A DNA stretch of 64,000 bases from Lachnospiraceae bacterium YSB2008 (GTDB lineage: Bacteria > Bacillota > Clostridia > Lachnospirales > Lachnospiraceae). Below, in pieces: positions 1 through 64,000 of this stretch. Location of the stretch: positions 124,001-188,000 of the forward strand of contig JHWR01000001.1 of NCBI GenBank assembly GCA_000687655.1. Direction: 5' to 3'. The notes beneath the pieces were generated by a model that saw only the letters and a list, made by a program, of their open reading frames with translations, did no database searches and was not told the DNA's origin. How positions within the stretch are numbered: the stretch's first letter is position 1; each line of letters starts with the position of its first letter. Position numbers and translations under genes: made by a program.

Positions 1-227
1 CCCTTAGCCTCACCTGAAGCAAATCTTGGGCATTCAGAACCTATGATGTAAGATTCCTTCTCATAGCCTCTGAGCATGAATTCTCCGGCCTTTGAAAGCT
101 CCTCACGATCCTTTCTCCACTTAACTAAGTAGTTATCTACCTTTGAACCCAGAGTCTCACAGCTCTTAAGCGGTATGATTCCGAGTCGGCCTACAGGGAT
201 TGTAATGAGTTTACTTGAGTCTGGCAT
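1..227 (-). CDS. prs: Ribose-phosphate pyrophosphokinase, N-terminal part (window edge)
   Basis: This is the first 75 codons of a gene that runs out of the window on the left. The product would make PRPP from ribose 5-phosphate and ATP for nucleotide, histidine and tryptophan synthesis. The reading starts at ATG 227 behind GGAGG at 236-240. The visible residues (TIPVGRLGIIPLKSCETLG, then a basic helix and a CPRFASGEAK segment) match the N-terminus of the divergent, longer Prs found in Lachnospiraceae as I remember it. The PRPP loop and ATP-binding residues lie outside the window, so the call rests on the N-terminus only. It follows dnaI by 32 bp. Confidence 0.8.
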   Translation of the reverse strand, partial: MPDSSKLITIPVGRLGIIPLKSCETLGSKVDNYLVKWRKDREELSKAGEFMLRGYEKESYIIGSECPRFASGEAK

Positions 228-259
228 ACTTTTTCCTCCAACTTGCCTGGTTCTAAAGA

Positions 260-1252
260 TTAATTCTTCGAACTGATTTTCGTGTATCTTATATTATCAC
301 CGTAGAAACGGCACCACACATAATTACTTATGATACGGGAAACGGACCTTTCTGCAAATCTGTCACTTAAGTTAGTTATCGACAGATTCGTGGATATGAC
401 TGTCGGTCTTTTTCTGAGAAGTCTCTGATTGATAACCTCAAAGAACTGTCCCTGTACAAATGAATTGATAGTCTCTGTTCCAAGATCATCTATTATCAGA
501 AGCTCCGAATCATACAGAAGCTTATACATCTTAGATACTGATGCATCCGTTCTGTTCCTCATATAATCGGAACAGATATCGAAAAGCTCAATAGCGGTCA
601 CGTACATAACTCCGTAACCTTTATCAAGAAGCGCCTTTGCTATACAATTGGAAAGATAAGTCTTTCCAAGTCCATAACCACCCGTAAAGAGAAGTCCCGC
701 AGGACGGCTGTCAAAATTCTCGACGAAATCCTCTGCCTTCTTTCTTATATCCTGTATATTGTCATAAGGTGACTTCTTCTCACCTTCAGGAATCTCTTTA
801 GAATAAAAATCATAAGAGAAATTATCGAAGTTTTCAACCGAAAGAATTCCCATCAGATTAGAACTCTTATACAGTTCCTCAACTACCATCTTCTTAAGGC
901 AGCTGCACATCGCACCGTCAACATAACCGGTATCCTGACATTCTTTACATGTATATATGATATCAAGGTAATCTTCCGGATATCCATTATCAGTAAGAAG
1001 CTTTCTTTTCTCAGCTATCAGCTTCTCTGTTTCCTTACGTATATCCTCTCTTGAAGGGGCTCCTGCCGGGTCATCCAGACGCTTCTTGGCAGCATCAAGA
1101 GAAATGGAACGTATCTTTCCATCAATCTCCATGACTTCCGAAATGCGAGCCTCAATCTCTTCCTTCCTCTCCTCAAGAAGACGGATATTGTCGCCCGTGC
1201 GTCTTCCGTACCTATTCAGTATATCATCCATATTTATAGTATTCAGATTCAT
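260..1252 (-). CDS. dnaI: DnaI/DnaC-type helicase loader ATPase
   Basis: A primosomal AAA+ ATPase that loads the replicative helicase at origins and restart sites. The 330 residues show an N-terminal coiled helix, a zinc-ribbon-like cysteine set (CKECQDTGYVDGAMCSC, about residues 101-117), a Walker A motif GGYGLGKTYLSN near residue 192, Walker B LLIIDDLGTE near 252, and a sensor-like stretch with STNLS and an arginine finger region FAERSVSRI. This is the usual order for DnaI/DnaC of Clostridia. It starts 18 bp after dnaD and is almost certainly cotranscribed with it, which fits the joint role in primosome assembly. Confidence 0.9.
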   Translation of the reverse strand: MNLNTINMDDILNRYGRRTGDNIRLLEERKEEIEARISEVMEIDGKIRSISLDAAKKRLDDPAGAPSREDIRKETEKLIAEKRKLLTDNGYPEDYLDIIYTCKECQDTGYVDGAMCSCLKKMVVEELYKSSNLMGILSVENFDNFSYDFYSKEIPEGEKKSPYDNIQDIRKKAEDFVENFDSRPAGLLFTGGYGLGKTYLSNCIAKALLDKGYGVMYVTAIELFDICSDYMRNRTDASVSKMYKLLYDSELLIIDDLGTETINSFVQGQFFEVINQRLLRKRPTVISTNLSITNLSDRFAERSVSRIISNYVWCRFYGDNIRYTKISSKN

Positions 1253-1270
1253 GAACAGTACCCAAAACCT

Positions 1271-2350
1271 TTATCCCATCAGCTTCCTTACAACTTCTGA
1301 GAGTTCGTCATTCTTACCTTTTCCTTTAGTATCGTCCTTCTTGGTGTAGTATCTTGCCTCATCAGCCTTTGCTATATCTCCTGCCGTATGAACACCCATC
1401 TTCTTCCATGAATCGAGTATTCCATTTACATATGGGAATGTAGCCGCATTCGGTTTTGCAAGATTCGCTCTTTTGCAGGCCTCAACAATTATCTCATCTG
1501 TATGCTTATCATCATATATCCATTTGTTGATATATTTCTGTTCAGAAGGTGTAGGAACTATACGATTTGATATTCCAAGATTCTTCATTATCTTGACATA
1601 AAGATCTCTGTACAGAGCTATATCTTCCCTTGCCTGCTCCCTGGTGGTATATCCTCTCTTGAACCACTCAATAGCTTCCTTCTCTATGGCAGAACCTGTC
1701 ATCTTCTTTCGGTCTGCACAGTACTCAAGAAGATATTCCATAAGTTCGAAGGAGAACTTAAGATCATCCTGGATATATATAAATGCATCGATATCTCTCT
1801 GTGTCGGAGTCCTGTCAAAATAAGCTTCTGCCTGACTGAGTATCTCCTGAAGATTCTCATCATAGTTAACAGCCTCTATACGCGCCTTGGTTGCCTTGGT
1901 CTTGCTTGGAACAACCCTTGGCTGCTGATCCAAAGAATCCTCTTCCGCCTCTTCTTCAGCAACATCAGAAACAGATTCATTATCATCATCCTTTACAGAC
2001 ATGATTGCTGTTATATCTATATTCTTTCTTCTCTTATTCTTGATCTTAGGATTAGCTTTAAGCTCCTTAAGGATGATCCCTGTTACATTGTCGGAACCAT
2101 CATACGTAAAGCCCAGAACATCTGCTCTTACCCAGTACTTAATAGCTCTGAGTATATCATTATCTGTACAGTTAAAATGATCTGCAAGATCTGATATCTG
2201 AAAACTCTTTCCACTATGGAACATCCTTACAAGGTATATATAAACCTTAACGAAATCGCCATTTGCTTCAGCCATGAAGTCGTCAATGAATATATTTGAA
2301 ATACTTGAAAATGTCTCTCCATTTTCAGTTGAAACGTTTAATCCACCCAT
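1271..2350 (-). CDS. dnaD: DnaD-domain primosome protein
   Basis: A replication initiation/restart protein that acts with the downstream DnaI. The N-terminal about 100 residues form the winged-helix DDBH1-like part (FSSISNIFIDDFMAEANGDFVKVYIYL). After an acidic linker there are two C-terminal DnaD (DDBH2) repeats, the second ending with the typical YVNGILDSWKKMGV pattern near residues 311-324. Length (359 residues) and order match clostridial DnaD-like proteins. The start at 2350 has a GGGG element and a T-run before it rather than a perfect AGGAGG. A promoter (2383-2410) and DnaA-box-like sites lie upstream. Confidence 0.88.
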   Translation of the reverse strand: MGGLNVSTENGETFSSISNIFIDDFMAEANGDFVKVYIYLVRMFHSGKSFQISDLADHFNCTDNDILRAIKYWVRADVLGFTYDGSDNVTGIILKELKANPKIKNKRRKNIDITAIMSVKDDDNESVSDVAEEEAEEDSLDQQPRVVPSKTKATKARIEAVNYDENLQEILSQAEAYFDRTPTQRDIDAFIYIQDDLKFSFELMEYLLEYCADRKKMTGSAIEKEAIEWFKRGYTTREQAREDIALYRDLYVKIMKNLGISNRIVPTPSEQKYINKWIYDDKHTDEIIVEACKRANLAKPNAATFPYVNGILDSWKKMGVHTAGDIAKADEARYYTKKDDTKGKGKNDELSEVVRKLMG

Positions 2351-2382
2351 AAAAAAACCCCTGATTTCTTACTCGGATTTTG

Positions 2383-2410
2383 ATTATAACACGTAAAAAA
2401 AATAATGCAA
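2383..2410 (-). promoter_or_regulatory. Sigma-A-type promoter of dnaD-dnaI
   Basis: On the minus strand a TTGCAT -35 (2405-2410) is followed after 16 bp by a perfect TATAAT -10 (2383-2388). It lies 33 bp before the dnaD start codon, in the right place to drive dnaD-dnaI. It is inferred from sequence only. Confidence 0.65.
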
Positions 2411-2445
2411 ATCAGGTGAGCTGTTACTTTCAGTCAACATAAAAT

Positions 2446-2463
2446 TGTTGATAATGTTGATAA
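2446..2463 (-). promoter_or_regulatory. Tandem DnaA-box-like 9-mers upstream of dnaD
   Basis: Two directly adjacent copies of TGTTGATAA (2446-2454 and 2455-2463), that is TTATCAACA on the minus strand, lie 36-53 bp upstream of the dnaD -35. A third exact copy is at 2586-2594 and a near copy (TGTTGATAG) at 2541-2549. TTATCAACA differs in one base from the classical DnaA box TTATCCACA. Binding by DnaA is inference. Confidence 0.45.
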
Positions 2464-2548
2464 CTGTCAGTAACTCACAGCCCAATAATCGTGGATGCCC
2501 ATATATTAGGCGTTTGAAAGTTGTCAGTCTACTTATATGCTGTTGATA

Positions 2549-2580
2549 GAAAAACACCGCCATAATGAAATGACGGTGTT
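2549..2580 (-). terminator. Rho-independent terminator after murC
   Basis: On the minus strand the arms at 2570-2580 and 2553-2563 form an 11-bp stem with one mismatched or wobble position and a 6-nt loop, followed by a T-run (2549-2554). It lies 15 bp past the murC stop codon and separates murC from dnaD. Confidence 0.8.
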
Positions 2581-2594
2581 GATTGTGTTGATAA

Positions 2595-3977
2595 CTATCC
2601 CTCGAGGAGCTTTTCTCCAAGGTTTACAATGTTTCCTGCACCCATAGTTATTAACATATCATTTTCTTTAGAATTTTTTAAAAAATATTTTTCAATCTCA
2701 GAAAAGTCGCCAAGATAGACTGCGTCTACCCCTTTTTCTTTAAGTAATTTCTCGATATCTCTTGATGAAACTCTTCCATCATCCTTCTCTCTTGCTGCAT
2801 ATATATCTGCAAGAAGCACATGATCAGTTATAGAGAGAGCCTCAGCAAATTCAGGAAGAAGTGCATATGTTCTTGAATATGTATGTGGCTGGAATGCGCA
2901 CCATACTTCGCCCTTCTTTACTTCATTTGCAACCTTTAAAGTCGCTGCTATCTCTGTAGGGTGATGTGCATAATCATCAATAACAACTATTCCATTTGGA
3001 AGTGTTCCCTTGTACTCAAATCTTCTCTTAGCGCTGCTGCAATTCTTAAGTCCTTTGAGAGAAGCATTCATATCCACACCGAGATAATCTGCTGCTGCCA
3101 GAGCTGAAAGAGAATTAACTGCGTTATGAACTCCTGTTACAGAAAGAGTAACCTTAGTTACAAATTCACCTTTTCTGTACAGGTCATATGTAGGATGTCC
3201 ACCTTCGTCCAATACAATACTCTTAGCCTGATAATCATTTCCGTCATTAGTTCCGAATGTGATCACATTTCCTGTGAAGCCATCCAGTACTCTGTCCTTA
3301 TAAGGCATATCTCCGTTTATTATAAGAGTTCCGCCCTGCTTCGTCTTAGTTGCAAATACTCTGAACGACTCAACTATGTTATCAATATTCTTGAAGAAGT
3401 CGAGATGATCGTTATCCACATTAAGGATTATGCTAACAAATGGATTGAAGGAGTGATAGCTGTTAGTATATTCGCATGCCTCAGTCACGAAGTAATCTGA
3501 TTTTCCGACTCTTATATTTCCACCGATAAGATCCAGCATACCACCTATGGATATGGTAGGATCCTTCTCTCCCTCCATAAGTATATGAGAAAGCAGTGAT
3601 GTGGTAGTTGTCTTTCCATGAGTTCCTGCAACAGCAATACTGTATTTATAGAAGTCCATGATCTGTCCAAGAAGCTCTGCTCTCTTCAGCATAGGAATAC
3701 CGGCCTCAACGCATGCCATGTATTCTTCATTGTCTTCTCTTATTGCCGCCGTATAAACCACAACATCAATATCTGATGTTATATTCTCCTTCTTCTGACC
3801 GATAGCTATCTCAGCCCCCTTGGCACGAAGTGTCTTAACTATATCAGACTCGCTCATATCAGAACCGCTTACAGTGAAGCCCTCATCAAGAAGAATCTCT
3901 GCAAGGCCGCTCATACTAATACCGCCAATACCCATGAAATGAACATGAGACTTTTCATTAAAATCAATCTTGTACAT
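2595..3977 (-). CDS. murC: UDP-N-acetylmuramate--L-alanine ligase MurC
   Basis: The cytoplasmic Mur ligase that adds L-Ala to UDP-MurNAc with ATP, the first peptide step of peptidoglycan precursor synthesis. Visible are the N-terminal Rossmann motif HFMGIGGISMSGLAEIL, the ATP-binding GTHGKTTTTSLLSHIL, the middle-domain EACEYTNSYHSFNP and the C-terminal DDYAHHPTEI. I place the start at ATG 3977 (MYKIDFNEK) because an AGAGGGA element sits just upstream. The in-frame ATG at 4001 would add eight residues without a good site and would run into the hairpin block. The protein is then 460 residues, normal for MurC. A clear terminator follows. Confidence 0.94.
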   Translation of the reverse strand: MYKIDFNEKSHVHFMGIGGISMSGLAEILLDEGFTVSGSDMSESDIVKTLRAKGAEIAIGQKKENITSDIDVVVYTAAIREDNEEYMACVEAGIPMLKRAELLGQIMDFYKYSIAVAGTHGKTTTTSLLSHILMEGEKDPTISIGGMLDLIGGNIRVGKSDYFVTEACEYTNSYHSFNPFVSIILNVDNDHLDFFKNIDNIVESFRVFATKTKQGGTLIINGDMPYKDRVLDGFTGNVITFGTNDGNDYQAKSIVLDEGGHPTYDLYRKGEFVTKVTLSVTGVHNAVNSLSALAAADYLGVDMNASLKGLKNCSSAKRRFEYKGTLPNGIVVIDDYAHHPTEIAATLKVANEVKKGEVWCAFQPHTYSRTYALLPEFAEALSITDHVLLADIYAAREKDDGRVSSRDIEKLLKEKGVDAVYLGDFSEIEKYFLKNSKENDMLITMGAGNIVNLGEKLLEG

Positions 3978-3998
3978 CTTTTTCCCTCTAAAATAATT

Positions 3999-4169
3999 CA
4001 AGTCCGGCTTGACGGACTTGCGCCGGGCTGCGCGTCAGCTCTGCTGACATCATCCCCTGCGCAGCCCTGGCATCCGCCGGAGGCTACACAGAAGGGGATT
4101 GGCCCATCCTATCATGTAGAGGATGGGCCATCCCCTTCTCGGTATAGATGCATATAAAATATGCATCTA
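3999..4169. repeat. GC-rich intergenic block of four consecutive hairpins
   Basis: Between murC and the sirtuin gene lie four inverted repeats in a row. (1) 3999-4020: CAAGTCCG and its complement around 6 nt. (2) 4025-4067: a 9-bp outer stem GGGCTGCGC enclosing GTCAGC-TCT-GCTGAC. (3) 4090-4139: a 20-bp stem with one bulged base and a 9-nt loop. (4) 4145-4169: a perfect 11-bp repeat around 3 nt. The block is clearly richer in GC than its surroundings, has no coding frame of its own, and the 20-bp hairpin has no T-run, so it is not an ordinary terminator. It may be a dispersed repeat or a structured RNA. Confidence 0.7.
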
Positions 4170-4178
4170 ACTGTTAAT

Positions 4179-4901
4179 CTATAATGTTATCTGACTCATT
4201 ACCTCGCCGATCTTCTTTCTTATAACGATGTCGGCGCTTGTTCTCTTAGCAGTATCTGACATATTTATAACTGCCAGATGCTTACCTCTGAAATAATCTA
4301 TGAAACCTGCTGCAGGATATACGACAAGCGATGTTCCGCCAATGATGAGCATATCTGCATTCTCTATATGATTTACAGCTCTTGATATAGTACTTCCGTC
4401 AAGACCTTCCTCATACAGAACAACATCAGGTTTTATAATACCTCCGCACTCACACTTTGGTATTCCCTTTGAATTATATATGTAATCTACGTCAAAGAAC
4501 TTATGGCACCTGGTACAGTAATTACGTCTTACAGAACCATGAAGTTCAAGCACTTCCTTGCTTCCTGCATCCTGATGAAGTCCATCAATATTCTGAGTTA
4601 TGACAGCCTTCAGCTTACCTGCAGCCTCCATTTCAGCCAGCTTAAGATGAGCAGCATTAGGCTTTGCATCCGGTGCTATCATCTTATCTCTGTAGAACTC
4701 ATAGAAGTCCTCAGTATTATGCACGAAAAATGAATGGCTTACTATAGTTTCAGGAGGATACTTATACTTCTGCTGATAAAGACCATCCTGACTTCTGAAG
4801 TCAGGTATTCCACTCTCAGTAGAAACTCCTGCCCCTCCGAAGAAAACTATATAATTAGATTCGTCAACTGCTTCCTGAAGTTTTCTGATATCATCATCCA
4901 T
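4179..4901 (-). CDS. NAD-dependent protein deacylase, Sir2 family
   Basis: A cytoplasmic sirtuin that removes acetyl or other acyl groups from lysines with NAD+. The 240 residues carry the NAD-binding GGAGVSTESGIPDFRS (about 22-37), TQNIDGLHQDAGS, the catalytic histidine in ELHGSV, a zinc site made of CTRC and a later CEC pair, and the C-terminal GGTSLVVYPAAG. All expected motifs are intact. It sits 3 bp after cdaR and is the last gene of the series that contains the c-di-AMP genes. The start at 4901 is the only plausible one. The acyl preference cannot be told from sequence. Confidence 0.92.
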   Translation of the reverse strand: MDDDIRKLQEAVDESNYIVFFGGAGVSTESGIPDFRSQDGLYQQKYKYPPETIVSHSFFVHNTEDFYEFYRDKMIAPDAKPNAAHLKLAEMEAAGKLKAVITQNIDGLHQDAGSKEVLELHGSVRRNYCTRCHKFFDVDYIYNSKGIPKCECGGIIKPDVVLYEEGLDGSTISRAVNHIENADMLIIGGTSLVVYPAAGFIDYFRGKHLAVINMSDTAKRTSADIVIRKKIGEVMSQITL

Positions 4902-4904
4902 ATG

Positions 4905-6170
4905 CTATTCCCCACTTTCTTCTTCTCCAGCCTTAACTATGACAGTAGCTCCTGAATTCATACTCACAGTATAATCATCGCTTATATCATAGCCTATGAC
5001 AACTTCGTGGTTACCTACTCCAAGATCCTTCACATCCAGGAAAAGATTAAGGTCATCTGCTGCGATATCCTTCATCTTGTCTTCTGTAGCTGAGACAGTC
5101 AGCTTATATGTGCTTGGAATAACAACTCTGTATTCCATTTTCGGATCAGTATTCTTAAGTGTGATATCGTTAGTTGTTACATTTATAACCTTCTGGACTA
5201 TCTTAGTGATATCTATCTTGATAGCTATCTCCTTATTATCATCGTCCGCAAGAATTACGTCTTCAGGAAGATAATCTGCAACATCCACATTGGTCTCGAA
5301 ATCATCATCCAGCCCTGACACAGATATATTATCTATATCAATAGAATCAATTTTAGCAAGAGTTTCAGCATCACCCGCTATTACAACAGTATCAGGATTA
5401 TATGTTATCTCACCAAGAGAATATCCATCTGCAACAATTCCGATTGTCGATACATTTACCTTGACTGTCTTCTCCGGATATACTGATACACTTACATCCA
5501 CAGTGTCGGAACTCAATTTGAGCTGTTTGCTTGTCATGGCATTTCCACTGCTGTCCAGGCATACCAGTTCAGCTTTTGATTCAAATGACTCACTTTTGTT
5601 CTGAACACTTACAACAGCTCTTACTGTATCAATCTTATCTATAAGAGATTTAGGTCCTGTAACAGTAACAAGGTTAGGTGTAGCAACCATGTTACCGAGA
5701 GCAAAACCATCCATTACTTCCCCTTCAGGATAAATGGAAATAGATACATTGCTTTCTTCCATCGGCTCGATACTGAGGCTGACAAACTCATTCAGGTAAG
5801 TGATACTGAGTCCCTCACCCTTCTTTGCAGCCTTTGTCTTTACCGATATCTGTGCTGTATTGGTAAGAGAGAGTTTTGAGAGATCAGCCGTCGCAACAAA
5901 ATCATCTGCTGTAAGCTCATCTACTATCGCTCTTTCACCCTTTACTATGATATCAACTGTATCGCCATCGATAATGGCATAAAGATTTCCTGTTTCCTCG
6001 ATAGCCTCACCATTAATGGTTTCAACAGGTATGCCACGGATAGTCTTGGTTACAATGTAATTATCTACATGCATAACTACAAACCAAAGAATTATAGCTA
6101 TTATGAAGGCAAGTATCTTGAGAGGGAAATTCTTAACGATCCATTTTTGGACAAATTCTTTCAGATTCAT
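4905..6170 (-). CDS. cdaR: CdaR, YbbR-domain regulator of CdaA
   Basis: A membrane-anchored extracytoplasmic protein that modulates the diadenylate cyclase CdaA. One N-terminal transmembrane segment (about residues 15-34, KILAFIIAIILWFVVMHV) is followed by repeated YbbR domains recognisable by the recurring pattern of a ..GYSLG../..GFALG.. turn, a VTVTGP-like strand and a following 'I D..' segment. At 421 residues it matches the firmicute family. Its start codon overlaps the cdaA stop by 4 bp, so the two are translationally coupled, as expected for the cdaA-cdaR pair. Confidence 0.9.
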   Translation of the reverse strand: MNLKEFVQKWIVKNFPLKILAFIIAIILWFVVMHVDNYIVTKTIRGIPVETINGEAIEETGNLYAIIDGDTVDIIVKGERAIVDELTADDFVATADLSKLSLTNTAQISVKTKAAKKGEGLSITYLNEFVSLSIEPMEESNVSISIYPEGEVMDGFALGNMVATPNLVTVTGPKSLIDKIDTVRAVVSVQNKSESFESKAELVCLDSSGNAMTSKQLKLSSDTVDVSVSVYPEKTVKVNVSTIGIVADGYSLGEITYNPDTVVIAGDAETLAKIDSIDIDNISVSGLDDDFETNVDVADYLPEDVILADDDNKEIAIKIDITKIVQKVINVTTNDITLKNTDPKMEYRVVIPSTYKLTVSATEDKMKDIAADDLNLFLDVKDLGVGNHEVVIGYDISDDYTVSMNSGATVIVKAGEEESGE

Positions 6171-7030
6171 GATTTCCTGCCTCCCTTCTTAGACTTCTTT
6201 TTATGTCTTTCCTTGGCAGGCTTAACCTGAAGCTCCTCAAGATGATCTCTGAGACTCTTCTCGCTGAGATTTCTGAAAATGTTTCCATTTCTTGCAACAG
6301 ATATGGAACCTGTTTCCTCAGAAACAATAATAGTAAGACTGTCAGATACCTCGCTTATTCCAAGGCCGGCTCTGTGTCTTGTTCCGAGCTCCTTGGTAAG
6401 ATCATTTCTTTCTGTAAGAGGCAGATAACATGTTGCAGCAACAACTCTGTTATCACGTATAATTACAGCACCATCATGAAGAGGTGTGTTTTTCTCAAAA
6501 ATATTGGTTATGAGCTGTGATGAAAGTGAAGCATCTATATTGATACCCGTATTCTCATATTCTCCGAGAGGAGTATTCTTTTCAATTACTATGAGAGCTC
6601 CCGTCTTGGATCTGCTCATATCAAGTGACGCCTTAACAAGCTCAAATATACTCTTGTCACTGAGTCCTTCTTCTGTGTCTGCTTTACCGAAAAATTTGAA
6701 ATTATCTACAAAGCTCTTTCTTCCCAGCTCATCGAGAGCTCGTCTCAGCTCAGGCTGGAAAAGTATAACTATAGCAACGATACCTATACTGAAAAGGTTC
6801 CTTGTAATGAAAAGAATCGTGTTAAGACCCATACCATATGCTACGGCCATGACCAGAAGAAGTATAACGATACCTCTGAGCAGTGTCCATGCTCTGGTCC
6901 TCTTTACCCACACCAAAAGCTCATAGACAATAAATGTAACTATGAGTATATCCAGTATATCGGATAGTCCTACCTTAGGAAGGTAGAACCAATCGAAGTA
7001 TGTTTTTAAATACTCGATAACGTTGCCCAA
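6167..7030 (-). CDS. cdaA: Diadenylate cyclase CdaA
   Basis: Makes the second messenger c-di-AMP from two ATP at the membrane; in Firmicutes it affects potassium, osmotic and cell-wall homeostasis. Three N-terminal hydrophobic segments (to about residue 95) precede a DisA_N cyclase domain with the DGA motif in LHDGAVIIRD and the RHR motif in GTRHRAGLGISE, both intact. The very basic C-terminus (KERHKKKSKKGGRK) is typical of the family. It overlaps cdaR by 4 bp and lies 12 bp after the proline-rich membrane protein gene. Confidence 0.94.
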   Translation of the reverse strand: MGNVIEYLKTYFDWFYLPKVGLSDILDILIVTFIVYELLVWVKRTRAWTLLRGIVILLLVMAVAYGMGLNTILFITRNLFSIGIVAIVILFQPELRRALDELGRKSFVDNFKFFGKADTEEGLSDKSIFELVKASLDMSRSKTGALIVIEKNTPLGEYENTGINIDASLSSQLITNIFEKNTPLHDGAVIIRDNRVVAATCYLPLTERNDLTKELGTRHRAGLGISEVSDSLTIIVSEETGSISVARNGNIFRNLSEKSLRDHLEELQVKPAKERHKKKSKKGGRKS

Positions 7031-7042
7031 TCTTTCACTTCC

Positions 7043-8176
7043 TTACTTGTTTTCCGGTGTCTCGATGTTTGGTGTTTCTATATTTGGTGTTTCAACATTT
7101 GATGTCTCAATGTTTGATGCCTCTTTTATTTCAGCATCAGGTGCATTTTCAGGTCTTTTTCCGTCAGGTGCTCCGTTTGGTCTTTTCGGTCTTGGACCAC
7201 CCTTCTTTGGTCTTGGTCTTCTGCCTGATCCCGGTCCTCCCGGCATAGGAGGTCTCTTCGGTCTCCTCTTAGGAGCATGTTTCTTCTTCTCCGGATCAAT
7301 CTTAGGCACAGCCTTTACATAGTAATAATACTCATCATCTTCGAACTGAACGTTCTCCGTATGTTTATAATCAAGTATGCCTCTGAATACCTGTATGACT
7401 GCCGCCAGAAGAAGTCCTATAAATGTACCGAGCAATACTCCCGGCATATCATCCTCAATCTTAAGTGAACCTGTAACTATTATGTATGCAAAAATAGTAG
7501 CAAGCGCTCCGGCAAGTATTGAAACATAAGCTGAATAACTGAATGACAGTTTTCTTATAACAAAGACTACAATGATGCCGACTGCAAATACTATAGCCAG
7601 GCAGAGCATCTCTTTGTTCTTCAATACATTTTCAACTAAATACTTAAATGTCTCAGTACCCTCAGGTGCTGTCAGACTATGATTCATTACGTCTATCTCT
7701 TTAAGTGAAAGAGAGAAATAATATATGAGAAGTCCGAATGCAGCAGGTATGATACCGCCGAGTCCTGCGATAAGTCCGACTACAAGTGGTATAAGGAATT
7801 CAACTCCGCACATGCAGCATATAGCTGAAAGGAGAATTACGTATCCGTATTCCGGGAAGAACCTTATATACATACAGTACATTGCTATATATATAACCAG
7901 GAACATCGCCGCTGCTTCCAACGACACTTCATATACGTTCATGGTCAGCATTATACCGACTACAAAGAACATGAATTTCTCATTGAATATTGCAAATATA
8001 ACTGAAAGCAGGAATATTACCGGCATCTGTCCAAAGAATTCCGAATATCCATACATTTTGTTAATGGAATAGAAACATACGAAGCACCAGATAAATCTGA
8101 GTACAGGGGTTACTATTTCATCATATTCCCTTACAGCATCTCTTATTCTGTTTCTTATCTTAAGTAATACTTTCAT
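7043..8176 (-). CDS. Multi-pass membrane protein with basic, proline-rich repeat tail
   Basis: I do not recognise a named family. The first about 290 residues hold many hydrophobic segments (such as FLLSVIFAIF and IIVVFVIRKL), so this is an integral membrane protein. The last about 85 residues are hydrophilic, rich in Lys, Arg, Pro and Gly, and end with four tandem copies of a pentapeptide of the form N(I/V)ET(P/S). It overlaps the upstream 156-residue membrane protein gene by 4 bp and ends 12 bp before cdaA. This makes it part of a coupled series running from the hydrogenase to the sirtuin. The function is unknown; the context suggests a membrane partner of one of these neighbours. Confidence 0.75.
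   Translation of the reverse strand: MKVLLKIRNRIRDAVREYDEIVTPVLRFIWCFVCFYSINKMYGYSEFFGQMPVIFLLSVIFAIFNEKFMFFVVGIMLTMNVYEVSLEAAAMFLVIYIAMYCMYIRFFPEYGYVILLSAICCMCGVEFLIPLVVGLIAGLGGIIPAAFGLLIYYFSLSLKEIDVMNHSLTAPEGTETFKYLVENVLKNKEMLCLAIVFAVGIIVVFVIRKLSFSYSAYVSILAGALATIFAYIIVTGSLKIEDDMPGVLLGTFIGLLLAAVIQVFRGILDYKHTENVQFEDDEYYYYVKAVPKIDPEKKKHAPKRRPKRPPMPGGPGSGRRPRPKKGGPRPKRPNGAPDGKRPENAPDAEIKEASNIETSNVETPNIETPNIETPENK
7055..7114 (-). repeat. 15-bp tandem repeat at the 3' end of the membrane protein gene
   Basis: Four 15-bp units encode consecutive pentapeptides N(I/V)ET(P/S) at the extreme C-terminus. Units differ by a few bases. The reading frame is kept by the 15-bp period, so copy-number change would lengthen or shorten the tail without a frameshift. 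Confidence 0.8.
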
Positions 8177-8643
8177 TCTTTAATGTCCGTCCCCTCTTTA
8201 TCTAGTTCATCGAAGCCTATGCCTGACTTTACTGTTCCTCTGTTATCAAGTAATTCCTCTTCATCAAGGTAATTGTATAACCTCGTCAGGTTCCTGTTAT
8301 ATTTAAGCAGATCTTTTCTCGCAAGCATGAACCGTATAGTATAAACTATAAATCCAAATACAACGAAAACTGCTACGAATATGACATACCATTTCATAAG
8401 CTTTGCAATGACATCAAAGTAGTCTTCCATATGAAGATCCGCCAATATGTTCTCGAAGTTGATAAGAACATAGGCTGCTACCATGATCCAGAAGCAGAAG
8501 GTTGAACTGATTATGGTCAGGATACAGTTATACTTAACGTAATCCTTCATGAAGTACTTACACATTATCAGTTTTCCATCCTTCTCTTTCTTCTCGAAGA
8601 CAGCTATGTTTGTCATCAATCTGACTTTCTGTTCATCTATCAT
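8173..8643 (-). CDS. Small membrane protein of unknown function
   Basis: No family recognised. The 156 residues show two clear transmembrane segments (about 41-62, ILTIISSTFCFWIMVAAYVL, and about 88-109, WYVIFVAVFVVFGFIVYTI) with hydrophilic N- and C-terminal parts; the C-terminal tail after the second segment is charged. It overlaps the hydrogenase gene upstream and the larger membrane protein gene downstream by 4 bp each. The three are therefore translated as a coupled unit. A membrane role connected with the hydrogenase is only inference. Confidence 0.75.
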   Translation of the reverse strand: MIDEQKVRLMTNIAVFEKKEKDGKLIMCKYFMKDYVKYNCILTIISSTFCFWIMVAAYVLINFENILADLHMEDYFDVIAKLMKWYVIFVAVFVVFGFIVYTIRFMLARKDLLKYNRNLTRLYNYLDEEELLDNRGTVKSGIGFDELDKEGTDIKE

Positions 8644-10160
8644 GAGTCTTTCCTTTCAGTCTCCAGCACCTTTTCGGCATCGTAATCCATGGATCCGTCT
8701 CTGTACATGGAGAAACTATCCATAGGATATTTCTTAAGATTTTCTATAACGCCTCTCTTGTCAGCCTTGCTGAGAAGAGTATTTCTTGACTTGATGATCT
8801 CATTTTCTGCTTTATGTTTGGAAGGTCCTCCTACGCATCCACCCGGACACATCATACCTTCTACAAAGTTTTCAGTAAGCTTTCCTGCCTTGAGTAAAAG
8901 AAGTGCTGTCTTGCATTCCTGACCTCCGGCACATTTTCTGAGAGTGATATCTTTGGTATCCTCTCCTCTTTCTTCCATGCACCTGAGAACTGCCTCAGCG
9001 ACTCCGCCGCTTCCCGCGAACTTCTTGCCCCATATGGATGCTTCCTGATACTCATCACTTACAGGCTTAAGCTCAACATCCTTTGAACGGAGCAATGCTC
9101 TGAATTCACCATAGGTCATAACATAGTCAGCATTATCCTTGATATCCTCATCCTGTGACTCAGCCTTCTTTGCTATACACGGTCCTATGAATACAGTTAC
9201 ACAGCCCGGATACTGAGCCTTAAGATATCTTGATATAGCACACATAGGTGATATCGTTTCTGATTTATTATCTTTATACTGTTCAGGGAACTGCTTCTTC
9301 ATCATATTGATGAATGCCGGACAGCAGGAAGTAGTAACAACCTTTCCTTCCCTGAGAGCTTCTATCCATTCCAGTGACTCAAATGCAGCCGTCATATCTC
9401 CGCCGAGTCCTACCTCGACCATATCATGGAAGCCAAGCTCCACAAGAGCTGCTTTAACACTTGCCATGCTTATATCCTGACCGAACTGACCTTCAGTCGC
9501 AGGAGCACACATCGCTATAACCTTCTTACCGGACTTTATCTCTCTGATTATATCAACGAGATATGACTTTGCCGAAATAGCACCAAATGGACAGGAATGT
9601 ATGCAGTGACCGCACTGTATACATTTATATTCATCTATGATACAGAGACCGTCATCATTATATGTTATCGCACCGACCGGGCAAGCCTTCTTACACGGTC
9701 TCTCGAGATGAGCTATAGCATTATACGGACATGCAGCTGCACACTTTCCGCATTCCTTACATTTTGCAGGATCTATATGAGTCCTGTCACGTCCTGCCGA
9801 TATCGCACCAAAAGGGCATGAATTGACACATGCCTTTCCCATACAGTTTCTGCAGTTATCCGTAACTACGTAGGAAGCTATAGGACATTCATCACAGGCA
9901 GGATCAAGAACCTGAATGACATTCTTGGAAGCCGCCTTATCAGGAGTCGGGTTCTGCCCGAGTGAAAGCTTGATACGCTGTCTGACCAGCTCTCTCTCTT
10001 TATAGATACAACATCTGAAGGATGCCTTCGGTCCGGGAATAAGCTTATATACGAGCTCATCCTCGTAGTTACCGTCAAGCTCATCATTCCATGCGAGCCT
10101 TGCAACCTCTTCCATAACAGTATGTTTAAATCTGACTATTCCTTCGTCGTTGGTTACCAT
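8640..10160 (-). CDS. Monomeric [FeFe] hydrogenase, group B-like
   Basis: An iron-only hydrogenase that reversibly reduces protons with electrons from ferredoxin-type clusters, in the cytoplasm. Ferredoxin-like cysteine sets lie at residues 103-115, 134-144, 156-160 and 180-190. The catalytic domain has the three H-cluster motifs: TSCCP (277-281), the second with Cys328 in IGPCIAKKAE, and the third with Cys438 and Cys442 in EGMMCPGGCVGG. All four H-cluster cysteines are present. The second motif reads GPC instead of the MPC of group A enzymes, which I recall as a mark of the less studied group B. No maturase genes are in the window. It is coupled to two unknown membrane proteins. Confidence 0.85.
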   Translation of the reverse strand: MVTNDEGIVRFKHTVMEEVARLAWNDELDGNYEDELVYKLIPGPKASFRCCIYKERELVRQRIKLSLGQNPTPDKAASKNVIQVLDPACDECPIASYVVTDNCRNCMGKACVNSCPFGAISAGRDRTHIDPAKCKECGKCAAACPYNAIAHLERPCKKACPVGAITYNDDGLCIIDEYKCIQCGHCIHSCPFGAISAKSYLVDIIREIKSGKKVIAMCAPATEGQFGQDISMASVKAALVELGFHDMVEVGLGGDMTAAFESLEWIEALREGKVVTTSCCPAFINMMKKQFPEQYKDNKSETISPMCAISRYLKAQYPGCVTVFIGPCIAKKAESQDEDIKDNADYVMTYGEFRALLRSKDVELKPVSDEYQEASIWGKKFAGSGGVAEAVLRCMEERGEDTKDITLRKCAGGQECKTALLLLKAGKLTENFVEGMMCPGGCVGGPSKHKAENEIIKSRNTLLSKADKRGVIENLKKYPMDSFSMYRDGSMDYDAEKVLETERKDS

Positions 10161-10206
10161 TTCAAACTCCTACTCATAATTAAGCATATTCTACCACAAA
10201 ATCACT

Positions 10207-10845
10207 TTACATAAAAGCTAATTTTGTCCACCCCTCTGTTTTAGGGTCATCTGTATCCAATATGTGGGATGCAAGGATAATCACCCTGTCCTTACCCACC
10301 TCCGCCATAAGGCTGATGACTTTGCTGATATTCTCAGAATCAAGCCCGGTAAACGGCTCGTCAAGAAGGAGTATGCTGCTCTTTCGGAGAATCGCTCTTG
10401 CAAATGCCACCCTCCTCTTCATACCACCGGAGAGTTCAGATACCTTCTTGTCGAGAGCGTCTTCCTGAAGAAGTCTCTTAAGGATTTCTTTTATGTCACT
10501 GTCAGACGCATCAGGACAGAAAACCTTTATATTCTCTGCAGCCGTTCTGTTATCTATAAGCCTGTCCTCCTGAAACATAACACTTATGTCAGGAAGCCGG
10601 TATGGCAGTTTCTTTAGTTCAGAATCATGTGTTATCTCCGCAACCGTTTCATCATCCTCCATATACTTTACAGCTCCGCTGTCAGGAAGCGAAAGGCCTG
10701 CAAGCATTTTAAGGAAAGTAGTTTTCCCGCTTCCCGACTCTCCGGTCAGAACATAGGTCTTTCCCTGCTCAAAAGTATATGAAAAGCCCTCCAGGACTTT
10801 TTCTTCACCATATGTTTTTGTTAAATCCCTTATTTCTATTTTCAT
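10207..10845 (-). CDS. ABC transporter ATP-binding protein, SsuB/TauB-like
   Basis: The nucleotide-binding subunit of an importer of the nitrate/sulfonate/taurine class. Visible are Walker A GESGSGKTT (about residues 36-44), the Q-loop MFQEDRL, the signature LSGGMKRR, Walker B LLLDEPFTGLD and an H-loop in ILASHILD. At 212 residues it is slightly short, ending soon after the H-loop. It starts 3 bp after the permease gene. The substrate cannot be read from the ATPase. Confidence 0.88.
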   Translation of the reverse strand: MKIEIRDLTKTYGEEKVLEGFSYTFEQGKTYVLTGESGSGKTTFLKMLAGLSLPDSGAVKYMEDDETVAEITHDSELKKLPYRLPDISVMFQEDRLIDNRTAAENIKVFCPDASDSDIKEILKRLLQEDALDKKVSELSGGMKRRVAFARAILRKSSILLLDEPFTGLDSENISKVISLMAEVGKDRVIILASHILDTDDPKTEGWTKLAFM

Positions 10846-10848
10846 GCT

Positions 10849-11574
10849 TTACTTCCTTACAAGGCTTTTAAAAAGCATAATAAACAGCTTTTCAAAAACA
10901 AATGAACATATCACAACTACTATAGTCCATGAGAAAAGTCCTGCCGTATCAAGATAAATCTTTGATATATAAATGGAATTCCCAAGTGTATTCTGTGCCT
11001 GGCCAATAACCTCTGCAGCAACTCCACTCTTCCATGCCATTCCGATGGCAGTTTCAAAAGCCGCCACAAGATAAGGATGAACAGCCGGAAATGTAATGTA
11101 TCTGAAGGATCTGAATCCCGTCATCTTATAAACACTTCGTACCTCCAGCATATCCTTCGGTACATTTTCCAGTCCCTTCAAGGTACTGTAATAGAGGACC
11201 GGAAGTGTGATCATCATAGATATGAAAAATGAAGTCCAACTGCTTCCGAACCATACAAGGAGTATCACCACGAAGCAGGCAACAGGAACTGTCTTAAGAA
11301 GAGAAATGAAAGGCGATATGAATGTCTTGAACAGATCCCATCTATGGCTCATAGTTCCCATTATCATTCCAAGAGTACTTCCTGCCAGAAAGCCCAGAGT
11401 TATCCTTACAAATGACGTCAGAACGCTCATATAAAAAGACACTTTCCCCAGTGAATTCACCAGGGAAAGTGCCGTATCTATCGGTCCTGCTATAAGAATA
11501 ACGTTATCTATAAGTCTTGCTGCCAGCTCCCATATGAGAAGCCAGACTGCTATAGCTATGAGCCTTTTTTTCAT
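10849..11574 (-). CDS. ABC transporter permease, SsuC/TauC-like
   Basis: The membrane subunit of the same importer. The 241 residues show about six hydrophobic segments and the EAA-type cytoplasmic loop near SVYKMTGFRSFRYITFPAVHPYLVAA, the site that contacts the ATPase. Its start overlaps the end of the binding-protein gene by 4 bp, so expression is coupled. Length and pattern are normal for the BPD_transp_1 family. Confidence 0.88.
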   Translation of the reverse strand: MKKRLIAIAVWLLIWELAARLIDNVILIAGPIDTALSLVNSLGKVSFYMSVLTSFVRITLGFLAGSTLGMIMGTMSHRWDLFKTFISPFISLLKTVPVACFVVILLVWFGSSWTSFFISMMITLPVLYYSTLKGLENVPKDMLEVRSVYKMTGFRSFRYITFPAVHPYLVAAFETAIGMAWKSGVAAEVIGQAQNTLGNSIYISKIYLDTAGLFSWTIVVVICSFVFEKLFIMLFKSLVRK

Positions 11575-12713
11575 TCTGAAACCTCAGGAATGTAATAAAA
11601 ATCTTCGCCCGGAAGATCTCCGCCAACTGAATCTGGATTGTAATTATGAAGAATCTCAAGGTAACCTGAGAGACCGTTCTTCATCTTCTCTCCATCTATA
11701 TATGTGACACCGCAATAAGGAAGAGCCTTAGCTGCTACAGGTGCCTTCTCTATGATACCATACTTTACAACAAGCTCTGATGTAGCCTCAATTTCTTTGT
11801 TAGCAGCTTCAGTACTTGCTTCAGCTTCCTCAAGGAACTTGGCAACTGCATCAGGATTCTTCTCTAAAAATCCTTTGGTTGTTATAGTAACACCCGTTAC
11901 CAGAGTTGCATTTGGAACAACCTTATCCCACTCATTTGTAAGTGAGAATGCCTGGTGCAGATCAGGATTCTGAATTGTAGCTGCTGTCGCAAAAGGCTGT
12001 GGAAGAATTCCTATAAGTGTAGGATCATTTACGAGAGCCTCAACAACCTCTGTAGCCTCTGATCTGTACTCTATGGTACAGTTCGTTATACCATACGCAT
12101 TTAAAAGATATTTTGTCACGTATTCAGGAGTTGTGCCCTGACCTGTCATGACAACCTTCCTGTCGAAAAGGTGATTCATCTTTCTGATGTTTCCATCACC
12201 TGTTACGCAATAAAGCACTCCGAGTGTATTAATATCAAGACAAACTATATTGCCTTTTGATTTATTATACAGAACACTTGCTACATTTGCAGGAACAAGA
12301 GCTATATCAAGATCATTCTTCATAAGCTTAGCTGTTACTACCGAAGGGTCAACAGCTATCTCGAAGGAATAATCCTGTTCTGCTTCACCTGCCTCTGACT
12401 TAGCCATCAGATTTACGAGTCCCATAGTTGTAGGTCCCTTGAGAGATCCGACTCTTACGCCTTCTCCTTCAGTACCTATCTTTAAGCTCTGTGAATCGTC
12501 TATGGTCGGTTCACCTTCTGTTGCCTTAGCCTCTGAATCACTGACTGTTGCCTCGCCGACCGATGCATCATCCACCGTCGCCTTTTCTGTTGATTCAGTA
12601 ACCGTCTCTGTTGTCTCTGCTGTTGTAGGTGTTATACCCGGAATCCCGTTACATCCCACAAGAGAAAGAGTCATAATGGCGGCCGCAGCCAACGCAAGTA
12701 TCCTGTTTTTCAT
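11571..12713 (-). CDS. ABC transporter substrate-binding lipoprotein, NMT1/SsuA-like
   Basis: The membrane-anchored receptor of the importer. A lipoprotein signal peptide ends in the lipobox LSLVGC, so Cys21 would be lipidated. A Thr/Glu/Ala-rich linker (to about residue 75) precedes a periplasmic-binding-like type II fold with segments such as VRVGSLKGPTTMGLVNLMAK and a conserved-looking GQGTTPEYVTKYLL. The start at 12713 has an AAGGAGG site. The fold resembles receptors for nitrate, sulfonates, taurine or thiamine precursors; I cannot assign the ligand. Confidence 0.87.
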   Translation of the reverse strand: MKNRILALAAAAIMTLSLVGCNGIPGITPTTAETTETVTESTEKATVDDASVGEATVSDSEAKATEGEPTIDDSQSLKIGTEGEGVRVGSLKGPTTMGLVNLMAKSEAGEAEQDYSFEIAVDPSVVTAKLMKNDLDIALVPANVASVLYNKSKGNIVCLDINTLGVLYCVTGDGNIRKMNHLFDRKVVMTGQGTTPEYVTKYLLNAYGITNCTIEYRSEATEVVEALVNDPTLIGILPQPFATAATIQNPDLHQAFSLTNEWDKVVPNATLVTGVTITTKGFLEKNPDAVAKFLEEAEASTEAANKEIEATSELVVKYGIIEKAPVAAKALPYCGVTYIDGEKMKNGLSGYLEILHNYNPDSVGGDLPGEDFYYIPEVSE

Positions 12714-12728
12714 TTATATATATCCTCC

Positions 12729-13685
12729 TTATAATAGCTTCAGCTGATTAGCACAGCACTCAATACTAATACTGCTGACGTCTCCATAATACTCTCCGTC
12801 AACATGAAGTACTGCCGGCTTAGCAAGCTGAACATCTATATATTTTGCATCCTCAAAATGGAATCCCTTAACATTCTGATGCTTTGAAGCAACAAGTCTC
12901 GGAAGATTCAGAAATGCTCTTGGCTTTGATATTCCATCTGCAACAAGTGCTGAAAGCTTTCCGTCATCAGGAAGTGCATCCGGTCTCATCGGTACATTTC
13001 CACCCTCTGCAGGAAGATTCATAGCAGCAAGGAATATAAGCTTCTCATAATTCTCAGTAACTGTTCCGTCACTGTTATAGTCAGCATTTGAAGGCTCATC
13101 AGACATACGATATCTTACTCTCGCCTTGATGTATTCCATAGTAAAAAGATTGATCACAGTAAGTACTACGTATGTAAGTGATCCGATATTCAGGCGATTC
13201 AGCATTCTCTTCAGCTTACTGGTCTGAGCCTTTTTGCATACTATGGCATCAAGTCCCATTCCACAGCTGATAGCAAAATACCTAGGTCTTCTTCCATCTG
13301 CGGTAACACGTCCTATATCAATCTTAAGATCGTCTCTTGGATCAAGTATCCTCTTAACAGCATCCTCGGTATCTCTTGGAATATCAAGACCATTGATGAA
13401 GTCATTTGCAGAACCTGTTGCTATAACTCCAAGTGATATACGGCTGAAATCAGTGATTCCGTTAATAACCTCATTTATGGTCCCGTCACCACCGACAACA
13501 ACAAGCTTGATCTCATCATCAGGAAGCTTAGAAATATTCTTAGCGAGTACAGTCGCATGTCCTTCATACTTAGTAAGGAAAGCCTTGTACTCAATATTGT
13601 TATTCCTGAGCATCATCCTTACTTTGTGCCATGTTCCAGCAGCTCTTCCGCTGCCACCCGTCCTGTTTACAATAAAATAATACAT
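12729..13685 (-). CDS. Diacylglycerol/lipid kinase family protein (YegS/DagK type)
   Basis: A cytoplasmic lipid kinase that phosphorylates diacylglycerol or a related lipid with ATP. The N-terminal catalytic domain has the glycine-rich VVGGDGTINEVINGI (about residues 63-77) and a following ATGSANDF; the C-terminal beta domain contains VLHVDGEY. At 318 residues it has the usual length. It lies 1 bp after the Fur-like gene and 15 bp before the transporter genes. A second member of the family is at 41277-42200. Confidence 0.87.
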   Translation of the reverse strand: MYYFIVNRTGGSGRAAGTWHKVRMMLRNNNIEYKAFLTKYEGHATVLAKNISKLPDDEIKLVVVGGDGTINEVINGITDFSRISLGVIATGSANDFINGLDIPRDTEDAVKRILDPRDDLKIDIGRVTADGRRPRYFAISCGMGLDAIVCKKAQTSKLKRMLNRLNIGSLTYVVLTVINLFTMEYIKARVRYRMSDEPSNADYNSDGTVTENYEKLIFLAAMNLPAEGGNVPMRPDALPDDGKLSALVADGISKPRAFLNLPRLVASKHQNVKGFHFEDAKYIDVQLAKPAVLHVDGEYYGDVSSISIECCANQLKLL

Positions 13686-13686
13686 A

Positions 13687-14088
13687 CTAAACCCCCGCTT
13701 CTCTCACTACATGTTTTATATCCTGATCATTTATAAGCCCGCAGGCTTTCATACCTTCTCTAATGATCTCGTTCCATTTTTCTTCAGAAAGATCAATGGT
13801 CGTGTTATCAGAAAGACTGACCATACACTTCTCACACTTGCTGATATCCTCATTGCCGTTGATCTTATACATGCTGCTTCTGTCAATGGCACCGATTTCC
13901 TCAAGAGTATTCATCATTCTGTACACCGTTGCAAATCCGATGGAATCGTTCTTTTCAGCCACCTTGTAATATATATCCTTACAGCATGTAAAATTGCCTT
14001 CAAGAATGGTATCCAGAATGAGCAGTCTCTGCTTTGTGATCCTGCATCCACTGTTTTTCAGTTTATCAATTATTTCTTCTCTTTGCAT
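13687..14088 (-). CDS. Fur-family transcriptional regulator, C-terminally reduced
   Basis: The N-terminal about 85 residues are a Fur-type winged helix (NSGCRITKQRLLILDTIL, then IGFATVYRMMNTLEEIGAI). After this the usual metal-binding region is altered. One CEKC pair is present (about residues 89-92), but I see no histidine-rich HHH/HxH segment, no second CxxC pair and almost no histidine at all (one, near the C-terminus). The protein has 133 residues against about 140-155 for most Fur, Zur and PerR. It heads the long downstream series. It may sense something other than the usual metals, or be a degenerate member. Confidence 0.75.
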   Translation of the reverse strand: MQREEIIDKLKNSGCRITKQRLLILDTILEGNFTCCKDIYYKVAEKNDSIGFATVYRMMNTLEEIGAIDRSSMYKINGNEDISKCEKCMVSLSDNTTIDLSEEKWNEIIREGMKACGLINDQDIKHVVREAGV

Positions 14089-14118
14089 AATAATCCTAAT
14101 CCAAAATGGGAATAATCA

Positions 14119-14147
14119 ATCTTAGCATTTCGCACTATATATGTCAA
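14119..14147 (-). promoter_or_regulatory. Sigma-A promoter before the Fur-like gene
   Basis: On the minus strand a perfect TTGACA (14142-14147), 17-bp spacer and TAAGAT (14119-14124) lie 31 bp before the Fur-like start. It could drive the series that follows, since gaps down to the sirtuin gene are short. Confidence 0.7.
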
Positions 14148-14152
14148 TCTGC

Positions 14153-16618
14153 CTAAAAGCTCCTGCTGCTGTGACAAGTGAAGTATATAACCTGGTAATC
14201 TTCAGATATTTCTTTTATGAAACTCATACCGTTCTTTACCTTGACTTCATCAAAATCAGTAAATGGATCGTCACAGATAACAAATGGCTTCTCTCCCTTA
14301 TACATTGCTTCTACAAGAGCCATACGGAAAGCCATCCCGACAAGGTCCTGACTTCCGCGGCTGAGGAAATCAACTTCCCTGTCAGCGCCGTATTCATTGA
14401 CATAGAGATTCATATTTGCATCTATAGTGAACATATCAGCATCCTGCTCTGATATTCTCTTATAGTATTTACCGAATGCTGAAAGAAGCGGCGCCATATA
14501 CTGAGCAGTGAAATTTTCTTTAGCCTCGATAAGAAGCTCCTTCGTCTTCTTCAGAAGCATAGCCTTATCTCTGAGGCTCTCATAGTCCTGCTTATCCTGA
14601 ACAAGTTCTTCTTCATACTCTCTTATCTGTTCAAGCTCTTCATAGAGATCATCCTCGCGTCTTTCATAGCCCTGGATATTCTCTCTTATGCCATCCATGC
14701 TGAGAGTTATTTCGTTAAGCTTATCGTTCACTTCATTGAGAGTTTCCGACTCAGTCTTTTCTACTTCTTCATCTTCCTTCTCAAGGATGAAGTCATTGAG
14801 TCCCTTGGTATTTCTGAGATATTCATCCGCAGCTTTCTTACGTTCCTCATAATCCTTTATAGCCTTGATGTATTCAGCCTTCTTACCTGAAAGCTCGATA
14901 TTGGTCTCAACATCGTTCTCAAGATTTCTCTCAGTATCCTCGAGGTATTTGATATAACTGTCAGTTATTACATACCTCTCATCTTCCGGTTCTTCTTCGA
15001 TGAAATAGTATCTTCCGAGGAATTCACGTACCTTCGCATTAAGAGCTTTTATCTCCTGAAGCTGACTGTTTTTCTCTTTTTCAGCCATTTCAAGCTTCAT
15101 GTTCTCATAATCATAAACCATATTCCTTATGGAATTAAGTCTTTCGGAATCCTTCGCTCCCTGTGCAATATCAGAAAGGCTGAGTATATGCGATACATTT
15201 GCCCTGAGTCTCTCTATATGCTTCTCTTCTTCCTCTATCTCATGAAGAAGCGCTTCTCGTTTTTCTTTCTCAGGGGTATCCTTTTCCTTCCCTGAAGGCT
15301 TCTTAAGCTTGAATGCCAAACCGGCGATTATAAATATAAGGCCGATCACAAGAAGAACTACTGAAGGAATGAGCTGCTTACCGATAATCAGAACAAGTCC
15401 GCCTATGGCAAAAAGAATTCCGGCAACTATGAAACCTATAAATATCTTATTGATGCCTTTTCTCTCAGCATCACGTTCTTCTTTTTCGTATGCCTCGAGC
15501 AGTCTTCTCTTATCAACCAGGGCATTTTCCTTGGCAACAGCTTCATTCATATCAGCTATGGCTGAGCTGGCACTCTTCTCAGTTATTTCAGAATCGCCGA
15601 ACAGCCCATCCAGCTCACTGAATTTACTTCTGTCATCTGCAGAAATAATATTGCTTCTCTCTTCATTTGAGAGAGTTCTCATATTTGCTATAGCTTCAGT
15701 AATCTCTGTTATCTCTTCCTCTGTCGGTGCATTTCCTGCAAGTATGTCACTCGTCCTGCGAAGATTCTCCTCTTCAGTCGCATCAAGTGTGTATGCGAAA
15801 ACACGCTCCTTAAGCACTGCAGCCTTATCCATAAGAGAATTATAATCAGCCTTCCTGAGGCGCAGTTCATTTCTCTCGGAAAGTTTTCTGCTTGTATCAG
15901 CAAGCTCCTTCTGACTGCTCTTCAGCTGCGACAGCTTATCTTCGTTTTCCTTTTTCTTTGCAGAAACCTCGCTTATGCTCTGCTCTATGGCAGGCTTCTT
16001 CTTTATCTCACTCGATAGCTCTGTCATCTTTGCCTTAAGCTTATAAAGTGTACCGGTCGCCCTCGTTGAGCTGAGCGAATCTATCTCTTTCTTAAGTCTG
16101 GCATCAACCTTCTCATGCTTAGACAGGTCATTTGTCATAAGTGACAGATTGCCCATTCTTGCATTAATGCTGTCAGTCGACTCTGTCGTAACCTCACTCT
16201 GTGAGATGTAAATAGTCTTTTTAAATGAATCGCTGTCTATTCCAAATATCTCTTCACCGAGATTCTCAGAAAAATCCGTCGACTCAAGATTCGTAACAGC
16301 ATTCCTCAGACTGAAGCTGTCCTCACTCTCTTTTGAGCCGAATATCCTTGCAACAGAATATTCCTTGCCACCGGCCTCGAACCTTATGCTTCCGCCGTAA
16401 GCGCCTTCCTGCCAAGGCTTGAAATGCTTCCTTTCATTTACAAGTGGATCCCTGCTTCTGTCGTTATCGAAGCCAAAGAACATAACCTTGATAAATGTAG
16501 CGAGAGTTGACTTTCCGTAACCATTCTCTTCATTTATTACACAAAGCTTCGAATCAAAATCCATAGTAAGATCATGAAGCTTACCGAAATTATTAATATG
16601 ACAACTGATAAGTCTCAT
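14153..16618 (-). CDS. YhaN-like SMC/Rad50-type ATPase (SbcC-like)
   Basis: A large ATPase that partners the SbcD-like nuclease encoded upstream; such pairs process DNA ends or secondary structure. The N-terminal half-domain has Walker A in NGYGKSTLATF (about residues 32-42) and FKPWQEGAYGGSIRF; long charged helices form two coiled-coil arms; the C-terminal half has the signature-like FLSRGSQDLVGMAFRMALVEAM and Walker B PFVICDDPFTDFD. A hydrophobic hairpin of two membrane-like segments (about residues 391-440) sits in the middle where Rad50 has its hook. No CxxC zinc hook is seen. It is 9 bp after the nuclease gene. Confidence 0.85.
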   Translation of the reverse strand: MRLISCHINNFGKLHDLTMDFDSKLCVINEENGYGKSTLATFIKVMFFGFDNDRSRDPLVNERKHFKPWQEGAYGGSIRFEAGGKEYSVARIFGSKESEDSFSLRNAVTNLESTDFSENLGEEIFGIDSDSFKKTIYISQSEVTTESTDSINARMGNLSLMTNDLSKHEKVDARLKKEIDSLSSTRATGTLYKLKAKMTELSSEIKKKPAIEQSISEVSAKKKENEDKLSQLKSSQKELADTSRKLSERNELRLRKADYNSLMDKAAVLKERVFAYTLDATEEENLRRTSDILAGNAPTEEEITEITEAIANMRTLSNEERSNIISADDRSKFSELDGLFGDSEITEKSASSAIADMNEAVAKENALVDKRRLLEAYEKEERDAERKGINKIFIGFIVAGILFAIGGLVLIIGKQLIPSVVLLVIGLIFIIAGLAFKLKKPSGKEKDTPEKEKREALLHEIEEEEKHIERLRANVSHILSLSDIAQGAKDSERLNSIRNMVYDYENMKLEMAEKEKNSQLQEIKALNAKVREFLGRYYFIEEEPEDERYVITDSYIKYLEDTERNLENDVETNIELSGKKAEYIKAIKDYEERKKAADEYLRNTKGLNDFILEKEDEEVEKTESETLNEVNDKLNEITLSMDGIRENIQGYERREDDLYEELEQIREYEEELVQDKQDYESLRDKAMLLKKTKELLIEAKENFTAQYMAPLLSAFGKYYKRISEQDADMFTIDANMNLYVNEYGADREVDFLSRGSQDLVGMAFRMALVEAMYKGEKPFVICDDPFTDFDEVKVKNGMSFIKEISEDYQVIYFTCHSSRSF

Positions 16619-16627
16619 AATCTCCTC

Positions 16628-17716
16628 CTATAATTCTTCTCCCTGAAGTGCAGCTATACCAAGACGTATTACCTGCATCTTCTCTTCTTCATCCATATCG
16701 TCACGAGACATAACAAGTCTTACGAACTCGCCTCTGAGAGATGCATCCTTGGCAAACTTATCTGCATCTACGTGAAGCTTTGTCTCATCCTTACATTTAA
16801 AAACATAGAAAGCTTCCTCGAAGCTCTTTTCTATAAATGGAATGTTGATATCAAGCTCAGCATCAATGCTTCCTGTAAGTACAGCCTCGATAAGATATGA
16901 GCTGTCATACGAACTGACAACCTCTTTTACTTTATCAACTATCTCAAGAGTCGAAGTGCATTCTGTGATATCCACCTCCGGCGCGTAAAGTCTCCTGGCA
17001 GGAAATGTAACGAAACCTGCTTTGGCACTTCTTGTCACCTCATCTATATCTATGATCACATAGCCCTTCTCTCCGCACTCATCAAATCCACGTCCGAAAG
17101 GACAGCCTGAATAAACATATCTTCCTCTTCCGTCAAGCTTATCCTCGACATATGAATGTATGTGGCCGAGAGCAAGATAATCTATGCCCTTATTTTTAAG
17201 TCCTTTGATATTGATAAGTTCTTTACCTTTTGAGGTGTTGGAACTTACAACCGTTCCATGTAGCATGACTATATTGAACTTATCATTTTCAAGTACAAGT
17301 GAAGAATCGATCTCTGATGAGTTTCTTCCCATAAGCTCAGCTCCGGTGACTGTTACCTTGTCAGAGATGTTATAGCTCTGCCATGATTCACCGAAAAGAT
17401 GAATGTTCGGAGGGACGTCATCTGTATTCTCAAATATATTTTGATTATCATGATTTCCTCTTATGTAGAAAAATGATATGTCAGATGCATCAGCTATAGC
17501 CTTCTTGATGGTCTTGGCAGTACCTACTTTAACCTTGCTTACATCAAAAAGGTCACCTGCTATGAGAACCGCCGTAACTCCTTCTCTTTTTGCAGTATTT
17601 ATAAGACGCACAAAGGAGGCGAGCAGTTCTGCACGCCTCTCCTTGGCTTTTTCATTTGATAAGTGTCTGTTCATCTTGGAATCAAGATGAACATCCGCTA
17701 TATGCATAATCTTCAA
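16628..17716 (-). CDS. SbcD/YhaO-like metallophosphoesterase (DNA repair exonuclease)
   Basis: A calcineurin-like nuclease subunit. The metal-binding motifs are in place: MHIADVHLDSKMNR at the N-terminus, LIAGDLFDVSKV, YIRGNHDNQN, MLHGTVVSS and the late LGHIHSY. After about residue 240 a smaller C-terminal region follows, as in the YhaO type. At 362 residues it is close to the usual length. It precedes the YhaN-like ATPase by 9 bp, the typical pairing of a nuclease and a Rad50-like ATPase. Confidence 0.88.
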   Translation of the reverse strand: MKIMHIADVHLDSKMNRHLSNEKAKERRAELLASFVRLINTAKREGVTAVLIAGDLFDVSKVKVGTAKTIKKAIADASDISFFYIRGNHDNQNIFENTDDVPPNIHLFGESWQSYNISDKVTVTGAELMGRNSSEIDSSLVLENDKFNIVMLHGTVVSSNTSKGKELINIKGLKNKGIDYLALGHIHSYVEDKLDGRGRYVYSGCPFGRGFDECGEKGYVIIDIDEVTRSAKAGFVTFPARRLYAPEVDITECTSTLEIVDKVKEVVSSYDSSYLIEAVLTGSIDAELDINIPFIEKSFEEAFYVFKCKDETKLHVDADKFAKDASLRGEFVRLVMSRDDMDEEEKMQVIRLGIAALQGEEL

Positions 17717-17734
17717 TTCTGATTCTCCTATATT

Positions 17735-18991
17735 CTACTCGTATCTCAATGCATCTATAGGATTGAGGTTGGAAGCCTTCACTGAAGGCAGGAGCCCGAA
17801 TACTATTCCTATGACCATAGAGAATATAACAGAAACTATTATAGCCGGAATACTGATTGATACAGGAACTTCGGCTGCTTTCGCGATTATGAATGCAAGT
17901 CCTATACCTGCTCCGACTCCTATGAATCCTCCAAGACTGGTAAGAACAGCAGCCTCAGTCAGGAACTGTCCGAGTATGACTCCCTTCCTTGCTCCGAGTG
18001 CCTTCTTAAGTCCTATCTCTCTCGTTCTCTCTGTAACCGAAACAAGCATTATATTCATAACACCGATACCACCTACAAGAAGTGATATGCTGGCTATCCA
18101 GATAAGCTGGCTGTTCGTTGCATTTGCAAGTTCCTGAAGCTCTCTCGCCTTCTCGAGAGTATCTTCAGCCTTATATGTTACAGCTCCCTCTTCCTCGGTA
18201 TTAATGAATTTATTCATATAATCTGCAACATTTTTACCTGCCTTTGACATATCCTCAATGGAATCGGCACGGATAAGAAGGTTGCTTGGTCTGTCATATG
18301 CAAATATCTTCTGCCAGTCACACTTAGGTATGATTATAGCACCGGTCTGGGAATAACCAAAATAGGTATACCAGTCTTCCACACTTTCGACATTCATATC
18401 GAAGTTATCTTCCTTGGCAACAACTCCTACAACTGTAAATGGAATGCCAAAAAGCTCAACCGTTTTATCTACCGGATTCTCACCGTTAAAAAGTGAAGCA
18501 GCTATATCTCTTGTAACAAGACATACATTTCTGTATTCAGTAAAATCGCTTTCGATGAAGCCTCTGCCTTTGGTAACGGCATATTCTTCTATCTCAAGAT
18601 ATTTATTATCGGTACCGAGTATGGATACACCCTCTGTAGTGTTGTCCTTGTAATAAACTCCATCATAAACCTCACTATTGTAGTATCCGACAACTATATC
18701 TACGCCCTCGAGATCTTCCATGTCTTCTACCATCTTATCAGTAAGGAGTGGAACCTTATTCGGGTCTACCTCTGATACACTGACATCATATCCGGCCTGA
18801 TTGAGGCTTACCTTAACCTTGCTCGATCCATTTCCTATTAAGTTTTTTCTTATCTGATCGCTGGTACCTTTGATAGTAGATACTATGGCGATTATTGCCG
18901 CAATACCTATGATGATACCCAGCATCGTAAGGAATGAACGCATCTTATGCGCGAATATTCCCTGAAATGAAAGTCTGATATTTTCAAGCAT
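17735..18991 (-). CDS. MacB/FtsX-type ABC transporter permease
   Basis: The membrane subunit of a MacB-like export system. The N-terminal segment (SFLTMLGIIIGIAAIIAIVS) is followed by a large extracytoplasmic domain (MacB periplasmic core, residues about 45-280) and three C-terminal transmembrane segments within the FtsX domain, including the conserved GIMNIMLVSVTERTREIG-like stretch and KALGARKG. At 418 residues it is complete. It is the last gene of a four-gene unit with an ATPase and two adaptors, 15 bp after the second adaptor. Confidence 0.9.
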   Translation of the reverse strand: MLENIRLSFQGIFAHKMRSFLTMLGIIIGIAAIIAIVSTIKGTSDQIRKNLIGNGSSKVKVSLNQAGYDVSVSEVDPNKVPLLTDKMVEDMEDLEGVDIVVGYYNSEVYDGVYYKDNTTEGVSILGTDNKYLEIEEYAVTKGRGFIESDFTEYRNVCLVTRDIAASLFNGENPVDKTVELFGIPFTVVGVVAKEDNFDMNVESVEDWYTYFGYSQTGAIIIPKCDWQKIFAYDRPSNLLIRADSIEDMSKAGKNVADYMNKFINTEEEGAVTYKAEDTLEKARELQELANATNSQLIWIASISLLVGGIGVMNIMLVSVTERTREIGLKKALGARKGVILGQFLTEAAVLTSLGGFIGVGAGIGLAFIIAKAAEVPVSISIPAIIVSVIFSMVIGIVFGLLPSVKASNLNPIDALRYE

Positions 18992-19006
18992 TTATATTAT
19001 GCCCCC

Positions 19007-20359
19007 TTAGTAGTATAGGTCGTCGATACTGTCGGTCTCAACACACTTTCTGTCCGGAACAGCATTCTTGGAATAAGGAAATGCAACATAGTCTTCTGTT
19101 GTAAGACCGCCCTTTATCTCGATCTCACTTCCCCAGTAAATCTTTCCGGTCTTAACATATTGCTTAACCAGCTTTCCGTCTTCTTCCTTCATGACATAGT
19201 AATTGCCATTCTCTTCCTTGACCATGAAGAGTGGAAGCGCAAGTGTTCCATCGCTGTCATCATCCGACATACTGTCAGCACTGAAGCTGACCTGAACCCA
19301 TGTACTGGAATCCATTTCATTTTCATCTATAACCGCTACCGACATCGGGTAGTAGGATTTTACTTCATAACCATAAGAGCTATAGTTTGAAGGACTTGTG
19401 GAGAGCTCTATAACCTTTCCCGTGTACTGCATTCCGTCATCATAGGACGTAACATACACTTCGTCTCCTACAGATACATTGCCGAGCGCCCACTCACTGA
19501 CGTCGACCTTGACTATACTCTGTCCGGAGCCCTTGATCTGGATTACAGGATTACCCATACCTATAGTCTCTTCGGTAATATCAACCGAAGTAACTACACC
19601 ATCCATCTTTGCAACAACAGTGCAGTTCTCTATATCCTTCTGGTACTTCTTGATCTGAAGTGCCAGGGTCTGATTTGAAAGCTTGAGATCTCTTATACGG
19701 TCATTCGTATTTCTGATCTCGCTTGCAAGTTCCTCCTTGGTATAGGTTACCTCAGGTTCACCGCCTTCACCCGGATCATCAGGAAAATCGTCCGGTATAT
19801 CATCCGGATTCGTTTCAACATATGGTGTGCCGTCATCCGCGTATACAGGAACATAGGTCTGAGGATCCGCATCAGAAGGAGATGGAATCCACACCGTTGC
19901 ACGCTCTGTGGTCGGTTCCTCCGTAGTTGGCGCTTCAGTATCCTCTTCATCCTTACGCTCAACCGGCTTGGTATTCTTCAATTTTGTCAGCTTTCTGTTA
20001 GCTGCTTCAATACGAGCATTGTTAAGATTAATGTTGGCTCTGACAGTATTAATCTTCAGCTGATAAATGGTCGCATCATATGTAAGTAGCGGATCACCTG
20101 TCTTTACATTCTGTCCCTGCTTAACATGGACTTCCTTGACAGTCTTATCCGTCGCTACTATGACATTCTGTTCATCCTCATATGAAACCGAACCATCCAT
20201 GGAATCAGAATCCCAGCCATAGTATTCAACGAAATTTGTCATTGAATAAACCTTGACCGGATTACTGTTTCTTTTATGTGCCCTGTAACCGAGTATTCCA
20301 CCGACTAATGCGCCTACGAAAACAAAAACGGACGCGACGATTATGATGACTTTCTTCAT
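19007..20359 (-). CDS. Membrane-fusion/adaptor protein of the MacAB-like exporter (second copy)
   Basis: A HlyD/MacA-type adaptor anchored by one N-terminal segment (VIIIVASVFVFVGALVGGIL). The biotinyl-lipoyl half motifs VKQGQNVKTGDPLLTYD and a later CTVVAKMDGVVTSVDI frame a coiled hairpin. The hairpin is interrupted by an unusual linker of about 70 residues (about 130-205) rich in Thr, Pro and Asp, including PTTEEPTTE and DDIPDDFPDDPGEGG. The C-terminus holds a beta-barrel and GLTTEDYVAFPYS. Its start overlaps the ATPase gene stop by 4 bp. Confidence 0.85.
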   Translation of the reverse strand: MKKVIIIVASVFVFVGALVGGILGYRAHKRNSNPVKVYSMTNFVEYYGWDSDSMDGSVSYEDEQNVIVATDKTVKEVHVKQGQNVKTGDPLLTYDATIYQLKINTVRANINLNNARIEAANRKLTKLKNTKPVERKDEEDTEAPTTEEPTTERATVWIPSPSDADPQTYVPVYADDGTPYVETNPDDIPDDFPDDPGEGGEPEVTYTKEELASEIRNTNDRIRDLKLSNQTLALQIKKYQKDIENCTVVAKMDGVVTSVDITEETIGMGNPVIQIKGSGQSIVKVDVSEWALGNVSVGDEVYVTSYDDGMQYTGKVIELSTSPSNYSSYGYEVKSYYPMSVAVIDENEMDSSTWVQVSFSADSMSDDDSDGTLALPLFMVKEENGNYYVMKEEDGKLVKQYVKTGKIYWGSEIEIKGGLTTEDYVAFPYSKNAVPDRKCVETDSIDDLYY

Positions 20360-21129
20360 ACTGTCACCTCCCCGTCGTGCACTTCTGTTTCATTTACAAT
20401 TTCTGTCTGTGTTTCATTTTCAGATACTGAAAGCACTTCACGACGAACATTTTCATTCGTCTCGTCACTCGTAACCTCACCATCGAATATGGTTATGATA
20501 CGGTCAGCATATTCAGCTATCTCACGGGCATGTGTGATCATGATTATGGTCACGCCTTTATCATGAAGTTCTCTGAAAAGGCCCATAACCTGTATACCTG
20601 ATTTACTGTCGAGCGCACCGGTTGGCTCGTCAGCAAGAAGTATGCTCGGGCTGTTGACCATAGCTCTGGCTATAGCAACTCTCTGCTTCTGACCACCCGA
20701 AAGCTGAGTCGGTTTGAAAGTCATTCTGTCTTCAAGTCCGACACTCTTAAGTGCTTCTTCGCAGAGTCCTTTTCTCTTACCGAGAGGTACCTTTGCATAC
20801 TGAAGTGGAAGCTCAACGTTCTGAAGAGCAGACTGTCTCGGAAGAAGGTTGAAGTTCTGGAATACAAAACCTATCTTCTTATTCCTGAGTTCTGAAAGCT
20901 TCTTATCATTGAATTTACTTATCTCTTCACCTTCAAAGAAATAATCACCTGATGTCGGCTGATCCAGACATCCTATAATATTCATCAGAGTAGACTTTCC
21001 CGAACCTGAAGGTCCCATGATAGCCACATACTCACCCTGATCTATAGTAAGATTGATATCCTTAAGTACCGGAACTTCCATCTTGCCCTGTATGTAATTC
21101 TTGTATATTCCTTTTAGTTCTAGCAGCAT
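20356..21129 (-). CDS. ABC transporter ATPase, MacB/LolD-like
   Basis: The nucleotide-binding subunit of the exporter. Motifs: Walker A GPSGSGKST (about residues 39-47), Q-loop FVFQNFNLLPRQSA, signature LSGGQKQRVAIARA, Walker B SILLADEPTGALD and H-loop IMITHARE. The C-terminal 40 residues are a Glu/Thr/Val-rich tail that is not part of the usual domain. It stands between two adaptor genes, 11 bp after the first and overlapping the second by 4 bp. Confidence 0.92.
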   Translation of the reverse strand: MLLELKGIYKNYIQGKMEVPVLKDINLTIDQGEYVAIMGPSGSGKSTLMNIIGCLDQPTSGDYFFEGEEISKFNDKKLSELRNKKIGFVFQNFNLLPRQSALQNVELPLQYAKVPLGKRKGLCEEALKSVGLEDRMTFKPTQLSGGQKQRVAIARAMVNSPSILLADEPTGALDSKSGIQVMGLFRELHDKGVTIIMITHAREIAEYADRIITIFDGEVTSDETNENVRREVLSVSENETQTEIVNETEVHDGEVTV

Positions 21130-21140
21130 CAGTTCAGTTC

Positions 21141-22529
21141 CTATTCTCCGTCGTTTCCGTTATCTGTATCGTTATCAACGTTTCCGTCATCAGTATAATC
21201 GTCTGTGTATCCATCATCCATATATCCATCATCGAAATACTCGTCATATTCAGGATCACCAAGCGTTGCATCATCCATCATCATGTCGTCATCCATCATC
21301 ATATCGTCAGGAATGTCACCGTCCGGCATGCCCTCGTCGTCTCCCATCTGTTCGAGCATCTCGTCATAATTCGTAGTAGTCTTGTTGCCTTCCTCTACAT
21401 TTACATCAGGGAAAGCTATATAGTCATCCTCAGTAAGACCTTCTGTTATCTCGTAACAGTCATTGGCTTCATCATATTCACCGATGGTAACAGGTGTCTT
21501 ACGAATTCTGTCTTTCTCATCCTTCTTCCAGACATAATTACCATCCTCTTCCATGAGAATGAAATAAGCCGGAAGATAGAGTCCTTCTTTCACTTCACCC
21601 TGTCCCAGATCCTGCTCAATATAGAGATGCTGGCCCAGGATAAGTCCATCTATATTTTCAGGTTCAACATAGAATGAATACTTGGAGGAAGTATCTCCTC
21701 CACCACCATACATATCATCGCCATTACCTGAGTCCGGTTCAAGATTTATGCTGGTAACAGTACCATGCCACATTACATTTTCATCTACTCTCGAATGAAT
21801 TATAACCGGCATGTCTCTGGTAATATTAGTTATGCTCTCCTCAGTTGCAGTGCCTTTGATTCTGTATTCTCCGGCCGCCATGATATTGATATAGCCTGTC
21901 TCTCCTGAATCACTTCCGTCATCTACAGAATTCTCTTTGATAGACTTAATGATTCCATCCATAGGAGAAAGAACTACTGAAGACTTGATAGCCTCTTCAG
22001 CTCTGCTTATCTCTTTCTCTTTTACAGAATAGTTATATCTTTCCTCAGCTATCTGAGCATTTGTACTGTTGATTTCAGCTGTATATTCCTTCTTGTCCTC
22101 GTCAGAAGCTTCTGCTCTCTGAGCTGCAAGATCCTTAACAGTTGCATTAAGGCTTGCAATAGTATTACTGATACTCTGGAGTTCAAGCTTAAGTGAATCC
22201 AGCTCCATCTGCATCGACTCTGTATCATACTCGAAGAGCGGATCATCCTTCTTAACTATATCTCCCTCTTCAACATATACCTTACCTACGGTCTTATCAG
22301 CATCTTTCTGAACCGGCTTAATCTCCTGTGATTCAACTATGCCCATATAGCGGTTAGTCATTCCGACTCCTGAACCGATTATGTCGCTAACCTTCTGAAC
22401 ATAGACAAGCTTTCCATTTCCTTCATTGTTCTCTCTGTTATGCTTTATGATAAAGAACGCAGCTAAACCACCGGCTATAAGAACAGCCGCTGCAATGGAT
22501 ATGATTATTATCAGTCGTTTTTTATTCAT
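21141..22529 (-). CDS. Membrane-fusion/adaptor protein of the MacAB-like exporter (first copy), acidic Met/Asp-rich tail
   Basis: A second HlyD/MacA-type adaptor, first gene of the exporter unit. It has an N-terminal membrane segment, a lipoyl half motif VEEGDIVKKDDPLFEYD, a coiled-coil region (about residues 105-190), the second half motif SSVVLSPMDGIIKSI, a barrel region and GLTEDDYIAFPDV. The last about 70 residues are extremely acidic and contain blocks such as DDMMMDDDMMMDD. The nearest strong Shine-Dalgarno (GGAAGGAG) lies about 27 nt before the ATG, with a small GAC-TTCG-GTC hairpin between them. The start codon is therefore less certain than the frame. Confidence 0.83.
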   Translation of the reverse strand: MNKKRLIIIISIAAAVLIAGGLAAFFIIKHNRENNEGNGKLVYVQKVSDIIGSGVGMTNRYMGIVESQEIKPVQKDADKTVGKVYVEEGDIVKKDDPLFEYDTESMQMELDSLKLELQSISNTIASLNATVKDLAAQRAEASDEDKKEYTAEINSTNAQIAEERYNYSVKEKEISRAEEAIKSSVVLSPMDGIIKSIKENSVDDGSDSGETGYINIMAAGEYRIKGTATEESITNITRDMPVIIHSRVDENVMWHGTVTSINLEPDSGNGDDMYGGGGDTSSKYSFYVEPENIDGLILGQHLYIEQDLGQGEVKEGLYLPAYFILMEEDGNYVWKKDEKDRIRKTPVTIGEYDEANDCYEITEGLTEDDYIAFPDVNVEEGNKTTTNYDEMLEQMGDDEGMPDGDIPDDMMMDDDMMMDDATLGDPEYDEYFDDGYMDDGYTDDYTDDGNVDNDTDNGNDGE

Positions 22530-22641
22530 TAGTCTTTAAGGGACCGAAGTCTCTTTCTCCTTCCAAGTGATGTTTGTTAGTAATAAAGCCGCATGCAAAT
22601 GCCTTCTGAACGAGCAAATCAGTAACTGCAGCCGATTTATT

Positions 22642-22650
22642 ATTATAACA
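22642..22650 (-). promoter_or_regulatory. Extended -10 promoter candidate for the exporter operon
   Basis: TGTTATAAT on the minus strand is a perfect TATAAT with the TGn extension. The -35 region is weak. It lies about 110 bp before the first adaptor gene, leaving a leader that contains the displaced Shine-Dalgarno and a small UUCG hairpin. Confidence 0.45.
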
Positions 22651-22702
22651 TTTATGGTCTTGAACTTCCACACATATTGATTAGGATTGTATTAAAATAC
22701 GA

Positions 22703-22741
22703 TTAATAAACCCTCCTTACCGGTCTGGTCGGTAAAGAGGG
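22703..22741 (-). terminator. Rho-independent terminator after the TPR-DUF4037-DUF4125 gene
   Basis: On the minus strand CCCTC-T-TTACCG pairs with CGGTAA-G-GAGGG (22711-22741) and is followed by TTTATTAAT. It lies 45 bp past the stop of the TPR fusion gene and ends that unit before the exporter operon. Confidence 0.8.
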
Positions 22742-22785
22742 AATATATCATTCAAAGTGTTAGTAATACACCGTTTATAAGCCTA

Positions 22786-25197
22786 TCAAACGTTTTTCGA
22801 AGCCGCATCATCAAGATCTGCATATCCATACATACGGACTGTATTCAGAACAGTCTTCTCTGTCAGATTGATTCCTGCTTTATAATTCTCGACTATGAAT
22901 CTTCCGTACATGGACAGCATAATATCCGTATATGTATAGAGTTCTCCCTTGAGATAAGTCTCAGAAGATGTATCCCTCGGAACGTCCTCGCTGCTGTGTA
23001 TCGTCCTTGCATGCTTTATCAGAGTCGGATAACGTTTTCCGAAATCCTCCGTCCATTCAACATGAATCTTCGCAAGAGCATCAACAAGCGCTTTCTTCTT
23101 TTCAGTCACTTCAGGAAGCTTCTTCTTAATCTCAGCAAATTCCTCCGGTCTGGTGGATTCCATCATATAACCGTACTTCTCAGTTATCATATTCCTTCCG
23201 GCCTGAAGAGCGCCCTCGAAGTCCGTGATATACTGCACCAGCATAGGTTCTGTCCAGTTCAGATACTGACTCTTACGCATTATCTTGAAGGTCGGCCAGT
23301 CATTCTGACAGAAAGCCCTGCCGCCCTTATTTCTTACTTTGTCAAATGTATCGAACTCCAGCCTTGCAACCATATCAGAGAGTTCATCCACCGACTTATC
23401 CATAAGCTCTATCCTGCGATTAAAGCCTGCTACGTAATCAGGCAGAAAACCACTGCTGCCGTATACGAGCCCTTCCTCCTTCAGAACCGCAATGATATCC
23501 TTGCATATCAGTTCGAGGTACTTTTCATTTTCTTCAAGATTCATGATATCAAGTCCTACCATATCATCAAGAAGATAACCCAGTTCCGGGAGAAGTATAA
23601 ATCTTTCGATGCCGCGTCTCATCCATTTGTCATGCGGATGATAGCATCTGCTAAAAAGATATATAGCATAAAGAGTAAAACGAACCGCCTTATCTCTCTC
23701 AAGTGATGCCGAAACCTTATCACCTCTTCTGACTGCACGGGCATAGTTATACTGTGCTGCCTGTCCCAGCTTAGTGACAGTTTCCGCAACCTTCATGACA
23801 TAAAGCCTCTCAGGTAAAAATGTAAGGAGTTTCTCTCTTATCTTCGTGAATTCACCAAGATCATCACGGAATACTTTTCCATTCGTAGCCGCTGCCGCAC
23901 CTATGATCTTCTCCTCATCAAGAAATGCTATCCAGTCACGAACACTTTCCGGTCCCTCAGGGAATCCTGTGAGTGATTCATAGAAATCACTAATTCGTCT
24001 TACGTCGGTTCTGGCATCGACATCATCATTCATGACATCACTTTCGACTGTGTTTTCTGAAGCATTTTGAAGTGTACTCTCCGTCAAGTAATCGGATATG
24101 TATTTACTGTATATTTCGGCATATTCCTTACTCAGGCTTTCGCCGATTGCCTTATAATCCTCATCCGTGAGCCACATAGAGAAGCCCGGCTTAAAGTCAT
24201 GGTCCCTTGATATTTCATCATCAAACCCGAAACACTCCGAACCTTCGCCTACCTTACCAACAGCTATACGTGATTCATATTCAGGGAACTTATCATGAAT
24301 CATGCCCTTGCCGTATTTCTCATAGAAATCTTCAGCCAGCTGCATGCCGTTCATTTTTGTCTTTACACTATCTTTGGCTTGAGTATTAGAATCATCAACA
24401 ATACTGTCACTCGAAGATTTCAATGCATTATATCGCTCATTTACTCTCTCCCAGTCCTTATTCCTGCCTACAAATCCCTCGATCATATCGAGTGCTTCTT
24501 TATAGTACTGAGCCGCCTTATCTTTTTCGTCTCTTCTTTCCATGACCTCAGCCATTCCGGACAGAGCGAGAGCATGATGATTATCGAAAAGCCCCTTGTC
24601 ATTAAAGAGTTTATCCGAATTGATAAAGTAGTACATAGCAAGTCCGGTCTTTCCTGTACGGAGAAGAACCTGCCCAAGATTTGCATAGCTTACGGCAGTC
24701 CTATAGATGGTCGTTCCATTTTTCTCACCATTCTCTATAGCTTTTCGCAGACTGTCCTCTGCCTTATCAAAGTCTCCCTGCTCCTCATAAAGCAGAGATA
24801 CGTTGTTGTAGTACTCAGCGTATTTCTTATCGTCTTCCGGAAGCTCTTTTTCAAATATCCTGAGTACATTCTTATAGCAGTCCTCAGCCTCCTCAAGTCT
24901 TCCTGCCGCTCTCATAATGGTGCCTTGATTCAGCAGCGTCATAGCATACGGAATAGTATCCTTCCTACCAACGCTTTCCAGAAGCTTAAGTGCCTCTTTT
25001 CCGGATTCTATCCCTCTGTCATACATACTGAGCTGGCGATAATATCCTATCTCTTCATTCAGGATTACTGCTATACCTTCAGTATCCCCTTCCAGTTCAG
25101 CTGCCACCTTGGACTTCTCAAAGAATTCCGGCACATCGTCCGCTCTTCCGGTCTGAAAAAGATTATCCAGTTCTTTAGTGAATTTTTTCTGATCCAT
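22786..25197 (-). CDS. TPR repeat-DUF4037-DUF4125 fusion protein
   Basis: An 803-residue cytoplasmic protein with three parts. Residues about 40-260 are tetratricopeptide repeats (LNQGTIMRAAGRLEEAEDCY, YEEQGDFDKAEDSL, SYANLGQVLLRTG). Residues about 283-600 resemble DUF4037, a nucleotidyltransferase-like domain, with GSECFGFDDEISRDHDF (319-335) matching the family's GS...GFD..RS.DHDW pattern. Residues about 605-795 resemble DUF4125 with GGRAFCQNDWPTFKIMRKSQ, ITEKYGYMMEST and SSEDVPRDTSSETYLKGEL. Family names are from memory of consensus sequences. It starts 29 bp after an HTH-Uma2 gene and has its own terminator. The function is unknown; nucleotidyl transfer to a protein or small molecule is an inference from the fold. 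Confidence 0.8.
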   Translation of the reverse strand: MDQKKFTKELDNLFQTGRADDVPEFFEKSKVAAELEGDTEGIAVILNEEIGYYRQLSMYDRGIESGKEALKLLESVGRKDTIPYAMTLLNQGTIMRAAGRLEEAEDCYKNVLRIFEKELPEDDKKYAEYYNNVSLLYEEQGDFDKAEDSLRKAIENGEKNGTTIYRTAVSYANLGQVLLRTGKTGLAMYYFINSDKLFNDKGLFDNHHALALSGMAEVMERRDEKDKAAQYYKEALDMIEGFVGRNKDWERVNERYNALKSSSDSIVDDSNTQAKDSVKTKMNGMQLAEDFYEKYGKGMIHDKFPEYESRIAVGKVGEGSECFGFDDEISRDHDFKPGFSMWLTDEDYKAIGESLSKEYAEIYSKYISDYLTESTLQNASENTVESDVMNDDVDARTDVRRISDFYESLTGFPEGPESVRDWIAFLDEEKIIGAAAATNGKVFRDDLGEFTKIREKLLTFLPERLYVMKVAETVTKLGQAAQYNYARAVRRGDKVSASLERDKAVRFTLYAIYLFSRCYHPHDKWMRRGIERFILLPELGYLLDDMVGLDIMNLEENEKYLELICKDIIAVLKEEGLVYGSSGFLPDYVAGFNRRIELMDKSVDELSDMVARLEFDTFDKVRNKGGRAFCQNDWPTFKIMRKSQYLNWTEPMLVQYITDFEGALQAGRNMITEKYGYMMESTRPEEFAEIKKKLPEVTEKKKALVDALAKIHVEWTEDFGKRYPTLIKHARTIHSSEDVPRDTSSETYLKGELYTYTDIMLSMYGRFIVENYKAGINLTEKTVLNTVRMYGYADLDDAASKNV

Positions 25198-25226
25198 AAG
25201 CAGTCCCCCATTTTATGTCAACCAGT

Positions 25227-26042
25227 TTAATACATAAACTCAATATCTTCATAAATCTTCTTAAAATCTATAACACATTCATCATTCCAGATACCTACAG
25301 GCACTTCATCATCAAATGTATATAGATGTGGTTCTTCTGATTCAAAGAATCTGAAAACGATGAGATCCTTTTCTTCAGGATTGATAACCCAATACTCTCT
25401 TACCCCGGCATTTTTGTATTTATGGTATTTAAAGATGATATCTACAAAGATATTCGATGGTGACAGGACTTCAACTACCAGATCAGGAGCTCCTACCACT
25501 CTCAGCTTTGTTAATTGCTCTCTCTTACATACAATGAAAACATCCGGTTGCAACATAGTTTTGTTGTCACAATCAATCTGTACATCCGTTGGAGCTTCGA
25601 ATACTCTGCATTTACCATTATTAGTTTTTACATGATTACCAAAAAGTCTCCCTAATTCATGACTGATTGTCTGATGTATAAGAGTCGGCGCAGCCATATC
25701 ATAGAATCTTCCGTCTATCAATTCCACACGAACCCCTTCCGGTAGTGCAGTATAATCTTCTATAGTTTTGTCAGCAACTATCTCTTTTTTCTTTTTTCTA
25801 CTAAAATCGGCATTATATGCAGGCACTGATTCACTAACCATCTTATTATCAGCGATATTGCTATATGCAGATACTCTCTCAAGCGCTCTGGAGAGAGCCT
25901 GTACAGTATCATATCTTGGAGATGAAGTCTCTCCGCTGAATATCTTCTGCACAGTTCCAAGCGGAACTCCGGACATCTCGGATATCATAGCATTTGAATA
26001 TCCTTTTTCTTTTTTTATCTCAATCATTTGATTAACATTCAT
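25227..26042 (-). CDS. HTH (XRE-like)-Uma2 (DUF820) nuclease-like fusion, copy 1
   Basis: The first about 60 residues form a helix-turn-helix of the XRE kind (NAMISEMSGVPLGTVQKIFSG). After a short linker, residues about 90-270 are a Uma2/DUF820 domain of the PD-(D/E)XK superfamily. Conserved segments include RVELIDGRFYDMAAPT, MLQPDVFIVC, APDLVVEVLSPSN and YKNAGVREYWVINPEEK, so the acidic and lysine positions expected for the nuclease core are kept. A paralogue with the same order is at 34939-35688. It precedes the TPR fusion gene by 29 bp. A role as self-regulated nuclease or repressor is possible; the activity is not established. Confidence 0.85.
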   Translation of the reverse strand: MNVNQMIEIKKEKGYSNAMISEMSGVPLGTVQKIFSGETSSPRYDTVQALSRALERVSAYSNIADNKMVSESVPAYNADFSRKKKKEIVADKTIEDYTALPEGVRVELIDGRFYDMAAPTLIHQTISHELGRLFGNHVKTNNGKCRVFEAPTDVQIDCDNKTMLQPDVFIVCKREQLTKLRVVGAPDLVVEVLSPSNIFVDIIFKYHKYKNAGVREYWVINPEEKDLIVFRFFESEEPHLYTFDDEVPVGIWNDECVIDFKKIYEDIEFMY

Positions 26043-26061
26043 TATAACACCCCATTTTCTC

Positions 26062-26090
26062 TTGAATTATCATACTTATAGTATTATAAT
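26062..26090 (+). promoter_or_regulatory. Plus-strand promoter directed against the small toxin-like gene
   Basis: TTGAAT (26062-26067), a 17-bp spacer and TATAAT (26085-26090) form a good sigma-A promoter on the plus strand. It is the only convincing plus-strand promoter I found near a gene. It would start RNA near 26097, running towards the 3' end of the 36-codon gene. Confidence 0.6.
26072..26088 (-). promoter_or_regulatory. -10 element with overlapping palindrome before HTH-Uma2 copy 1
   Basis: A minus-strand TATAAT (26083-26088) touches a perfect inverted repeat ATACT-TAT-AGTAT (26072-26084). No good -35 is seen at the right distance. The palindrome is a reasonable candidate operator for the HTH domain encoded just downstream. 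Confidence 0.4.
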
Positions 26091-26096
26091 GTCCTT

Positions 26097-26200
26097 AACA
26101 AGGTAGTCAGTGCGGTGACCATGCCTCACCCGCTCTGGCGTTTAGAAACAGCTAAGAAAGCCGCTCATTACCTGTCAGAGTCAGAGCGGCTTTTCTTATG
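26097..26200 (+). ncRNA. Candidate antisense RNA antitoxin
   Basis: Predicted from the plus-strand promoter and the hairpin at 26155-26196, giving an RNA of about 100 nt. Its 3' part would be complementary to the 3' end of the toxin-like mRNA over roughly 45 nt. No protein-coding frame of note lies in it. This is the arrangement of convergent type I toxin-antitoxin loci. Expression is not proven. Confidence 0.45.
26155..26196. terminator. Bidirectional terminator overlapping the toxin-like stop codon
   Basis: AGAAAGCCGCTC (26155-26166) pairs with GAGCGGCTTTTCT (26184-26196) across a 17-nt loop. U-rich flanks on both strands make it usable in both directions. The stop codon of the small gene (26168-26170) lies in the loop, so the last codons form part of the stem. 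Confidence 0.75.
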
Positions 26201-26278
26201 CCTATTTACGAGTGCTATGATATCCACAATCAGTTTAATTACTGAAATGAAAACCATGGTTACTTCATATACAGTCAT
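26168..26278 (-). CDS. Small hydrophobic peptide, Hol-Tox/type I toxin-like
   Basis: A 36-codon gene. The peptide begins MTVYEVTMVFISVIKLIV, forms one membrane span (about residues 8-24) and ends with a charged tail NRHKKSRSDSDR. This plan (short Glu-containing start, single span, Lys-rich end) resembles the putative holin-like toxins common in Firmicutes. A strong AAAGGAG site lies about 10 nt before the ATG, supporting translation. A bidirectional terminator overlaps its end, and a plus-strand promoter faces it. The family call is by resemblance only. Confidence 0.6.
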   Translation of the reverse strand: MTVYEVTMVFISVIKLIVDIIALVNRHKKSRSDSDR

Positions 26279-26359
26279 AAGCCTCATCTCCTTTCTGAAA
26301 GGCTCAGAACGGATGAGGAGCACGCCCACTGACTACCCGGGTAAAAACACTATTCAATG

Positions 26360-26403
26360 CAAAATAATAAGGCAAATGAACTTCGATTCATTTGCCTTAT
26401 TAT
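26360..26403 (-). terminator. Terminator after the DAHP synthase gene
   Basis: A perfect 17-bp inverted repeat (26364-26380 and 26387-26403) with a 6-nt loop, followed on the minus strand by TTTT (26360-26363). It stops transcription from pheA-DAHP synthase before the small toxin-like gene. Confidence 0.8.
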
Positions 26404-26426
26404 ATACCAAATTTTAATTAGTCTCA

Positions 26427-26458
26427 ACCATAATTATCCGTTTTTGAATAATTATGGT
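26427..26458. repeat. Perfect inverted repeat between the DAHP synthase gene and its terminator
   Basis: ACCATAATTAT (26427-26437) and its complement (26448-26458) surround a 10-nt loop. It is AT-rich and lies 33 bp past the gene end. On the minus strand it precedes the stronger terminator hairpin at 26364-26403. It may be a 3' stabilising structure. Confidence 0.55.
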
Positions 26459-26490
26459 AACCCTCTTTATCGTATTCTGCGTCATATTCT

Positions 26491-27519
26491 CTACAGCAGG
26501 TCAGCTATCTCATATATCATCTTTTCAGTCTTTTCCCAGCCAAGGCAAGGATCTGTTATAGACTGACCATATACTCCGCCGTCCGGCTTCTGATTGCCAT
26601 CTACAAGATATGACTCAACCATAAGTCCCTTTACAAGCTTCTTTATATCATCAGAATGTCTCATGCTGTGAAGAATCTCTTTAGCGATTCTTGGCTGCTG
26701 ATCAAAATGCTTATCTGAATTAGCATGGTTTGTATCAACGATTACTGCAGGATTCTGAAGTCCGCTCTTCTCATAGAGTTCATGAAGGAATATAAGATCC
26801 TCGTAATGATAGTTAGGTGCTGAATGACCTGACTTATGAGAATAACCTCTCAGGATTGAATGAGCCATAGGATTACCCTTACTCTTTACCTCCCATCCGG
26901 CATATACAAATGTATGTGAAGACTGAGCAGCTGTTATGGCATTCATCATAACTGAAAGCATACCGCCTGTCGGATTCTTCATACCTACAGGGATATCAAG
27001 TCCGCTTGAGGTCAGACGGTGCATCTGGTTCTCAACACTTCTTGCGCCAACTGCAACATATGTAAGTACATCTGAAAGATAAGAATGATTCTCAGGATAG
27101 AGCATCTCATCTGCACATGAGAAACCTGTCTCTTCAAGTGCGGAGATATGAAGCTTTCTTATAGCCATGATTCCCTTAAGCATATCAGGTGCGCTTTCAG
27201 GATCCGGCTGATGAAGCATTCCCTTATAACCAACGCCGGTTGTACGTGGCTTATTGGTATATATTCTCGGAACTATAACGATCTTGTCACTGACTTTGTC
27301 CTGAACCTCTCTGAGTCTTGAAATGTACTCAAGTACAGCATCAGGTCTGTCAGCTGAGCAAGGTCCTATTACAAGAATGAACTTGTCACTCTTTCCAAGG
27401 AATACATCCTGTACAGCCTGGTCATTTGCTTTCTTATTCTTTGCTGCCTCTTCTGATAAAGGATACATCTCCTTTACGACTCTTGCTGACGGCAGTTCTC
27501 TCTTCCATTCTAAATTCAT
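26491..27519 (-). CDS. aroF: 3-Deoxy-7-phosphoheptulonate (DAHP) synthase, type I (AroFGH-like)
   Basis: Catalyses the first step of the shikimate pathway from phosphoenolpyruvate and erythrose 4-phosphate. The 342 residues resemble the E. coli AroF/G/H class: an N-terminal extension of about 45 residues, LVIGPCSADRPD, PRIYTNKPRTTGVGYKGM, CADEMLYPE, SHKSGHSAPNYHYEDL, VDTNHANSDK and the terminal GQSITDPCLGWEKTE. The metal-binding Cys, His, Glu and Asp positions appear present. It is 50 bp after pheA, so both would be under the leader attenuator upstream of pheA. The exact letter (aroF, aroG or aroH) cannot be decided. Confidence 0.9.
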   Translation of the reverse strand: MNLEWKRELPSARVVKEMYPLSEEAAKNKKANDQAVQDVFLGKSDKFILVIGPCSADRPDAVLEYISRLREVQDKVSDKIVIVPRIYTNKPRTTGVGYKGMLHQPDPESAPDMLKGIMAIRKLHISALEETGFSCADEMLYPENHSYLSDVLTYVAVGARSVENQMHRLTSSGLDIPVGMKNPTGGMLSVMMNAITAAQSSHTFVYAGWEVKSKGNPMAHSILRGYSHKSGHSAPNYHYEDLIFLHELYEKSGLQNPAVIVDTNHANSDKHFDQQPRIAKEILHSMRHSDDIKKLVKGLMVESYLVDGNQKPDGGVYGQSITDPCLGWEKTEKMIYEIADLL

Positions 27520-27569
27520 TTTTATCCTCCATATTATGTTAACTTATATTATCATTACATTTTAAAATA

Positions 27570-28667
27570 TCAGGCTTCGTAAGTATTATATGATCCCAGC
27601 ATCTTGAGACGGGCACACAGAGCACCGAGCTCCTTCATCATGTCCTGTCCATTTACTGTATTGATATTTCCTTCAGCTTCAATGAAGAAATAATAATCCC
27701 AAAGGAGTCCCTTCATCGGACGGCTTCTGAGGCTTCTCATATTGAAGCCGTGAGCACCTATGATGTTAAGTGTCTGTGCCAGAGCACCTGCTTCATTCTT
27801 AACAGTGAACACAAGAATGAACTGCTCATCATCTTTTCTGCCTTCAGGCTTCTTTGCATTTTCAGATCTTGAGAATACTGCAAATCTCGTAGTATTGATT
27901 CCGCTGTCCTGTATGTTCTCATCCAGTATGGAAAGTCCCATGATCTCGGCAGTTTCTCTGGAAGCGATAGCTGCTACAGACGGGTCATTCATTTCCTTAA
28001 CTCTCTCTGCAGCGAGTGCAGTATTTCCGAATCCCTTTGTTGTGAACTCATGTCTTTCTATATAATCCGTGCACTGAGCGAGTGCCTGAGGATGACTTAT
28101 AACCTTCTTGATATCTTTTCTTTCACTTCCCGGAAGTCCGACAAGACAATGCCTTACAGGAAGATCTATAACCTGATTGATGAAGAGGCTTCCTGAGAAT
28201 GCCATATCAAGTACTGTACTGACTTCTCCCGCATAGCTGTTCTCAAGAGGAAGAACTGCACAATCACATTCTCCTGACTCAACGCTTTTATAAGCGAGTG
28301 CAAAATCATGCTTGCATACAAGCTCTGCTTCACTGAACAGAGTCTTTGCAGCTATATACGCAAATGCTCCTGCTGCTCCACTGTATGCAACCTTCATACC
28401 CGAAAGAAGCTTCTCCTGAAATCTTCTTGATATGCTTATTGTATTACGCATAAAGTTTACATAATATCCTTCATGCTCAGGATTCTCAATATACCCCAGA
28501 TTCTTTTCGATCAGAGCATCTTCTCTCGCACTGTCCTTTACAGACAGTCCTTTTTCCTTCTTATACTCTGCTATCCTGGCAGCTGCGTCCATTCTCTTTT
28601 CAAAGAGACGTGCCATCTCTTTGTCTATCTCTTCGATGGTCTGTCGGCTCTTCTGTAATTCATCCAT
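27570..28667 (-). CDS. pheA: Chorismate mutase/prephenate dehydratase (P-protein)
   Basis: Bifunctional enzyme of phenylalanine synthesis, converting chorismate to prephenate and on to phenylpyruvate. Residues 1-85 are an AroQ chorismate mutase domain (IEEIDKEMARLFEKRMDAA), about 92-270 the prephenate dehydratase domain (VAYSGAAGAFAYIAAKTLF, LPLENSYAGEV, and FGNTALAAERV followed by VAAIASRETAEI), with an NTTRFAVFSR segment at its end. About 285-365 form an ACT domain (GALAQTLNIIGAHGFNMRSLRSRP) for feedback by Phe. It is complete. A leader peptide, antiterminator and terminator lie directly upstream and should control it by Phe-tRNA supply. Confidence 0.95.
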   Translation of the reverse strand: MDELQKSRQTIEEIDKEMARLFEKRMDAAARIAEYKKEKGLSVKDSAREDALIEKNLGYIENPEHEGYYVNFMRNTISISRRFQEKLLSGMKVAYSGAAGAFAYIAAKTLFSEAELVCKHDFALAYKSVESGECDCAVLPLENSYAGEVSTVLDMAFSGSLFINQVIDLPVRHCLVGLPGSERKDIKKVISHPQALAQCTDYIERHEFTTKGFGNTALAAERVKEMNDPSVAAIASRETAEIMGLSILDENIQDSGINTTRFAVFSRSENAKKPEGRKDDEQFILVFTVKNEAGALAQTLNIIGAHGFNMRSLRSRPMKGLLWDYYFFIEAEGNINTVNGQDMMKELGALCARLKMLGSYNTYEA

Positions 28668-28712
28668 GTTTCTTTCTCCTCTTTTCTTAAAACTCCCGCA
28701 GATTAATCTGCA

Positions 28713-28747
28713 TATGAAAAGCGGCCTTCTAATGTAGAAAGCCGCTT
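28713..28747 (-). terminator. Attenuator terminator of the pheA leader
   Basis: On the minus strand the 12-nt arms at 28736-28747 and 28719-28730 form a stem with one G-U pair and a 5-nt loop, followed by TTTTCAT. It lies between the leader peptide and pheA, 46 bp before the pheA start, so it stops RNA before the structural gene. Confidence 0.8.
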
Positions 28748-28805
28748 AAGGTAACTAATTCATAATCTAAGTATCAGTCTCATACTTCCATAGTGGCTTC
28801 TACAT
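28732..28805 (-). promoter_or_regulatory. Antiterminator pairing of the pheA leader
   Basis: ATGTAGAAGCC of the leader RNA (28795-28805) can pair with GGCTTTCTACAT (28732-28743), leaving one bulged base. The second arm is also the 5' arm of the terminator, so the two structures exclude each other. The first arm lies in leader codons 37-40. A ribosome that reaches the leader stop codon would cover it, while one stalled at the earlier Phe codons would leave it free. Confidence 0.7.
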
Positions 28806-28914
28806 TTTCATCTGTGCTGTTAAACCCAAAAAAGTAAAAGTAAAAGGCATAGGAAATAAAGGATGCGCCGCATCCTGAATAAAGGCTATTCATTTCAGCT
28901 CTGTTATTCTTCAT
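28780..28914 (-). CDS. Phe/Tyr-rich leader peptide of the pheA operon
   Basis: A 44-codon gene in the pheA leader with an AAAGGATAAAGGA ribosome site. Residues 18-31 read SFISYAFYFYFFGF; counting residue 19 on, six Phe and three Tyr occur within 13 codons. The peptide has no other recognisable domain and ends 33 bp before the terminator stem. It is the sensing element of ribosome-mediated attenuation: shortage of charged tRNA-Phe stalls translation in the Phe run and favours the antiterminator. It is 135 bp including the stop. Confidence 0.75.
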   Translation of the reverse strand: MKNNRAEMNSLYSGCGASFISYAFYFYFFGFNSTDENVEATMEV

Positions 28915-28966
28915 TCCTTTATCCTTTGTGATATAAATCACTTTACTCCTTTAAAGCACGAAACCG

Positions 28967-28995
28967 ATTATAATATAACAAAACGTCATCGTCAA
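28967..28995 (-). promoter_or_regulatory. Sigma-A promoter of the pheA leader
   Basis: TTGACG (28990-28995), a 17-bp spacer and a perfect TATAAT (28967-28972) on the minus strand. RNA would start near 28960, giving a leader of about 290 nt before pheA that includes the leader peptide and attenuator. The promoter sits only 36 bp past the purA stop. Confidence 0.8.
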
Positions 28996-29030
28996 GCATT
29001 TTTTATGCTATTCAATAACTTCGGTATTTA

Positions 29031-30329
29031 TTATTTGCTGAGTCCAGATTCTCTATAGATGATCTCATGTCTGGCAGGACCATTTGAAACCATTGTTATA
29101 GGATATCCTATATGCTCTTCGCAGAACTCTATATACTTACGGCAGTTCTCCGGAAGATCCTCATACTTTGTGATACCTCTGATATCACACTTCCATCCCG
29201 GAAGAGTCTCAAATACAGGCTTAGCCTTCTTAAGCTCTGTAGTAGTTGGGAATGTTGTTGTTACAACTCCGTCTATCTCATAGCCTACGCATACCGGAAT
29301 CTCATCAAGATATCCGAGAACATCAAGAACTGTAAATGCAACATCAGTAGCGCCCTGAAGTCTGCAGCCATACTTGGATGCAACACAGTCAAACCAGCCC
29401 ATACGTCTTGGTCTTCCTGTTGTAGCGCCGTACTCACCACCATCACCACCGCGGCGACGAAGCTCATCAGCAACTTTTTCATCAAGAATCTCTGATGTAA
29501 ACTCACCTGCTCCTACAGCACTTGAGTATGCCTTACATACAACAACTATCTTCTTAATCTCATATGGTGGAAGTCCTGCACCTATTGCACCGTAAGCTGC
29601 AAGTGTTGATGAGGATGTAACCATAGGATATATTCCGTGATCAGGATCCTTAAGTGAACCAAGCTGTCCCTCGAGAAGTATATTCTTACCTTCCTTAAGA
29701 GCATTATCAAGGAAAGCTGAAACATCACATACATATGGCTCTATCATACGCTTATATTCCATAAGAGTATCATATACTTCATCAACTGTGAGAAGTGGCT
29801 TATGATAAAGATGCTCAAGCAGAACATTCTTCTGAGCTATAACTCTCTCAATCTTTTCCCTGAGTGAATCTCTGTCATCGAAGAGTTCACTTACCTGGAA
29901 ACCTATCTTTGCATATTTATCAGAATAAAATGGAGCGATACCTGACTTAGTAGAACCAAATGAAGCTCCCTTAAGTCTCTCCTCTTCATATGCATCAAAA
30001 AGAACATGATAAGGCATTACCATCTGAGCTCTGTCAGACACAAGAAGCTTAGGAGCCGGAACTCCGCCCGCAACCACCTCATTATACTCTTTAAAAAGCT
30101 TAGGAATATCAAGTGCCACACCATTTCCTATGATACTTACTGTGTGTCCATAGAAAACTCCTGAAGGAAGTGTGTGCAGAGCAAACTTACCATAGTTGTT
30201 TACTATAGTATGTCCTGCATTTGCGCCACCCTGAAATCTTATGATGATATCCGACTCCTCTGCGAGCATATCGGTTATCTTACCTTTTCCTTCATCTCCC
30301 CAATTGGCACCTACTATCGCTGTTACCAT
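29031..30329 (-). CDS. purA: Adenylosuccinate synthetase
   Basis: Converts IMP, aspartate and GTP to adenylosuccinate in AMP synthesis. Visible are the N-terminal P-loop GANWGDEGKGKITDML, QGGANAGHTIVNN, GSTKSGIAPFYSDK, LLEGQLGSLKDPDHGIYP, the GATTGRPRRMGWFDCV region and a terminal MVSNGPARHEIIYR. The length of 432 residues is normal. GQLGSLKD is slightly unlike the common GAQGTLLD. It has its own promoter at 30434-30462. Confidence 0.95.
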   Translation of the reverse strand: MVTAIVGANWGDEGKGKITDMLAEESDIIIRFQGGANAGHTIVNNYGKFALHTLPSGVFYGHTVSIIGNGVALDIPKLFKEYNEVVAGGVPAPKLLVSDRAQMVMPYHVLFDAYEEERLKGASFGSTKSGIAPFYSDKYAKIGFQVSELFDDRDSLREKIERVIAQKNVLLEHLYHKPLLTVDEVYDTLMEYKRMIEPYVCDVSAFLDNALKEGKNILLEGQLGSLKDPDHGIYPMVTSSSTLAAYGAIGAGLPPYEIKKIVVVCKAYSSAVGAGEFTSEILDEKVADELRRRGGDGGEYGATTGRPRRMGWFDCVASKYGCRLQGATDVAFTVLDVLGYLDEIPVCVGYEIDGVVTTTFPTTTELKKAKPVFETLPGWKCDIRGITKYEDLPENCRKYIEFCEEHIGYPITMVSNGPARHEIIYRESGLSK

Positions 30330-30374
30330 TCGTAATCTCTCCTTTTGATCTGAGACAGTTACAACATAACTGTC

Positions 30375-30415
30375 ACACCAATATACACTCTAATACACTT
30401 GTATTATGCGCTCTC
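30375..30415. repeat. Degenerate partial copy of the element found upstream of rfbB
   Basis: ACACCAATATACACTC (30375-30390) and GCGCTCTC (30408-30415) match, with small gaps, ACACCAATCCATATACACTC and GCGCTCTC at 60149-60181. Both lie in the leader upstream of a minus-strand gene (purA here). Only one arm of the longer palindrome seen near rfbB is recognisable. Confidence 0.4.
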
Positions 30416-30433
30416 TGACGAACAAACAAAGAC

Positions 30434-30462
30434 ACTATACACTATAAAGACTATAATGTAAA
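30434..30462 (-). promoter_or_regulatory. Sigma-A promoter of purA
   Basis: TTTACA (30457-30462), a 17-bp spacer and TATAGT (30434-30439) on the minus strand, about 105 bp before the purA start. No purine riboswitch is evident in the leader. Confidence 0.6.
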
Positions 30463-30501
30463 GAAACAAAAGGCTGAAAATCCTATAAAAACACAGAGTT
30501 T

Positions 30502-31956
30502 TTAGACATTTATCTCTGCAGTAAGACCAAGTACATCTTTATTAGCATCAAGAACAGGTCTTATCACTTCATTTACAAATTCCTCTGTCTGCTCCGGAGC
30601 GCGTCCAACATAGAGTATCGGCTTCATGATTTCGAGCAGCTCTTCCTTAGTCTTCCCGAAAGCAGGATCAGCTGCAATCCTGTCAACAAGATCGTTCGGC
30701 TTACCTTCCTTCTTAACTACTGCACCTGCCTCCATGGAGTATGTACGTATCTTCTCATGAAGTTCCTGACGGTTACCGCCTGACTTAACAGCATCCATCA
30801 TGATATTCTCTGTAGCCATAAATGGAATCTCATCCATGAATCTCTTTGTGATAACCTTGTCATATACAACAAGTCCGTCAACTACATTCAGATAAAGATC
30901 AAGGATACCGTCTATAGCAAGGAAGCCTTCAGGTATTGATATTCTCTTATTTGCTGAATCATCAAGAGTTCTTTCGAACCACTGTGTTGCAGCTGTTATG
31001 GCAGGATTGATAGTATCTGCAATAACATAGTTTGCAAGAGATGCGATTCTCTCACTTCTCATAGGATTTCTCTTATATGCCATAGCTGAAGAACCGATCT
31101 GATTCTTCTCGAATGGCTCCTCTATCTCCTTAAGGTGCTGGAGAAGTCTTATATCATTTGAGAACTTATGAGCACTCTGAGCGATTCCTGCAAGTACATT
31201 CAGAACACGTGAATCAACCTTACGTGAATATGTCTGACCTGATACAGGATAACACTCCTTGAATCCCATCTTCTCAGCTATCTTCTTATCTATTGCCTTA
31301 ACCTTATCATGATCCCCACCGAAGAGTTCAAGGAAGCTTGCCTGAGTACCTGTAGTACCCTTTGAGCCGAGAAGCTTCTGCTGATCTATCATGTACTCAA
31401 CATCCTGGAGATCCATATAGAGATCCTGTAACCAGAGAGTTGCTCTCTTACCTACTGTAGTAGGCTGTGCAGGCTGGAAATGAGTAAATGCAAGTGTAGG
31501 AAGATCCTTGTATTCCATAGCGAACTTTGAAAGCTCGTTGATTACATTAAGAAGTTTCTTTCTTACAAGCTTAAGAGCTTCTGTCATGATGATAACATCC
31601 GTGTTGTCACCAACGTAGCAGCTTGTAGCACCAAGATGGATTATACCTGCCGCCTTCGGGCACTGCTGACCGTAAGCATATACATGGCTCATAACATCAT
31701 GTCTTACGAGCTTCTCTCTTTCCTTAGCAACCTCATAGTTGATATCATCTGCATTCGCCTTCAGCTCTGCTATCATTTCATCTGTTATACGAGGCTGTCC
31801 GTCACTTCCGAGAAGTCCGAGCTCCTGTTCAGTCTCAGCAAGTGCGATCCAGAGCTTTCTCCATGTCTTAAACTTCTTATCAGGTGAGAATATATACTGC
31901 ATCTCCTTGCTTGCATATCTCTCACTAAGTGGGCTTACATACTTGTCGTTACTCAT
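30502..31956 (-). CDS. purB: Adenylosuccinate lyase
   Basis: Acts twice in purine synthesis: it splits SAICAR to AICAR and adenylosuccinate to AMP, each time releasing fumarate. The 484-residue form matches the longer PurB subtype: IHLGATSCYVGDNTD, THFQPAQPTTVGKRATLW, KGTTGTQASFLELF and the fumarase-superfamily signature GSSAMAYKRNPMRSERI. I use ATG 31956 (MSNDKYVSPL) since GAGGAG lies 7 nt before it; the in-frame ATG at 31971 is inside that site. It follows rfbD by 1 bp. Confidence 0.94.
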   Translation of the reverse strand: MSNDKYVSPLSERYASKEMQYIFSPDKKFKTWRKLWIALAETEQELGLLGSDGQPRITDEMIAELKANADDINYEVAKEREKLVRHDVMSHVYAYGQQCPKAAGIIHLGATSCYVGDNTDVIIMTEALKLVRKKLLNVINELSKFAMEYKDLPTLAFTHFQPAQPTTVGKRATLWLQDLYMDLQDVEYMIDQQKLLGSKGTTGTQASFLELFGGDHDKVKAIDKKIAEKMGFKECYPVSGQTYSRKVDSRVLNVLAGIAQSAHKFSNDIRLLQHLKEIEEPFEKNQIGSSAMAYKRNPMRSERIASLANYVIADTINPAITAATQWFERTLDDSANKRISIPEGFLAIDGILDLYLNVVDGLVVYDKVITKRFMDEIPFMATENIMMDAVKSGGNRQELHEKIRTYSMEAGAVVKKEGKPNDLVDRIAADPAFGKTKEELLEIMKPILYVGRAPEQTEEFVNEVIRPVLDANKDVLGLTAEINV

Positions 31957-31957
31957 T

Positions 31958-32824
31958 TCATTTCTCCTCATTCATATATTCTTCAATTGCATATTTCCAA
32001 TCTGCAAATGTATAGTTAAGCCTTTCGCGGAAGGCTTTGTTATCAAGTACTGAGTAGGCAGGTCTCTCTGCCGGTGTAGGGTACATATCCGTGGTTATAT
32101 GATTGACCTTCGTATTCTTTCCTGCCAGCATGAATATCTCTTCTGTAAAGTCAGCCCATGAGCACTTATTCTCACAGGTTCCGTGATATATGCCGTACTC
32201 CTCTGTAGGAACTAGAACCTTTATTCCTCTTGCAAGCTCCATGGCACTGGTTGGTGAACCTATCTGATCACATACAACAGAAACCTCATCATGGGTTTCC
32301 GCAAGACCGAGCATAGTCCTGACAAAGTTTTTTCCGTCACCATAAAGCCATGCAGTTCTTACTATGAAATATTTGTCAGTATTCTCCATAACAAACTGCT
32401 CGCCGGCATACTTCGTTCTTCCGTAAGCTCCAAGCGGCTTCGGATCATCGGTCTCCACATAAGGCGTACGCTTCGTTCCGTCAAATACATAGTCTGTAGA
32501 AACATGCACAAGCTTAATGCCTGCTTCCTTTGAAACGATCGCAAGGTTCTTAGGACCCTCTGCATTAATCTTGTATGCAACGTCCTCATTGGACTCAGCT
32601 GCATTTACATTTGTATATGCGGCGCAGTTGATGATGACATCAGGCTCTGTTTCTTTAACGATACTTCTTACAGAATCTATATCTGTTATATCGATATCTC
32701 TGACGCCCTCTACTCCGAAATCAGTATTGATGATCGTTACATCACCACTTTTTACTTCCTCTTCATAAACCTTATTGATAGCTCTTCCGAGCTGCCCGTT
32801 ACATCCTGTAACAAGAATCTTCAT
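31958..32824 (-). CDS. rfbD: dTDP-4-dehydrorhamnose reductase
   Basis: The last step of dTDP-L-rhamnose synthesis, an NAD(P)H-dependent SDR. The Rossmann start MKILVTGCNGQLGRAI, the VHVSTDYVFDG segment, the catalytic YGRTKYAGEQ (Tyr and Lys) and AWLYGDGKNFV are intact. The length (288) is normal. Its coding end carries the ribosome site for purB. The partner rfbB is at 59026-60114; rfbA and rfbC are not in the window. Confidence 0.92.
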   Translation of the reverse strand: MKILVTGCNGQLGRAINKVYEEEVKSGDVTIINTDFGVEGVRDIDITDIDSVRSIVKETEPDVIINCAAYTNVNAAESNEDVAYKINAEGPKNLAIVSKEAGIKLVHVSTDYVFDGTKRTPYVETDDPKPLGAYGRTKYAGEQFVMENTDKYFIVRTAWLYGDGKNFVRTMLGLAETHDEVSVVCDQIGSPTSAMELARGIKVLVPTEEYGIYHGTCENKCSWADFTEEIFMLAGKNTKVNHITTDMYPTPAERPAYSVLDNKAFRERLNYTFADWKYAIEEYMNEEK

Positions 32825-32908
32825 GCGTTTTACCTCACGTTTTGTATATCAAATAATCCAATAACAACTATATCAACTACACATTTTAACATTTAAAAGT
32901 ATAGCTAT

Positions 32909-34120
32909 TCAATCAAGTATTTCATCAAAGAAATCTGCCAGCTCAGCAGTTATCTTTTCTTCCTCAAAATTATCCAGGAAGAGTTTTCTCGAAGCTTTTC
33001 TCATCTCTGATATTTCAGCATCACTCTTACTGAGCAGTTCATTTATCTTATCCTTATAATTCTTTTTGTCAATGCTGATACCTGCTCCGTATACATCCAT
33101 CAACTTAGCAGTATCACCCTGAACAGAATTAATTACCGGGATACCAAGTGAAAAATAATCCAGCGACTTCATGGTCGCACCTATATAGACTTCCTCTTTC
33201 ATGATATTGAGAGCCGCGTCAGCATCGCCCATTATAACAGATTTTTCATGTTCATCATAGACTATACCATGATTTATAAATTCTGCCCCGGCTGACTCCG
33301 TAAGTTCCTTTAGTTCTTCCAGCCCTTCGCCGCTTCCTATGAAATGGAGTGCTACATCTTTCTTCTTTGCGAGTTCCTTCAGAACCTTTCCGATAAGGTC
33401 TATATCTGTGATGTTATTGATGGCACCGAGGTAGATGACTTTGTATTTATTAATATCCGAACCCTTTGCTCTATTCGTATCACTTTCTGCATAATTGTCA
33501 GTTTTATCATTGACTGCACGGAAGCTATCCTTCTTACAGAAATACACCGTTCTCTGTTTTACACCATTTTCTAAAAGTATGCCACCCATATTTGCAGTAA
33601 CTGTATCCTTGAAGAGGTTGCATTCATAGAGTATTCCGTCTGCTGACGGCAGTGCCTTATTTCTGATGCCTGCCCATACTTTAAGGAAAGGACCTGCCAG
33701 CTTTCTGAGAAGCCCTGTTACCGGAAGCGTCTCCGGCCACATATCAACTACGTCATAGACGACCTTGGAGTCAGGTTTAACTCTTCTCTTATACTTTGAC
33801 ACTGCAGAGAATTCAAAGTTCGGAGGAGTTATGGCATATACCACTTCAGGTTTAATCTTCCTTAGAACCCTGTATACCTTATGTCCGAAAATCTTGTGAG
33901 AATAAATCCTTCCAACCGAGAGATTTCTCTTATAGGTCGGAACGTGAAGCATCTTAAGACCATCCCTGTCTACATGATAGGTTTCCTTATTCCTGTGGTC
34001 GAAATCTCCCGCAAGGATAACAGTCTTATATCCTTTATCACGAAGAACCTTCTCTATATATTTAGTTCTGACTTCGTAGCTGTAATTATCAAAACAGCTA
34101 ACGATGACTGCTTTTTTCAT
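32909..34120 (-). CDS. Glycosyltransferase family 4-like protein
   Basis: A GT-B glycosyltransferase, probably acting on a cell-surface polysaccharide. The N-terminal Rossmann part begins MKKAVIVSCFDNYSYEVR and contains VVYDVVDMWPETLP; the C-terminal part has IYLGAINNITDI, LHFIGSGEGLEEL and a GT4-like donor region near YDEHEKSVIMGDADAALNIM with a following SLDYFSLGIPVI. I choose ATG 34120 because it opens the Rossmann strand; the in-frame ATG at 34144 lies inside the preceding gene. It overlaps the GT2 gene by 23 bp. Donor and acceptor are unknown. Confidence 0.85.
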   Translation of the reverse strand: MKKAVIVSCFDNYSYEVRTKYIEKVLRDKGYKTVILAGDFDHRNKETYHVDRDGLKMLHVPTYKRNLSVGRIYSHKIFGHKVYRVLRKIKPEVVYAITPPNFEFSAVSKYKRRVKPDSKVVYDVVDMWPETLPVTGLLRKLAGPFLKVWAGIRNKALPSADGILYECNLFKDTVTANMGGILLENGVKQRTVYFCKKDSFRAVNDKTDNYAESDTNRAKGSDINKYKVIYLGAINNITDIDLIGKVLKELAKKKDVALHFIGSGEGLEELKELTESAGAEFINHGIVYDEHEKSVIMGDADAALNIMKEEVYIGATMKSLDYFSLGIPVINSVQGDTAKLMDVYGAGISIDKKNYKDKINELLSKSDAEISEMRKASRKLFLDNFEEEKITAELADFFDEILD

Positions 34121-34844
34121 TTTGTAATTTCTCACGTTTCTCAATATTCTTCAAACGCTTCCTGACCATGGCTTCCATGCCGATTACATTTGATATCTTA
34201 TTCTTAACTCCGACATTTTCAGAACTGTTACTCTCGGTGTAATCACGGTAAAGAATGAGCTTATCATCTATAATGCCGATACCACCGACCTTCTCAGCTA
34301 TTAGACCAATCCACTGATCATGCATTGCAACATGCGGCGGAATAGGACATATATATCTTATAAGTTCTCTCCTGAAAGCCATGCAGCAGCCCTGATAACC
34401 ATTCTTTATAAGGTTGTGACTGAAGCCTTTCTTTACATTTCTGTATGAATAGAGATCTCTGCCGGTAAGCTTCAGATCCTTATCTACGAAATCACAATTA
34501 TGAAGAAGCAGTATATCATCCGTTTCTTCAAAATGCTTTCTGGTCACTTCAGCTTTATCTGAAAGCCATATGTCATCCTGATCTGACAGGATTATGATCT
34601 CATTCTTCGTATGACGAACAGCGTAATTGAAATTCGGGATAATACCCATCTTCTTACATTTCACAAGATTGATCCTGTTATCCTCAGTAGCAAGACTTCT
34701 CACAATCTCTTCAGTGTTATCTGAACTTTCGTTAAGCGAAACCACAAGTTCATCATCTGCTGAAATACTATCCAGAATACTTCTTATCTGCTCTTCTATA
34801 TATAATTCTCCATTGTATGCCGCAAGGGCAACTGAAATGTTCAT
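34098..34844 (-). CDS. Glycosyltransferase family 2, rhamnosyltransferase-like
   Basis: A GT-A enzyme with SVALAAYNGELYIEEQIRSI, a nucleotide-binding SLNESSDNTEEIV, ILSDQDDIWLSDK (the metal-binding acidic motif) and a later MHDQWIGLIAEKVGG. The pattern AYNG.LYI.EQI..IL with DQDDIWL resembles rhamnosyltransferases of O-antigen and S-layer glycan clusters. The 248 residues are complete. It has its own promoter candidate and overlaps the GT4 gene by 23 bp. Confidence 0.88.
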   Translation of the reverse strand: MNISVALAAYNGELYIEEQIRSILDSISADDELVVSLNESSDNTEEIVRSLATEDNRINLVKCKKMGIIPNFNYAVRHTKNEIIILSDQDDIWLSDKAEVTRKHFEETDDILLLHNCDFVDKDLKLTGRDLYSYRNVKKGFSHNLIKNGYQGCCMAFRRELIRYICPIPPHVAMHDQWIGLIAEKVGGIGIIDDKLILYRDYTESNSSENVGVKNKISNVIGMEAMVRKRLKNIEKREKLQNEKSSHR

Positions 34845-34859
34845 GCGAACTTCCTATCT

Positions 34860-34889
34860 ATATAATCTTTTTAAAACTAGCCCGTTCAA
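34860..34889 (-). promoter_or_regulatory. Promoter candidate before the GT2 gene
   Basis: TTGAAC (34884-34889), an 18-bp spacer and TTATAT (34860-34865) on the minus strand, close to the GT2 start. It would restart transcription of the glycan genes after the HTH-Uma2 gene. Confidence 0.45.
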
Positions 34890-34938
34890 TAATGCCACAT
34901 AATCACATTATTCAAAACACCAGGTTCAATTCACAAAA

Positions 34939-35688
34939 TCAGAATTCCAGGTCACGCAGAGTCACCACTAGTTTTCCGTCATAGATATATACTGGTATAT
35001 CATCCTCAAATGTATACATGGTTGATCTTTCTTCGCCTTCAAAAACTGTTTTGATGACGACTCTGGATTCCGGATCTGCTATCCAGTATTCACGCACTCC
35101 ATTTTCCTGATACTTCTTTTTCTTTATATTCAGGTCTCTCTTTCTGGTACTCGGCGAGAGAACCTCCAGAACGAAATCCGGCGCACCCTTAACCGCTCTG
35201 ATATCAGAAAACTTCTCTCTGTCGCAGACAACTATGAGATCCGGCTGAACAACAGTCATGTCACCTTTGTCATATTCAAGACGGACATCAACCGGTGAAA
35301 CAACAGCTATACATTTACCTTTGTTCTTCTTAATATAGTTTGCAAACGCTAAAGAGACTTCCATCATGATTAACTGATGCAGTACAGATGGAGCTGACAT
35401 ATCATATATCACTCCGTCTATAACTTCAACCCTCTTTCCTTCAGGAAGCTCTAATCTGTAATAATCTTCATACGTATATCCACTCTGAGTATAAATATCC
35501 GCCGAACCACTCCCAAATTGCTCAAAGAAAGCGGAAAGCGACTCAAGCGTATTCCTTCTTGGATTTTTATTTATTCCTCCGAGGACCTTCTGTACTGTAC
35601 TGAGCGAAACACCTGATCTCTCACTGATGAATTCATAAGACAGGCCATATTTCTTCTTTAGCTCGACCATCTCTTCAACTGTATACAT
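34939..35688 (-). CDS. HTH (XRE-like)-Uma2 (DUF820) nuclease-like fusion, copy 2
   Basis: The same architecture as the gene at 25227-26042. An N-terminal HTH (KKYGLSYEFISERSGVSLS, then TVQKVLGG) is followed by a Uma2 domain with RVEVIDGVIYDMSAPS, VVQPDLIVVC, APDFVLEVLSPSTRKRD and YQENGVREYWIADPESR. Active-site-type residues are kept. I use ATG 35688 (MYTVEEMVEL) because AAAGGAG lies just before it. It lies inside the glycan cluster but has its own promoter with an overlapping palindrome, and a promoter follows it, so it looks like an inserted independent unit. Confidence 0.85.
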   Translation of the reverse strand: MYTVEEMVELKKKYGLSYEFISERSGVSLSTVQKVLGGINKNPRRNTLESLSAFFEQFGSGSADIYTQSGYTYEDYYRLELPEGKRVEVIDGVIYDMSAPSVLHQLIMMEVSLAFANYIKKNKGKCIAVVSPVDVRLEYDKGDMTVVQPDLIVVCDREKFSDIRAVKGAPDFVLEVLSPSTRKRDLNIKKKKYQENGVREYWIADPESRVVIKTVFEGEERSTMYTFEDDIPVYIYDGKLVVTLRDLEF

Positions 35689-35723
35689 AATGATTCTCCT
35701 TTCTGTCATAATTATATCTTCAA

Positions 35724-35761
35724 GGTATCATTATTATACCAATTTTAAAGAGTTTTATCAA
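35724..35761 (-). promoter_or_regulatory. Promoter with operator-like palindrome before HTH-Uma2 copy 2
   Basis: TTGATA (35756-35761), a 17-bp spacer and TATAAT (35733-35738) on the minus strand. A perfect inverted repeat GGTAT-N7-ATACC (35724-35740) covers the -10. Autorepression by the encoded HTH is a fair guess. Confidence 0.6.
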
Positions 35762-35845
35762 TTAAATATCATTTTTGTATCATTTTACTAATTTAAGATA
35801 CTTATTATCCCTAATAATGATAAAATCGCCACTGAAAGGACATAA

Positions 35846-37060
35846 TCACCTGACATATACAACAATACCATTCAACGCCTTCTCGCACTTTTCCTCTGCA
35901 TCATCAGCATCTGTTCCTTCGGCGATGACGAAGCCTGTCCTGTCATTTGAGCTTCTGATCTCTTTTGCAGTATCTCCGATATCATGAACTATGGTCACAC
36001 TCTTAATGCCCGGCATTTGTTTTGCCTCGTCGATACCGGTAATACTGTCTATGATTCCTATATCATTCCTGAAATATCTGATTGCAGAACCGCAGTTCTT
36101 CTTCGGAATTATGTCAACCTTTTCTCCGAGAGCAAGTTTTATGCATGCTTCCACCATATCAACTCCGGTTGATAATGGAACGAGGAATGTTGTTATATTA
36201 TCACCGCCGAGTCTGGCTCCCAGCTCTACTATCTTAGGTCCATCCTTTGTAATCTTTATCTCAGTATGTGAAGGACCTGTTGTTATTCCGACGGCCTTAC
36301 ATGCAGCCTTCGTAATTTCTCTTATCTTATCCTGAGTATCTTCAGGCAGTCTGGACGGCTGAGTATGTCCCATCTCAACGAAGTACGGAGCCTCAGTCGT
36401 AATCTTATCTGTTATCTGAATCACATGGCACTCACCATCGACAGACAGAGTCTCAACGCTGACCTCCGGCCCTTCCATGCATTCCTCCACAAGAACAACT
36501 CCTGTCCTGGAGAATCCTTTTGTATATTCATATGAAGCAGCATACTCTTCACTGTTAGTGGAATGAATATCCTGGGACGATACAAACGATATGCCCCTGC
36601 TTCCGGAGTTATCTGCCGGCTTAACGATACATTTATATCCCTTTGAAAGCACATCCTTCACAGCATTCTCGAACTCAGTCTCATCATGAACTATATGATA
36701 CTCAGGCACAGGAACTCCGGCCGTCTTAAGTGCATCTCTCATAGCCGCTTTGTTAGTTGCTTTTAAAGCAGTATCAGTCGTAACTCCGGGCAGTCCCATC
36801 TTCTCACATACTGTAGCAACAGTCTTCATAGGCATATCGCTGGCGAGCGTCATGATTCCATCAATCTTGTGACGTTCAGCCGCCTCCAGCACTCTTTCAG
36901 TATCAATGGTACTTATAACCTCTTTAATGACCCCCGGCACACCAAAACCAACAGCATCCGGATCCATATCTATGGCCACGCACTGAAGTCCCAACTCTAT
37001 CGCTTTTTCAATTGCAGGGAGCTGCAGGATACTCGCTCCCAAAATCATAATCTTCTTCAA
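35846..37060 (-). CDS. ATP-grasp domain ligase
   Basis: A carboxylate-amine/thiol ligase of the ATP-grasp superfamily. The preATP-grasp Rossmann part begins IMILGASILQLPAIEKAIEL; the ATP-binding part has YKCIVKPADNSGSRGISFV, VLVEECMEGPEVSVETLSV and the metal-binding EIKITKDGPKIVELGARLGGDNITT. At 404 residues it resembles PurK/CarB-like stand-alone enzymes that join amino acids or sugars. It lies between the HTH-Uma2 gene and a PglC-like gene, so action on an amino-sugar or peptide part of a surface glycan is plausible. The substrate is unknown. Confidence 0.85.
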   Translation of the reverse strand: MKKIMILGASILQLPAIEKAIELGLQCVAIDMDPDAVGFGVPGVIKEVISTIDTERVLEAAERHKIDGIMTLASDMPMKTVATVCEKMGLPGVTTDTALKATNKAAMRDALKTAGVPVPEYHIVHDETEFENAVKDVLSKGYKCIVKPADNSGSRGISFVSSQDIHSTNSEEYAASYEYTKGFSRTGVVLVEECMEGPEVSVETLSVDGECHVIQITDKITTEAPYFVEMGHTQPSRLPEDTQDKIREITKAACKAVGITTGPSHTEIKITKDGPKIVELGARLGGDNITTFLVPLSTGVDMVEACIKLALGEKVDIIPKKNCGSAIRYFRNDIGIIDSITGIDEAKQMPGIKSVTIVHDIGDTAKEIRSSNDRTGFVIAEGTDADDAEEKCEKALNGIVVYVR

Positions 37061-37117
37061 GGCAAAACCTCATTCACAAACAAAACACTAACTGATCAAT
37101 GACATCAATCAGATTTG

Positions 37118-37711
37118 TTATTTTCGATAAACATTTTTATGCGACAAAACTGTTTTTATCGTCATCAGAATAATCTTAATATCGAAAGCAAATGACATAT
37201 GTTCAACATAGTAGACATCATTCTTAAGCTTCTCATGAGCTGTAACAGAATTTCTGTTCACCGCCTGATTGTAACCTGTGATACCAGGTCTTACGAGGAG
37301 TATCTTTCTCTCCTTCTTGGAGTAAGTTTTGATATCATCAGGAAGATCCGGTCTCGGACCTACAAATGCCATCTCACCCTTAAGTATATTCAATATCTGA
37401 GGCAGTTCATCTATACTGGTCTTTCTTGCAAAACGTCCAAATCTCGTAACTCTCGGATCATCCTCAGCATTATAAGTCGAACCATCCTCCAGTCTTATAT
37501 CCGGAGCATTCACCTTCATGGTCCTGAGCTTATACATCTTGAAAACTTTGCCACGTCTTCCAAGTCTTTCACCCATATAAAAAACCGGTCCCCCATCCTC
37601 CAGCTTTATACAGATAGCTGAAGGAATAAGAACCAGCATTAAAATAGGCAACAAAACAAGAGCTATGAAGAAATCTATGACCATCTTTATATTCACATAT
37701 AATCTTCTCAT
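37118..37711 (-). CDS. Bacterial sugar transferase, PglC-like phosphoglycosyltransferase
   Basis: A monotopic initiating enzyme that moves a phospho-sugar from a UDP-sugar to undecaprenyl phosphate. The 197 residues are the small PglC form: a re-entrant membrane helix (about 8-30, VIDFFIALVLLPILMLVLIP), KMYKLRTMKVNAPD, VTRFGRFARKTSIDELPQI with the catalytic Asp-Glu pair, GEMAFVGPRPDLP and RPGITGYNQ. The start overlaps the aminotransferase stop by 4 bp. This suits a bacillosamine-type pathway: dehydratase, aminotransferase, transferase. Confidence 0.9.
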   Translation of the reverse strand: MRRLYVNIKMVIDFFIALVLLPILMLVLIPSAICIKLEDGGPVFYMGERLGRRGKVFKMYKLRTMKVNAPDIRLEDGSTYNAEDDPRVTRFGRFARKTSIDELPQILNILKGEMAFVGPRPDLPDDIKTYSKKERKILLVRPGITGYNQAVNRNSVTAHEKLKNDVYYVEHMSFAFDIKIILMTIKTVLSHKNVYRK

Positions 37712-39006
37712 ATAATATCCTCAAAATTTGATATGATATATTCCACATCCTCATCACTGAGCTTTGTGTGAAGCGGAAGTGTGATCTCTTTTTCGTAATG
37801 TTTATATGCGTTCGGGAAATCTTTGATGTCGAAGCCCATGCTCTTATATGCAGTCATCATAGGAAGTGGCTTGTAATGAACATTGCAGGCTATGCCACGT
37901 TCTGCCATCTTCACAATGATCTCACGACGCTTCTCATCATCTGCCCATGGTATGAACACAAGATAAACGTGTCCCGAACTCGTGTACTCATCAGTAAAAT
38001 GAACCAAGTGACTCAGTCCAAGTCTGTCGCACATTGCATCATACTTTTCTATGATCTCGCGACGTCTTGCAAGAAGTGACGGATATCTGTCCATCTGGAC
38101 AAGTCCCATAGCAGCAGATATGTCTGTCATATTACATTTATAAAATGGAGCGACTATGTCATACTCCCACGATCCGAGCTGAGACTTTGCAAAAGCATCC
38201 TTGCTCTGTCCGTGAAGGCTGTAGAGCTGATATGCTTTATATATCTCCTCGCTGTCAACTCCCGGAATCTTTCTCCAGGTTGCTGCACCACCTTCAGCTG
38301 TCGTCAAATTCTTAACAGCATGAAACGAAAATGAAGTGAAGTCCGCGATGCTTCCTGCCATCTTTGCACCTTCGCCGACTCTGCTTCCGGCACTGAACTT
38401 ACGGGATGCACCAAGTGCATGAGCAGCATCACTCATAATCGCAATACGCCCTAAGCCTGCACTTACTCTGCGCGCGATATCATTCACATTTTGCTTCTCT
38501 CCCGCAGGCACATGCTTCTCTCCTGCCGGCACAAAGAGTGACCTCTTATCCTCTGCTATCTCATACAGCTTATCATAATCCGGTATCACTCCACCGAGAT
38601 CAACTGCAACTATAGCCTTGGTCTTTTCATTTACAAGTGCCGCTGCAGAATCAGGATCCATGAGCGGACTGTCAGGCAGAGAATCGGCAAATCGAACTGT
38701 TGCACCGACATGAACGGCAGCCGATGCAGTTGCTGTATATGTATATGCCGGAACTATGACTTCGTCGCCCGGACCTATACCAAGCGTACGAAGATTCAGT
38801 TCTTCCGCAGCAGTTGCAGAAGAAAGGCAGACCACCTTCTCTGTTCCAACATACTCTGCTATTCTTCTTTCAAGCTCCTTAGTCCTTGGTCCTGTTGTTA
38901 TCCAACCTGACTTAAGTGCCTTTACAACTTCCTCGCACTCAGCATCTGTAATATCAGGAGGACTGAAGCTTATATTTCTCTTATTATCCATATGTTTCAT
39001 TCTCAT
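37708..39006 (-). CDS. DegT/DnrJ/EryC1/StrS aminotransferase, PglE-like
   Basis: A PLP-dependent sugar aminotransferase. Motifs: the family opening SFSPPDITDAECEEVVKAL, GWITTGPRTKELE, GDEVIVPAYTYTATASA, SDAAHALGA, and the PLP lysine in SFHAVKNLTTAEGGAA. A segment VPAGEK is repeated (residues 159-164 and 166-171) inside the region before the SDAAHA motif. The start is uncertain: ATG at 39006, 39000 or 38991 are all possible and no strong ribosome site is seen. It follows the PglF-like gene by 15 bp and probably makes UDP-4-amino-4-deoxy sugar. Confidence 0.88.
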   Translation of the reverse strand: MRMKHMDNKRNISFSPPDITDAECEEVVKALKSGWITTGPRTKELERRIAEYVGTEKVVCLSSATAAEELNLRTLGIGPGDEVIVPAYTYTATASAAVHVGATVRFADSLPDSPLMDPDSAAALVNEKTKAIVAVDLGGVIPDYDKLYEIAEDKRSLFVPAGEKHVPAGEKQNVNDIARRVSAGLGRIAIMSDAAHALGASRKFSAGSRVGEGAKMAGSIADFTSFSFHAVKNLTTAEGGAATWRKIPGVDSEEIYKAYQLYSLHGQSKDAFAKSQLGSWEYDIVAPFYKCNMTDISAAMGLVQMDRYPSLLARRREIIEKYDAMCDRLGLSHLVHFTDEYTSSGHVYLVFIPWADDEKRREIIVKMAERGIACNVHYKPLPMMTAYKSMGFDIKDFPNAYKHYEKEITLPLHTKLSDEDVEYIISNFEDII

Positions 39007-39021
39007 CCCGGTAGCCGCAAA

Positions 39022-41253
39022 CTATTCCGCATCATCCGACGCTTCCTCAAAATTCTCAAGAGGCACATCCATGTAAGTTTCATCATCAGAAACAAGCTTA
39101 GGAACTTCCTCTTCCTCTGTCTCTTCGAGAACCTTCTCTATGATCTTCCTGTTTCTGCCTGATTTTTCAAGCATTTCCTTAAGCTGAATTCTGTACTCAG
39201 CATCCTGTACTGCATCCTGGTCGTATGGTTTATAAGTACTAACCATATCCTGAACCATAACTCTGATGCCCTCGAAGTTCTTATATGAAACCTCCATAAG
39301 GTCTTCCAGAGAATTCAGGAATTCATCCTCATCAAATGCAACAGGATGTCCTATATGTATGAGCTTATTTCTTGTCTTCTCAAGACCTTCCTCAGCCATA
39401 AGCTTCTCTTCATAAAGCTTCTCGCCCGGTCTGAGTCCGGTATACTCTATAGCAATATCCACATCAGGCTCATATCCGCAGAGCTTGATAAGGTTTCTTG
39501 CAAGGTCATCAATCTTTACAGGCTCACCCATATCAAGGACGAATATCTCGCCACCCTTTGCATATGTACCTGCCTGAAGCACAAGTCTCGCAGCCTCGGG
39601 GATAGTCATGAAATATCTGATTATATCAGGATGGGTAACAGTAACCGGTCCGCCATCCGCTATCTGCTCTTTGAAAAGAGGAATTACAGAGCCGCTGCTT
39701 CCGAGAACATTACCGAATCTTACCGCAACGAATTCAGTCTGAGCCTTCTTATGTCCTGCCATATCCTGTCCCGGGATGGTGAACATAGGCTTACCCTCTT
39801 CATCCACCTTAACCTGTGAAGGACCGAGCGGATACATGCTTCCCGCCTCATCCTCAAGATGCACATGAAGAACAGGAATCTCCGACTCTTTATTCTCTTT
39901 AATCTTCCTGTCAAATGACTGGATGATCATCTCACATATTCTCTTGCTGGCACCCATGATATTCGTCGGATTAACAGCCTTATCAGTACTGATAAGAACG
40001 AATCTCTGAGTTCCGTACATCATTGCAGCATATGCAACCTTATAGGTACCAATGGCATTGTTCTTAATAGCTTCACATGGACTGACCTCCATAAGAGGAA
40101 CATGCTTATGTGCAGCTGCATGATAAACAACGTCCGGTCTGTAAAGTCTGAATATCTGATTCACACGACGGCTGTCTCTTACAGAACCTATCATAACCTT
40201 GATATCAAGTTCAGGATGCTGTCTAGTAAGCTCGTTGCTTATACGGTATGCATCATTTTCATATATATCAAATATAATAAGCTGCTTTGGACTGTGCTTT
40301 GCTATCTGACGGCAGAGCTCGGAACCTATGGATCCGCCACCGCCTGTAACGAGTATGGTCTTTCCGGAAAGGAACTCGTAGATCTCTGTCATATCAACCT
40401 TGATAGGTTCTCTTCCGAGAAGATCCTCTATCGCAATATCCTGCATGGCAGACATATTTACTTCGCCGTTAACAAGCTGATACACACCAGGAAGACTCTT
40501 CATCTTACATCCGGTTTCCTTACAGATATTGAGGATATCTCTCTTGTCCTCCATCTTAGCTGTAGGAATGGCAAGATATATCTTCTCAATGCTGTATTTC
40601 TCGCAGGCAAGAAGTATATCATCCCTGCCTCCGACTATAGGTACGCCATCAACGAGCTTATTCCATTTGCTCGAATCATCATCTATCATACATACCGGTC
40701 TGTCTTCGAGCTCGCTGGAATTGTTGAGCTCGCGGACTATGATACGTCCCGCTTCACCGGCACCTATGACCATGACTCGGCTGTATTTCGCATTATTCTT
40801 CTTACTCTGCGCCTTCAGCAGAATTACGAATCTGTTCAGGAATCTGAGTGCCAGAACCATGAAGAACTGCAGCATGGTACCGACTACATAATAAGAAATA
40901 GGCATTCTCTGGAAGAATACCGTTATGAGCACGATATGCAGGATGCTCGTTACAACAGTCGCATATATAACTCGCTCAAGCTCAACAAAGCTCGCGAACT
41001 TCCATATACTTCTGTAAAGCCCGAATATCCAGAAACATGCAAGACATATGATAGTATAAAATGGAGCGAACTTGACAAATGGATTCAGATACATTGCTTC
41101 TATCGAAGAAACCCTGCAGTCAAATCTCAGCCAGAGCGCAGCAAAATAAGATATGTTAACGAACAACATATCTACTACCATAAAAAGAATATTCACAAAT
41201 TGGCTGTGTTCACCCAGAGGACTTCTCCTCTGTCCGGACATCTCACCGTTCAT
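39022..41253 (-). CDS. Nucleotide-sugar 4,6-dehydratase, PglF/CapD/WbpM family
   Basis: A membrane-bound enzyme that turns UDP-GlcNAc into a 4-keto-6-deoxy sugar. Four transmembrane segments (to about residue 145) precede a CoA-binding-like Rossmann fold (VMVIGAGEAGR) and the dehydratase domain (LVTGGGGSIGSELCRQI, AAAHKHVPLMEVSPCEAI, ISTDKAVNPTNIMGASKR, VRFGNVLGSSGSV). Between residues about 450 and 505, just before VRFGNVLGS, there is an extra stretch not usual in this family, with MYPLGPSQVKVDEEGKPMF. The C-terminal about 100 residues are acidic. It begins the glycan unit. Confidence 0.9.
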   Translation of the reverse strand: MNGEMSGQRRSPLGEHSQFVNILFMVVDMLFVNISYFAALWLRFDCRVSSIEAMYLNPFVKFAPFYTIICLACFWIFGLYRSIWKFASFVELERVIYATVVTSILHIVLITVFFQRMPISYYVVGTMLQFFMVLALRFLNRFVILLKAQSKKNNAKYSRVMVIGAGEAGRIIVRELNNSSELEDRPVCMIDDDSSKWNKLVDGVPIVGGRDDILLACEKYSIEKIYLAIPTAKMEDKRDILNICKETGCKMKSLPGVYQLVNGEVNMSAMQDIAIEDLLGREPIKVDMTEIYEFLSGKTILVTGGGGSIGSELCRQIAKHSPKQLIIFDIYENDAYRISNELTRQHPELDIKVMIGSVRDSRRVNQIFRLYRPDVVYHAAAHKHVPLMEVSPCEAIKNNAIGTYKVAYAAMMYGTQRFVLISTDKAVNPTNIMGASKRICEMIIQSFDRKIKENKESEIPVLHVHLEDEAGSMYPLGPSQVKVDEEGKPMFTIPGQDMAGHKKAQTEFVAVRFGNVLGSSGSVIPLFKEQIADGGPVTVTHPDIIRYFMTIPEAARLVLQAGTYAKGGEIFVLDMGEPVKIDDLARNLIKLCGYEPDVDIAIEYTGLRPGEKLYEEKLMAEEGLEKTRNKLIHIGHPVAFDEDEFLNSLEDLMEVSYKNFEGIRVMVQDMVSTYKPYDQDAVQDAEYRIQLKEMLEKSGRNRKIIEKVLEETEEEEVPKLVSDDETYMDVPLENFEEASDDAE

Positions 41254-41276
41254 TTATAAAAACCTCATTAAGGAAT

Positions 41277-42200
41277 CTAATCTATATCTATAAAGCCTTT
41301 TGTTGAAGTAAGCATAAGTGAAATCTTTCTGTAAAGCACGTCTATCTTTGCCTCACTTATTTCACCGCCGAACTCACCATCTATAGTCCATGATAAAGGC
41401 TCACTTGACTTAATCTTAATACTCTTGGCAGTTTCCATATAAATAAGCTCGTTATCTATATCACCCGTAAGCAGGGAATTGAATAAACGTCCAAGCTCAT
41501 CCGGAGTCTTCGGTTTCTTGATAAGAAGACATTCGAAAAGCCCATCATTGAAGATGGGGGCTTTATTAACAGCAAGCATAAAACCTGCCACTGACTTCGT
41601 ACTTGAAACCTGTCCGTAGATATACTCTCCGGTCACACTTCTGCCATCAAAATCAGCTTCTATATTATACACCTTTATATTTGAAAGCTCCTTCATGCCC
41701 TGCATGATATATGCAGAATGACCCAGAGCATTCTTAAGATTCTGGGGTGTAGCATATGATGCGTTTGTAAAAAGTCCGAATGCTGCTATATATATAAACG
41801 GTCTGCCGTTTATGCAGCCCATATCTATAGGGATCGGTCTGCCTCCTGCTATCTGCTCTGCTGCCTTTTCAGGAATCTGACTGATGCCCAGACTCTTCGC
41901 ATAATCATTTGTAGAACCACATGGAATATAACCGAGCTTTATATCTTTTCCGGTCTCCTCCACAAGCTGCATATAACCTGTTGCAGTCTTATCCAGAGTT
42001 CCGTCTCCGCCGGCGCAGACAATCATATCGTAATCCCTGCCAACTTCTCTCACTAAATCTACGATCATTTCATAATCCTGAATAGGATGAACTACAGTAT
42101 CATAACCTGCCTTTGTAAATGTATCGATCATACTGAACAGATCATTTCCGGCTCTGCCTTTTCCGGCTGTCGGATTGATGATAAAAAGAAGCTTCTTCAT
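41277..42200 (-). CDS. Diacylglycerol/lipid kinase family protein (YegS/BmrU type), second copy
   Basis: A lipid kinase-like protein of 307 residues with INPTAGKGRAGNDLF, the glycine-rich VCAGGDGTLDKTATGYM and IPCGSTNDYAKSLGI, and a C-terminal beta domain with WTIDGEFGG. The motifs are complete. It is only loosely related to the one at 12729-13685 and differs in its N-terminal motif. It lies between queC and the PglF-like gene. Confidence 0.88.
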   Translation of the reverse strand: MKKLLFIINPTAGKGRAGNDLFSMIDTFTKAGYDTVVHPIQDYEMIVDLVREVGRDYDMIVCAGGDGTLDKTATGYMQLVEETGKDIKLGYIPCGSTNDYAKSLGISQIPEKAAEQIAGGRPIPIDMGCINGRPFIYIAAFGLFTNASYATPQNLKNALGHSAYIMQGMKELSNIKVYNIEADFDGRSVTGEYIYGQVSSTKSVAGFMLAVNKAPIFNDGLFECLLIKKPKTPDELGRLFNSLLTGDIDNELIYMETAKSIKIKSSEPLSWTIDGEFGGEISEAKIDVLYRKISLMLTSTKGFIDID

Positions 42201-42218
42201 TTTTTTATCTCCGAAATA

Positions 42219-42896
42219 TTATGCCTTATTCTTATGTGTTATATATCTTTCGTAACCTCTTCTTCTGAGGGTGCATGCCGGACAATGTCCGCACCCGTCA
42301 CCCATTATACCATTATAACAGGTAAGAGTCATGTTTTTAATTACATCCAGTCCGCCGAGACTGTCTGCAAATGCCCATGTCTCTTCTTTGTCAATCCACA
42401 TCAACGGTGTTATTATATCAAATTCGAAATCCATTGCAAGGTTTAGCGTTACATTTAACGACTTAATAAATACATCCCTGCAGTCCGGATAGCCTGAAAA
42501 ATCGCTCTGCGAAACACCTGTTATGATATCACTTATACCCTCGCCCTTTGCATATATAGCTGCATAGGTAAGGAAAAGCATATTCCTTCCTTCGACAAAT
42601 GAATTAGGAGGTGCATTTTCCGGAGCAACTTCCTCAACCTTTATATCCTCTCTCGTAAGAGAATTCGGAGCAAGTGCATTCAGCTCGCTGAGATCTATGA
42701 CCTGATTGCTCACGCCGAACTTATCGCATATCGCCTTAGCGCATTCAAGCTCCTTCTTATGTCTCTGACCATAATCAAATGAAACGGTCTTTACAGTCTC
42801 ATAATTCTTAAGCGCCCAGAGGAGGCAGGTCGTACTGTCCTGACCGCCACTGAGAACAACAACTGCTGCTTTTTTATTCTTTGTATTTTCCATCAT
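42219..42896 (-). CDS. queC: 7-Cyano-7-deazaguanine synthase QueC
   Basis: Makes preQ0 from 7-carboxy-7-deazaguanine, ammonia and ATP. PP-loop [17 protein letters not shown] at the N-terminus, VPENAP-like and VEGRNMLFL segments in the middle, and a zinc site near the C-terminus with [12 protein letters not shown] and TLRRRGYE. An AAGGAG site lies upstream of two consecutive ATG codons (42896 and 42893); either may be used. It is the last gene of the que operon. Confidence 0.93.
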
Positions 42897-42909
42897 TTCT
42901 CTCCTTGGA

Positions 42910-43488
42910 TTAAAGAACAGCACTCATGATTTCTGATCGAAGTGCAGGATCAGTTTCAAATGCACCGCGAAGTGTCGTTGTCACCGTATGTGAAGGCATA
43001 TTCTTGATACCACGCGCTGTAACGCAGCTGTGCTTTCCTTTGATGATAACAGCTACGTCAGGAGAATTCGTAACCTTCTCCATGATATATGCAATATCTG
43101 CACCGATGCGCTCCTGAAGCTGAAGACGCTTTGCTACCATATCAGCTATACGTACGATCTTACTGAGGCCTATGACTCTGTCACGAGGTATATATGCAAC
43201 TGCAACAGTCATATCATACATAAGAGCTATATGATGCTCGCAGTAACTGAATACTTCTATATCCTTAAGAAGCACCATATCACGGCTTGCTCTTTCCGGA
43301 GATTCGAAGGTCTTTCCGAACATCTCAGCTATCTCATCGTTTGAATAATTCATGCCTTCAAAGACTTCTTCATACATCCTTGCCACTCTGTCCGGAGTAT
43401 CCTTAAGTCCCTCTCTGTCCGGATCATCACCGAGCGCTTCAAGTATTCCTCTTACATGTTCCTTTATCTTGTCTTTATCTATTGCCAT
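42910..43488 (-). CDS. folE: GTP cyclohydrolase I
   Basis: Converts GTP to 7,8-dihydroneopterin triphosphate, feeding both folate and queuosine synthesis. Motifs: [13 protein letters not shown] with the zinc Cys and His, [26 protein letters not shown] and [13 protein letters not shown]. At 192 residues it is a typical FolE. Its place between queE and queC indicates that it serves queuosine synthesis here. Confidence 0.95.
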
Positions 43489-43546
43489 TTTTTATCCTTT
43501 CTATGACATACTCATATTTATCACATGATCATTCCTACAACGCGCA

Positions 43547-44203
43547 TCAAACACCACGCATCATGGGATCCCATATATATTTATGTATCTGAAGCTGAAG
43601 TCTTATATCATTCAGCTTGTGTTCTATCATATAATCAGCCACATCTGCCGGCTTAATCTCGCCAAACGCTGTGCTGACATAAACCTTGGTCTTTGCCGTA
43701 AGGTAATATTCTGAAACAACCTCTCTCATCCTGTCAAGGTCTTTCATATCTGTAACTACGAACTTAACTGTATCATTCTTTCCGACATTCTCAAAATTCT
43801 TCATATACATGAAGCTTTCGCATCCGCTTCCCGGACATTTATAATCAACAGTATAAGATGCCCTTTCGTCAAACCGCCTTATATCTATACTTCCGTTCGT
43901 CTCAATCTCAAGACGAAATCCCGCGTCAATGATACTTCTTATCAGTATATCTATATCTTTATGAATCAGCGGTTCACCACCGGTCAGCGTTACATTTTTT
44001 ACACCCGCACTCTGCAGGTAGGACACTATCTCTTCTTCTGTCTTACTGACAAATGGAACGTCCTTTTCAAGTGCCCACAATGTATCGCAGTAACTGCATC
44101 TCATGTTACAGCCCGCAAGCCGTATGAACACTGCAAGCTCTCCTGCACGCTGCCCCTCACCGTTTATGCTTATGAACTTTTCTACAACTCTGTATTCAGG
44201 CAT
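43547..44203 (-). CDS. queE: 7-Carboxy-7-deazaguanine synthase QueE (radical SAM)
   Basis: Ring-contracting radical SAM enzyme that converts 6-carboxytetrahydropterin to CDG. It shows FISINGEGQRAGELAVFIRL, the cluster motif CNMRCSYCDT (Cx3Cx2C), TLTGGEPLIHKDI and LQLQIHKYIWDP at the C-terminus. The 218 residues fit the family. It stands between queD and folE. Confidence 0.93.
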   Translation of the reverse strand: MPEYRVVEKFISINGEGQRAGELAVFIRLAGCNMRCSYCDTLWALEKDVPFVSKTEEEIVSYLQSAGVKNVTLTGGEPLIHKDIDILIRSIIDAGFRLEIETNGSIDIRRFDERASYTVDYKCPGSGCESFMYMKNFENVGKNDTVKFVVTDMKDLDRMREVVSEYYLTAKTKVYVSTAFGEIKPADVADYMIEHKLNDIRLQLQIHKYIWDPMMRGV

Positions 44204-44232
44204 TCATTAATCTCCTGTCACAAAAGCCAATT

Positions 44233-44655
44233 CTACGATTCAGTATATGTAGCCTTATTATTCGGCGTCTCATAAACCGACACGCTTGCCACATCATAGC
44301 CTCTGCCCTTCATATATTCGAAGAAGTGCTTGGCAAGATTTTCAGCAGTCGGTCTGAACGGAAATGTAATTATCCTGAAGTCCTCTTCTAAAAGAGCTCC
44401 CATGGTTTTTTCTTTCAGACTGCCTTCTTCTATGATCAGAGCATGATCCAGTCTCTTTGCCTCATCGCGAAGATCCTTCTTCAGAACAGCGAAGTCAACT
44501 ACCATGCCTCGGAAAGAGCCCTCGGTCTGAACCTCTTCACTCTTTACTTCAACCACAACTTCCCATCTGTGGCCATGGATATTCGCACATTTTCCTTCAT
44601 ATCCTTTCAGAAAGTGTGCACCGTCAAATTTTGCTTTTGTTTCTAACCTATACAT
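44233..44655 (-). CDS. queD: 6-Carboxy-5,6,7,8-tetrahydropterin synthase QueD
   Basis: Converts dihydroneopterin triphosphate to CPH4. It has the zinc histidines in FDGAHFLKGYEGKCANIHGHRW, a catalytic Cys within GKCANIHGH, VDFAVLKKDLRDEAKRLDHAL and the C-terminal VYETPNNKATYTE. I start at ATG 44655 (MYRLETKAKF), which has GGGGG just upstream; the in-frame ATG at 44697 lies in a terminator stem region and adds 14 unrelated residues. It is the first gene of queD-queE-folE-queC. Confidence 0.93.
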   Translation of the reverse strand: MYRLETKAKFDGAHFLKGYEGKCANIHGHRWEVVVEVKSEEVQTEGSFRGMVVDFAVLKKDLRDEAKRLDHALIIEEGSLKEKTMGALLEEDFRIITFPFRPTAENLAKHFFEYMKGRGYDVASVSVYETPNNKATYTES

Positions 44656-44695
44656 ATTTCCCCCTATCGGACAAAACGTGCCGCTCGCGTCATAC

Positions 44696-44727
44696 AAATT
44701 AAAAAGCGGGAAGACATAGTCCTCCCG
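44696..44727 (-). terminator. Terminator hairpin between thrC and queD
   Basis: A minus-strand stem GCGGGAGGAC-TAT-GTCTTCCCGC (44705-44727) followed by TTTTTAATTT. It may simply end thrC. Since no promoter is evident between it and queD, it may also be an attenuator in a queD leader. Confidence 0.8.
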
Positions 44728-44800
44728 CAGATGTCCAGGTTTTGCTTTGTCTCATAGTTTCGAGCAGGAAGGTACAAATGAACTGCTCACTTATTTAACT
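44728..44800 (-). promoter_or_regulatory. Possible structured leader of the queuosine operon
   Basis: This segment holds a hairpin GAGCAG/CTGCTC (44761-44787) and a GAGACA sequence that could pair with TGTCTT inside the terminator at 44705-44727, giving an alternative fold. A weak promoter (TTGTAA, 17 bp, TAAAAT) overlaps the end of thrC. It does not match the preQ1-I or preQ1-II consensus that I know. The identity is open. Confidence 0.3.
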
Positions 44801-44810
44801 TCGATACATT

Positions 44811-46298
44811 TTATACCCCAAGGAAGTTTTTTACAACCTTTTCCATATCTTCCTTGTCGCATACTGTCTTATGAAGTACTTCTGCACTTCTTATATCCTC
44901 TATAGCCTGAGGAACCTTAACACCTGAAAGTCTTTCAAGCTCATCTACAAGCTCGAAGTCACCCTTCTTCTCATAATCAGCATCTATAGATGTCATTACG
45001 CTTCTTGTGAATTTATATGGGCTTGCAGTAGAAGCTATGACTGATGGTGTATCATCACCTGTCTCAGCTACATACTTACCATATACAGCACTTGCAACAG
45101 CTGTATGAGTATCTAAGATATAACCATCTTCATCATATATTCTCTTGATCTCAGCTGAAACCTCTGCCTCAGTAGCATAATTGCCGTAGAATGCATCAAG
45201 CTCCTTCTTCATATCAGCTGTAATCTCATAGCTGCCCGTTTCATTTAACTGCTTCATGAGCTCTGCGTTCTTTGCAGCATCATTTCCTGCGATTCTGTAT
45301 ATAAGTCTCTCAAGATTACTTGAGATAAGTATATCCATAGATGGAGAAGTCGTAAGAATGAATTCTCTGTTTCTGTCATACTTACCTGTTGTAAAGAAAT
45401 CATAAAGGACTTTATTATCATTTGATGCACAGATGAATCTGTTTACCGGAAGTCCCATAAGAGATGCATAATAAGCTGCAAGTATATTTCCGAAGTTACC
45501 TGTAGGAACAACAACATTGATCTTGTCACCGTTCTTTATGGTTCCGTCTGCTATAAGTCTTGTATATGCATATACATAATAAACTATCTGAGGAACAAGT
45601 CGTCCTATATTGATAGAATTTGCAGATGAGAACTGGAAACCGTTCTCGTCAAGGAACTTAGCCAGCTCCTCATCCTGGAACATCTTCTTAACGCCTGTCT
45701 GAGCATCGTCGAAATTTCCTGTGATTCCGGCTACGAAAGTATTCTTTCCTCTTTCTGTAACCATCTGCTTCTCCTGTATCGGGCTTACGCCTGACTTAGG
45801 ATAGAATACTGCGATCCTTGTACCAGGCACATCTGCAAAGCCTGCAAGTGCTGCTTTACCTGTATCGCCTGAAGTTGCAGTAAGTATAACTATCTCATTC
45901 TTAACTCCGTTCTTCTTAGCTGATGTTGTAAGAAGATAAGGTAAAATGGACAGCGCCATATCCTTGAACGCTATGGTCTTTCCATGGAAAAGCTCAAGGA
46001 AATATCTTCCCGAATGCTTTGCCATAGGTGCTATAAGCTCTGTATCAAACTTGCTGTCATATGCACTGTTGATGCAGTACTTAAGCTCTTCTTCAGTAAA
46101 GTCTGTGAACATAAGCTTCATAACAGCATATGCCACTTCCTGATAACTCATCTTTGCAAGGTCATCGAAGCTCACGTCAAGAGCAGGAATCTGATCAGGT
46201 ACGAAGAGTCCTCCTTCACCTGCAAGTCCCTTGAGTATAGCCTCGGATGCCGTAGCCGTTTCATTTGCATTTCTTGTACTTCTGTAAATTACTTCCAT
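44811..46298 (-). CDS. thrC: Threonine synthase
   Basis: PLP enzyme that converts O-phosphohomoserine to threonine. The 495 residues fit the longer fold class: GEGGLFVPDQIPAL near the start, the PLP lysine in GKTIAFKDMALS, ILTATSGDTGKAALAGFA, PTGNFGNILAAYYA and DTHTAVASAVYGKY. All expected motifs are intact. It has a short 49-bp gap to the preceding 3D-domain gene. No T-box is visible in that gap. Confidence 0.95.
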   Translation of the reverse strand: MEVIYRSTRNANETATASEAILKGLAGEGGLFVPDQIPALDVSFDDLAKMSYQEVAYAVMKLMFTDFTEEELKYCINSAYDSKFDTELIAPMAKHSGRYFLELFHGKTIAFKDMALSILPYLLTTSAKKNGVKNEIVILTATSGDTGKAALAGFADVPGTRIAVFYPKSGVSPIQEKQMVTERGKNTFVAGITGNFDDAQTGVKKMFQDEELAKFLDENGFQFSSANSINIGRLVPQIVYYVYAYTRLIADGTIKNGDKINVVVPTGNFGNILAAYYASLMGLPVNRFICASNDNKVLYDFFTTGKYDRNREFILTTSPSMDILISSNLERLIYRIAGNDAAKNAELMKQLNETGSYEITADMKKELDAFYGNYATEAEVSAEIKRIYDEDGYILDTHTAVASAVYGKYVAETGDDTPSVIASTASPYKFTRSVMTSIDADYEKKGDFELVDELERLSGVKVPQAIEDIRSAEVLHKTVCDKEDMEKVVKNFLGV

Positions 46299-46347
46299 GT
46301 TAATCTATATCCGCTTATAACGGATTCCTCTCCCTTTATATTTCTTC

Positions 46348-47184
46348 TTAATTAGGTACGGTGTACAGATAGATATCAAGAGTCTTCTTACCCCAGTTAA
46401 GAGCCTCCTGGTGTGTATTAAAGTATACATCTATACGGTTACCCTTTATATTTCCGCCTCGGTCTTCAACAGTATAGATCTGATTACCTATAATAAGCTG
46501 AGTTCCGAAAGCAAAATTCCTGTCAGTAGCTATAGTATGATTTGGAGTTGCCTTCTTACCGCTGGCTGTGATTCCGTCTGACTTACCGCAGCACTTAACG
46601 CAAGGACAGTAAGCAGTACAAAGGAATTTACCAAGGTATTTAGCATTCTGAATCTGCTCAGGAGTAGCAATAATAGCTGTTCCTGTATTTCCTGTTGTTG
46701 TCATAACCATTGACGCCGTTGCAGTAAGTGTCAGATTCTCCTGAATATCATTAAGCTTATACTTCTGAGTTCTGGCTTTAACCTTATCTATATCAACTCC
46801 GGAGCCGTCTGCTGTCTGAACGTCATCCATCTCCAGCTTATCATTCTGAACACCTTCGAGAGCGGCCTGTACAACTTCATTATCACCGTCATACTCACCC
46901 TTCTTTACAGCGCATACTATAAGCATATCATTATAAGTAAGTCTTTTGATCTGAGGAACGGTTTCCTTCTTCTCTTCAAGAGCTGTGATAGAAAGAATCT
47001 TACCTACATATGCATTCTTCTTAGGAGTAGAACCGCCATAGAACAGGCAGGCAGCACCTATGACTCCCATAACTGCTATAATTACGCCAACAAGCCCCAA
47101 CTTCTTAAGTCTGTTCTTGAACTTAGACTTGTTCAGCTTCTTGACTTTCTTTTTATACATTTCCTTTTTTTCTTTATCTGTCAT
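46348..47184 (-). CDS. Membrane-anchored 3D-domain protein (YuiC/RpfB-like)
   Basis: A predicted cell-wall-acting protein. A basic N-terminus and one membrane segment (about residues 29-50, LGLVGVIIAVMGVIGAACLF) lead to an extracytoplasmic part. The C-terminal about 90 residues form a 3D domain, named after its three aspartates: TAYCPCVKCCGKSDGITASG, TIATDRNFAFGTQL, TVEDRGGNIKGNRIDVYF. Such domains occur in lytic transglycosylase-like proteins. I start at ATG 47184 behind AGGAGG; an in-frame ATG at 47253 lies in the promoter region. A perfect promoter lies upstream. Confidence 0.88.
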   Translation of the reverse strand: MTDKEKKEMYKKKVKKLNKSKFKNRLKKLGLVGVIIAVMGVIGAACLFYGGSTPKKNAYVGKILSITALEEKKETVPQIKRLTYNDMLIVCAVKKGEYDGDNEVVQAALEGVQNDKLEMDDVQTADGSGVDIDKVKARTQKYKLNDIQENLTLTATASMVMTTTGNTGTAIIATPEQIQNAKYLGKFLCTAYCPCVKCCGKSDGITASGKKATPNHTIATDRNFAFGTQLIIGNQIYTVEDRGGNIKGNRIDVYFNTHQEALNWGKKTLDIYLYTVPN

Positions 47185-47232
47185 GGCAATACCTCCTTCC
47201 TCATACAAAGAGTATCCCTGCTTCATTGGTAG

Positions 47233-47261
47233 ATTATAAGAGCAGCAAGGCAAAGCGTCAA
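47233..47261 (-). promoter_or_regulatory. Sigma-A promoter of the 3D-domain gene
   Basis: TTGACG (47256-47261), a 17-bp spacer and TATAAT (47233-47238) on the minus strand, 48 bp before the start codon. It may also serve thrC. Confidence 0.8.
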
Positions 47262-47277
47262 CCGAATTTTCTGTGTC

Positions 47278-48288
47278 TTACACGTTACCTATTTCATCTA
47301 TTGCCGCATATAGTTCTTCAGCAGTTTCTATGCTGCAAACACGGGCACGCAGCTTAGCTGAATTCGGTATACCCGTCGTATACCATGCAACATGCTTTCT
47401 CATCTCATGAATTCCAATGTATTCGCCCTTCATGGATATCATCATATCGGTATGGCGTCGCATGACATCTTTTAATTCCGCATATGTTATATCTCTTCCA
47501 GGTACTTTCATGGAGTTGTCGGAAACATCTCCACCGTCCAGAGAAGCATTCTCACTCTTAAGTCCATGCCGAATATCCCTGAACACCCACGGATTGCCTC
47601 GGGCTGCTCTTCCTATCATGACGCTGTCGCAGCCAGTCTGTTCTTTGATTCGTATAACATCATCAGCTGTGCATATATCTCCGTTTCCTATAACAGGTAT
47701 TGAAACAGCTTCCTTGACCTGTCTGATTATATCCCAGTCAGCCTGTCCGCCGTAATACTCTTCTCTTGTCCTGCCATGAACCGCAATCGCTGCCGCTCCA
47801 TTTTCCTCTGCAATCTTTGCAACAAGAGGCGCGTTCTTATTATCCTGACCGAACCCGGCTCTTATCTTGATCGTAAGCGGAATGTTCATCGGAGCGAGCG
47901 CATTGCTCACTTCATTTACAATCTTTCCTATCAGTTCAGGCTCCTTCATAAGAGCGGAACCCTCTCCATTTCCAACTATCTTCGGAACAGGGCAGCCCAT
48001 GTTGATATCGACAAAATCGAAGCCGTATTCTTCAACCAGCATGACTGCCTGCTTCGCCATTATATCCGGTTCTCTGCCGAATATCTGCACGCCCACAGGC
48101 TTCTCTCTTTCGTCAGTCAGGAGAAGAACCTCTGCTTTCTTGCGGCTGTACATGAGTCCCTTGGCACTGACCATCTCGGTTATACCCATGTCTGCGCCAT
48201 ATTCATGGCATAACAAACGAAATGGCAGGTCTGTGATCCCTGCCATTGGAGCGAGTATTATTTTGTTTTTAAAGTCTGTGCTATTCAT
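47278..48288 (-). CDS. dusB: tRNA-dihydrouridine synthase
   Basis: FMN enzyme that reduces uridines in tRNA D-loops. It starts with [21 protein letters not shown], followed by [19 protein letters not shown] with the catalytic Cys, [25 protein letters not shown] and [11 protein letters not shown]. At 336 residues it is the DusB type found in Firmicutes. It is the last gene of the dapA operon, 21 bp after coaX. Confidence 0.93.
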
Positions 48289-48309
48289 ATCGATTACTAT
48301 TAAACCGTC

Positions 48310-49083
48310 TTATTTGATTCCCTGCTTGTCATGTATTATCCGCAGTCCGTGAAGTGTAAGGTGCGGATCATAAACATCTATACATTCTGTCGCTTCAGAT
48401 ATAAGCTTTCCGAGTCCGCCGGTTGCAACAACCTTAACATCAGGAAGCTTTGACTCTTTCTTAAGTGTCTTAACTATATACTCTGTCTGACCTACATAAC
48501 CGAAATAGATACCGGCCTGCATACTTGAAACCGTATCCCTTCCCATTATAGTATCAACCTTCCTGATTTCAACCTCAGGAAGCTTTGCAGTGCCCTTCCA
48601 GAGAGCATTTGCAGAAAGCCTTATACCGGGAGCAGTAACTCCTGCGTAAAATGTACCGTCAGCCAGAACGAGATCATGAGTTGTAGCTGTACCGAAATCA
48701 AGAACTATAACAGGGCCGCCATACATTTCATATGCAGCAACCGCATCTACAAGTCTGTCGGCACCAAGCTCCTTCGGATTAGGAATCGAAATGTTGATTC
48801 CTGTCTTGATACCGGGGCCTACTATAAGCGGAGTTGTATCAAAGAACTTGATGATTCCACTTGTGAGCGAGTGCATTATATCAGGAACAACAGATGAAAT
48901 GATTACATCTGTTATATCTTCCTTCTTGAATCCATTCAGAAGCAGCCAGTCAGCAAGGAAAACTCCGTATTCGTCAGAAGTTCTGTCCTGCTTGGTAGTC
49001 ATACGGAAGGTCTTCAGAAGCTCCTTTCCGTCAAATACACCGTTTGTAATATTTGTATTTCCAACATCTATTGCGAGTAACAT
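48310..49083 (-). CDS. coaX: Type III pantothenate kinase
   Basis: First step of coenzyme A synthesis: ATP-dependent phosphorylation of pantothenate. It belongs to the ASKHA fold: [18 protein letters not shown], the motif with [31 protein letters not shown] and a terminal [11 protein letters not shown]. The length (257) and the Asp in IDVGNT and GADR are as expected. Confidence 0.95.
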
Positions 49084-49125
49084 GTTTTACCTCTCATAAC
49101 CTATGGGACGGTTTTCATTGATTTC

Positions 49126-49434
49126 TTAAAAAAATGCATCGTAGTATTCTTCGAGCTGATTAAAGAATTCCTTCTTCTCAACCTGAAGCTGCTTTACCTT
49201 GAGGTGACAGCCTATATCGTCGAACGCTGCGTCATCCTCATCAGCCTGTGTTATGATCTTGAGACTTCCGTTCTCATCAAACAGAAGTATTATAACACCG
49301 CCTACTTCTTCGGTAAATAGAACACACATAATCTTCAGTTCATCCTTTACCAGCTGAGGAAGCCCTCTGAACTCCTCATTCAGATAGTACTTCTGAGTAT
49401 ATCTTGAAGCACTGCAGAGTACCTTGTTATCCAT
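49126..49434 (-). CDS. DUF6145 family protein
   Basis: A 102-residue cytoplasmic protein of unknown function with segments LCSASRYTQKYYLNEEF, ELKIMCVLFTEEVGG, DEDDAAFDDIG and a helical C-terminus. I recall similar proteins across Lachnospiraceae annotated DUF6145. It lies between dapB (11 bp) and coaX and shares their transcript. No catalytic motif is evident. Confidence 0.75.
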   Translation of the reverse strand: MDNKVLCSASRYTQKYYLNEEFRGLPQLVKDELKIMCVLFTEEVGGVIILLFDENGSLKIITQADEDDAAFDDIGCHLKVKQLQVEKKEFFNQLEEYYDAFF

Positions 49435-49445
49435 CTTTTCTCCTT

Positions 49446-50207
49446 TTAGTAGCTTGCAATCACGTCTGACATATCATAGATTCCTGCAGACTTTCCTGCA
49501 AGGAACAGAGCCGCATTGATCGCTCCATTTGCGAAAATGGAACGTGAATAAGCTACATGCTTGATCTCTATAAGCTCATCAGGACCTGCGAAGATTATCT
49601 CATGAGTTCCGGGAATAGTACCTGCTCTTACAGCTGAGATCCCGAGTTCCTTCTTGTCCCTCTTCTCTCTCTTCTGTGATCTGTCATAAATGTATTCATA
49701 CTGTCCGTCTGCTGCTTCATTTATAGCATCAGCAAGTGCGATAGCTGTTCCGCTCGGTGCGTCAAGCTTCTGATTGTGGTGTCTCTCAACTATCTCTATA
49801 TCATAGCCTGCAGGTGACAGAACCTTAGTTGCGTCACCGAGAAGACTGATGATCGTATTGATTCCGAGACTCATATTTGCAGACTTAAGGATTGCGATCT
49901 CCTTGGACGCTTCTCTCATATGATCAAGAGTTTCTGTACCAAGCGCAGTTGTACAGAGAACTACAGGAAGGCTTCTTGATACTGCATAATCGAGGAGCTT
50001 GTCTACTGCTGCTGCATTTGAGAAGTCGATGATAACATCTGCTTCTACATCACAGCTTGCAGGATCTGCAAATACAGGAAAGTCACTCTTTCCATCATCA
50101 AAAACATCTATTCCGGCTACTATCTCAGCATTGTCATTCTTTGATACCATCTCAGCTATGACTTTGCCCATACGTCCGGATGAACCGTGCATAATAATTC
50201 TTGTCAT
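49446..50207 (-). CDS. dapB: 4-Hydroxy-tetrahydrodipicolinate reductase
   Basis: Second step of the lysine/diaminopimelate branch, NAD(P)H-dependent. It has HGSSGRMGKVIAEM, VIIDFSNAAAVDKLL, the active-site EIVERHHNQKLDAPSGTAIALA and a terminal FANGAINAALFLAGK. The 253 residues are complete. It follows dapA by 19 bp in the riboswitch-controlled operon. Confidence 0.95.
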   Translation of the reverse strand: MTRIIMHGSSGRMGKVIAEMVSKNDNAEIVAGIDVFDDGKSDFPVFADPASCDVEADVIIDFSNAAAVDKLLDYAVSRSLPVVLCTTALGTETLDHMREASKEIAILKSANMSLGINTIISLLGDATKVLSPAGYDIEIVERHHNQKLDAPSGTAIALADAINEAADGQYEYIYDRSQKREKRDKKELGISAVRAGTIPGTHEIIFAGPDELIEIKHVAYSRSIFANGAINAALFLAGKSAGIYDMSDVIASY

Positions 50208-50226
50208 ATTCTACCTCCTTGCGGAA

Positions 50227-51114
50227 CTAAAACTGAATACCGTAATCGCGCATTGCCTTCTCAAGCTTCTCAGCATTCTGTGGCTCCATCTCAGTAAGTG
50301 GCATACGAACCTTTCCGTTGCACATTCCCATAAGCTCACAAGCCTTCTTAACAGGGATAGGATTAACTTCACTGAAGAGTTCCTTGCAGAGTGGCATAGC
50401 CTTAAGCTGAAGCTTTCTTGAACCCTCAACATCTCCCTCAAGGAATTTCCATACGAGGTCATGTGTATCCTCAGGGATGATATTTGATGTAACTGATATA
50501 ACACCGATTCCACCGAGTGAAAGAAGTGGAAGAATCTGATCATCGTTTCCTGAATAAATATCGATGCATCCATCAGCAAGTGCAGCAAGTGTAGCAACCT
50601 GTGATATGTTACCGCAAGCTTCCTTTATAGCAACAATATTCTTGTTGTCCTTTGCAAGTCTTACTGCTGTCTCAGGAAGTATATTACAACCTGTACGGCT
50701 TGGTACATTGTAAAGGATTATAGGAATATTAACTGATTCTGCTATAGCACTGTAGTGCTTATAAAGACCGTTCTGTGTAGCCTTATTATAATATGGTGTA
50801 ACTATAAGAAGTGCATCAACGCCATCCTTCTCAGCTGCCTGAGAAAGCATGATAGCTGTCTGTGTATCATTTGAGCCTGTACCTGCTATAACAGGAATTC
50901 TTCCTGCTGCCTGCTCTGCAACTACTCTTATAGCCTCGCTGTGCTCAGCCTCTGAAAGTGTTGATGACTCACCTGTTGTACCGCATACGATTATAGCATC
51001 TGTCTTATGCTCAATGTGATACTCCACAAGACGGCGAAGTCCATCATAATCTACTGTAAGATCATCGTTGAATGGTGTAATAAGTGCTACACCTGCACCC
51101 TTGAATATTGACAT
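50227..51114 (-). CDS. dapA: 4-Hydroxy-tetrahydrodipicolinate synthase
   Basis: Condenses pyruvate with aspartate semialdehyde, the first committed step to lysine and diaminopimelate. It has GAGVALITPFNDDLTVDYDG, VCGTTGESSTLSE, TPYYNKATQNGLYKHY, LYNVPSRTGCNI and the Schiff-base lysine in VAIKEACGNISQV. I start at ATG 51114 (MSIFKGAG), preceded by AGGAGG. An in-frame ATG at 51171 adds 19 unrelated residues. It is the first gene after a lysine riboswitch. Confidence 0.95.
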   Translation of the reverse strand: MSIFKGAGVALITPFNDDLTVDYDGLRRLVEYHIEHKTDAIIVCGTTGESSTLSEAEHSEAIRVVAEQAAGRIPVIAGTGSNDTQTAIMLSQAAEKDGVDALLIVTPYYNKATQNGLYKHYSAIAESVNIPIILYNVPSRTGCNILPETAVRLAKDNKNIVAIKEACGNISQVATLAALADGCIDIYSGNDDQILPLLSLGGIGVISVTSNIIPEDTHDLVWKFLEGDVEGSRKLQLKAMPLCKELFSEVNPIPVKKACELMGMCNGKVRMPLTEMEPQNAEKLEKAMRDYGIQF

Positions 51115-51191
51115 TTTGTCCTCCTTCTTCTGCCCTAGGCAGTATGTACGATTTCTGGAAGCATCACTCATGTGCGTTTGCGTCCCCGGAA

Positions 51192-51235
51192 GATTTTGTA
51201 TGTAATACGAAACTGAGTTTATTACATATAAAATC
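51192..51235 (-). promoter_or_regulatory. Second hairpin in the dapA leader
   Basis: Two 16-nt arms (51192-51207 and 51220-51235) pair with a single mismatch around a 12-nt loop. The upstream arm (on RNA) overlaps the U-rich end of the riboswitch terminator, so it can form fully only in read-through transcripts. It lies 78 bp before the dapA start. Confidence 0.6.
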
Positions 51236-51260
51236 GGGTCAGTGCACGCACACCAACCCG
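51228..51260 (-). terminator. Terminator of the lysine riboswitch
   Basis: On the minus strand CGGGT...ACCCG (51235-51260) encloses GTGC-GT-GCAC, followed by ATTTTATAT. It stands 30 bp past the aptamer, as the expression platform for lysine-dependent termination. Confidence 0.65.
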
Positions 51261-51289
51261 AAAAAAATCTAAATCAAAGAATTAATCTA

Positions 51290-51465
51290 AGGTCAGTAGC
51301 GCTCCATCAAGTTATTGATGACAGTCCGATGGATATTATCCATAAGACCAGCTCGGAAACTGTTCAGCGAATCCTCACTTCGGCGGTTCATCCTTTCATC
51401 CATCTTCACATGACCTAAACATCATCCAACGGACTAATCTTAATCACCGCGCCTCTACTTCATAT
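51290..51465 (-). ncRNA. Lysine riboswitch (L box)
   Basis: The minus strand carries the L-box landmarks in order: GTAGAGGCGCGG near the 5' end, an A/G-rich segment, GCCGAAG...TCGCTGAACAG, TCCGAGCTGGTC, GGACTGTCATC, and GGAGCGCTAC closing P1. It lies upstream of dapA with a promoter before and a terminator after it. Binding of lysine should cause early termination of the dapA-dapB operon. The match is by recalled consensus but has many fixed positions. Confidence 0.9.
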
Positions 51466-51474
51466 GTAGATACG

Positions 51475-51504
51475 AATATACACCTAATACATATATTCTG
51501 TCAA
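51475..51504 (-). promoter_or_regulatory. Sigma-A promoter of the lysine-riboswitch operon
   Basis: Perfect TTGACA (51499-51504), an 18-bp spacer and TATATT (51475-51480) on the minus strand, directly before the aptamer and only 10 bp past the RND gene. Confidence 0.75.
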
Positions 51505-51513
51505 CCACGATTT

Positions 51514-54500
51514 TCACTCATTTTTATTCATTTCATTTTCAATCTCTAATGTTTCGATTTTACTGTCTGCCGCCTCAGTCAATTCCACATTATCACTGAT
51601 CACTTCAGAACTATCTGCCCCACCGATTGCAACAGTCACTCCCTCAGGAGTTACTGCAGCGAGTTCAGGCTCATCATCCAGATTCTCTTCAGTCATATCC
51701 TTATCGCGGTTCATTGCATCATAGAGACAAGGTACAGCGATAAGTGTCAGCAGAGTACCATAAACCATACCGCCTACAACTACTACTGCCATTGGCTGAG
51801 ACATCTCCGTACCCTGTCCCAGTCCCATAGCCATGGTGGACATGGATATGATAGTTGTAAGTGCCGTCATTAGAACAGGACGAAGTCTGGTCTTTGAAGA
51901 CTCTATGATAGCGTCCTTCTTTGCCATACCGCCACGTCTCAGCTGGATTATATAATCGATAAGAACGATACCATTGTTAACTATGATACCCGAGAGCATT
52001 ACGAAACCTATCATGGCTATGATGCTTATAGCCTTGCCCATGAGGAACAGCATCAGGAATCCACCTGTGAATGCAAGCGGAATAGTAAACATGATGATAA
52101 ATGGACTGAGCAGTGACTGGAACTGTGCAACCATTATAAGGTAAATGAGTATTACAGCCAGAAGCAGCATGAGAAGTACCTGTTCCATGGCATCATTTAT
52201 AGCCTGGTCCTCACCGGACATCTTGAGTGAATATCCTTCAGGAACATCTACACTCTTAAGCTCTTCACGTACATCAGCTCCGACAAGTCCGACATTGTAG
52301 CCATCCTTAAGTGTAGCTGAAACTGTGATATACCTTGTCTGGGAATCTCTGTAGATAGTTGAGAGTTCTTCCTTATCAACAAACTTGACTATCCTTGTAA
52401 TAGGTATATCTTCTTCAACAGTCTTTCCGTCGTCATCCATATGTGTATATTTGAACTTAAGCTTCTTTAGGTCGCTTACAGTAACTTCAGTCTGCTCTTC
52501 ATTTGCAACATAAACACTGAGAGTCTTGATATCCGTCGATATACTGGTTGCTGACGATGTATCCGCGAGCTTATCCATTACAACCTGGAATACCTGAGCA
52601 ACCGTCATATTGTATTTTGCAGCTTTATCTCTGTCTACAGTTATGACCACTTCATTAGTCATATCATCAAGACCGTCATCTATCTCATCAAGACCTTCTA
52701 CTTTAGATAGAACTGTGCTTATTTCACCCGCAAGCTTGCGGAGCTTATCCAGATCATTTCCCATGATCTGTACACTGATTCCGCTTCCTGTAAGTGCACT
52801 CATATCCATCATGTCAGCTGAAACTGTTGTAACACAATCCAGATCTTCAGCACGGGACATGATTTCCTTTTCCATGGCATCATTCGATACCTTTATTCCA
52901 TCCTTAAGAAGAACATACATAGTAACGGAATTATCACCGGAACCGCCTCCTGAGGTAAGTCCGCTGAGCATTGAGCTGCTTCCCATCATAGAACCGACAG
53001 TCTCAACTCCGTAGATTTCCATTACCCTCTCAGAAAGCAGATCTGCATATCCTGCCATTTCCTCGAAGGAACGTTCTTCATCCTCCGGCGGAGAAAGAGT
53101 AACTGTTATCTGTGTACTTGCCATCTCCGGGAAGAATTCCGTACCACGCGATACTGACAGGAATACACTTCCCACAAGAAGTCCTATAAGTACCAGGAAT
53201 ACGATAGGCTTGAATCTCATACAGGTACGAAGGAAATTACCGTAACCTTCCATGAACCTGTTTTCCTTAGTCTTCTTCTCTTTCGCATTCTTCAGCATAC
53301 CCTGAGCCATGGCAGGTACCAGTGTCAGAGCCACAAGAAGACTGGCAACCAGTGTATATGCGATGGTAAGTCCCATATCAACGAACAGCTGCTTGGTAAG
53401 TCCTTCAGTAAATACTATAGGTGCAAATACGCATATGGTCGTCAGTGTTGATGCCGCTATAGCACCTGCAACCTGAGATGCGCCGAGCACACTTGCCTTC
53501 TTTATGGACATACCTTCCGAACGAAGTCTGAATATATTCTCGATAACAACTATGGAGTTATCCACGAGCATACCAATACCGAGCGCAAGACCCGACATGG
53601 ATATGATATTAAGTGATATTCCCGTGAAATACATAAGAACGACAGCAAAGATAAGACTGAGCGGTATCGCACAGGCAATGATTATTGTCGGTCTTATATC
53701 ACGAAGGAAAACTATAAGTATGATGATTGCAAGTCCTGCGCCAAGAAGTATATTCTGGACTATGGATTTTATGATTATATCTATATAGACACCCTGATCC
53801 ATGAGAACAGAGAACTTAGGTTCCTCATCCTCTTCTCTTTCAAGAAGGTCGAATCTTTCAAGAATGCTGTCAGTTACATCACCGGTAGCATAGCCCGTCT
53901 GCTTCTCGAAAATGATCAGTATTCCATCATTTCCATTTATCTTTGCATAGACTTCACTTGAATTATCAACCATCTCAACATTGGCTATATCCTTGAGATG
54001 TATAGGTTCTACTCCATCCATTCCAAGATCGACCAGCATAAGGTTTTCCAGAGATTCAACATCCTCTACCTTATCCCCGACCTTAACAAGAACCTGTCCG
54101 TCATCGCTTCCCACATATCCTGCTGGCATCGAGAAGTTCTGAGCCATGAGGATGGCACCAAGATTCTCTACTGAAAGAACCTTATTGATATCTGCCTGAT
54201 CCTTGGCTGAATCCTTAGCAGCATCTATCTCTTTCTCAGCATTATCGAGAGCCGCCTCTCCTGTAAGGAGCTGTGACATTGCATTACTGAGTTCAAGAGT
54301 TCCTGTTATAGAAGCCTTTCCGAGTGCTTCAAGAGCATCATCTATAGTAATCTTTCCTGCTTCAATCTGTGACAGAGCAGAATTGATCTCAGCTATTCCT
54401 GCATTTACCTCTGTAAGACTCTTTGAGAGCGCTGATATAGCTGCCGGAAGATCAGTATAATCATTAACTGTGATTCCCTGAGTTGCAAGGAGTGCCGCCT

Positions 54501-55539
54501 GACTTGCGAGTCCCGCATTAACCTGATCTATGGCTCCCTGGAGTTGTGTCGCCTGAGCCCTTGCTTCGTCGATAGTCATGCCTGCCATAGCCGTAAATGT
54601 ATCGTCATCCAGAAGTCCCTGGTCATACATATCTATAGCCGCCTGTATAGCAGTAAGTCCCTCTGCTGCAGCACTTGCTCCGTCGTATGCCTGCTGGAAA
54701 CCGTCAATAGCCGACTTAAGTGTTCCAGCCGTGGACTGAAGAGAAGTAAGCTGTTCCTTTAGTCCGGCTTCTGTCTGATAAAGCTCGATCTTCTTTGTAT
54801 TGAGCATCGTTTCATTTTTACTCAGCTCATTCGCAGCCTGGTCCTTACCTGCATTTACCTTATTCTTGCCTGATTCTATCTCTCGTTTTGCATCATCTAT
54901 CTCATTATCTGCATCAACGAACTTGGCGTCTATGGCTGCCATGATATCTTCATTCAGTTTATCAACCTTATCTTCGTCTATGGTGACCTGTATCTTCTGC
55001 TCTATACCACCTGTAATGGTAACTGATGCAACGCCCTCAACGCTTTCCAGCTGAGGCTTAATATCAGTATTTACATAGTCGGTGGCAGTAACAGAATCCA
55101 TTCCGTCAACTCCGACAGCTGCAACCATTATTGGGATCATGTCAGGATTAAGCTGGAGTATTACAGGATTACCTATCGAATCATCAAATGAACTCTTGAC
55201 CTGCTCCAGCTTCTGCTGGATATCGATCATGGTCTTATCCATGTTGACATTGCCTTCGTATTCCAGAACAACAACCGAATAGCTGTTATATGACATGGAC
55301 TGAAGAGTCTTAAGGCTCGAAGTCGTAGCAAGAGCCGCCTCGAGCGGTGCAGTGACATTCATCTCAACCTCTTCAGGGCTGGCGCCGTAATCCATAGTCA
55401 TTACTACAACGTATGGAAGCTCCATATCCGGCAGAAGGTCCGCCGTCATACGCGTCAAAGCAACGTATCCTATAACCAACACAGCAACAACAACTACAAA
55501 TACCGTATATGGTCTTTTTACACTGAATTTAGATAACAT
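51514..55539 (-). CDS. RND family efflux permease with a long inserted coiled coil
   Basis: A proton-driven exporter of the HAE1/AcrB superfamily, 1341 residues against about 1020-1070 for most. Twelve transmembrane segments are recognisable (residue 11-30, a cluster starting near IIKSIVQNILLGAGLAIIIL, and the C-terminal set). The proton-relay region includes GIGMLVDNSIVVIENIF. In the first extracytoplasmic domain, residues about 205-450 form an inserted Ala/Glu/Leu/Ser-rich, mostly coiled-coil region before the domain resumes at NFSMPAGYVG. The C-terminal about 60 residues are acidic and cytoplasmic. The gene is close to an anchored unknown protein upstream. SwrC of Bacillus is a distant relative. 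Confidence 0.9.
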   Translation of the reverse strand: MLSKFSVKRPYTVFVVVVAVLVIGYVALTRMTADLLPDMELPYVVVMTMDYGASPEEVEMNVTAPLEAALATTSSLKTLQSMSYNSYSVVVLEYEGNVNMDKTMIDIQQKLEQVKSSFDDSIGNPVILQLNPDMIPIMVAAVGVDGMDSVTATDYVNTDIKPQLESVEGVASVTITGGIEQKIQVTIDEDKVDKLNEDIMAAIDAKFVDADNEIDDAKREIESGKNKVNAGKDQAANELSKNETMLNTKKIELYQTEAGLKEQLTSLQSTAGTLKSAIDGFQQAYDGASAAAEGLTAIQAAIDMYDQGLLDDDTFTAMAGMTIDEARAQATQLQGAIDQVNAGLASQAALLATQGITVNDYTDLPAAISALSKSLTEVNAGIAEINSALSQIEAGKITIDDALEALGKASITGTLELSNAMSQLLTGEAALDNAEKEIDAAKDSAKDQADINKVLSVENLGAILMAQNFSMPAGYVGSDDGQVLVKVGDKVEDVESLENLMLVDLGMDGVEPIHLKDIANVEMVDNSSEVYAKINGNDGILIIFEKQTGYATGDVTDSILERFDLLEREEDEEPKFSVLMDQGVYIDIIIKSIVQNILLGAGLAIIILIVFLRDIRPTIIIACAIPLSLIFAVVLMYFTGISLNIISMSGLALGIGMLVDNSIVVIENIFRLRSEGMSIKKASVLGASQVAGAIAASTLTTICVFAPIVFTEGLTKQLFVDMGLTIAYTLVASLLVALTLVPAMAQGMLKNAKEKKTKENRFMEGYGNFLRTCMRFKPIVFLVLIGLLVGSVFLSVSRGTEFFPEMASTQITVTLSPPEDEERSFEEMAGYADLLSERVMEIYGVETVGSMMGSSSMLSGLTSGGGSGDNSVTMYVLLKDGIKVSNDAMEKEIMSRAEDLDCVTTVSADMMDMSALTGSGISVQIMGNDLDKLRKLAGEISTVLSKVEGLDEIDDGLDDMTNEVVITVDRDKAAKYNMTVAQVFQVVMDKLADTSSATSISTDIKTLSVYVANEEQTEVTVSDLKKLKFKYTHMDDDGKTVEEDIPITRIVKFVDKEELSTIYRDSQTRYITVSATLKDGYNVGLVGADVREELKSVDVPEGYSLKMSGEDQAINDAMEQVLLMLLLAVILIYLIMVAQFQSLLSPFIIMFTIPLAFTGGFLMLFLMGKAISIIAMIGFVMLSGIIVNNGIVLIDYIIQLRRGGMAKKDAIIESSKTRLRPVLMTALTTIISMSTMAMGLGQGTEMSQPMAVVVVGGMVYGTLLTLIAVPCLYDAMNRDKDMTEENLDDEPELAAVTPEGVTVAIGGADSSEVISDNVELTEAADSKIETLEIENEMNKNE

Positions 55540-55593
55540 GAAACTTTTTACCTCTTAATTAAAGTACACCGCATCGAGCGCGGGCTTAAAAAT

Positions 55594-56226
55594 CTAATCC
55601 ATCCACTGGATATCGGTCACATAGAAAACCTCGCATGAACCATCACCACTGTCATCCCTTGACGTGCTCGAATTCCAGTAGAATGTCGAGCCATCACTTC
55701 CGGTGGCATTGATGTTAACAAGATAACCCGTCATATGGATATAGTCACCTGTCTTTATCTTCTTAACCTTATCTCTGACTGCAACCGTGGCAGGAATGAT
55801 ATGGTTATTTGCTGAACAATGTGTTACACCGGCAACAGAGCCTACCGGTGCGATTTCGGCATAAGTGCTCGTGCTCCAGTAATACCATCTTCCCGACTGT
55901 CTCCAGTTAAAATCTATACGATCGTTATATTCGGCAACCTTCCCCCATGCAAGTGCAAGATCCTTCGGAGCAAGCTTGCCTGCCAGATCCGTTTCAGGAT
56001 AATCCTTGGTATGGACAACCAGAGCCTTGATATCGTAGGAGTAAAGCTTTGTAAAATTAACCTTATATTTACCCACTTCCATGGTCTCCGTACCACTTGC
56101 TTCTTTCTGTACAGGATCAGGAATGCCTGCAACTGCCCGTCTTGTTCCTGTATTCTTCTTGGCAAAAAAGCCACCGACAGCGAGAACCAGCACCACCAAT
56201 ATGATCAATATAGTCTTTTTATCCAT
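55594..56226 (-). CDS. Membrane-anchored protein of unknown function
   Basis: A 210-residue protein with one N-terminal membrane segment (about residues 4-21) and an extracytoplasmic part. Conserved-looking patches are YDIKALVVHTKDYPET, DLALAWGKVAEYN, WRQSGRWYYWS, HCSANNHIIPAT, GDYIHMTGYLVNI and SCEVFYVTD. I have a vague memory of similar proteins in diverse bacteria but no named family. The strand-rich pattern suggests a beta (possibly OB-like) domain. It stands 54 bp before the RND gene and could be an accessory part of that exporter. Confidence 0.75.
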   Translation of the reverse strand: MDKKTILIILVVLVLAVGGFFAKKNTGTRRAVAGIPDPVQKEASGTETMEVGKYKVNFTKLYSYDIKALVVHTKDYPETDLAGKLAPKDLALAWGKVAEYNDRIDFNWRQSGRWYYWSTSTYAEIAPVGSVAGVTHCSANNHIIPATVAVRDKVKKIKTGDYIHMTGYLVNINATGSDGSTFYWNSSTSRDDSGDGSCEVFYVTDIQWMD

Positions 56227-56270
56227 CAGAACCCCCTCCGTAAGACAAGTCCGATCATCGCATCTTTATA

Positions 56271-56318
56271 GAAAACAAGAAAGCCGGACCCTCTAAGTGT
56301 ATATACTCACGTCCAGCT
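56271..56318 (-). terminator. Terminator candidate after the HD-domain gene
   Basis: On the minus strand AGCTGGAC pairs with GTCCGGCT (one mismatch, 56282-56318) around a long loop, followed by the T-rich TTCTTGTTTTC. It separates the nucleotidase gene from the RND unit. Confidence 0.55.
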
Positions 56319-56341
56319 CTCGATCAAGTTAATTATTCTCT

Positions 56342-56959
56342 TTATTCCAGTTCATCCAGAGTCATTCCGTATGAAGGCAGAAAATCCTTCATGAAATCGT
56401 GAAGCTCCGGCATTTCTTCCGCCATCTTCTCTATGGATTTCTGAGTTGAGTCCATGGCAGTTCTGAATTCCCTGTTTCCGGAATTCTCTTCTTCAATACA
56501 TTTAATAAGCGCAGAAAGCTTATCCGCTGCCTTAACAAGACGGCGCATGTATGCTTCCTCAGCCTTCTCTTCTTCTGTAAGAAACTCATCAGCGTCCGAG
56601 AAAAATATCTTTCTGTACTCATCCTTCAGGTCATCCGGAAGCTTATCTATGATATGCTCCTCAGCAACCTTCTCAACCTCTTTGTAGGCCGACTTGATGT
56701 CCTTGTTATAATACTTAACCGGAGTCGGCATATCACCTGTGATGATTTCTGAAGCATCATGATAAAGCCCTATAACTGCTGCCTTATCAGCATCCAGCTT
56801 ATGACCGTACCTTACATTTCCTATCACACAGAGAGCATGAGCTATCATGGAAACTTCCAGACTGTGCTCGGAAAGATTCTCCGGGCGGGAGTTACGCATG
56901 AGTGCCCAGCGCTCTATATATTTCATTCTTGATACTAATGCGAAGTAATTGTAGCTCAT
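56342..56959 (-). CDS. yfbR: HD-domain 5'-deoxynucleotidase, YfbR-like
   Basis: A metal-dependent phosphohydrolase that removes phosphate from deoxynucleoside monophosphates. The HD-superfamily positions are present: ENLSEHSLEVSMIAHAL, GLYHDASEIITGDMPTPVKYY and VKAADKLSALIKCIEE. At about 205 residues it fits YfbR. I prefer ATG 56959 (MSYNYFALVSRM), behind GTGAGG; an ATG at 56971 is also in frame. Confidence 0.88.
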   Translation of the reverse strand: MSYNYFALVSRMKYIERWALMRNSRPENLSEHSLEVSMIAHALCVIGNVRYGHKLDADKAAVIGLYHDASEIITGDMPTPVKYYNKDIKSAYKEVEKVAEEHIIDKLPDDLKDEYRKIFFSDADEFLTEEEKAEEAYMRRLVKAADKLSALIKCIEEENSGNREFRTAMDSTQKSIEKMAEEMPELHDFMKDFLPSYGMTLDELE

Positions 56960-56997
56960 ACAATGCCTCACTTGTTCTAAATTATGTAAACTAACGA

Positions 56998-58242
56998 TTA
57001 TTCGCCGTCTTCACCTTCACCATCGGTATCCTCGCCATCTTCAGGCGGTGTTTCAGGCGTGTTGTTCTCGTCCTCAAGTACTATCTCACCGGTACTCTTG
57101 GCACCCGTTTCATTTACGAGCATATCATTAAGGCTTGTAACCTTTTCTGAAGGTGTATAACTTTCTTCACTGAAGAGGAACTCATGAAGGACTTTTACAT
57201 TATCCTTAAGATCCTGTGCAGCTATACATGCACCCTTCTCTTTACTGCTCCAGAAAGTGAATCTTGCAGGGAAACCTGAAGTCTCTGTAAGCTCATAAGA
57301 TGCAAGTGACTGAGCAAGTTTATACATCTCTTCCTCTGTGATACTTGTTCTGATATATGGGAACAGCTCATTTATCATCTTGTCGATGGTAGCCATATCA
57401 CTGCTCTTGAATTTCTCTATCATGGCAGTAATGACTTCACGCTGTCTCTCAGTTCTTGTGATATCACCCTGGTCTGTACTTCTTATACGTGAATAAGCTG
57501 TTGCCTGAACACCGTTAAGAGTCAGGTCACCTGTTTCGAAAACGCCGTCTGAATAGATACCGTTTGATGCGATCTGCTCTGTTATACAGATATTGAGCCA
57601 CTCAAGCTCGTTCTGCTCAACATGAACCTGTACACCGCCAAGCGCGTCTACAGCCCTTGTAAGGCCTTCCCAGTTAACAGTGACATATTCTGTGATTGAA
57701 AGGTCAAGATTCGCATTAAGGGTCTTTATTGCCATCTCAGGGCCACCATATGCGTATGCAGTATTAACCTTTGAAGTAACAGGGTTCTCTTTCTCTATCT
57801 CAAGGAGTGTATCTCTGTATACTGAGCAGAGTTTAACTTCCTTGGTATCGTTATTGATCGATGCTACGATTATGGCATCGCTTCGGTTACCCTTACCGAG
57901 GTTATTGTCTCTGGCATCAACACCGAAAAGAGCAATCTGAGTGTAACCCTTGGTCTTCTCCTCAACCTCTTCATTTATGGCAAGCTCTTCCTTCTTGACA
58001 TTGTCTACTGTCATAAGGCTGTACTTGCTGCTTACATACTGCTTAAAGATTCCTACACCGAGAGCTACGATGATAAGAACCTCTACTATGAGTGCGACCA
58101 CCCATCTCAGGTTTGAAGAAAGCCCTCTGCTTTCAGAACGTCTGACGTCATAATAATCATCGTCATCGTATTCCTCATCGTATCCTTCTTCATACTCTTC
58201 TTCGTATTCTTCATTATCGTCGTAATCGTCGTATCTGCTCAT
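56998..58242 (-). CDS. LytR-CpsA-Psr (LCP) family protein
   Basis: An extracytoplasmic phosphotransferase that attaches teichoic acid or capsule polymers to peptidoglycan. A 40-residue, very acidic Asp/Glu/Tyr-rich cytoplasmic start precedes one membrane segment (about 46-68, WVVALIVEVLIIVALGVGIF). The LCP domain has GVDARDNNLGKGNRSDAIIVAS, KLCSVYRDTLLEI, NTAYAYGGPEMAIKTL, VDALGGVQVHVE and YSRIRSTDQGDITRTERQR, with the pyrophosphate-binding arginines. The C-terminus is acidic. Neighbouring glycan genes fit its role. Confidence 0.92.
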   Translation of the reverse strand: MSRYDDYDDNEEYEEEYEEGYDEEYDDDDYYDVRRSESRGLSSNLRWVVALIVEVLIIVALGVGIFKQYVSSKYSLMTVDNVKKEELAINEEVEEKTKGYTQIALFGVDARDNNLGKGNRSDAIIVASINNDTKEVKLCSVYRDTLLEIEKENPVTSKVNTAYAYGGPEMAIKTLNANLDLSITEYVTVNWEGLTRAVDALGGVQVHVEQNELEWLNICITEQIASNGIYSDGVFETGDLTLNGVQATAYSRIRSTDQGDITRTERQREVITAMIEKFKSSDMATIDKMINELFPYIRTSITEEEMYKLAQSLASYELTETSGFPARFTFWSSKEKGACIAAQDLKDNVKVLHEFLFSEESYTPSEKVTSLNDMLVNETGAKSTGEIVLEDENNTPETPPEDGEDTDGEGEDGE

Positions 58243-58307
58243 ACCTGAATTCCTTTCGTAAATGAATTATCTGAATCATGGTTTGCTATAACACTCTATC
58301 CGAATGC

Positions 58308-59039
58308 TCAGTGAATACGCATCCAAATATTTATTGTATCATAAATCATTATAAAAATCTGCTTAATTGATATTTTTGAACGTCGCATAGTACTTCTCTT
58401 CGGCTGCATAACAACCGGAAGCTCTATGATGGCCAGTCCTTTCTTGGCCGCCATGGCAAGCATCTCGATATCAAATGAGAATCTGTTTATGGATGCTTCT
58501 TCAAATATTGAACTGCAGGTTTCTCTCCTGAAAACCTTAAGTCCGGTCTGTGTATCCTTAACATCCAGTCTGAACAGAAGCTTTACCATCCTGTAATAAA
58601 CATAGCTCATAAGACGTCTCATAGGTGAATACTCTATATTCGAGCTCTTATGAAGCTTGGATCCTATTGCGATATCCGCACCCGTCTCACGCAGCTTGGT
58701 CAGAAAGCCTTCCAACTGGTAAGCCGGAAGATCCAGATCAGAATCAAGAAATGCAACGTACTCCCCGCTCGCAGCTGTCATGCCTCGTCTTACGGCATAT
58801 CCCTTTCCGCGGTTCTTCTTATAGGATATAAGTTTGATTCTCTTATCCTTACTCCTTGCACGTAGCACTTCTTCTCTGGTACTGTCTGAGCTGCCGTCAT
58901 TTACAGCTATGATCTCGAAGTTACTGCAGAAAGCTTCTATCTCCGAAACTGCTGTCAGCAGATTGTCATATATAATCTTTTCTTCATTATATGCAGGCAT
59001 TACTACCGAAAGGCACACTGCATTATTATTTTCTGTCAC
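58308..59039 (-). CDS. Glycosyltransferase family 2, dolichyl-phosphate mannose synthase-like
   Basis: A GT-A enzyme that likely moves a sugar to a polyprenyl phosphate. It has LSVVMPAYNEEKIIYDNL, IAVNDGSSDSTREEV, RGKGYAVRRGMTAASGEYVAFLDSDLDLP, KDTQTGLKVFRRETC and FSFDIEMLAMA. I choose GTG 59039 because GAGG lies about 9 nt upstream. A further in-frame GTG at 59072 has no ribosome site. The gene overlaps rfbB, so coupling is likely. It is without the C-terminal transmembrane pair of some relatives. Confidence 0.85.
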   Translation of the reverse strand: MTENNNAVCLSVVMPAYNEEKIIYDNLLTAVSEIEAFCSNFEIIAVNDGSSDSTREEVLRARSKDKRIKLISYKKNRGKGYAVRRGMTAASGEYVAFLDSDLDLPAYQLEGFLTKLRETGADIAIGSKLHKSSNIEYSPMRRLMSYVYYRMVKLLFRLDVKDTQTGLKVFRRETCSSIFEEASINRFSFDIEMLAMAAKKGLAIIELPVVMQPKRSTMRRSKISIKQIFIMIYDTINIWMRIH

Positions 59040-60114
59040 TGTACATTGCCTCGTAATATTTCTGGTAATCACCGCTTGTAACGCGTTCCATCCATTTCAT
59101 ATTATTGAGATACCACTCTATGGTGAGTCGGATTCCGTCCTTGAACATAGTCTCAGGATACCAGCCTATCTCAGCCTTGATCTTGTCAGGTGCGATAGCA
59201 TATCTTCTGTCATGTCCCTTACGATCTGTTACGTAAGTGATAAGCTCCTTCGATACATTTGCCTTGCGTGGATCTGAATCCGGCAGAAGCTCCTGCAGAG
59301 TCTCGAGGATGATATTGATTATCTCAATGTTCTGCTTCTCGTTGTGACCGCCGATGTTATAACGCTCACCGAGAACTCCCTGTTCCTGAACCATATCGAT
59401 AGCCTTTGCATGATCCATGACATAGAGCCAGTCACGTACATTCTTGCCGTCGCCGTATACAGGCAGATTCTTTCCTGCAAGTGAATTATTGATGATGAGC
59501 GGTATCAGCTTCTCAGGGAACTGATAAGGTCCGTAATTGTTGCTGCAGTTCGTTATATTTGCAGGGAAATGATATGTATCGATATATGCCTTTACAAGCA
59601 TGTCACTTGAAGCCTTGCTTGCTGAATATGGGCTGTGAGGATCTATAGGGCTTGTCTCATAGAAGAAAGCATTGTCATCATCAGGAAGCGAGCCATATAC
59701 CTCATCAGTAGAAACATGAAGGAACTTCTTATCAGGTTTAAATGTACCGTCAGGGAGCTCCCATGCAGCCTTTGCACAGTTCAGCATGACTGCAGTACCG
59801 AGAACGTTGGTATTTACGAATACCTCAGGATCCTTGATACTTCTGTCTACATGGCTTTCAGCGGCAAAATGTACCACTCTGTCTATATCATTCTCAGCGA
59901 ATATCTTAGCTATAGCTTCTTTATCGCAGATGTCTGCACGGATGAATTCATAATTATCCCTGCCCTCGATATCCTTAAGGTTCTCAAGATTTCCTGCGTA
60001 TGTGAGCTTATCTACGTTGATGATATGAATATCATAATCATACTTATCAAGCATGTAATGGATGTAATTTGAACCTATGAAGCCGGCACCGCCGGTTACC
60101 AAATATGTACGCAT
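59026..60114 (-). CDS. rfbB: dTDP-glucose 4,6-dehydratase
   Basis: Second step of dTDP-rhamnose synthesis, an NAD+-dependent SDR. It shows YLVTGGAGFIGSNYIHYML, VVHFAAESHVDRSI, HVSTDEVYGSLPDD, YSASKASSDMLVKAY with the catalytic Tyr and Lys, NNYGPYQFPEKLIPL and a terminal GWYPETMFKDGIRLTIEWYL. The 362 residues are complete. The AGGAGG site is strong. It has a long leader containing a palindromic element. Confidence 0.95.
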   Translation of the reverse strand: MRTYLVTGGAGFIGSNYIHYMLDKYDYDIHIINVDKLTYAGNLENLKDIEGRDNYEFIRADICDKEAIAKIFAENDIDRVVHFAAESHVDRSIKDPEVFVNTNVLGTAVMLNCAKAAWELPDGTFKPDKKFLHVSTDEVYGSLPDDDNAFFYETSPIDPHSPYSASKASSDMLVKAYIDTYHFPANITNCSNNYGPYQFPEKLIPLIINNSLAGKNLPVYGDGKNVRDWLYVMDHAKAIDMVQEQGVLGERYNIGGHNEKQNIEIINIILETLQELLPDSDPRKANVSKELITYVTDRKGHDRRYAIAPDKIKAEIGWYPETMFKDGIRLTIEWYLNNMKWMERVTSGDYQKYYEAMYSDRK

Positions 60115-60141
60115 GTTTTTTCCTCCTAATTGCTAATTTAC

Positions 60142-60287
60142 GATTGATACACCAATCCATATACACTCGAAACGCGCTCTCGCTCCATTCCACACGTAGC
60201 AGATGCTAAACTCACAGACATAAATGTCTGTTCGTTAAGCACTGACGTGCTCCAAGGGTTTCTCGTGTATATGATTGAGTATCAATC
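60142..60287. repeat. MITE-like palindromic element upstream of rfbB
   Basis: The left end (60142-60173) and right end (60258-60287) are imperfect inverted repeats of about 30 bp sharing GATTGATAC, CAATC and ATATACAC blocks. The 84-bp interior has a small perfect hairpin CAGACATAAATGTCTG (60213-60228) and AGCAC-TGAC-GTGCT (60238-60251). No coding frame and no clear target duplication are seen. A degenerate partial copy may lie at 30375-30415. It makes up most of the rfbB leader. Confidence 0.55.
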
Positions 60288-60345
60288 TGTATACTATAAA
60301 CTGTCAGTAGTAGTAAAAAATATACTAACTGGGCTTCTCTGAAAA

Positions 60346-61782
60346 TTAGTCCAGAATACTGGATATCATCTGATTAACGGTTCCCGGGTCGCATTTACCC
60401 TTCATCTCTTTCATTACGAATCCGACTATGGCACCGACTGCTTTCTTCTTGCCGGCCTTATAATCTTCAACTGCCTTAGGGTTGGCGTCGATTGCTTTCT
60501 TTACAACTGCTTCAAGTTCGCCTGCATCAGCCTTTGTTGAGAGTCCGTTGTCAGCTACATATTTCTCAGGATCAAGATTGTCTGAGAAAACAGCCTTCTC
60601 GAAGACTTCCTTCGCAACTGCGTTATTGATTTCTTTCGATTCATTTAACTTTATAAGCTTAACAAGATTATCAGCACTAAACTTAAGGTCTGTAGCATCT
60701 GTTGAAGTTTCCTTCATGAGACGCATGGTCTCACCCATGAGCCAGTTACTGATCTTCTTCGGATCACCACCGAGCTTAACACCCTCGTCGAGGATATCAG
60801 CCATCTTCTTCTCAGCAGTGATCTGATCGATATCATAATCAGGAAGGTCATACTCTTCCTTGTAACGTATCTTCTTCTCTGCACGGAACTCAGGCTCTTC
60901 AGCCTTGATCGAATCTATCATTTCATCTGTTACTATGATAGGTACAAGGTCCGGATCAGGGAAATATCTGTAATCCTGAGCATCCTCTTTGGAACGCATA
61001 GGATATGAATAACCCTTAACGTCATCCCAGCGTCTTGTTTCCTGAACTACCTTCTCTCCCGCGAGTATCAGGTCAGACTGTCTTGCGATCTCATTCTCGA
61101 TAGAGTGGCGGATAGCTGTGAAGCTGTTCAGGTTCTTTGTTTCTGTTCTGGTACCGAATTCCTCGCTGCCCTTTTCACGGAGTGAAAGGTTAACGTCAGC
61201 TCTCATGGATCCTTCATTCAGCTTGCAGTCAGAAGCGCCAAGGTACTGAATTGTCTCACGGAGCTTGCTGAGATAAGCTATAACTTCATCTGCAGAACGC
61301 ATGTCCGGCTCAGAAACTATCTCTATAAGAGGTACGCCTGAACGGTTGAAGTCAACATATGAATTCTCATTCCATTCATCATGGACAAGCTTACCTGCAT
61401 CCTCTTCCATATGGATCTCGTGGATACGTACGAACTTCTTCTCTCCATTTACTTCTATCTCGACCTTTCCATCCCTGCATATAGGATAGTAAAGCTGTGA
61501 TATCTGATAATTCTGAGGATTATCAGGATAGAAATAATTCTTTCGGTCAAACTTGGAATTTCTGGTTATGTTGCAGTTTGTCGCAAGACCAACTGCTATA
61601 GCCTTATGAAGCACTTCTTTGTTCAGAACAGGAAGGCTTCCCGGCATACCCGTACAAACCGGGCATGTATGTGTATTCGGTGCTCCGCCGAATGCAGTCG
61701 AGCAACCGCAGAATATCTTCGTCTTAGTGTTCAGTTCAACATGGACCTCAAGTCCTATAACAACTTCGAATTCTTTTGACAT
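60346..61782 (-). CDS. gatB: Asp-tRNA(Asn)/Glu-tRNA(Gln) amidotransferase subunit B
   Basis: The kinase/tRNA-binding subunit of GatCAB, which phosphorylates misacylated Glu-tRNA(Gln) or Asp-tRNA(Asn). It has VIGLEVHVELNTKTKIFC, PNTHTCPVCTGMPGSLPVLN, KNYFYPDNPQNYQISQ, YVDFNRSGVPLIEIVSEPD, KNLNSFTAIRHSIENE and a C-terminal YqeY-like tail with AVGAIVGFVMKEMKGK. The 478 residues are complete. It follows gatA by 53 bp. Confidence 0.96.
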   Translation of the reverse strand: MSKEFEVVIGLEVHVELNTKTKIFCGCSTAFGGAPNTHTCPVCTGMPGSLPVLNKEVLHKAIAVGLATNCNITRNSKFDRKNYFYPDNPQNYQISQLYYPICRDGKVEIEVNGEKKFVRIHEIHMEEDAGKLVHDEWNENSYVDFNRSGVPLIEIVSEPDMRSADEVIAYLSKLRETIQYLGASDCKLNEGSMRADVNLSLREKGSEEFGTRTETKNLNSFTAIRHSIENEIARQSDLILAGEKVVQETRRWDDVKGYSYPMRSKEDAQDYRYFPDPDLVPIIVTDEMIDSIKAEEPEFRAEKKIRYKEEYDLPDYDIDQITAEKKMADILDEGVKLGGDPKKISNWLMGETMRLMKETSTDATDLKFSADNLVKLIKLNESKEINNAVAKEVFEKAVFSDNLDPEKYVADNGLSTKADAGELEAVVKKAIDANPKAVEDYKAGKKKAVGAIVGFVMKEMKGKCDPGTVNQMISSILD

Positions 61783-61835
61783 GTTTTTCTCCTAATTATT
61801 TACATCTACAGGTTCTGTCAGTCGCAGAAGTAATG

Positions 61836-63305
61836 CTATATCTCTGCACTCTTGCGTGTAAATGTACTTTCAAATGCGTATGCTGCTCTCAGTATCTTCT
61901 TCTCCTCAAATACCTGACCGAGTAACTGAAGACCGACAGGCATTCCATTTTTGTCATATCCACATGGTGTTGAAATACCAGGAAGTCCTGCAAGGTTAAC
62001 TGATACAGTATATATGTCTCCGAGATACATCTTGATCGGATCGCTGAGTGACTCACCGCACTTAAGTGCTGTAGTCGGAGCAACCGGTCCGAGTATCACG
62101 TCATACTTCTCGAATGCTTTATCAAATGCCTGCTTGATGAGGTTCTTCACACGAAGCGCCTTTACGTAGTAAGCATCATAATATCCTGATGAAAGGACAA
62201 ATGAACCGAGCATTATTCTTCTCTTAACCTCAGCTCCAAATCCTTCGCTTCTTGTCTTCTTATACATGTTGTGAAGATCTGTGAATTCAGCTGTTCTGTA
62301 TCCGTATTTAACGCCATCAAATCTTTCAAGGTTTGATGATGCCTCAGCACAGGCGATGATGTAATATGCAGGGATAGCGTATTCAACCATTCCAAGGTCA
62401 AACTCTTCAACCTCTGCACCAAGACTCTTAAGTGTTTCAGCAGCTGCAAGGACTGAAGTCTTAACATCCTCATCAAGTCCCTCACCGAAGTAATCTCTCG
62501 GGATGCCGATCTTCATACCCTTAACATCAGGTATAAGAGCATCCATGAAGTTATCTGCTGACTTCTCGTAAGAAGTTGAATCCTTAGGATCATGACTTGC
62601 AAGTACTGAAAGCATAGCTGCACAGTCGCGGGTATCCTTTGCTATTGGGCCTATCTGATCAAGCGATGAACCGTAAGCTATAAGACCATAACGGGAAACT
62701 CTGCCGTAGGTAGGCTTGATACCTGTAACGCCGCAGAAGCTTGCCGGCTGTCTTATGGATCCACCTGTATCAGAACCAAGTGCCATAGGAACTTCATCTG
62801 CTGCAACTGATGCTGCAGAACCACCTGATGAACCACCCGGAACGCGTGTCAGGTCATATGGATTGTAAGTCGGTCCGAAGTATGAAGTCTCTGTTGTACT
62901 TCCCATCGCAAACTCATCCATATTTGTCTTTCCTACTATTACAACACCTGCATCGATCATGTTCTGTACAGCAGTACTTGTAAATGTAGGGACAAAGTTT
63001 CCAAGTATCTTGGATGAACAGGTTGTGAGCATCCCTGATACATTCATATTGTCCTTTATTGCTATAGGAACGCCTGCAAGCGGGCTGAGAGTTTTACCCT
63101 CTGCCTTTGCAGCGGCTATCAGCTTATCCATTTCCTCAGCACGCTTTATGGCACCCTCTGTATCTACAGTCACGAAAGCGTGAATCTTCTTATCTTTGTT
63201 TCCGATTGCATCAAGGGAAGCCTTGGTAGCCTCTACCGAGCTTATCTCTCCTGCCGCAATCTTACTTCCAAGCTCTACAGCTGTGAGCTTCATGATATCA
63301 CTCAT
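61836..63305 (-). CDS. gatA: Asp-tRNA(Asn)/Glu-tRNA(Gln) amidotransferase subunit A
   Basis: The glutaminase subunit of GatCAB, of the amidase-signature family, releasing ammonia from glutamine. It shows PLAGVPIAIKDNMNV with the catalytic Lys, TSTAVQNMIDAGVVIVGKTNMDEFAMGS, GGSSGGSAASVAADEVPMALGSDTGGSIRQPASFCG with the Ser-cis-Ser-Lys residues, and LPGISTPCGY. The 489 residues are complete. It lies between gatC and gatB. Confidence 0.96.
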   Translation of the reverse strand: MSDIMKLTAVELGSKIAAGEISSVEATKASLDAIGNKDKKIHAFVTVDTEGAIKRAEEMDKLIAAAKAEGKTLSPLAGVPIAIKDNMNVSGMLTTCSSKILGNFVPTFTSTAVQNMIDAGVVIVGKTNMDEFAMGSTTETSYFGPTYNPYDLTRVPGGSSGGSAASVAADEVPMALGSDTGGSIRQPASFCGVTGIKPTYGRVSRYGLIAYGSSLDQIGPIAKDTRDCAAMLSVLASHDPKDSTSYEKSADNFMDALIPDVKGMKIGIPRDYFGEGLDEDVKTSVLAAAETLKSLGAEVEEFDLGMVEYAIPAYYIIACAEASSNLERFDGVKYGYRTAEFTDLHNMYKKTRSEGFGAEVKRRIMLGSFVLSSGYYDAYYVKALRVKNLIKQAFDKAFEKYDVILGPVAPTTALKCGESLSDPIKMYLGDIYTVSVNLAGLPGISTPCGYDKNGMPVGLQLLGQVFEEKKILRAAYAFESTFTRKSAEI

Positions 63306-63353
63306 TGTTTTCTCCTCTTTGAAGTGTATGCTGCCAGTAAATCAGGCACATCC

Positions 63354-63641
63354 TTAGGCAAATGTCTTCGGAACTACGTAGCCGTTCTCAGTCTTCTCAG
63401 GTGCATTCTTCAGCATGTTCTCGCTGTCATCACCGTTTGTAACTTCATCTTCACGCATTACATTTGTAATAGGGAAGCTGTGGCTCATAGGCTCGACGCC
63501 TGATACATCCAGCTCGTTCAGCTTATTCACGTAGTCGAGCATTTCGGACATATCCTTCTTTGCCGCTTCTTTCTCTTCATCATTCAGTTCCAGTTTTGCG
63601 AGTATACCTACATACTCGATAGTTTCGTCTGTTATTGTCAT
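63354..63641 (-). CDS. gatC: Asp-tRNA(Asn)/Glu-tRNA(Gln) amidotransferase subunit C
   Basis: Small subunit that holds GatA and GatB together. It shows ETIEYVGILAKLELNDEEKE, a helical middle with MLDYVNKLNELDVSGVEPMSH, MREDEV and the terminal ENGYVVPKTFA. I start at ATG 63641 because GGAGG lies 8 nt before it and covers the alternative ATG at 63656. The protein then has 95 residues. Confidence 0.93.
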   Translation of the reverse strand: MTITDETIEYVGILAKLELNDEEKEAAKKDMSEMLDYVNKLNELDVSGVEPMSHSFPITNVMREDEVTNGDDSENMLKNAPEKTENGYVVPKTFA

Positions 63642-63705
63642 ATCAATTTCCTCCATAGCTATGGAAAACGATGAAATTAATCATTTACTCTAAGCAGTTT
63701 CTGCA

Positions 63706-64000
63706 TTAGTCACGTACCTTAATATGCGTCTCACGAAGCTGCATCTCTGTTACTTCATTTGGAGCACCGCACATAAGATCCTGGCCTGTTCCGCTCATTG
63801 GGAATGCTATAACCTCACGGATGTTCTCTTCATTTCTGAGAAGCATTATCATACGGTCAACACCAGGTGCCATACCTGCATGTGGAGGTGCGCCGAACTG
63901 GAATGCTGTATAGAGAGCTCCGAACTTCTGCTCGAGAACTTCCTTACTGTAGCCTGCTATCTCGAAAGCCTTCTCCATAATCTGCATGTCGTGGTTACGA
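63706..64000 (-). CDS. aspS: Aspartyl-tRNA synthetase, C-terminal part (window edge)
   Basis: The last 97 codons of a gene that enters from the right edge. Class II motif 3 region [29 protein letters not shown] followed by [18 protein letters not shown] and a short tail identifies AspRS; the QF-GAPPHAG pattern is of the bacterial AspRS. The frame is open to position 64000. It precedes gatC by 64 bp, and both serve aminoacyl-tRNA formation. Confidence 0.93.

Follow-up and report, generated by a model that had tools for sequence, protein, structure and literature searches.

Ribosome-mediated attenuation is a textbook mechanism of Escherichia coli. The pheL-pheA system of that bacterium (Rfam RF01859, Phe_leader) shares with the locus described here a Phe-codon-rich leader located before pheA as well as the order of arm, antiterminator, and terminator. 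An earlier note on this DNA had treated such leader logic as enteric and Firmicutes as relying mostly on T-boxes or TRAP for aromatic amino acids, a view that needs widening given that leader peptides have been described in Firmicutes before, namely his leader peptides in Bacilli (PMC2965389) and a Leu-rich ilvD attenuator of the ilv genes in Staphylococcus aureus (PMC5794164). These attenuators are of a like mechanistic type, occur within this phylum, and stand in place of T-boxes, but they concern another amino acid, other genes, and another class. The uORFC-13-1 motif, which precedes aroF in the related Acholeplasma and in environmental sequences only and contains at least one Phe codon (PMC8632094), is similar in that a uORF with one or more Phe codons lies beside a terminator before a DAHP synthase gene; by its description, however, it is set apart in having no long Phe/Tyr run and in preceding aroF rather than pheA. 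In the open full-text literature, a scope outside of which most subscription papers fall, we encountered no description of leader peptides for pheA in Clostridia.

We analyzed a 64-kb stretch of DNA (the window) from Lachnospiraceae bacterium YSB2008 and, on the basis of the features described below, are confident that positions 28713–28995 constitute a ribosome-mediated (leader-peptide) transcription attenuator of a pheA–DAHP synthase operon. All elements of the module and the operon are on the minus strand. The pheA gene (27570–28667) encodes a bifunctional chorismate mutase/prephenate dehydratase of 365 amino acids with an ACT domain (CM_2, PF01817; PDT, PF00800; ACT, PF01842), and the second gene of the operon (26491–27519), located 50 nt downstream of pheA, encodes a class I DAHP synthase of the AroFGH type of 342 amino acids (DAHP_synth_1, PF00793; TIGR00034 above the cut-off). 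Upstream of the leader module lies purA (29031–30329), and the promoter (28995–28967) starts 36 nt past its end. As the earlier note had stated, the promoter consists of a –35 element TTGACG (28990–28995) and a –10 element TATAAT (28967–28972) separated by a 17-nt spacer. We found that 11 of its 12 positions match the consensus; the same TTGACG is present, and TATTATAATCG is kept, in the closest related locus, L032. The ribosome-binding site AAAGGA (28922–28927) is located 7 nt before the ATG (28914) of a short, putatively translated ORF of 44 codons that ends with a TGA at 28782–28780 (28780–28914; MKNNRAEMNSLYSGCGASFISYAFYFYFFGFNSTDENVEATMEV), also in agreement with the earlier description. 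Given that an alternative in-frame GTG at 28941 (53 codons) is likewise preceded by a good ribosome site, AAAGGAG, the start of the leader is ambiguous. Codons 19–31 (28822–28860) read F I S Y A F Y F Y F F G F, and this run of product codons, with the six Phe and three Tyr codons counted previously, is the putative sensor and stall site.

An intrinsic terminator, comprising segments 3 and 4 (AAGCGGCTTTCTA-CAT-TAGAAGGCCGCTT followed by TTCAT; 28719–28747), was found by folding between the leader and pheA and has a counterpart in L032. Its stem of 13 pairs (one of them G-U) with a loop of 3 nt bears out the stem proposed earlier. The proposed T-run, on the other hand, proved to be short, with UUCAU following the stem and four consecutive U residues if the last two of the stem are included (UUUUCAU). 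Segment 2, the antiterminator arm AATGTAGAAGCC (28795–28806), occupies codons 37–40 and pairs with GGC(T)TTCTACATT in the 5' arm and loop of the terminator through nine exact pairs, a bulge, and three more pairs. Comparison of this 2:3 duplex with shuffles of the spacer yielded a P value of about 0.002–0.004, which upholds the complementarity claimed for these codons. The leader RNA as a whole folded 4.3 SD better than did dinucleotide shuffles. Segment 1, formed by the aromatic codons (28858–28836), can pair with a region (28808–28783) that contains the arm; this predicted 1:2 pairing is the minimum free energy structure, at –15.3 kcal/mol, with a P value relative to shuffles of 0.15, and so no better than chance, at this locus alone and a combined P of 0.04 across loci.

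Estimated energies were –26.4 kcal/mol for the finished terminator and –18.5 kcal/mol for the antiterminator, so that the switch must be kinetic. The pheL leader of E. coli behaved alike when assessed by the same measures, with values of –27.4 for the terminator and –11.0 for the antiterminator and a switch that must likewise be kinetic. The two leaders do not manifest sequence homology, the YSB2008 leader scoring 15.3 bits with RF01859 against a cut-off of 55 (E of 6.3). They also differ in that the YSB2008 leader has 44 rather than 15 codons, a mixture of Tyr and Phe codons, an arm inside the leader ORF, a compact hairpin before the run, and a DAHP synthase gene in the operon. With a ribosome placed codon by codon in the folding calculations, an A-site at or before codon 33, and thus anywhere in the run, left 10 antiterminator pairs, whereas the antiterminator pairing shrank from codon 34 and was gone by codon 37. 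In silico, both the pairing statistics and the ribosome placement therefore gave an antiterminator that is exclusive with the terminator and that is freed by a ribosome stalled in the run. The geometry put forward in the earlier note was thus retained for the stalled ribosome but required revision for a ribosome at the leader stop codon, which hides no more than the 3' portion of the arm; the predicted 1:2 pairing was a further addition.

In the mechanism that we propose, transcription would start near 28960 and a ribosome would begin to translate the leader, with the small hairpin before the run probably causing RNA polymerase to pause so that the ribosome catches up. If Phe-tRNA, and probably also Tyr-tRNA, were scarce, the ribosome would stall on codons 19–31 with its front edge short of 28806, and the free arm (28806–28795) would pair with the 5' arm of the terminator, allowing RNA polymerase to continue into pheA. 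If charged tRNA were plentiful, the ribosome would proceed beyond codon 34 and cover the arm, and the terminator (28747–28719) would form. In the case of no ribosome, the aromatic codons could pair with the arm (1:2), and the terminator would again be free to form. Counting against this mechanism are the short U-tract, the greater stability of the finished terminator, the chance-level 1:2 pairing at this locus, and the existence of relatives with no leader.

Among 60 other genomes of the genus that we searched, just one (G411) encodes PheA at high identity (L054, 90% identical), and its locus is identical to L032 (JAFUVQ010000054.1). L032 retains the promoter, the frame, the aromatic run, the TTAGAAGCC arm, and the terminator, as well as the arms of the in-leader hairpin, whose loop differs. 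Its leader, MTALRTEMNITAQGCRASFISDAYFYFYFYGFRSLKD, could be aligned in frame for 31 codons, with a single indel of 3 nt that is itself in frame. Beyond the aromatic run, the frame is not kept in L032, with the stop falling at the arm, whereas the RNA arm is kept; after the run, pairing thus appears to replace coding as the constraint. Within the genus, this subtype of PheA was detected at high identity in just two species, a distribution that suggests horizontal transfer of the entire module. The interval between the terminator and pheA in L032 (1850–1990) contains small GC-rich palindromes (GGATGCTTCGCATCC and others), none of which is present at the YSB2008 locus. Most genomes of genus g1 (for example, L059–L082) possess a different prephenate dehydratase, with a frame of about 560–590 amino acids.

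The YSB2008 leader peptide, used as a query for 397 genomes of the family, confidently detected only its own locus, with the next matches having E values of 0.0018 or worse and being mostly within long ORFs. We also surveyed the upstream regions of two sets of pheA genes: 70 belonging to this subfamily, which come from Lachnospiraceae and other Clostridia and are at least 44% identical, and 63 that are more distant. A leader was counted if it contained at least 6 Phe/Tyr residues in 12 codons, a stop before pheA, and a terminator no more than 170 nt after the run, with the strand being taken from tblastn. An aromatic leader with a terminator was present at 23 of the 70 subfamily genes, or about a third of these related Clostridial pheA genes, compared with none of the 63 distant genes and none of 1400 shuffles (Fisher, 5e-8). 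Three loci (L094, L123, and L133) with an aromatic ORF and no terminator in the search range were left out of the count, and no credible leader was found at L116, whose PheA is 69% identical, or at some other relatives. The conservation of frame and stems on which the earlier note had made its reading depend was thus found in L032, and 21 further pheA loci have the same layout with different sequences; the reading of the region as an attenuator is supported by both comparisons. In a tree of 77 PheA sequences, leaders were scattered through the subfamily, including 8 of 13 members of the clade containing the YSB2008 PheA, a pattern that either a single origin with later losses or several independent gains would produce.

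The 23 leaders are mostly unalignable with each other. Complementarity between the spacer and the 5' arm of the terminator exceeded that of spacer shuffles with a combined P of 4e-14 for all 23 loci. Given that the leaders fall into about 15 groups, we also included one member per group, which yielded a combined P of about 2e-8, or of 2e-7 without the group of the YSB2008 locus. The sharing of one layout by some 15 dissimilar groups indicates that the elements of the attenuator are rebuilt quickly while its logic is kept. The median distance from the aromatic run to the start of the arm is 21 nt, which fits the front edge of a stalled ribosome that leaves the arm free. Tyr accompanies Phe in 21 of the 23 runs, making it plausible that the leaders also sense Tyr, and Trp is almost absent. 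One leader subgroup (L101, L103, L105, and L108), found across at least two families of Clostridia, ends in MKKLLV and has a CCTCACTTGT terminator, with a hairpin AGCGTAGTC..GGCTATGCT in three of the four members. L046, on a contig labeled Spirochaetales (MAG RGIG6909), and L128 of Lachnospiraceae have very similar terminators and sister PheA proteins, as a result of either transfer or a mis-binned contig.

These comparisons bear on other explanations of the locus. The hairpin at 28719–28747 might be the 3' terminator of an upstream purA operon, with the aromatic ORF being a chance frame in AT-rich DNA, and no obvious terminator was indeed apparent for purA itself, which is upstream on this strand. 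A near-consensus promoter intervenes, however, and in L032 the same succession of promoter, leader, terminator, pheA, and DAHP synthase gene follows a hisC-like gene (named by protein reading) rather than purA, which indicates that the module belongs to pheA. Together with the recurrence of aromatic leaders and terminators in relatives and their absence from shuffles, these observations render such an origin hardly credible. It is also very improbable that the leader operates by sequence-specific arrest of the nascent peptide, as in TnaC, and so responds to free Phe and not to the charging of tRNA. The stretch GCxASFIS is common to the YSB2008 and L032 leaders, as such arrest might predict, but it coincides with the DNA that forms the in-leader hairpin, and the peptides otherwise vary freely across the 23 loci, with mainly Phe/Tyr runs in common. 

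The in-leader hairpin itself, AGGATGC-GGC-GCATCCT (28860–28876), is located just 5' of the aromatic run. The palindrome GGATGCNNNGCATCC was also considered as a dispersed repeat, a possibility that was rejected on finding it to be the sole exact copy in the genome. Compact hairpins recur in many of the leaders, with aromatic codons forming either the loop or the U-tract, as in L120 (GCAGTACGT-TTCTTT-GCGTACTGC-TTTTTTT). A subgroup of leaders (L120, L117, L083, L122, L125, and L119) has in common a VRFF hairpin, approximately GCAGTACG-TTTTTT-GCGTACTGC, in which two Phe codons form the loop and the Phe codons that follow often serve as the U-tract, so that it resembles an intrinsic terminator within an ORF. 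As a refinement of attenuation by the leader peptide, such a hairpin might act as the first terminator of a device with two terminators, passage through which would require both a closely following ribosome and a stall. L120, L037, and L091, with six or more U residues, are strong examples, and the leader coding regions fold better than their synonymous shuffles with a combined P of 8e-6. The hairpin of the YSB2008 locus, in contrast, has seven pairs and the tail TTATTTCC, making it weak as a terminator, and the corresponding P value for this leader is 0.08; a pause hairpin would account for the structure equally well. We thus consider the two-terminator arrangement unlikely and prefer pausing to conditional termination, with the hairpin probably serving to synchronize RNA polymerase with a ribosome that is catching up.

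T-boxes differ from such leaders in that the RNA binds tRNA directly and no leader peptide is involved. The T-box covariance model (RF00230) matched neither at 28640–29030 nor elsewhere in the 64-kb window, and no other Rfam family and no NCBIfam model matched the leader site. The YSB2008 genome does contain four T-boxes (L111–L114), which lie upstream of leuA, pheST, an ACT domain gene–trpE operon, and aspS (genes named by protein reading). UUC was apparent by eye in the specifier region of the pheST element, which should thus sense the charging of tRNA-Phe. Given the leader peptide of pheA, two kinds of Phe sensor would appear to operate in one genome. The window also contains a lysine riboswitch (51289–51465, minus strand; 105.9 bits).

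Our analysis extends classic amino acid attenuation to pheA in Clostridia, in which the broader family of pheA leaders seems to be undescribed. YSB2008, a Firmicute of the gut or rumen type, very probably switches its Phe-making genes by ribosome reading of a Phe/Tyr-rich peptide. More tentatively, Clostridia might hold a broad and hitherto undescribed family of attenuators that respond to both Phe and Tyr and serve a single PheA subfamily, with the YSB2008 locus as a member, often with a pausing or conditionally terminating hairpin around the aromatic codons that would help attenuation where transcription may outrun translation. Leader-peptide attenuation requires that transcription and translation be closely coupled, and these leaders would therefore make such coupling directly testable in Lachnospiraceae.
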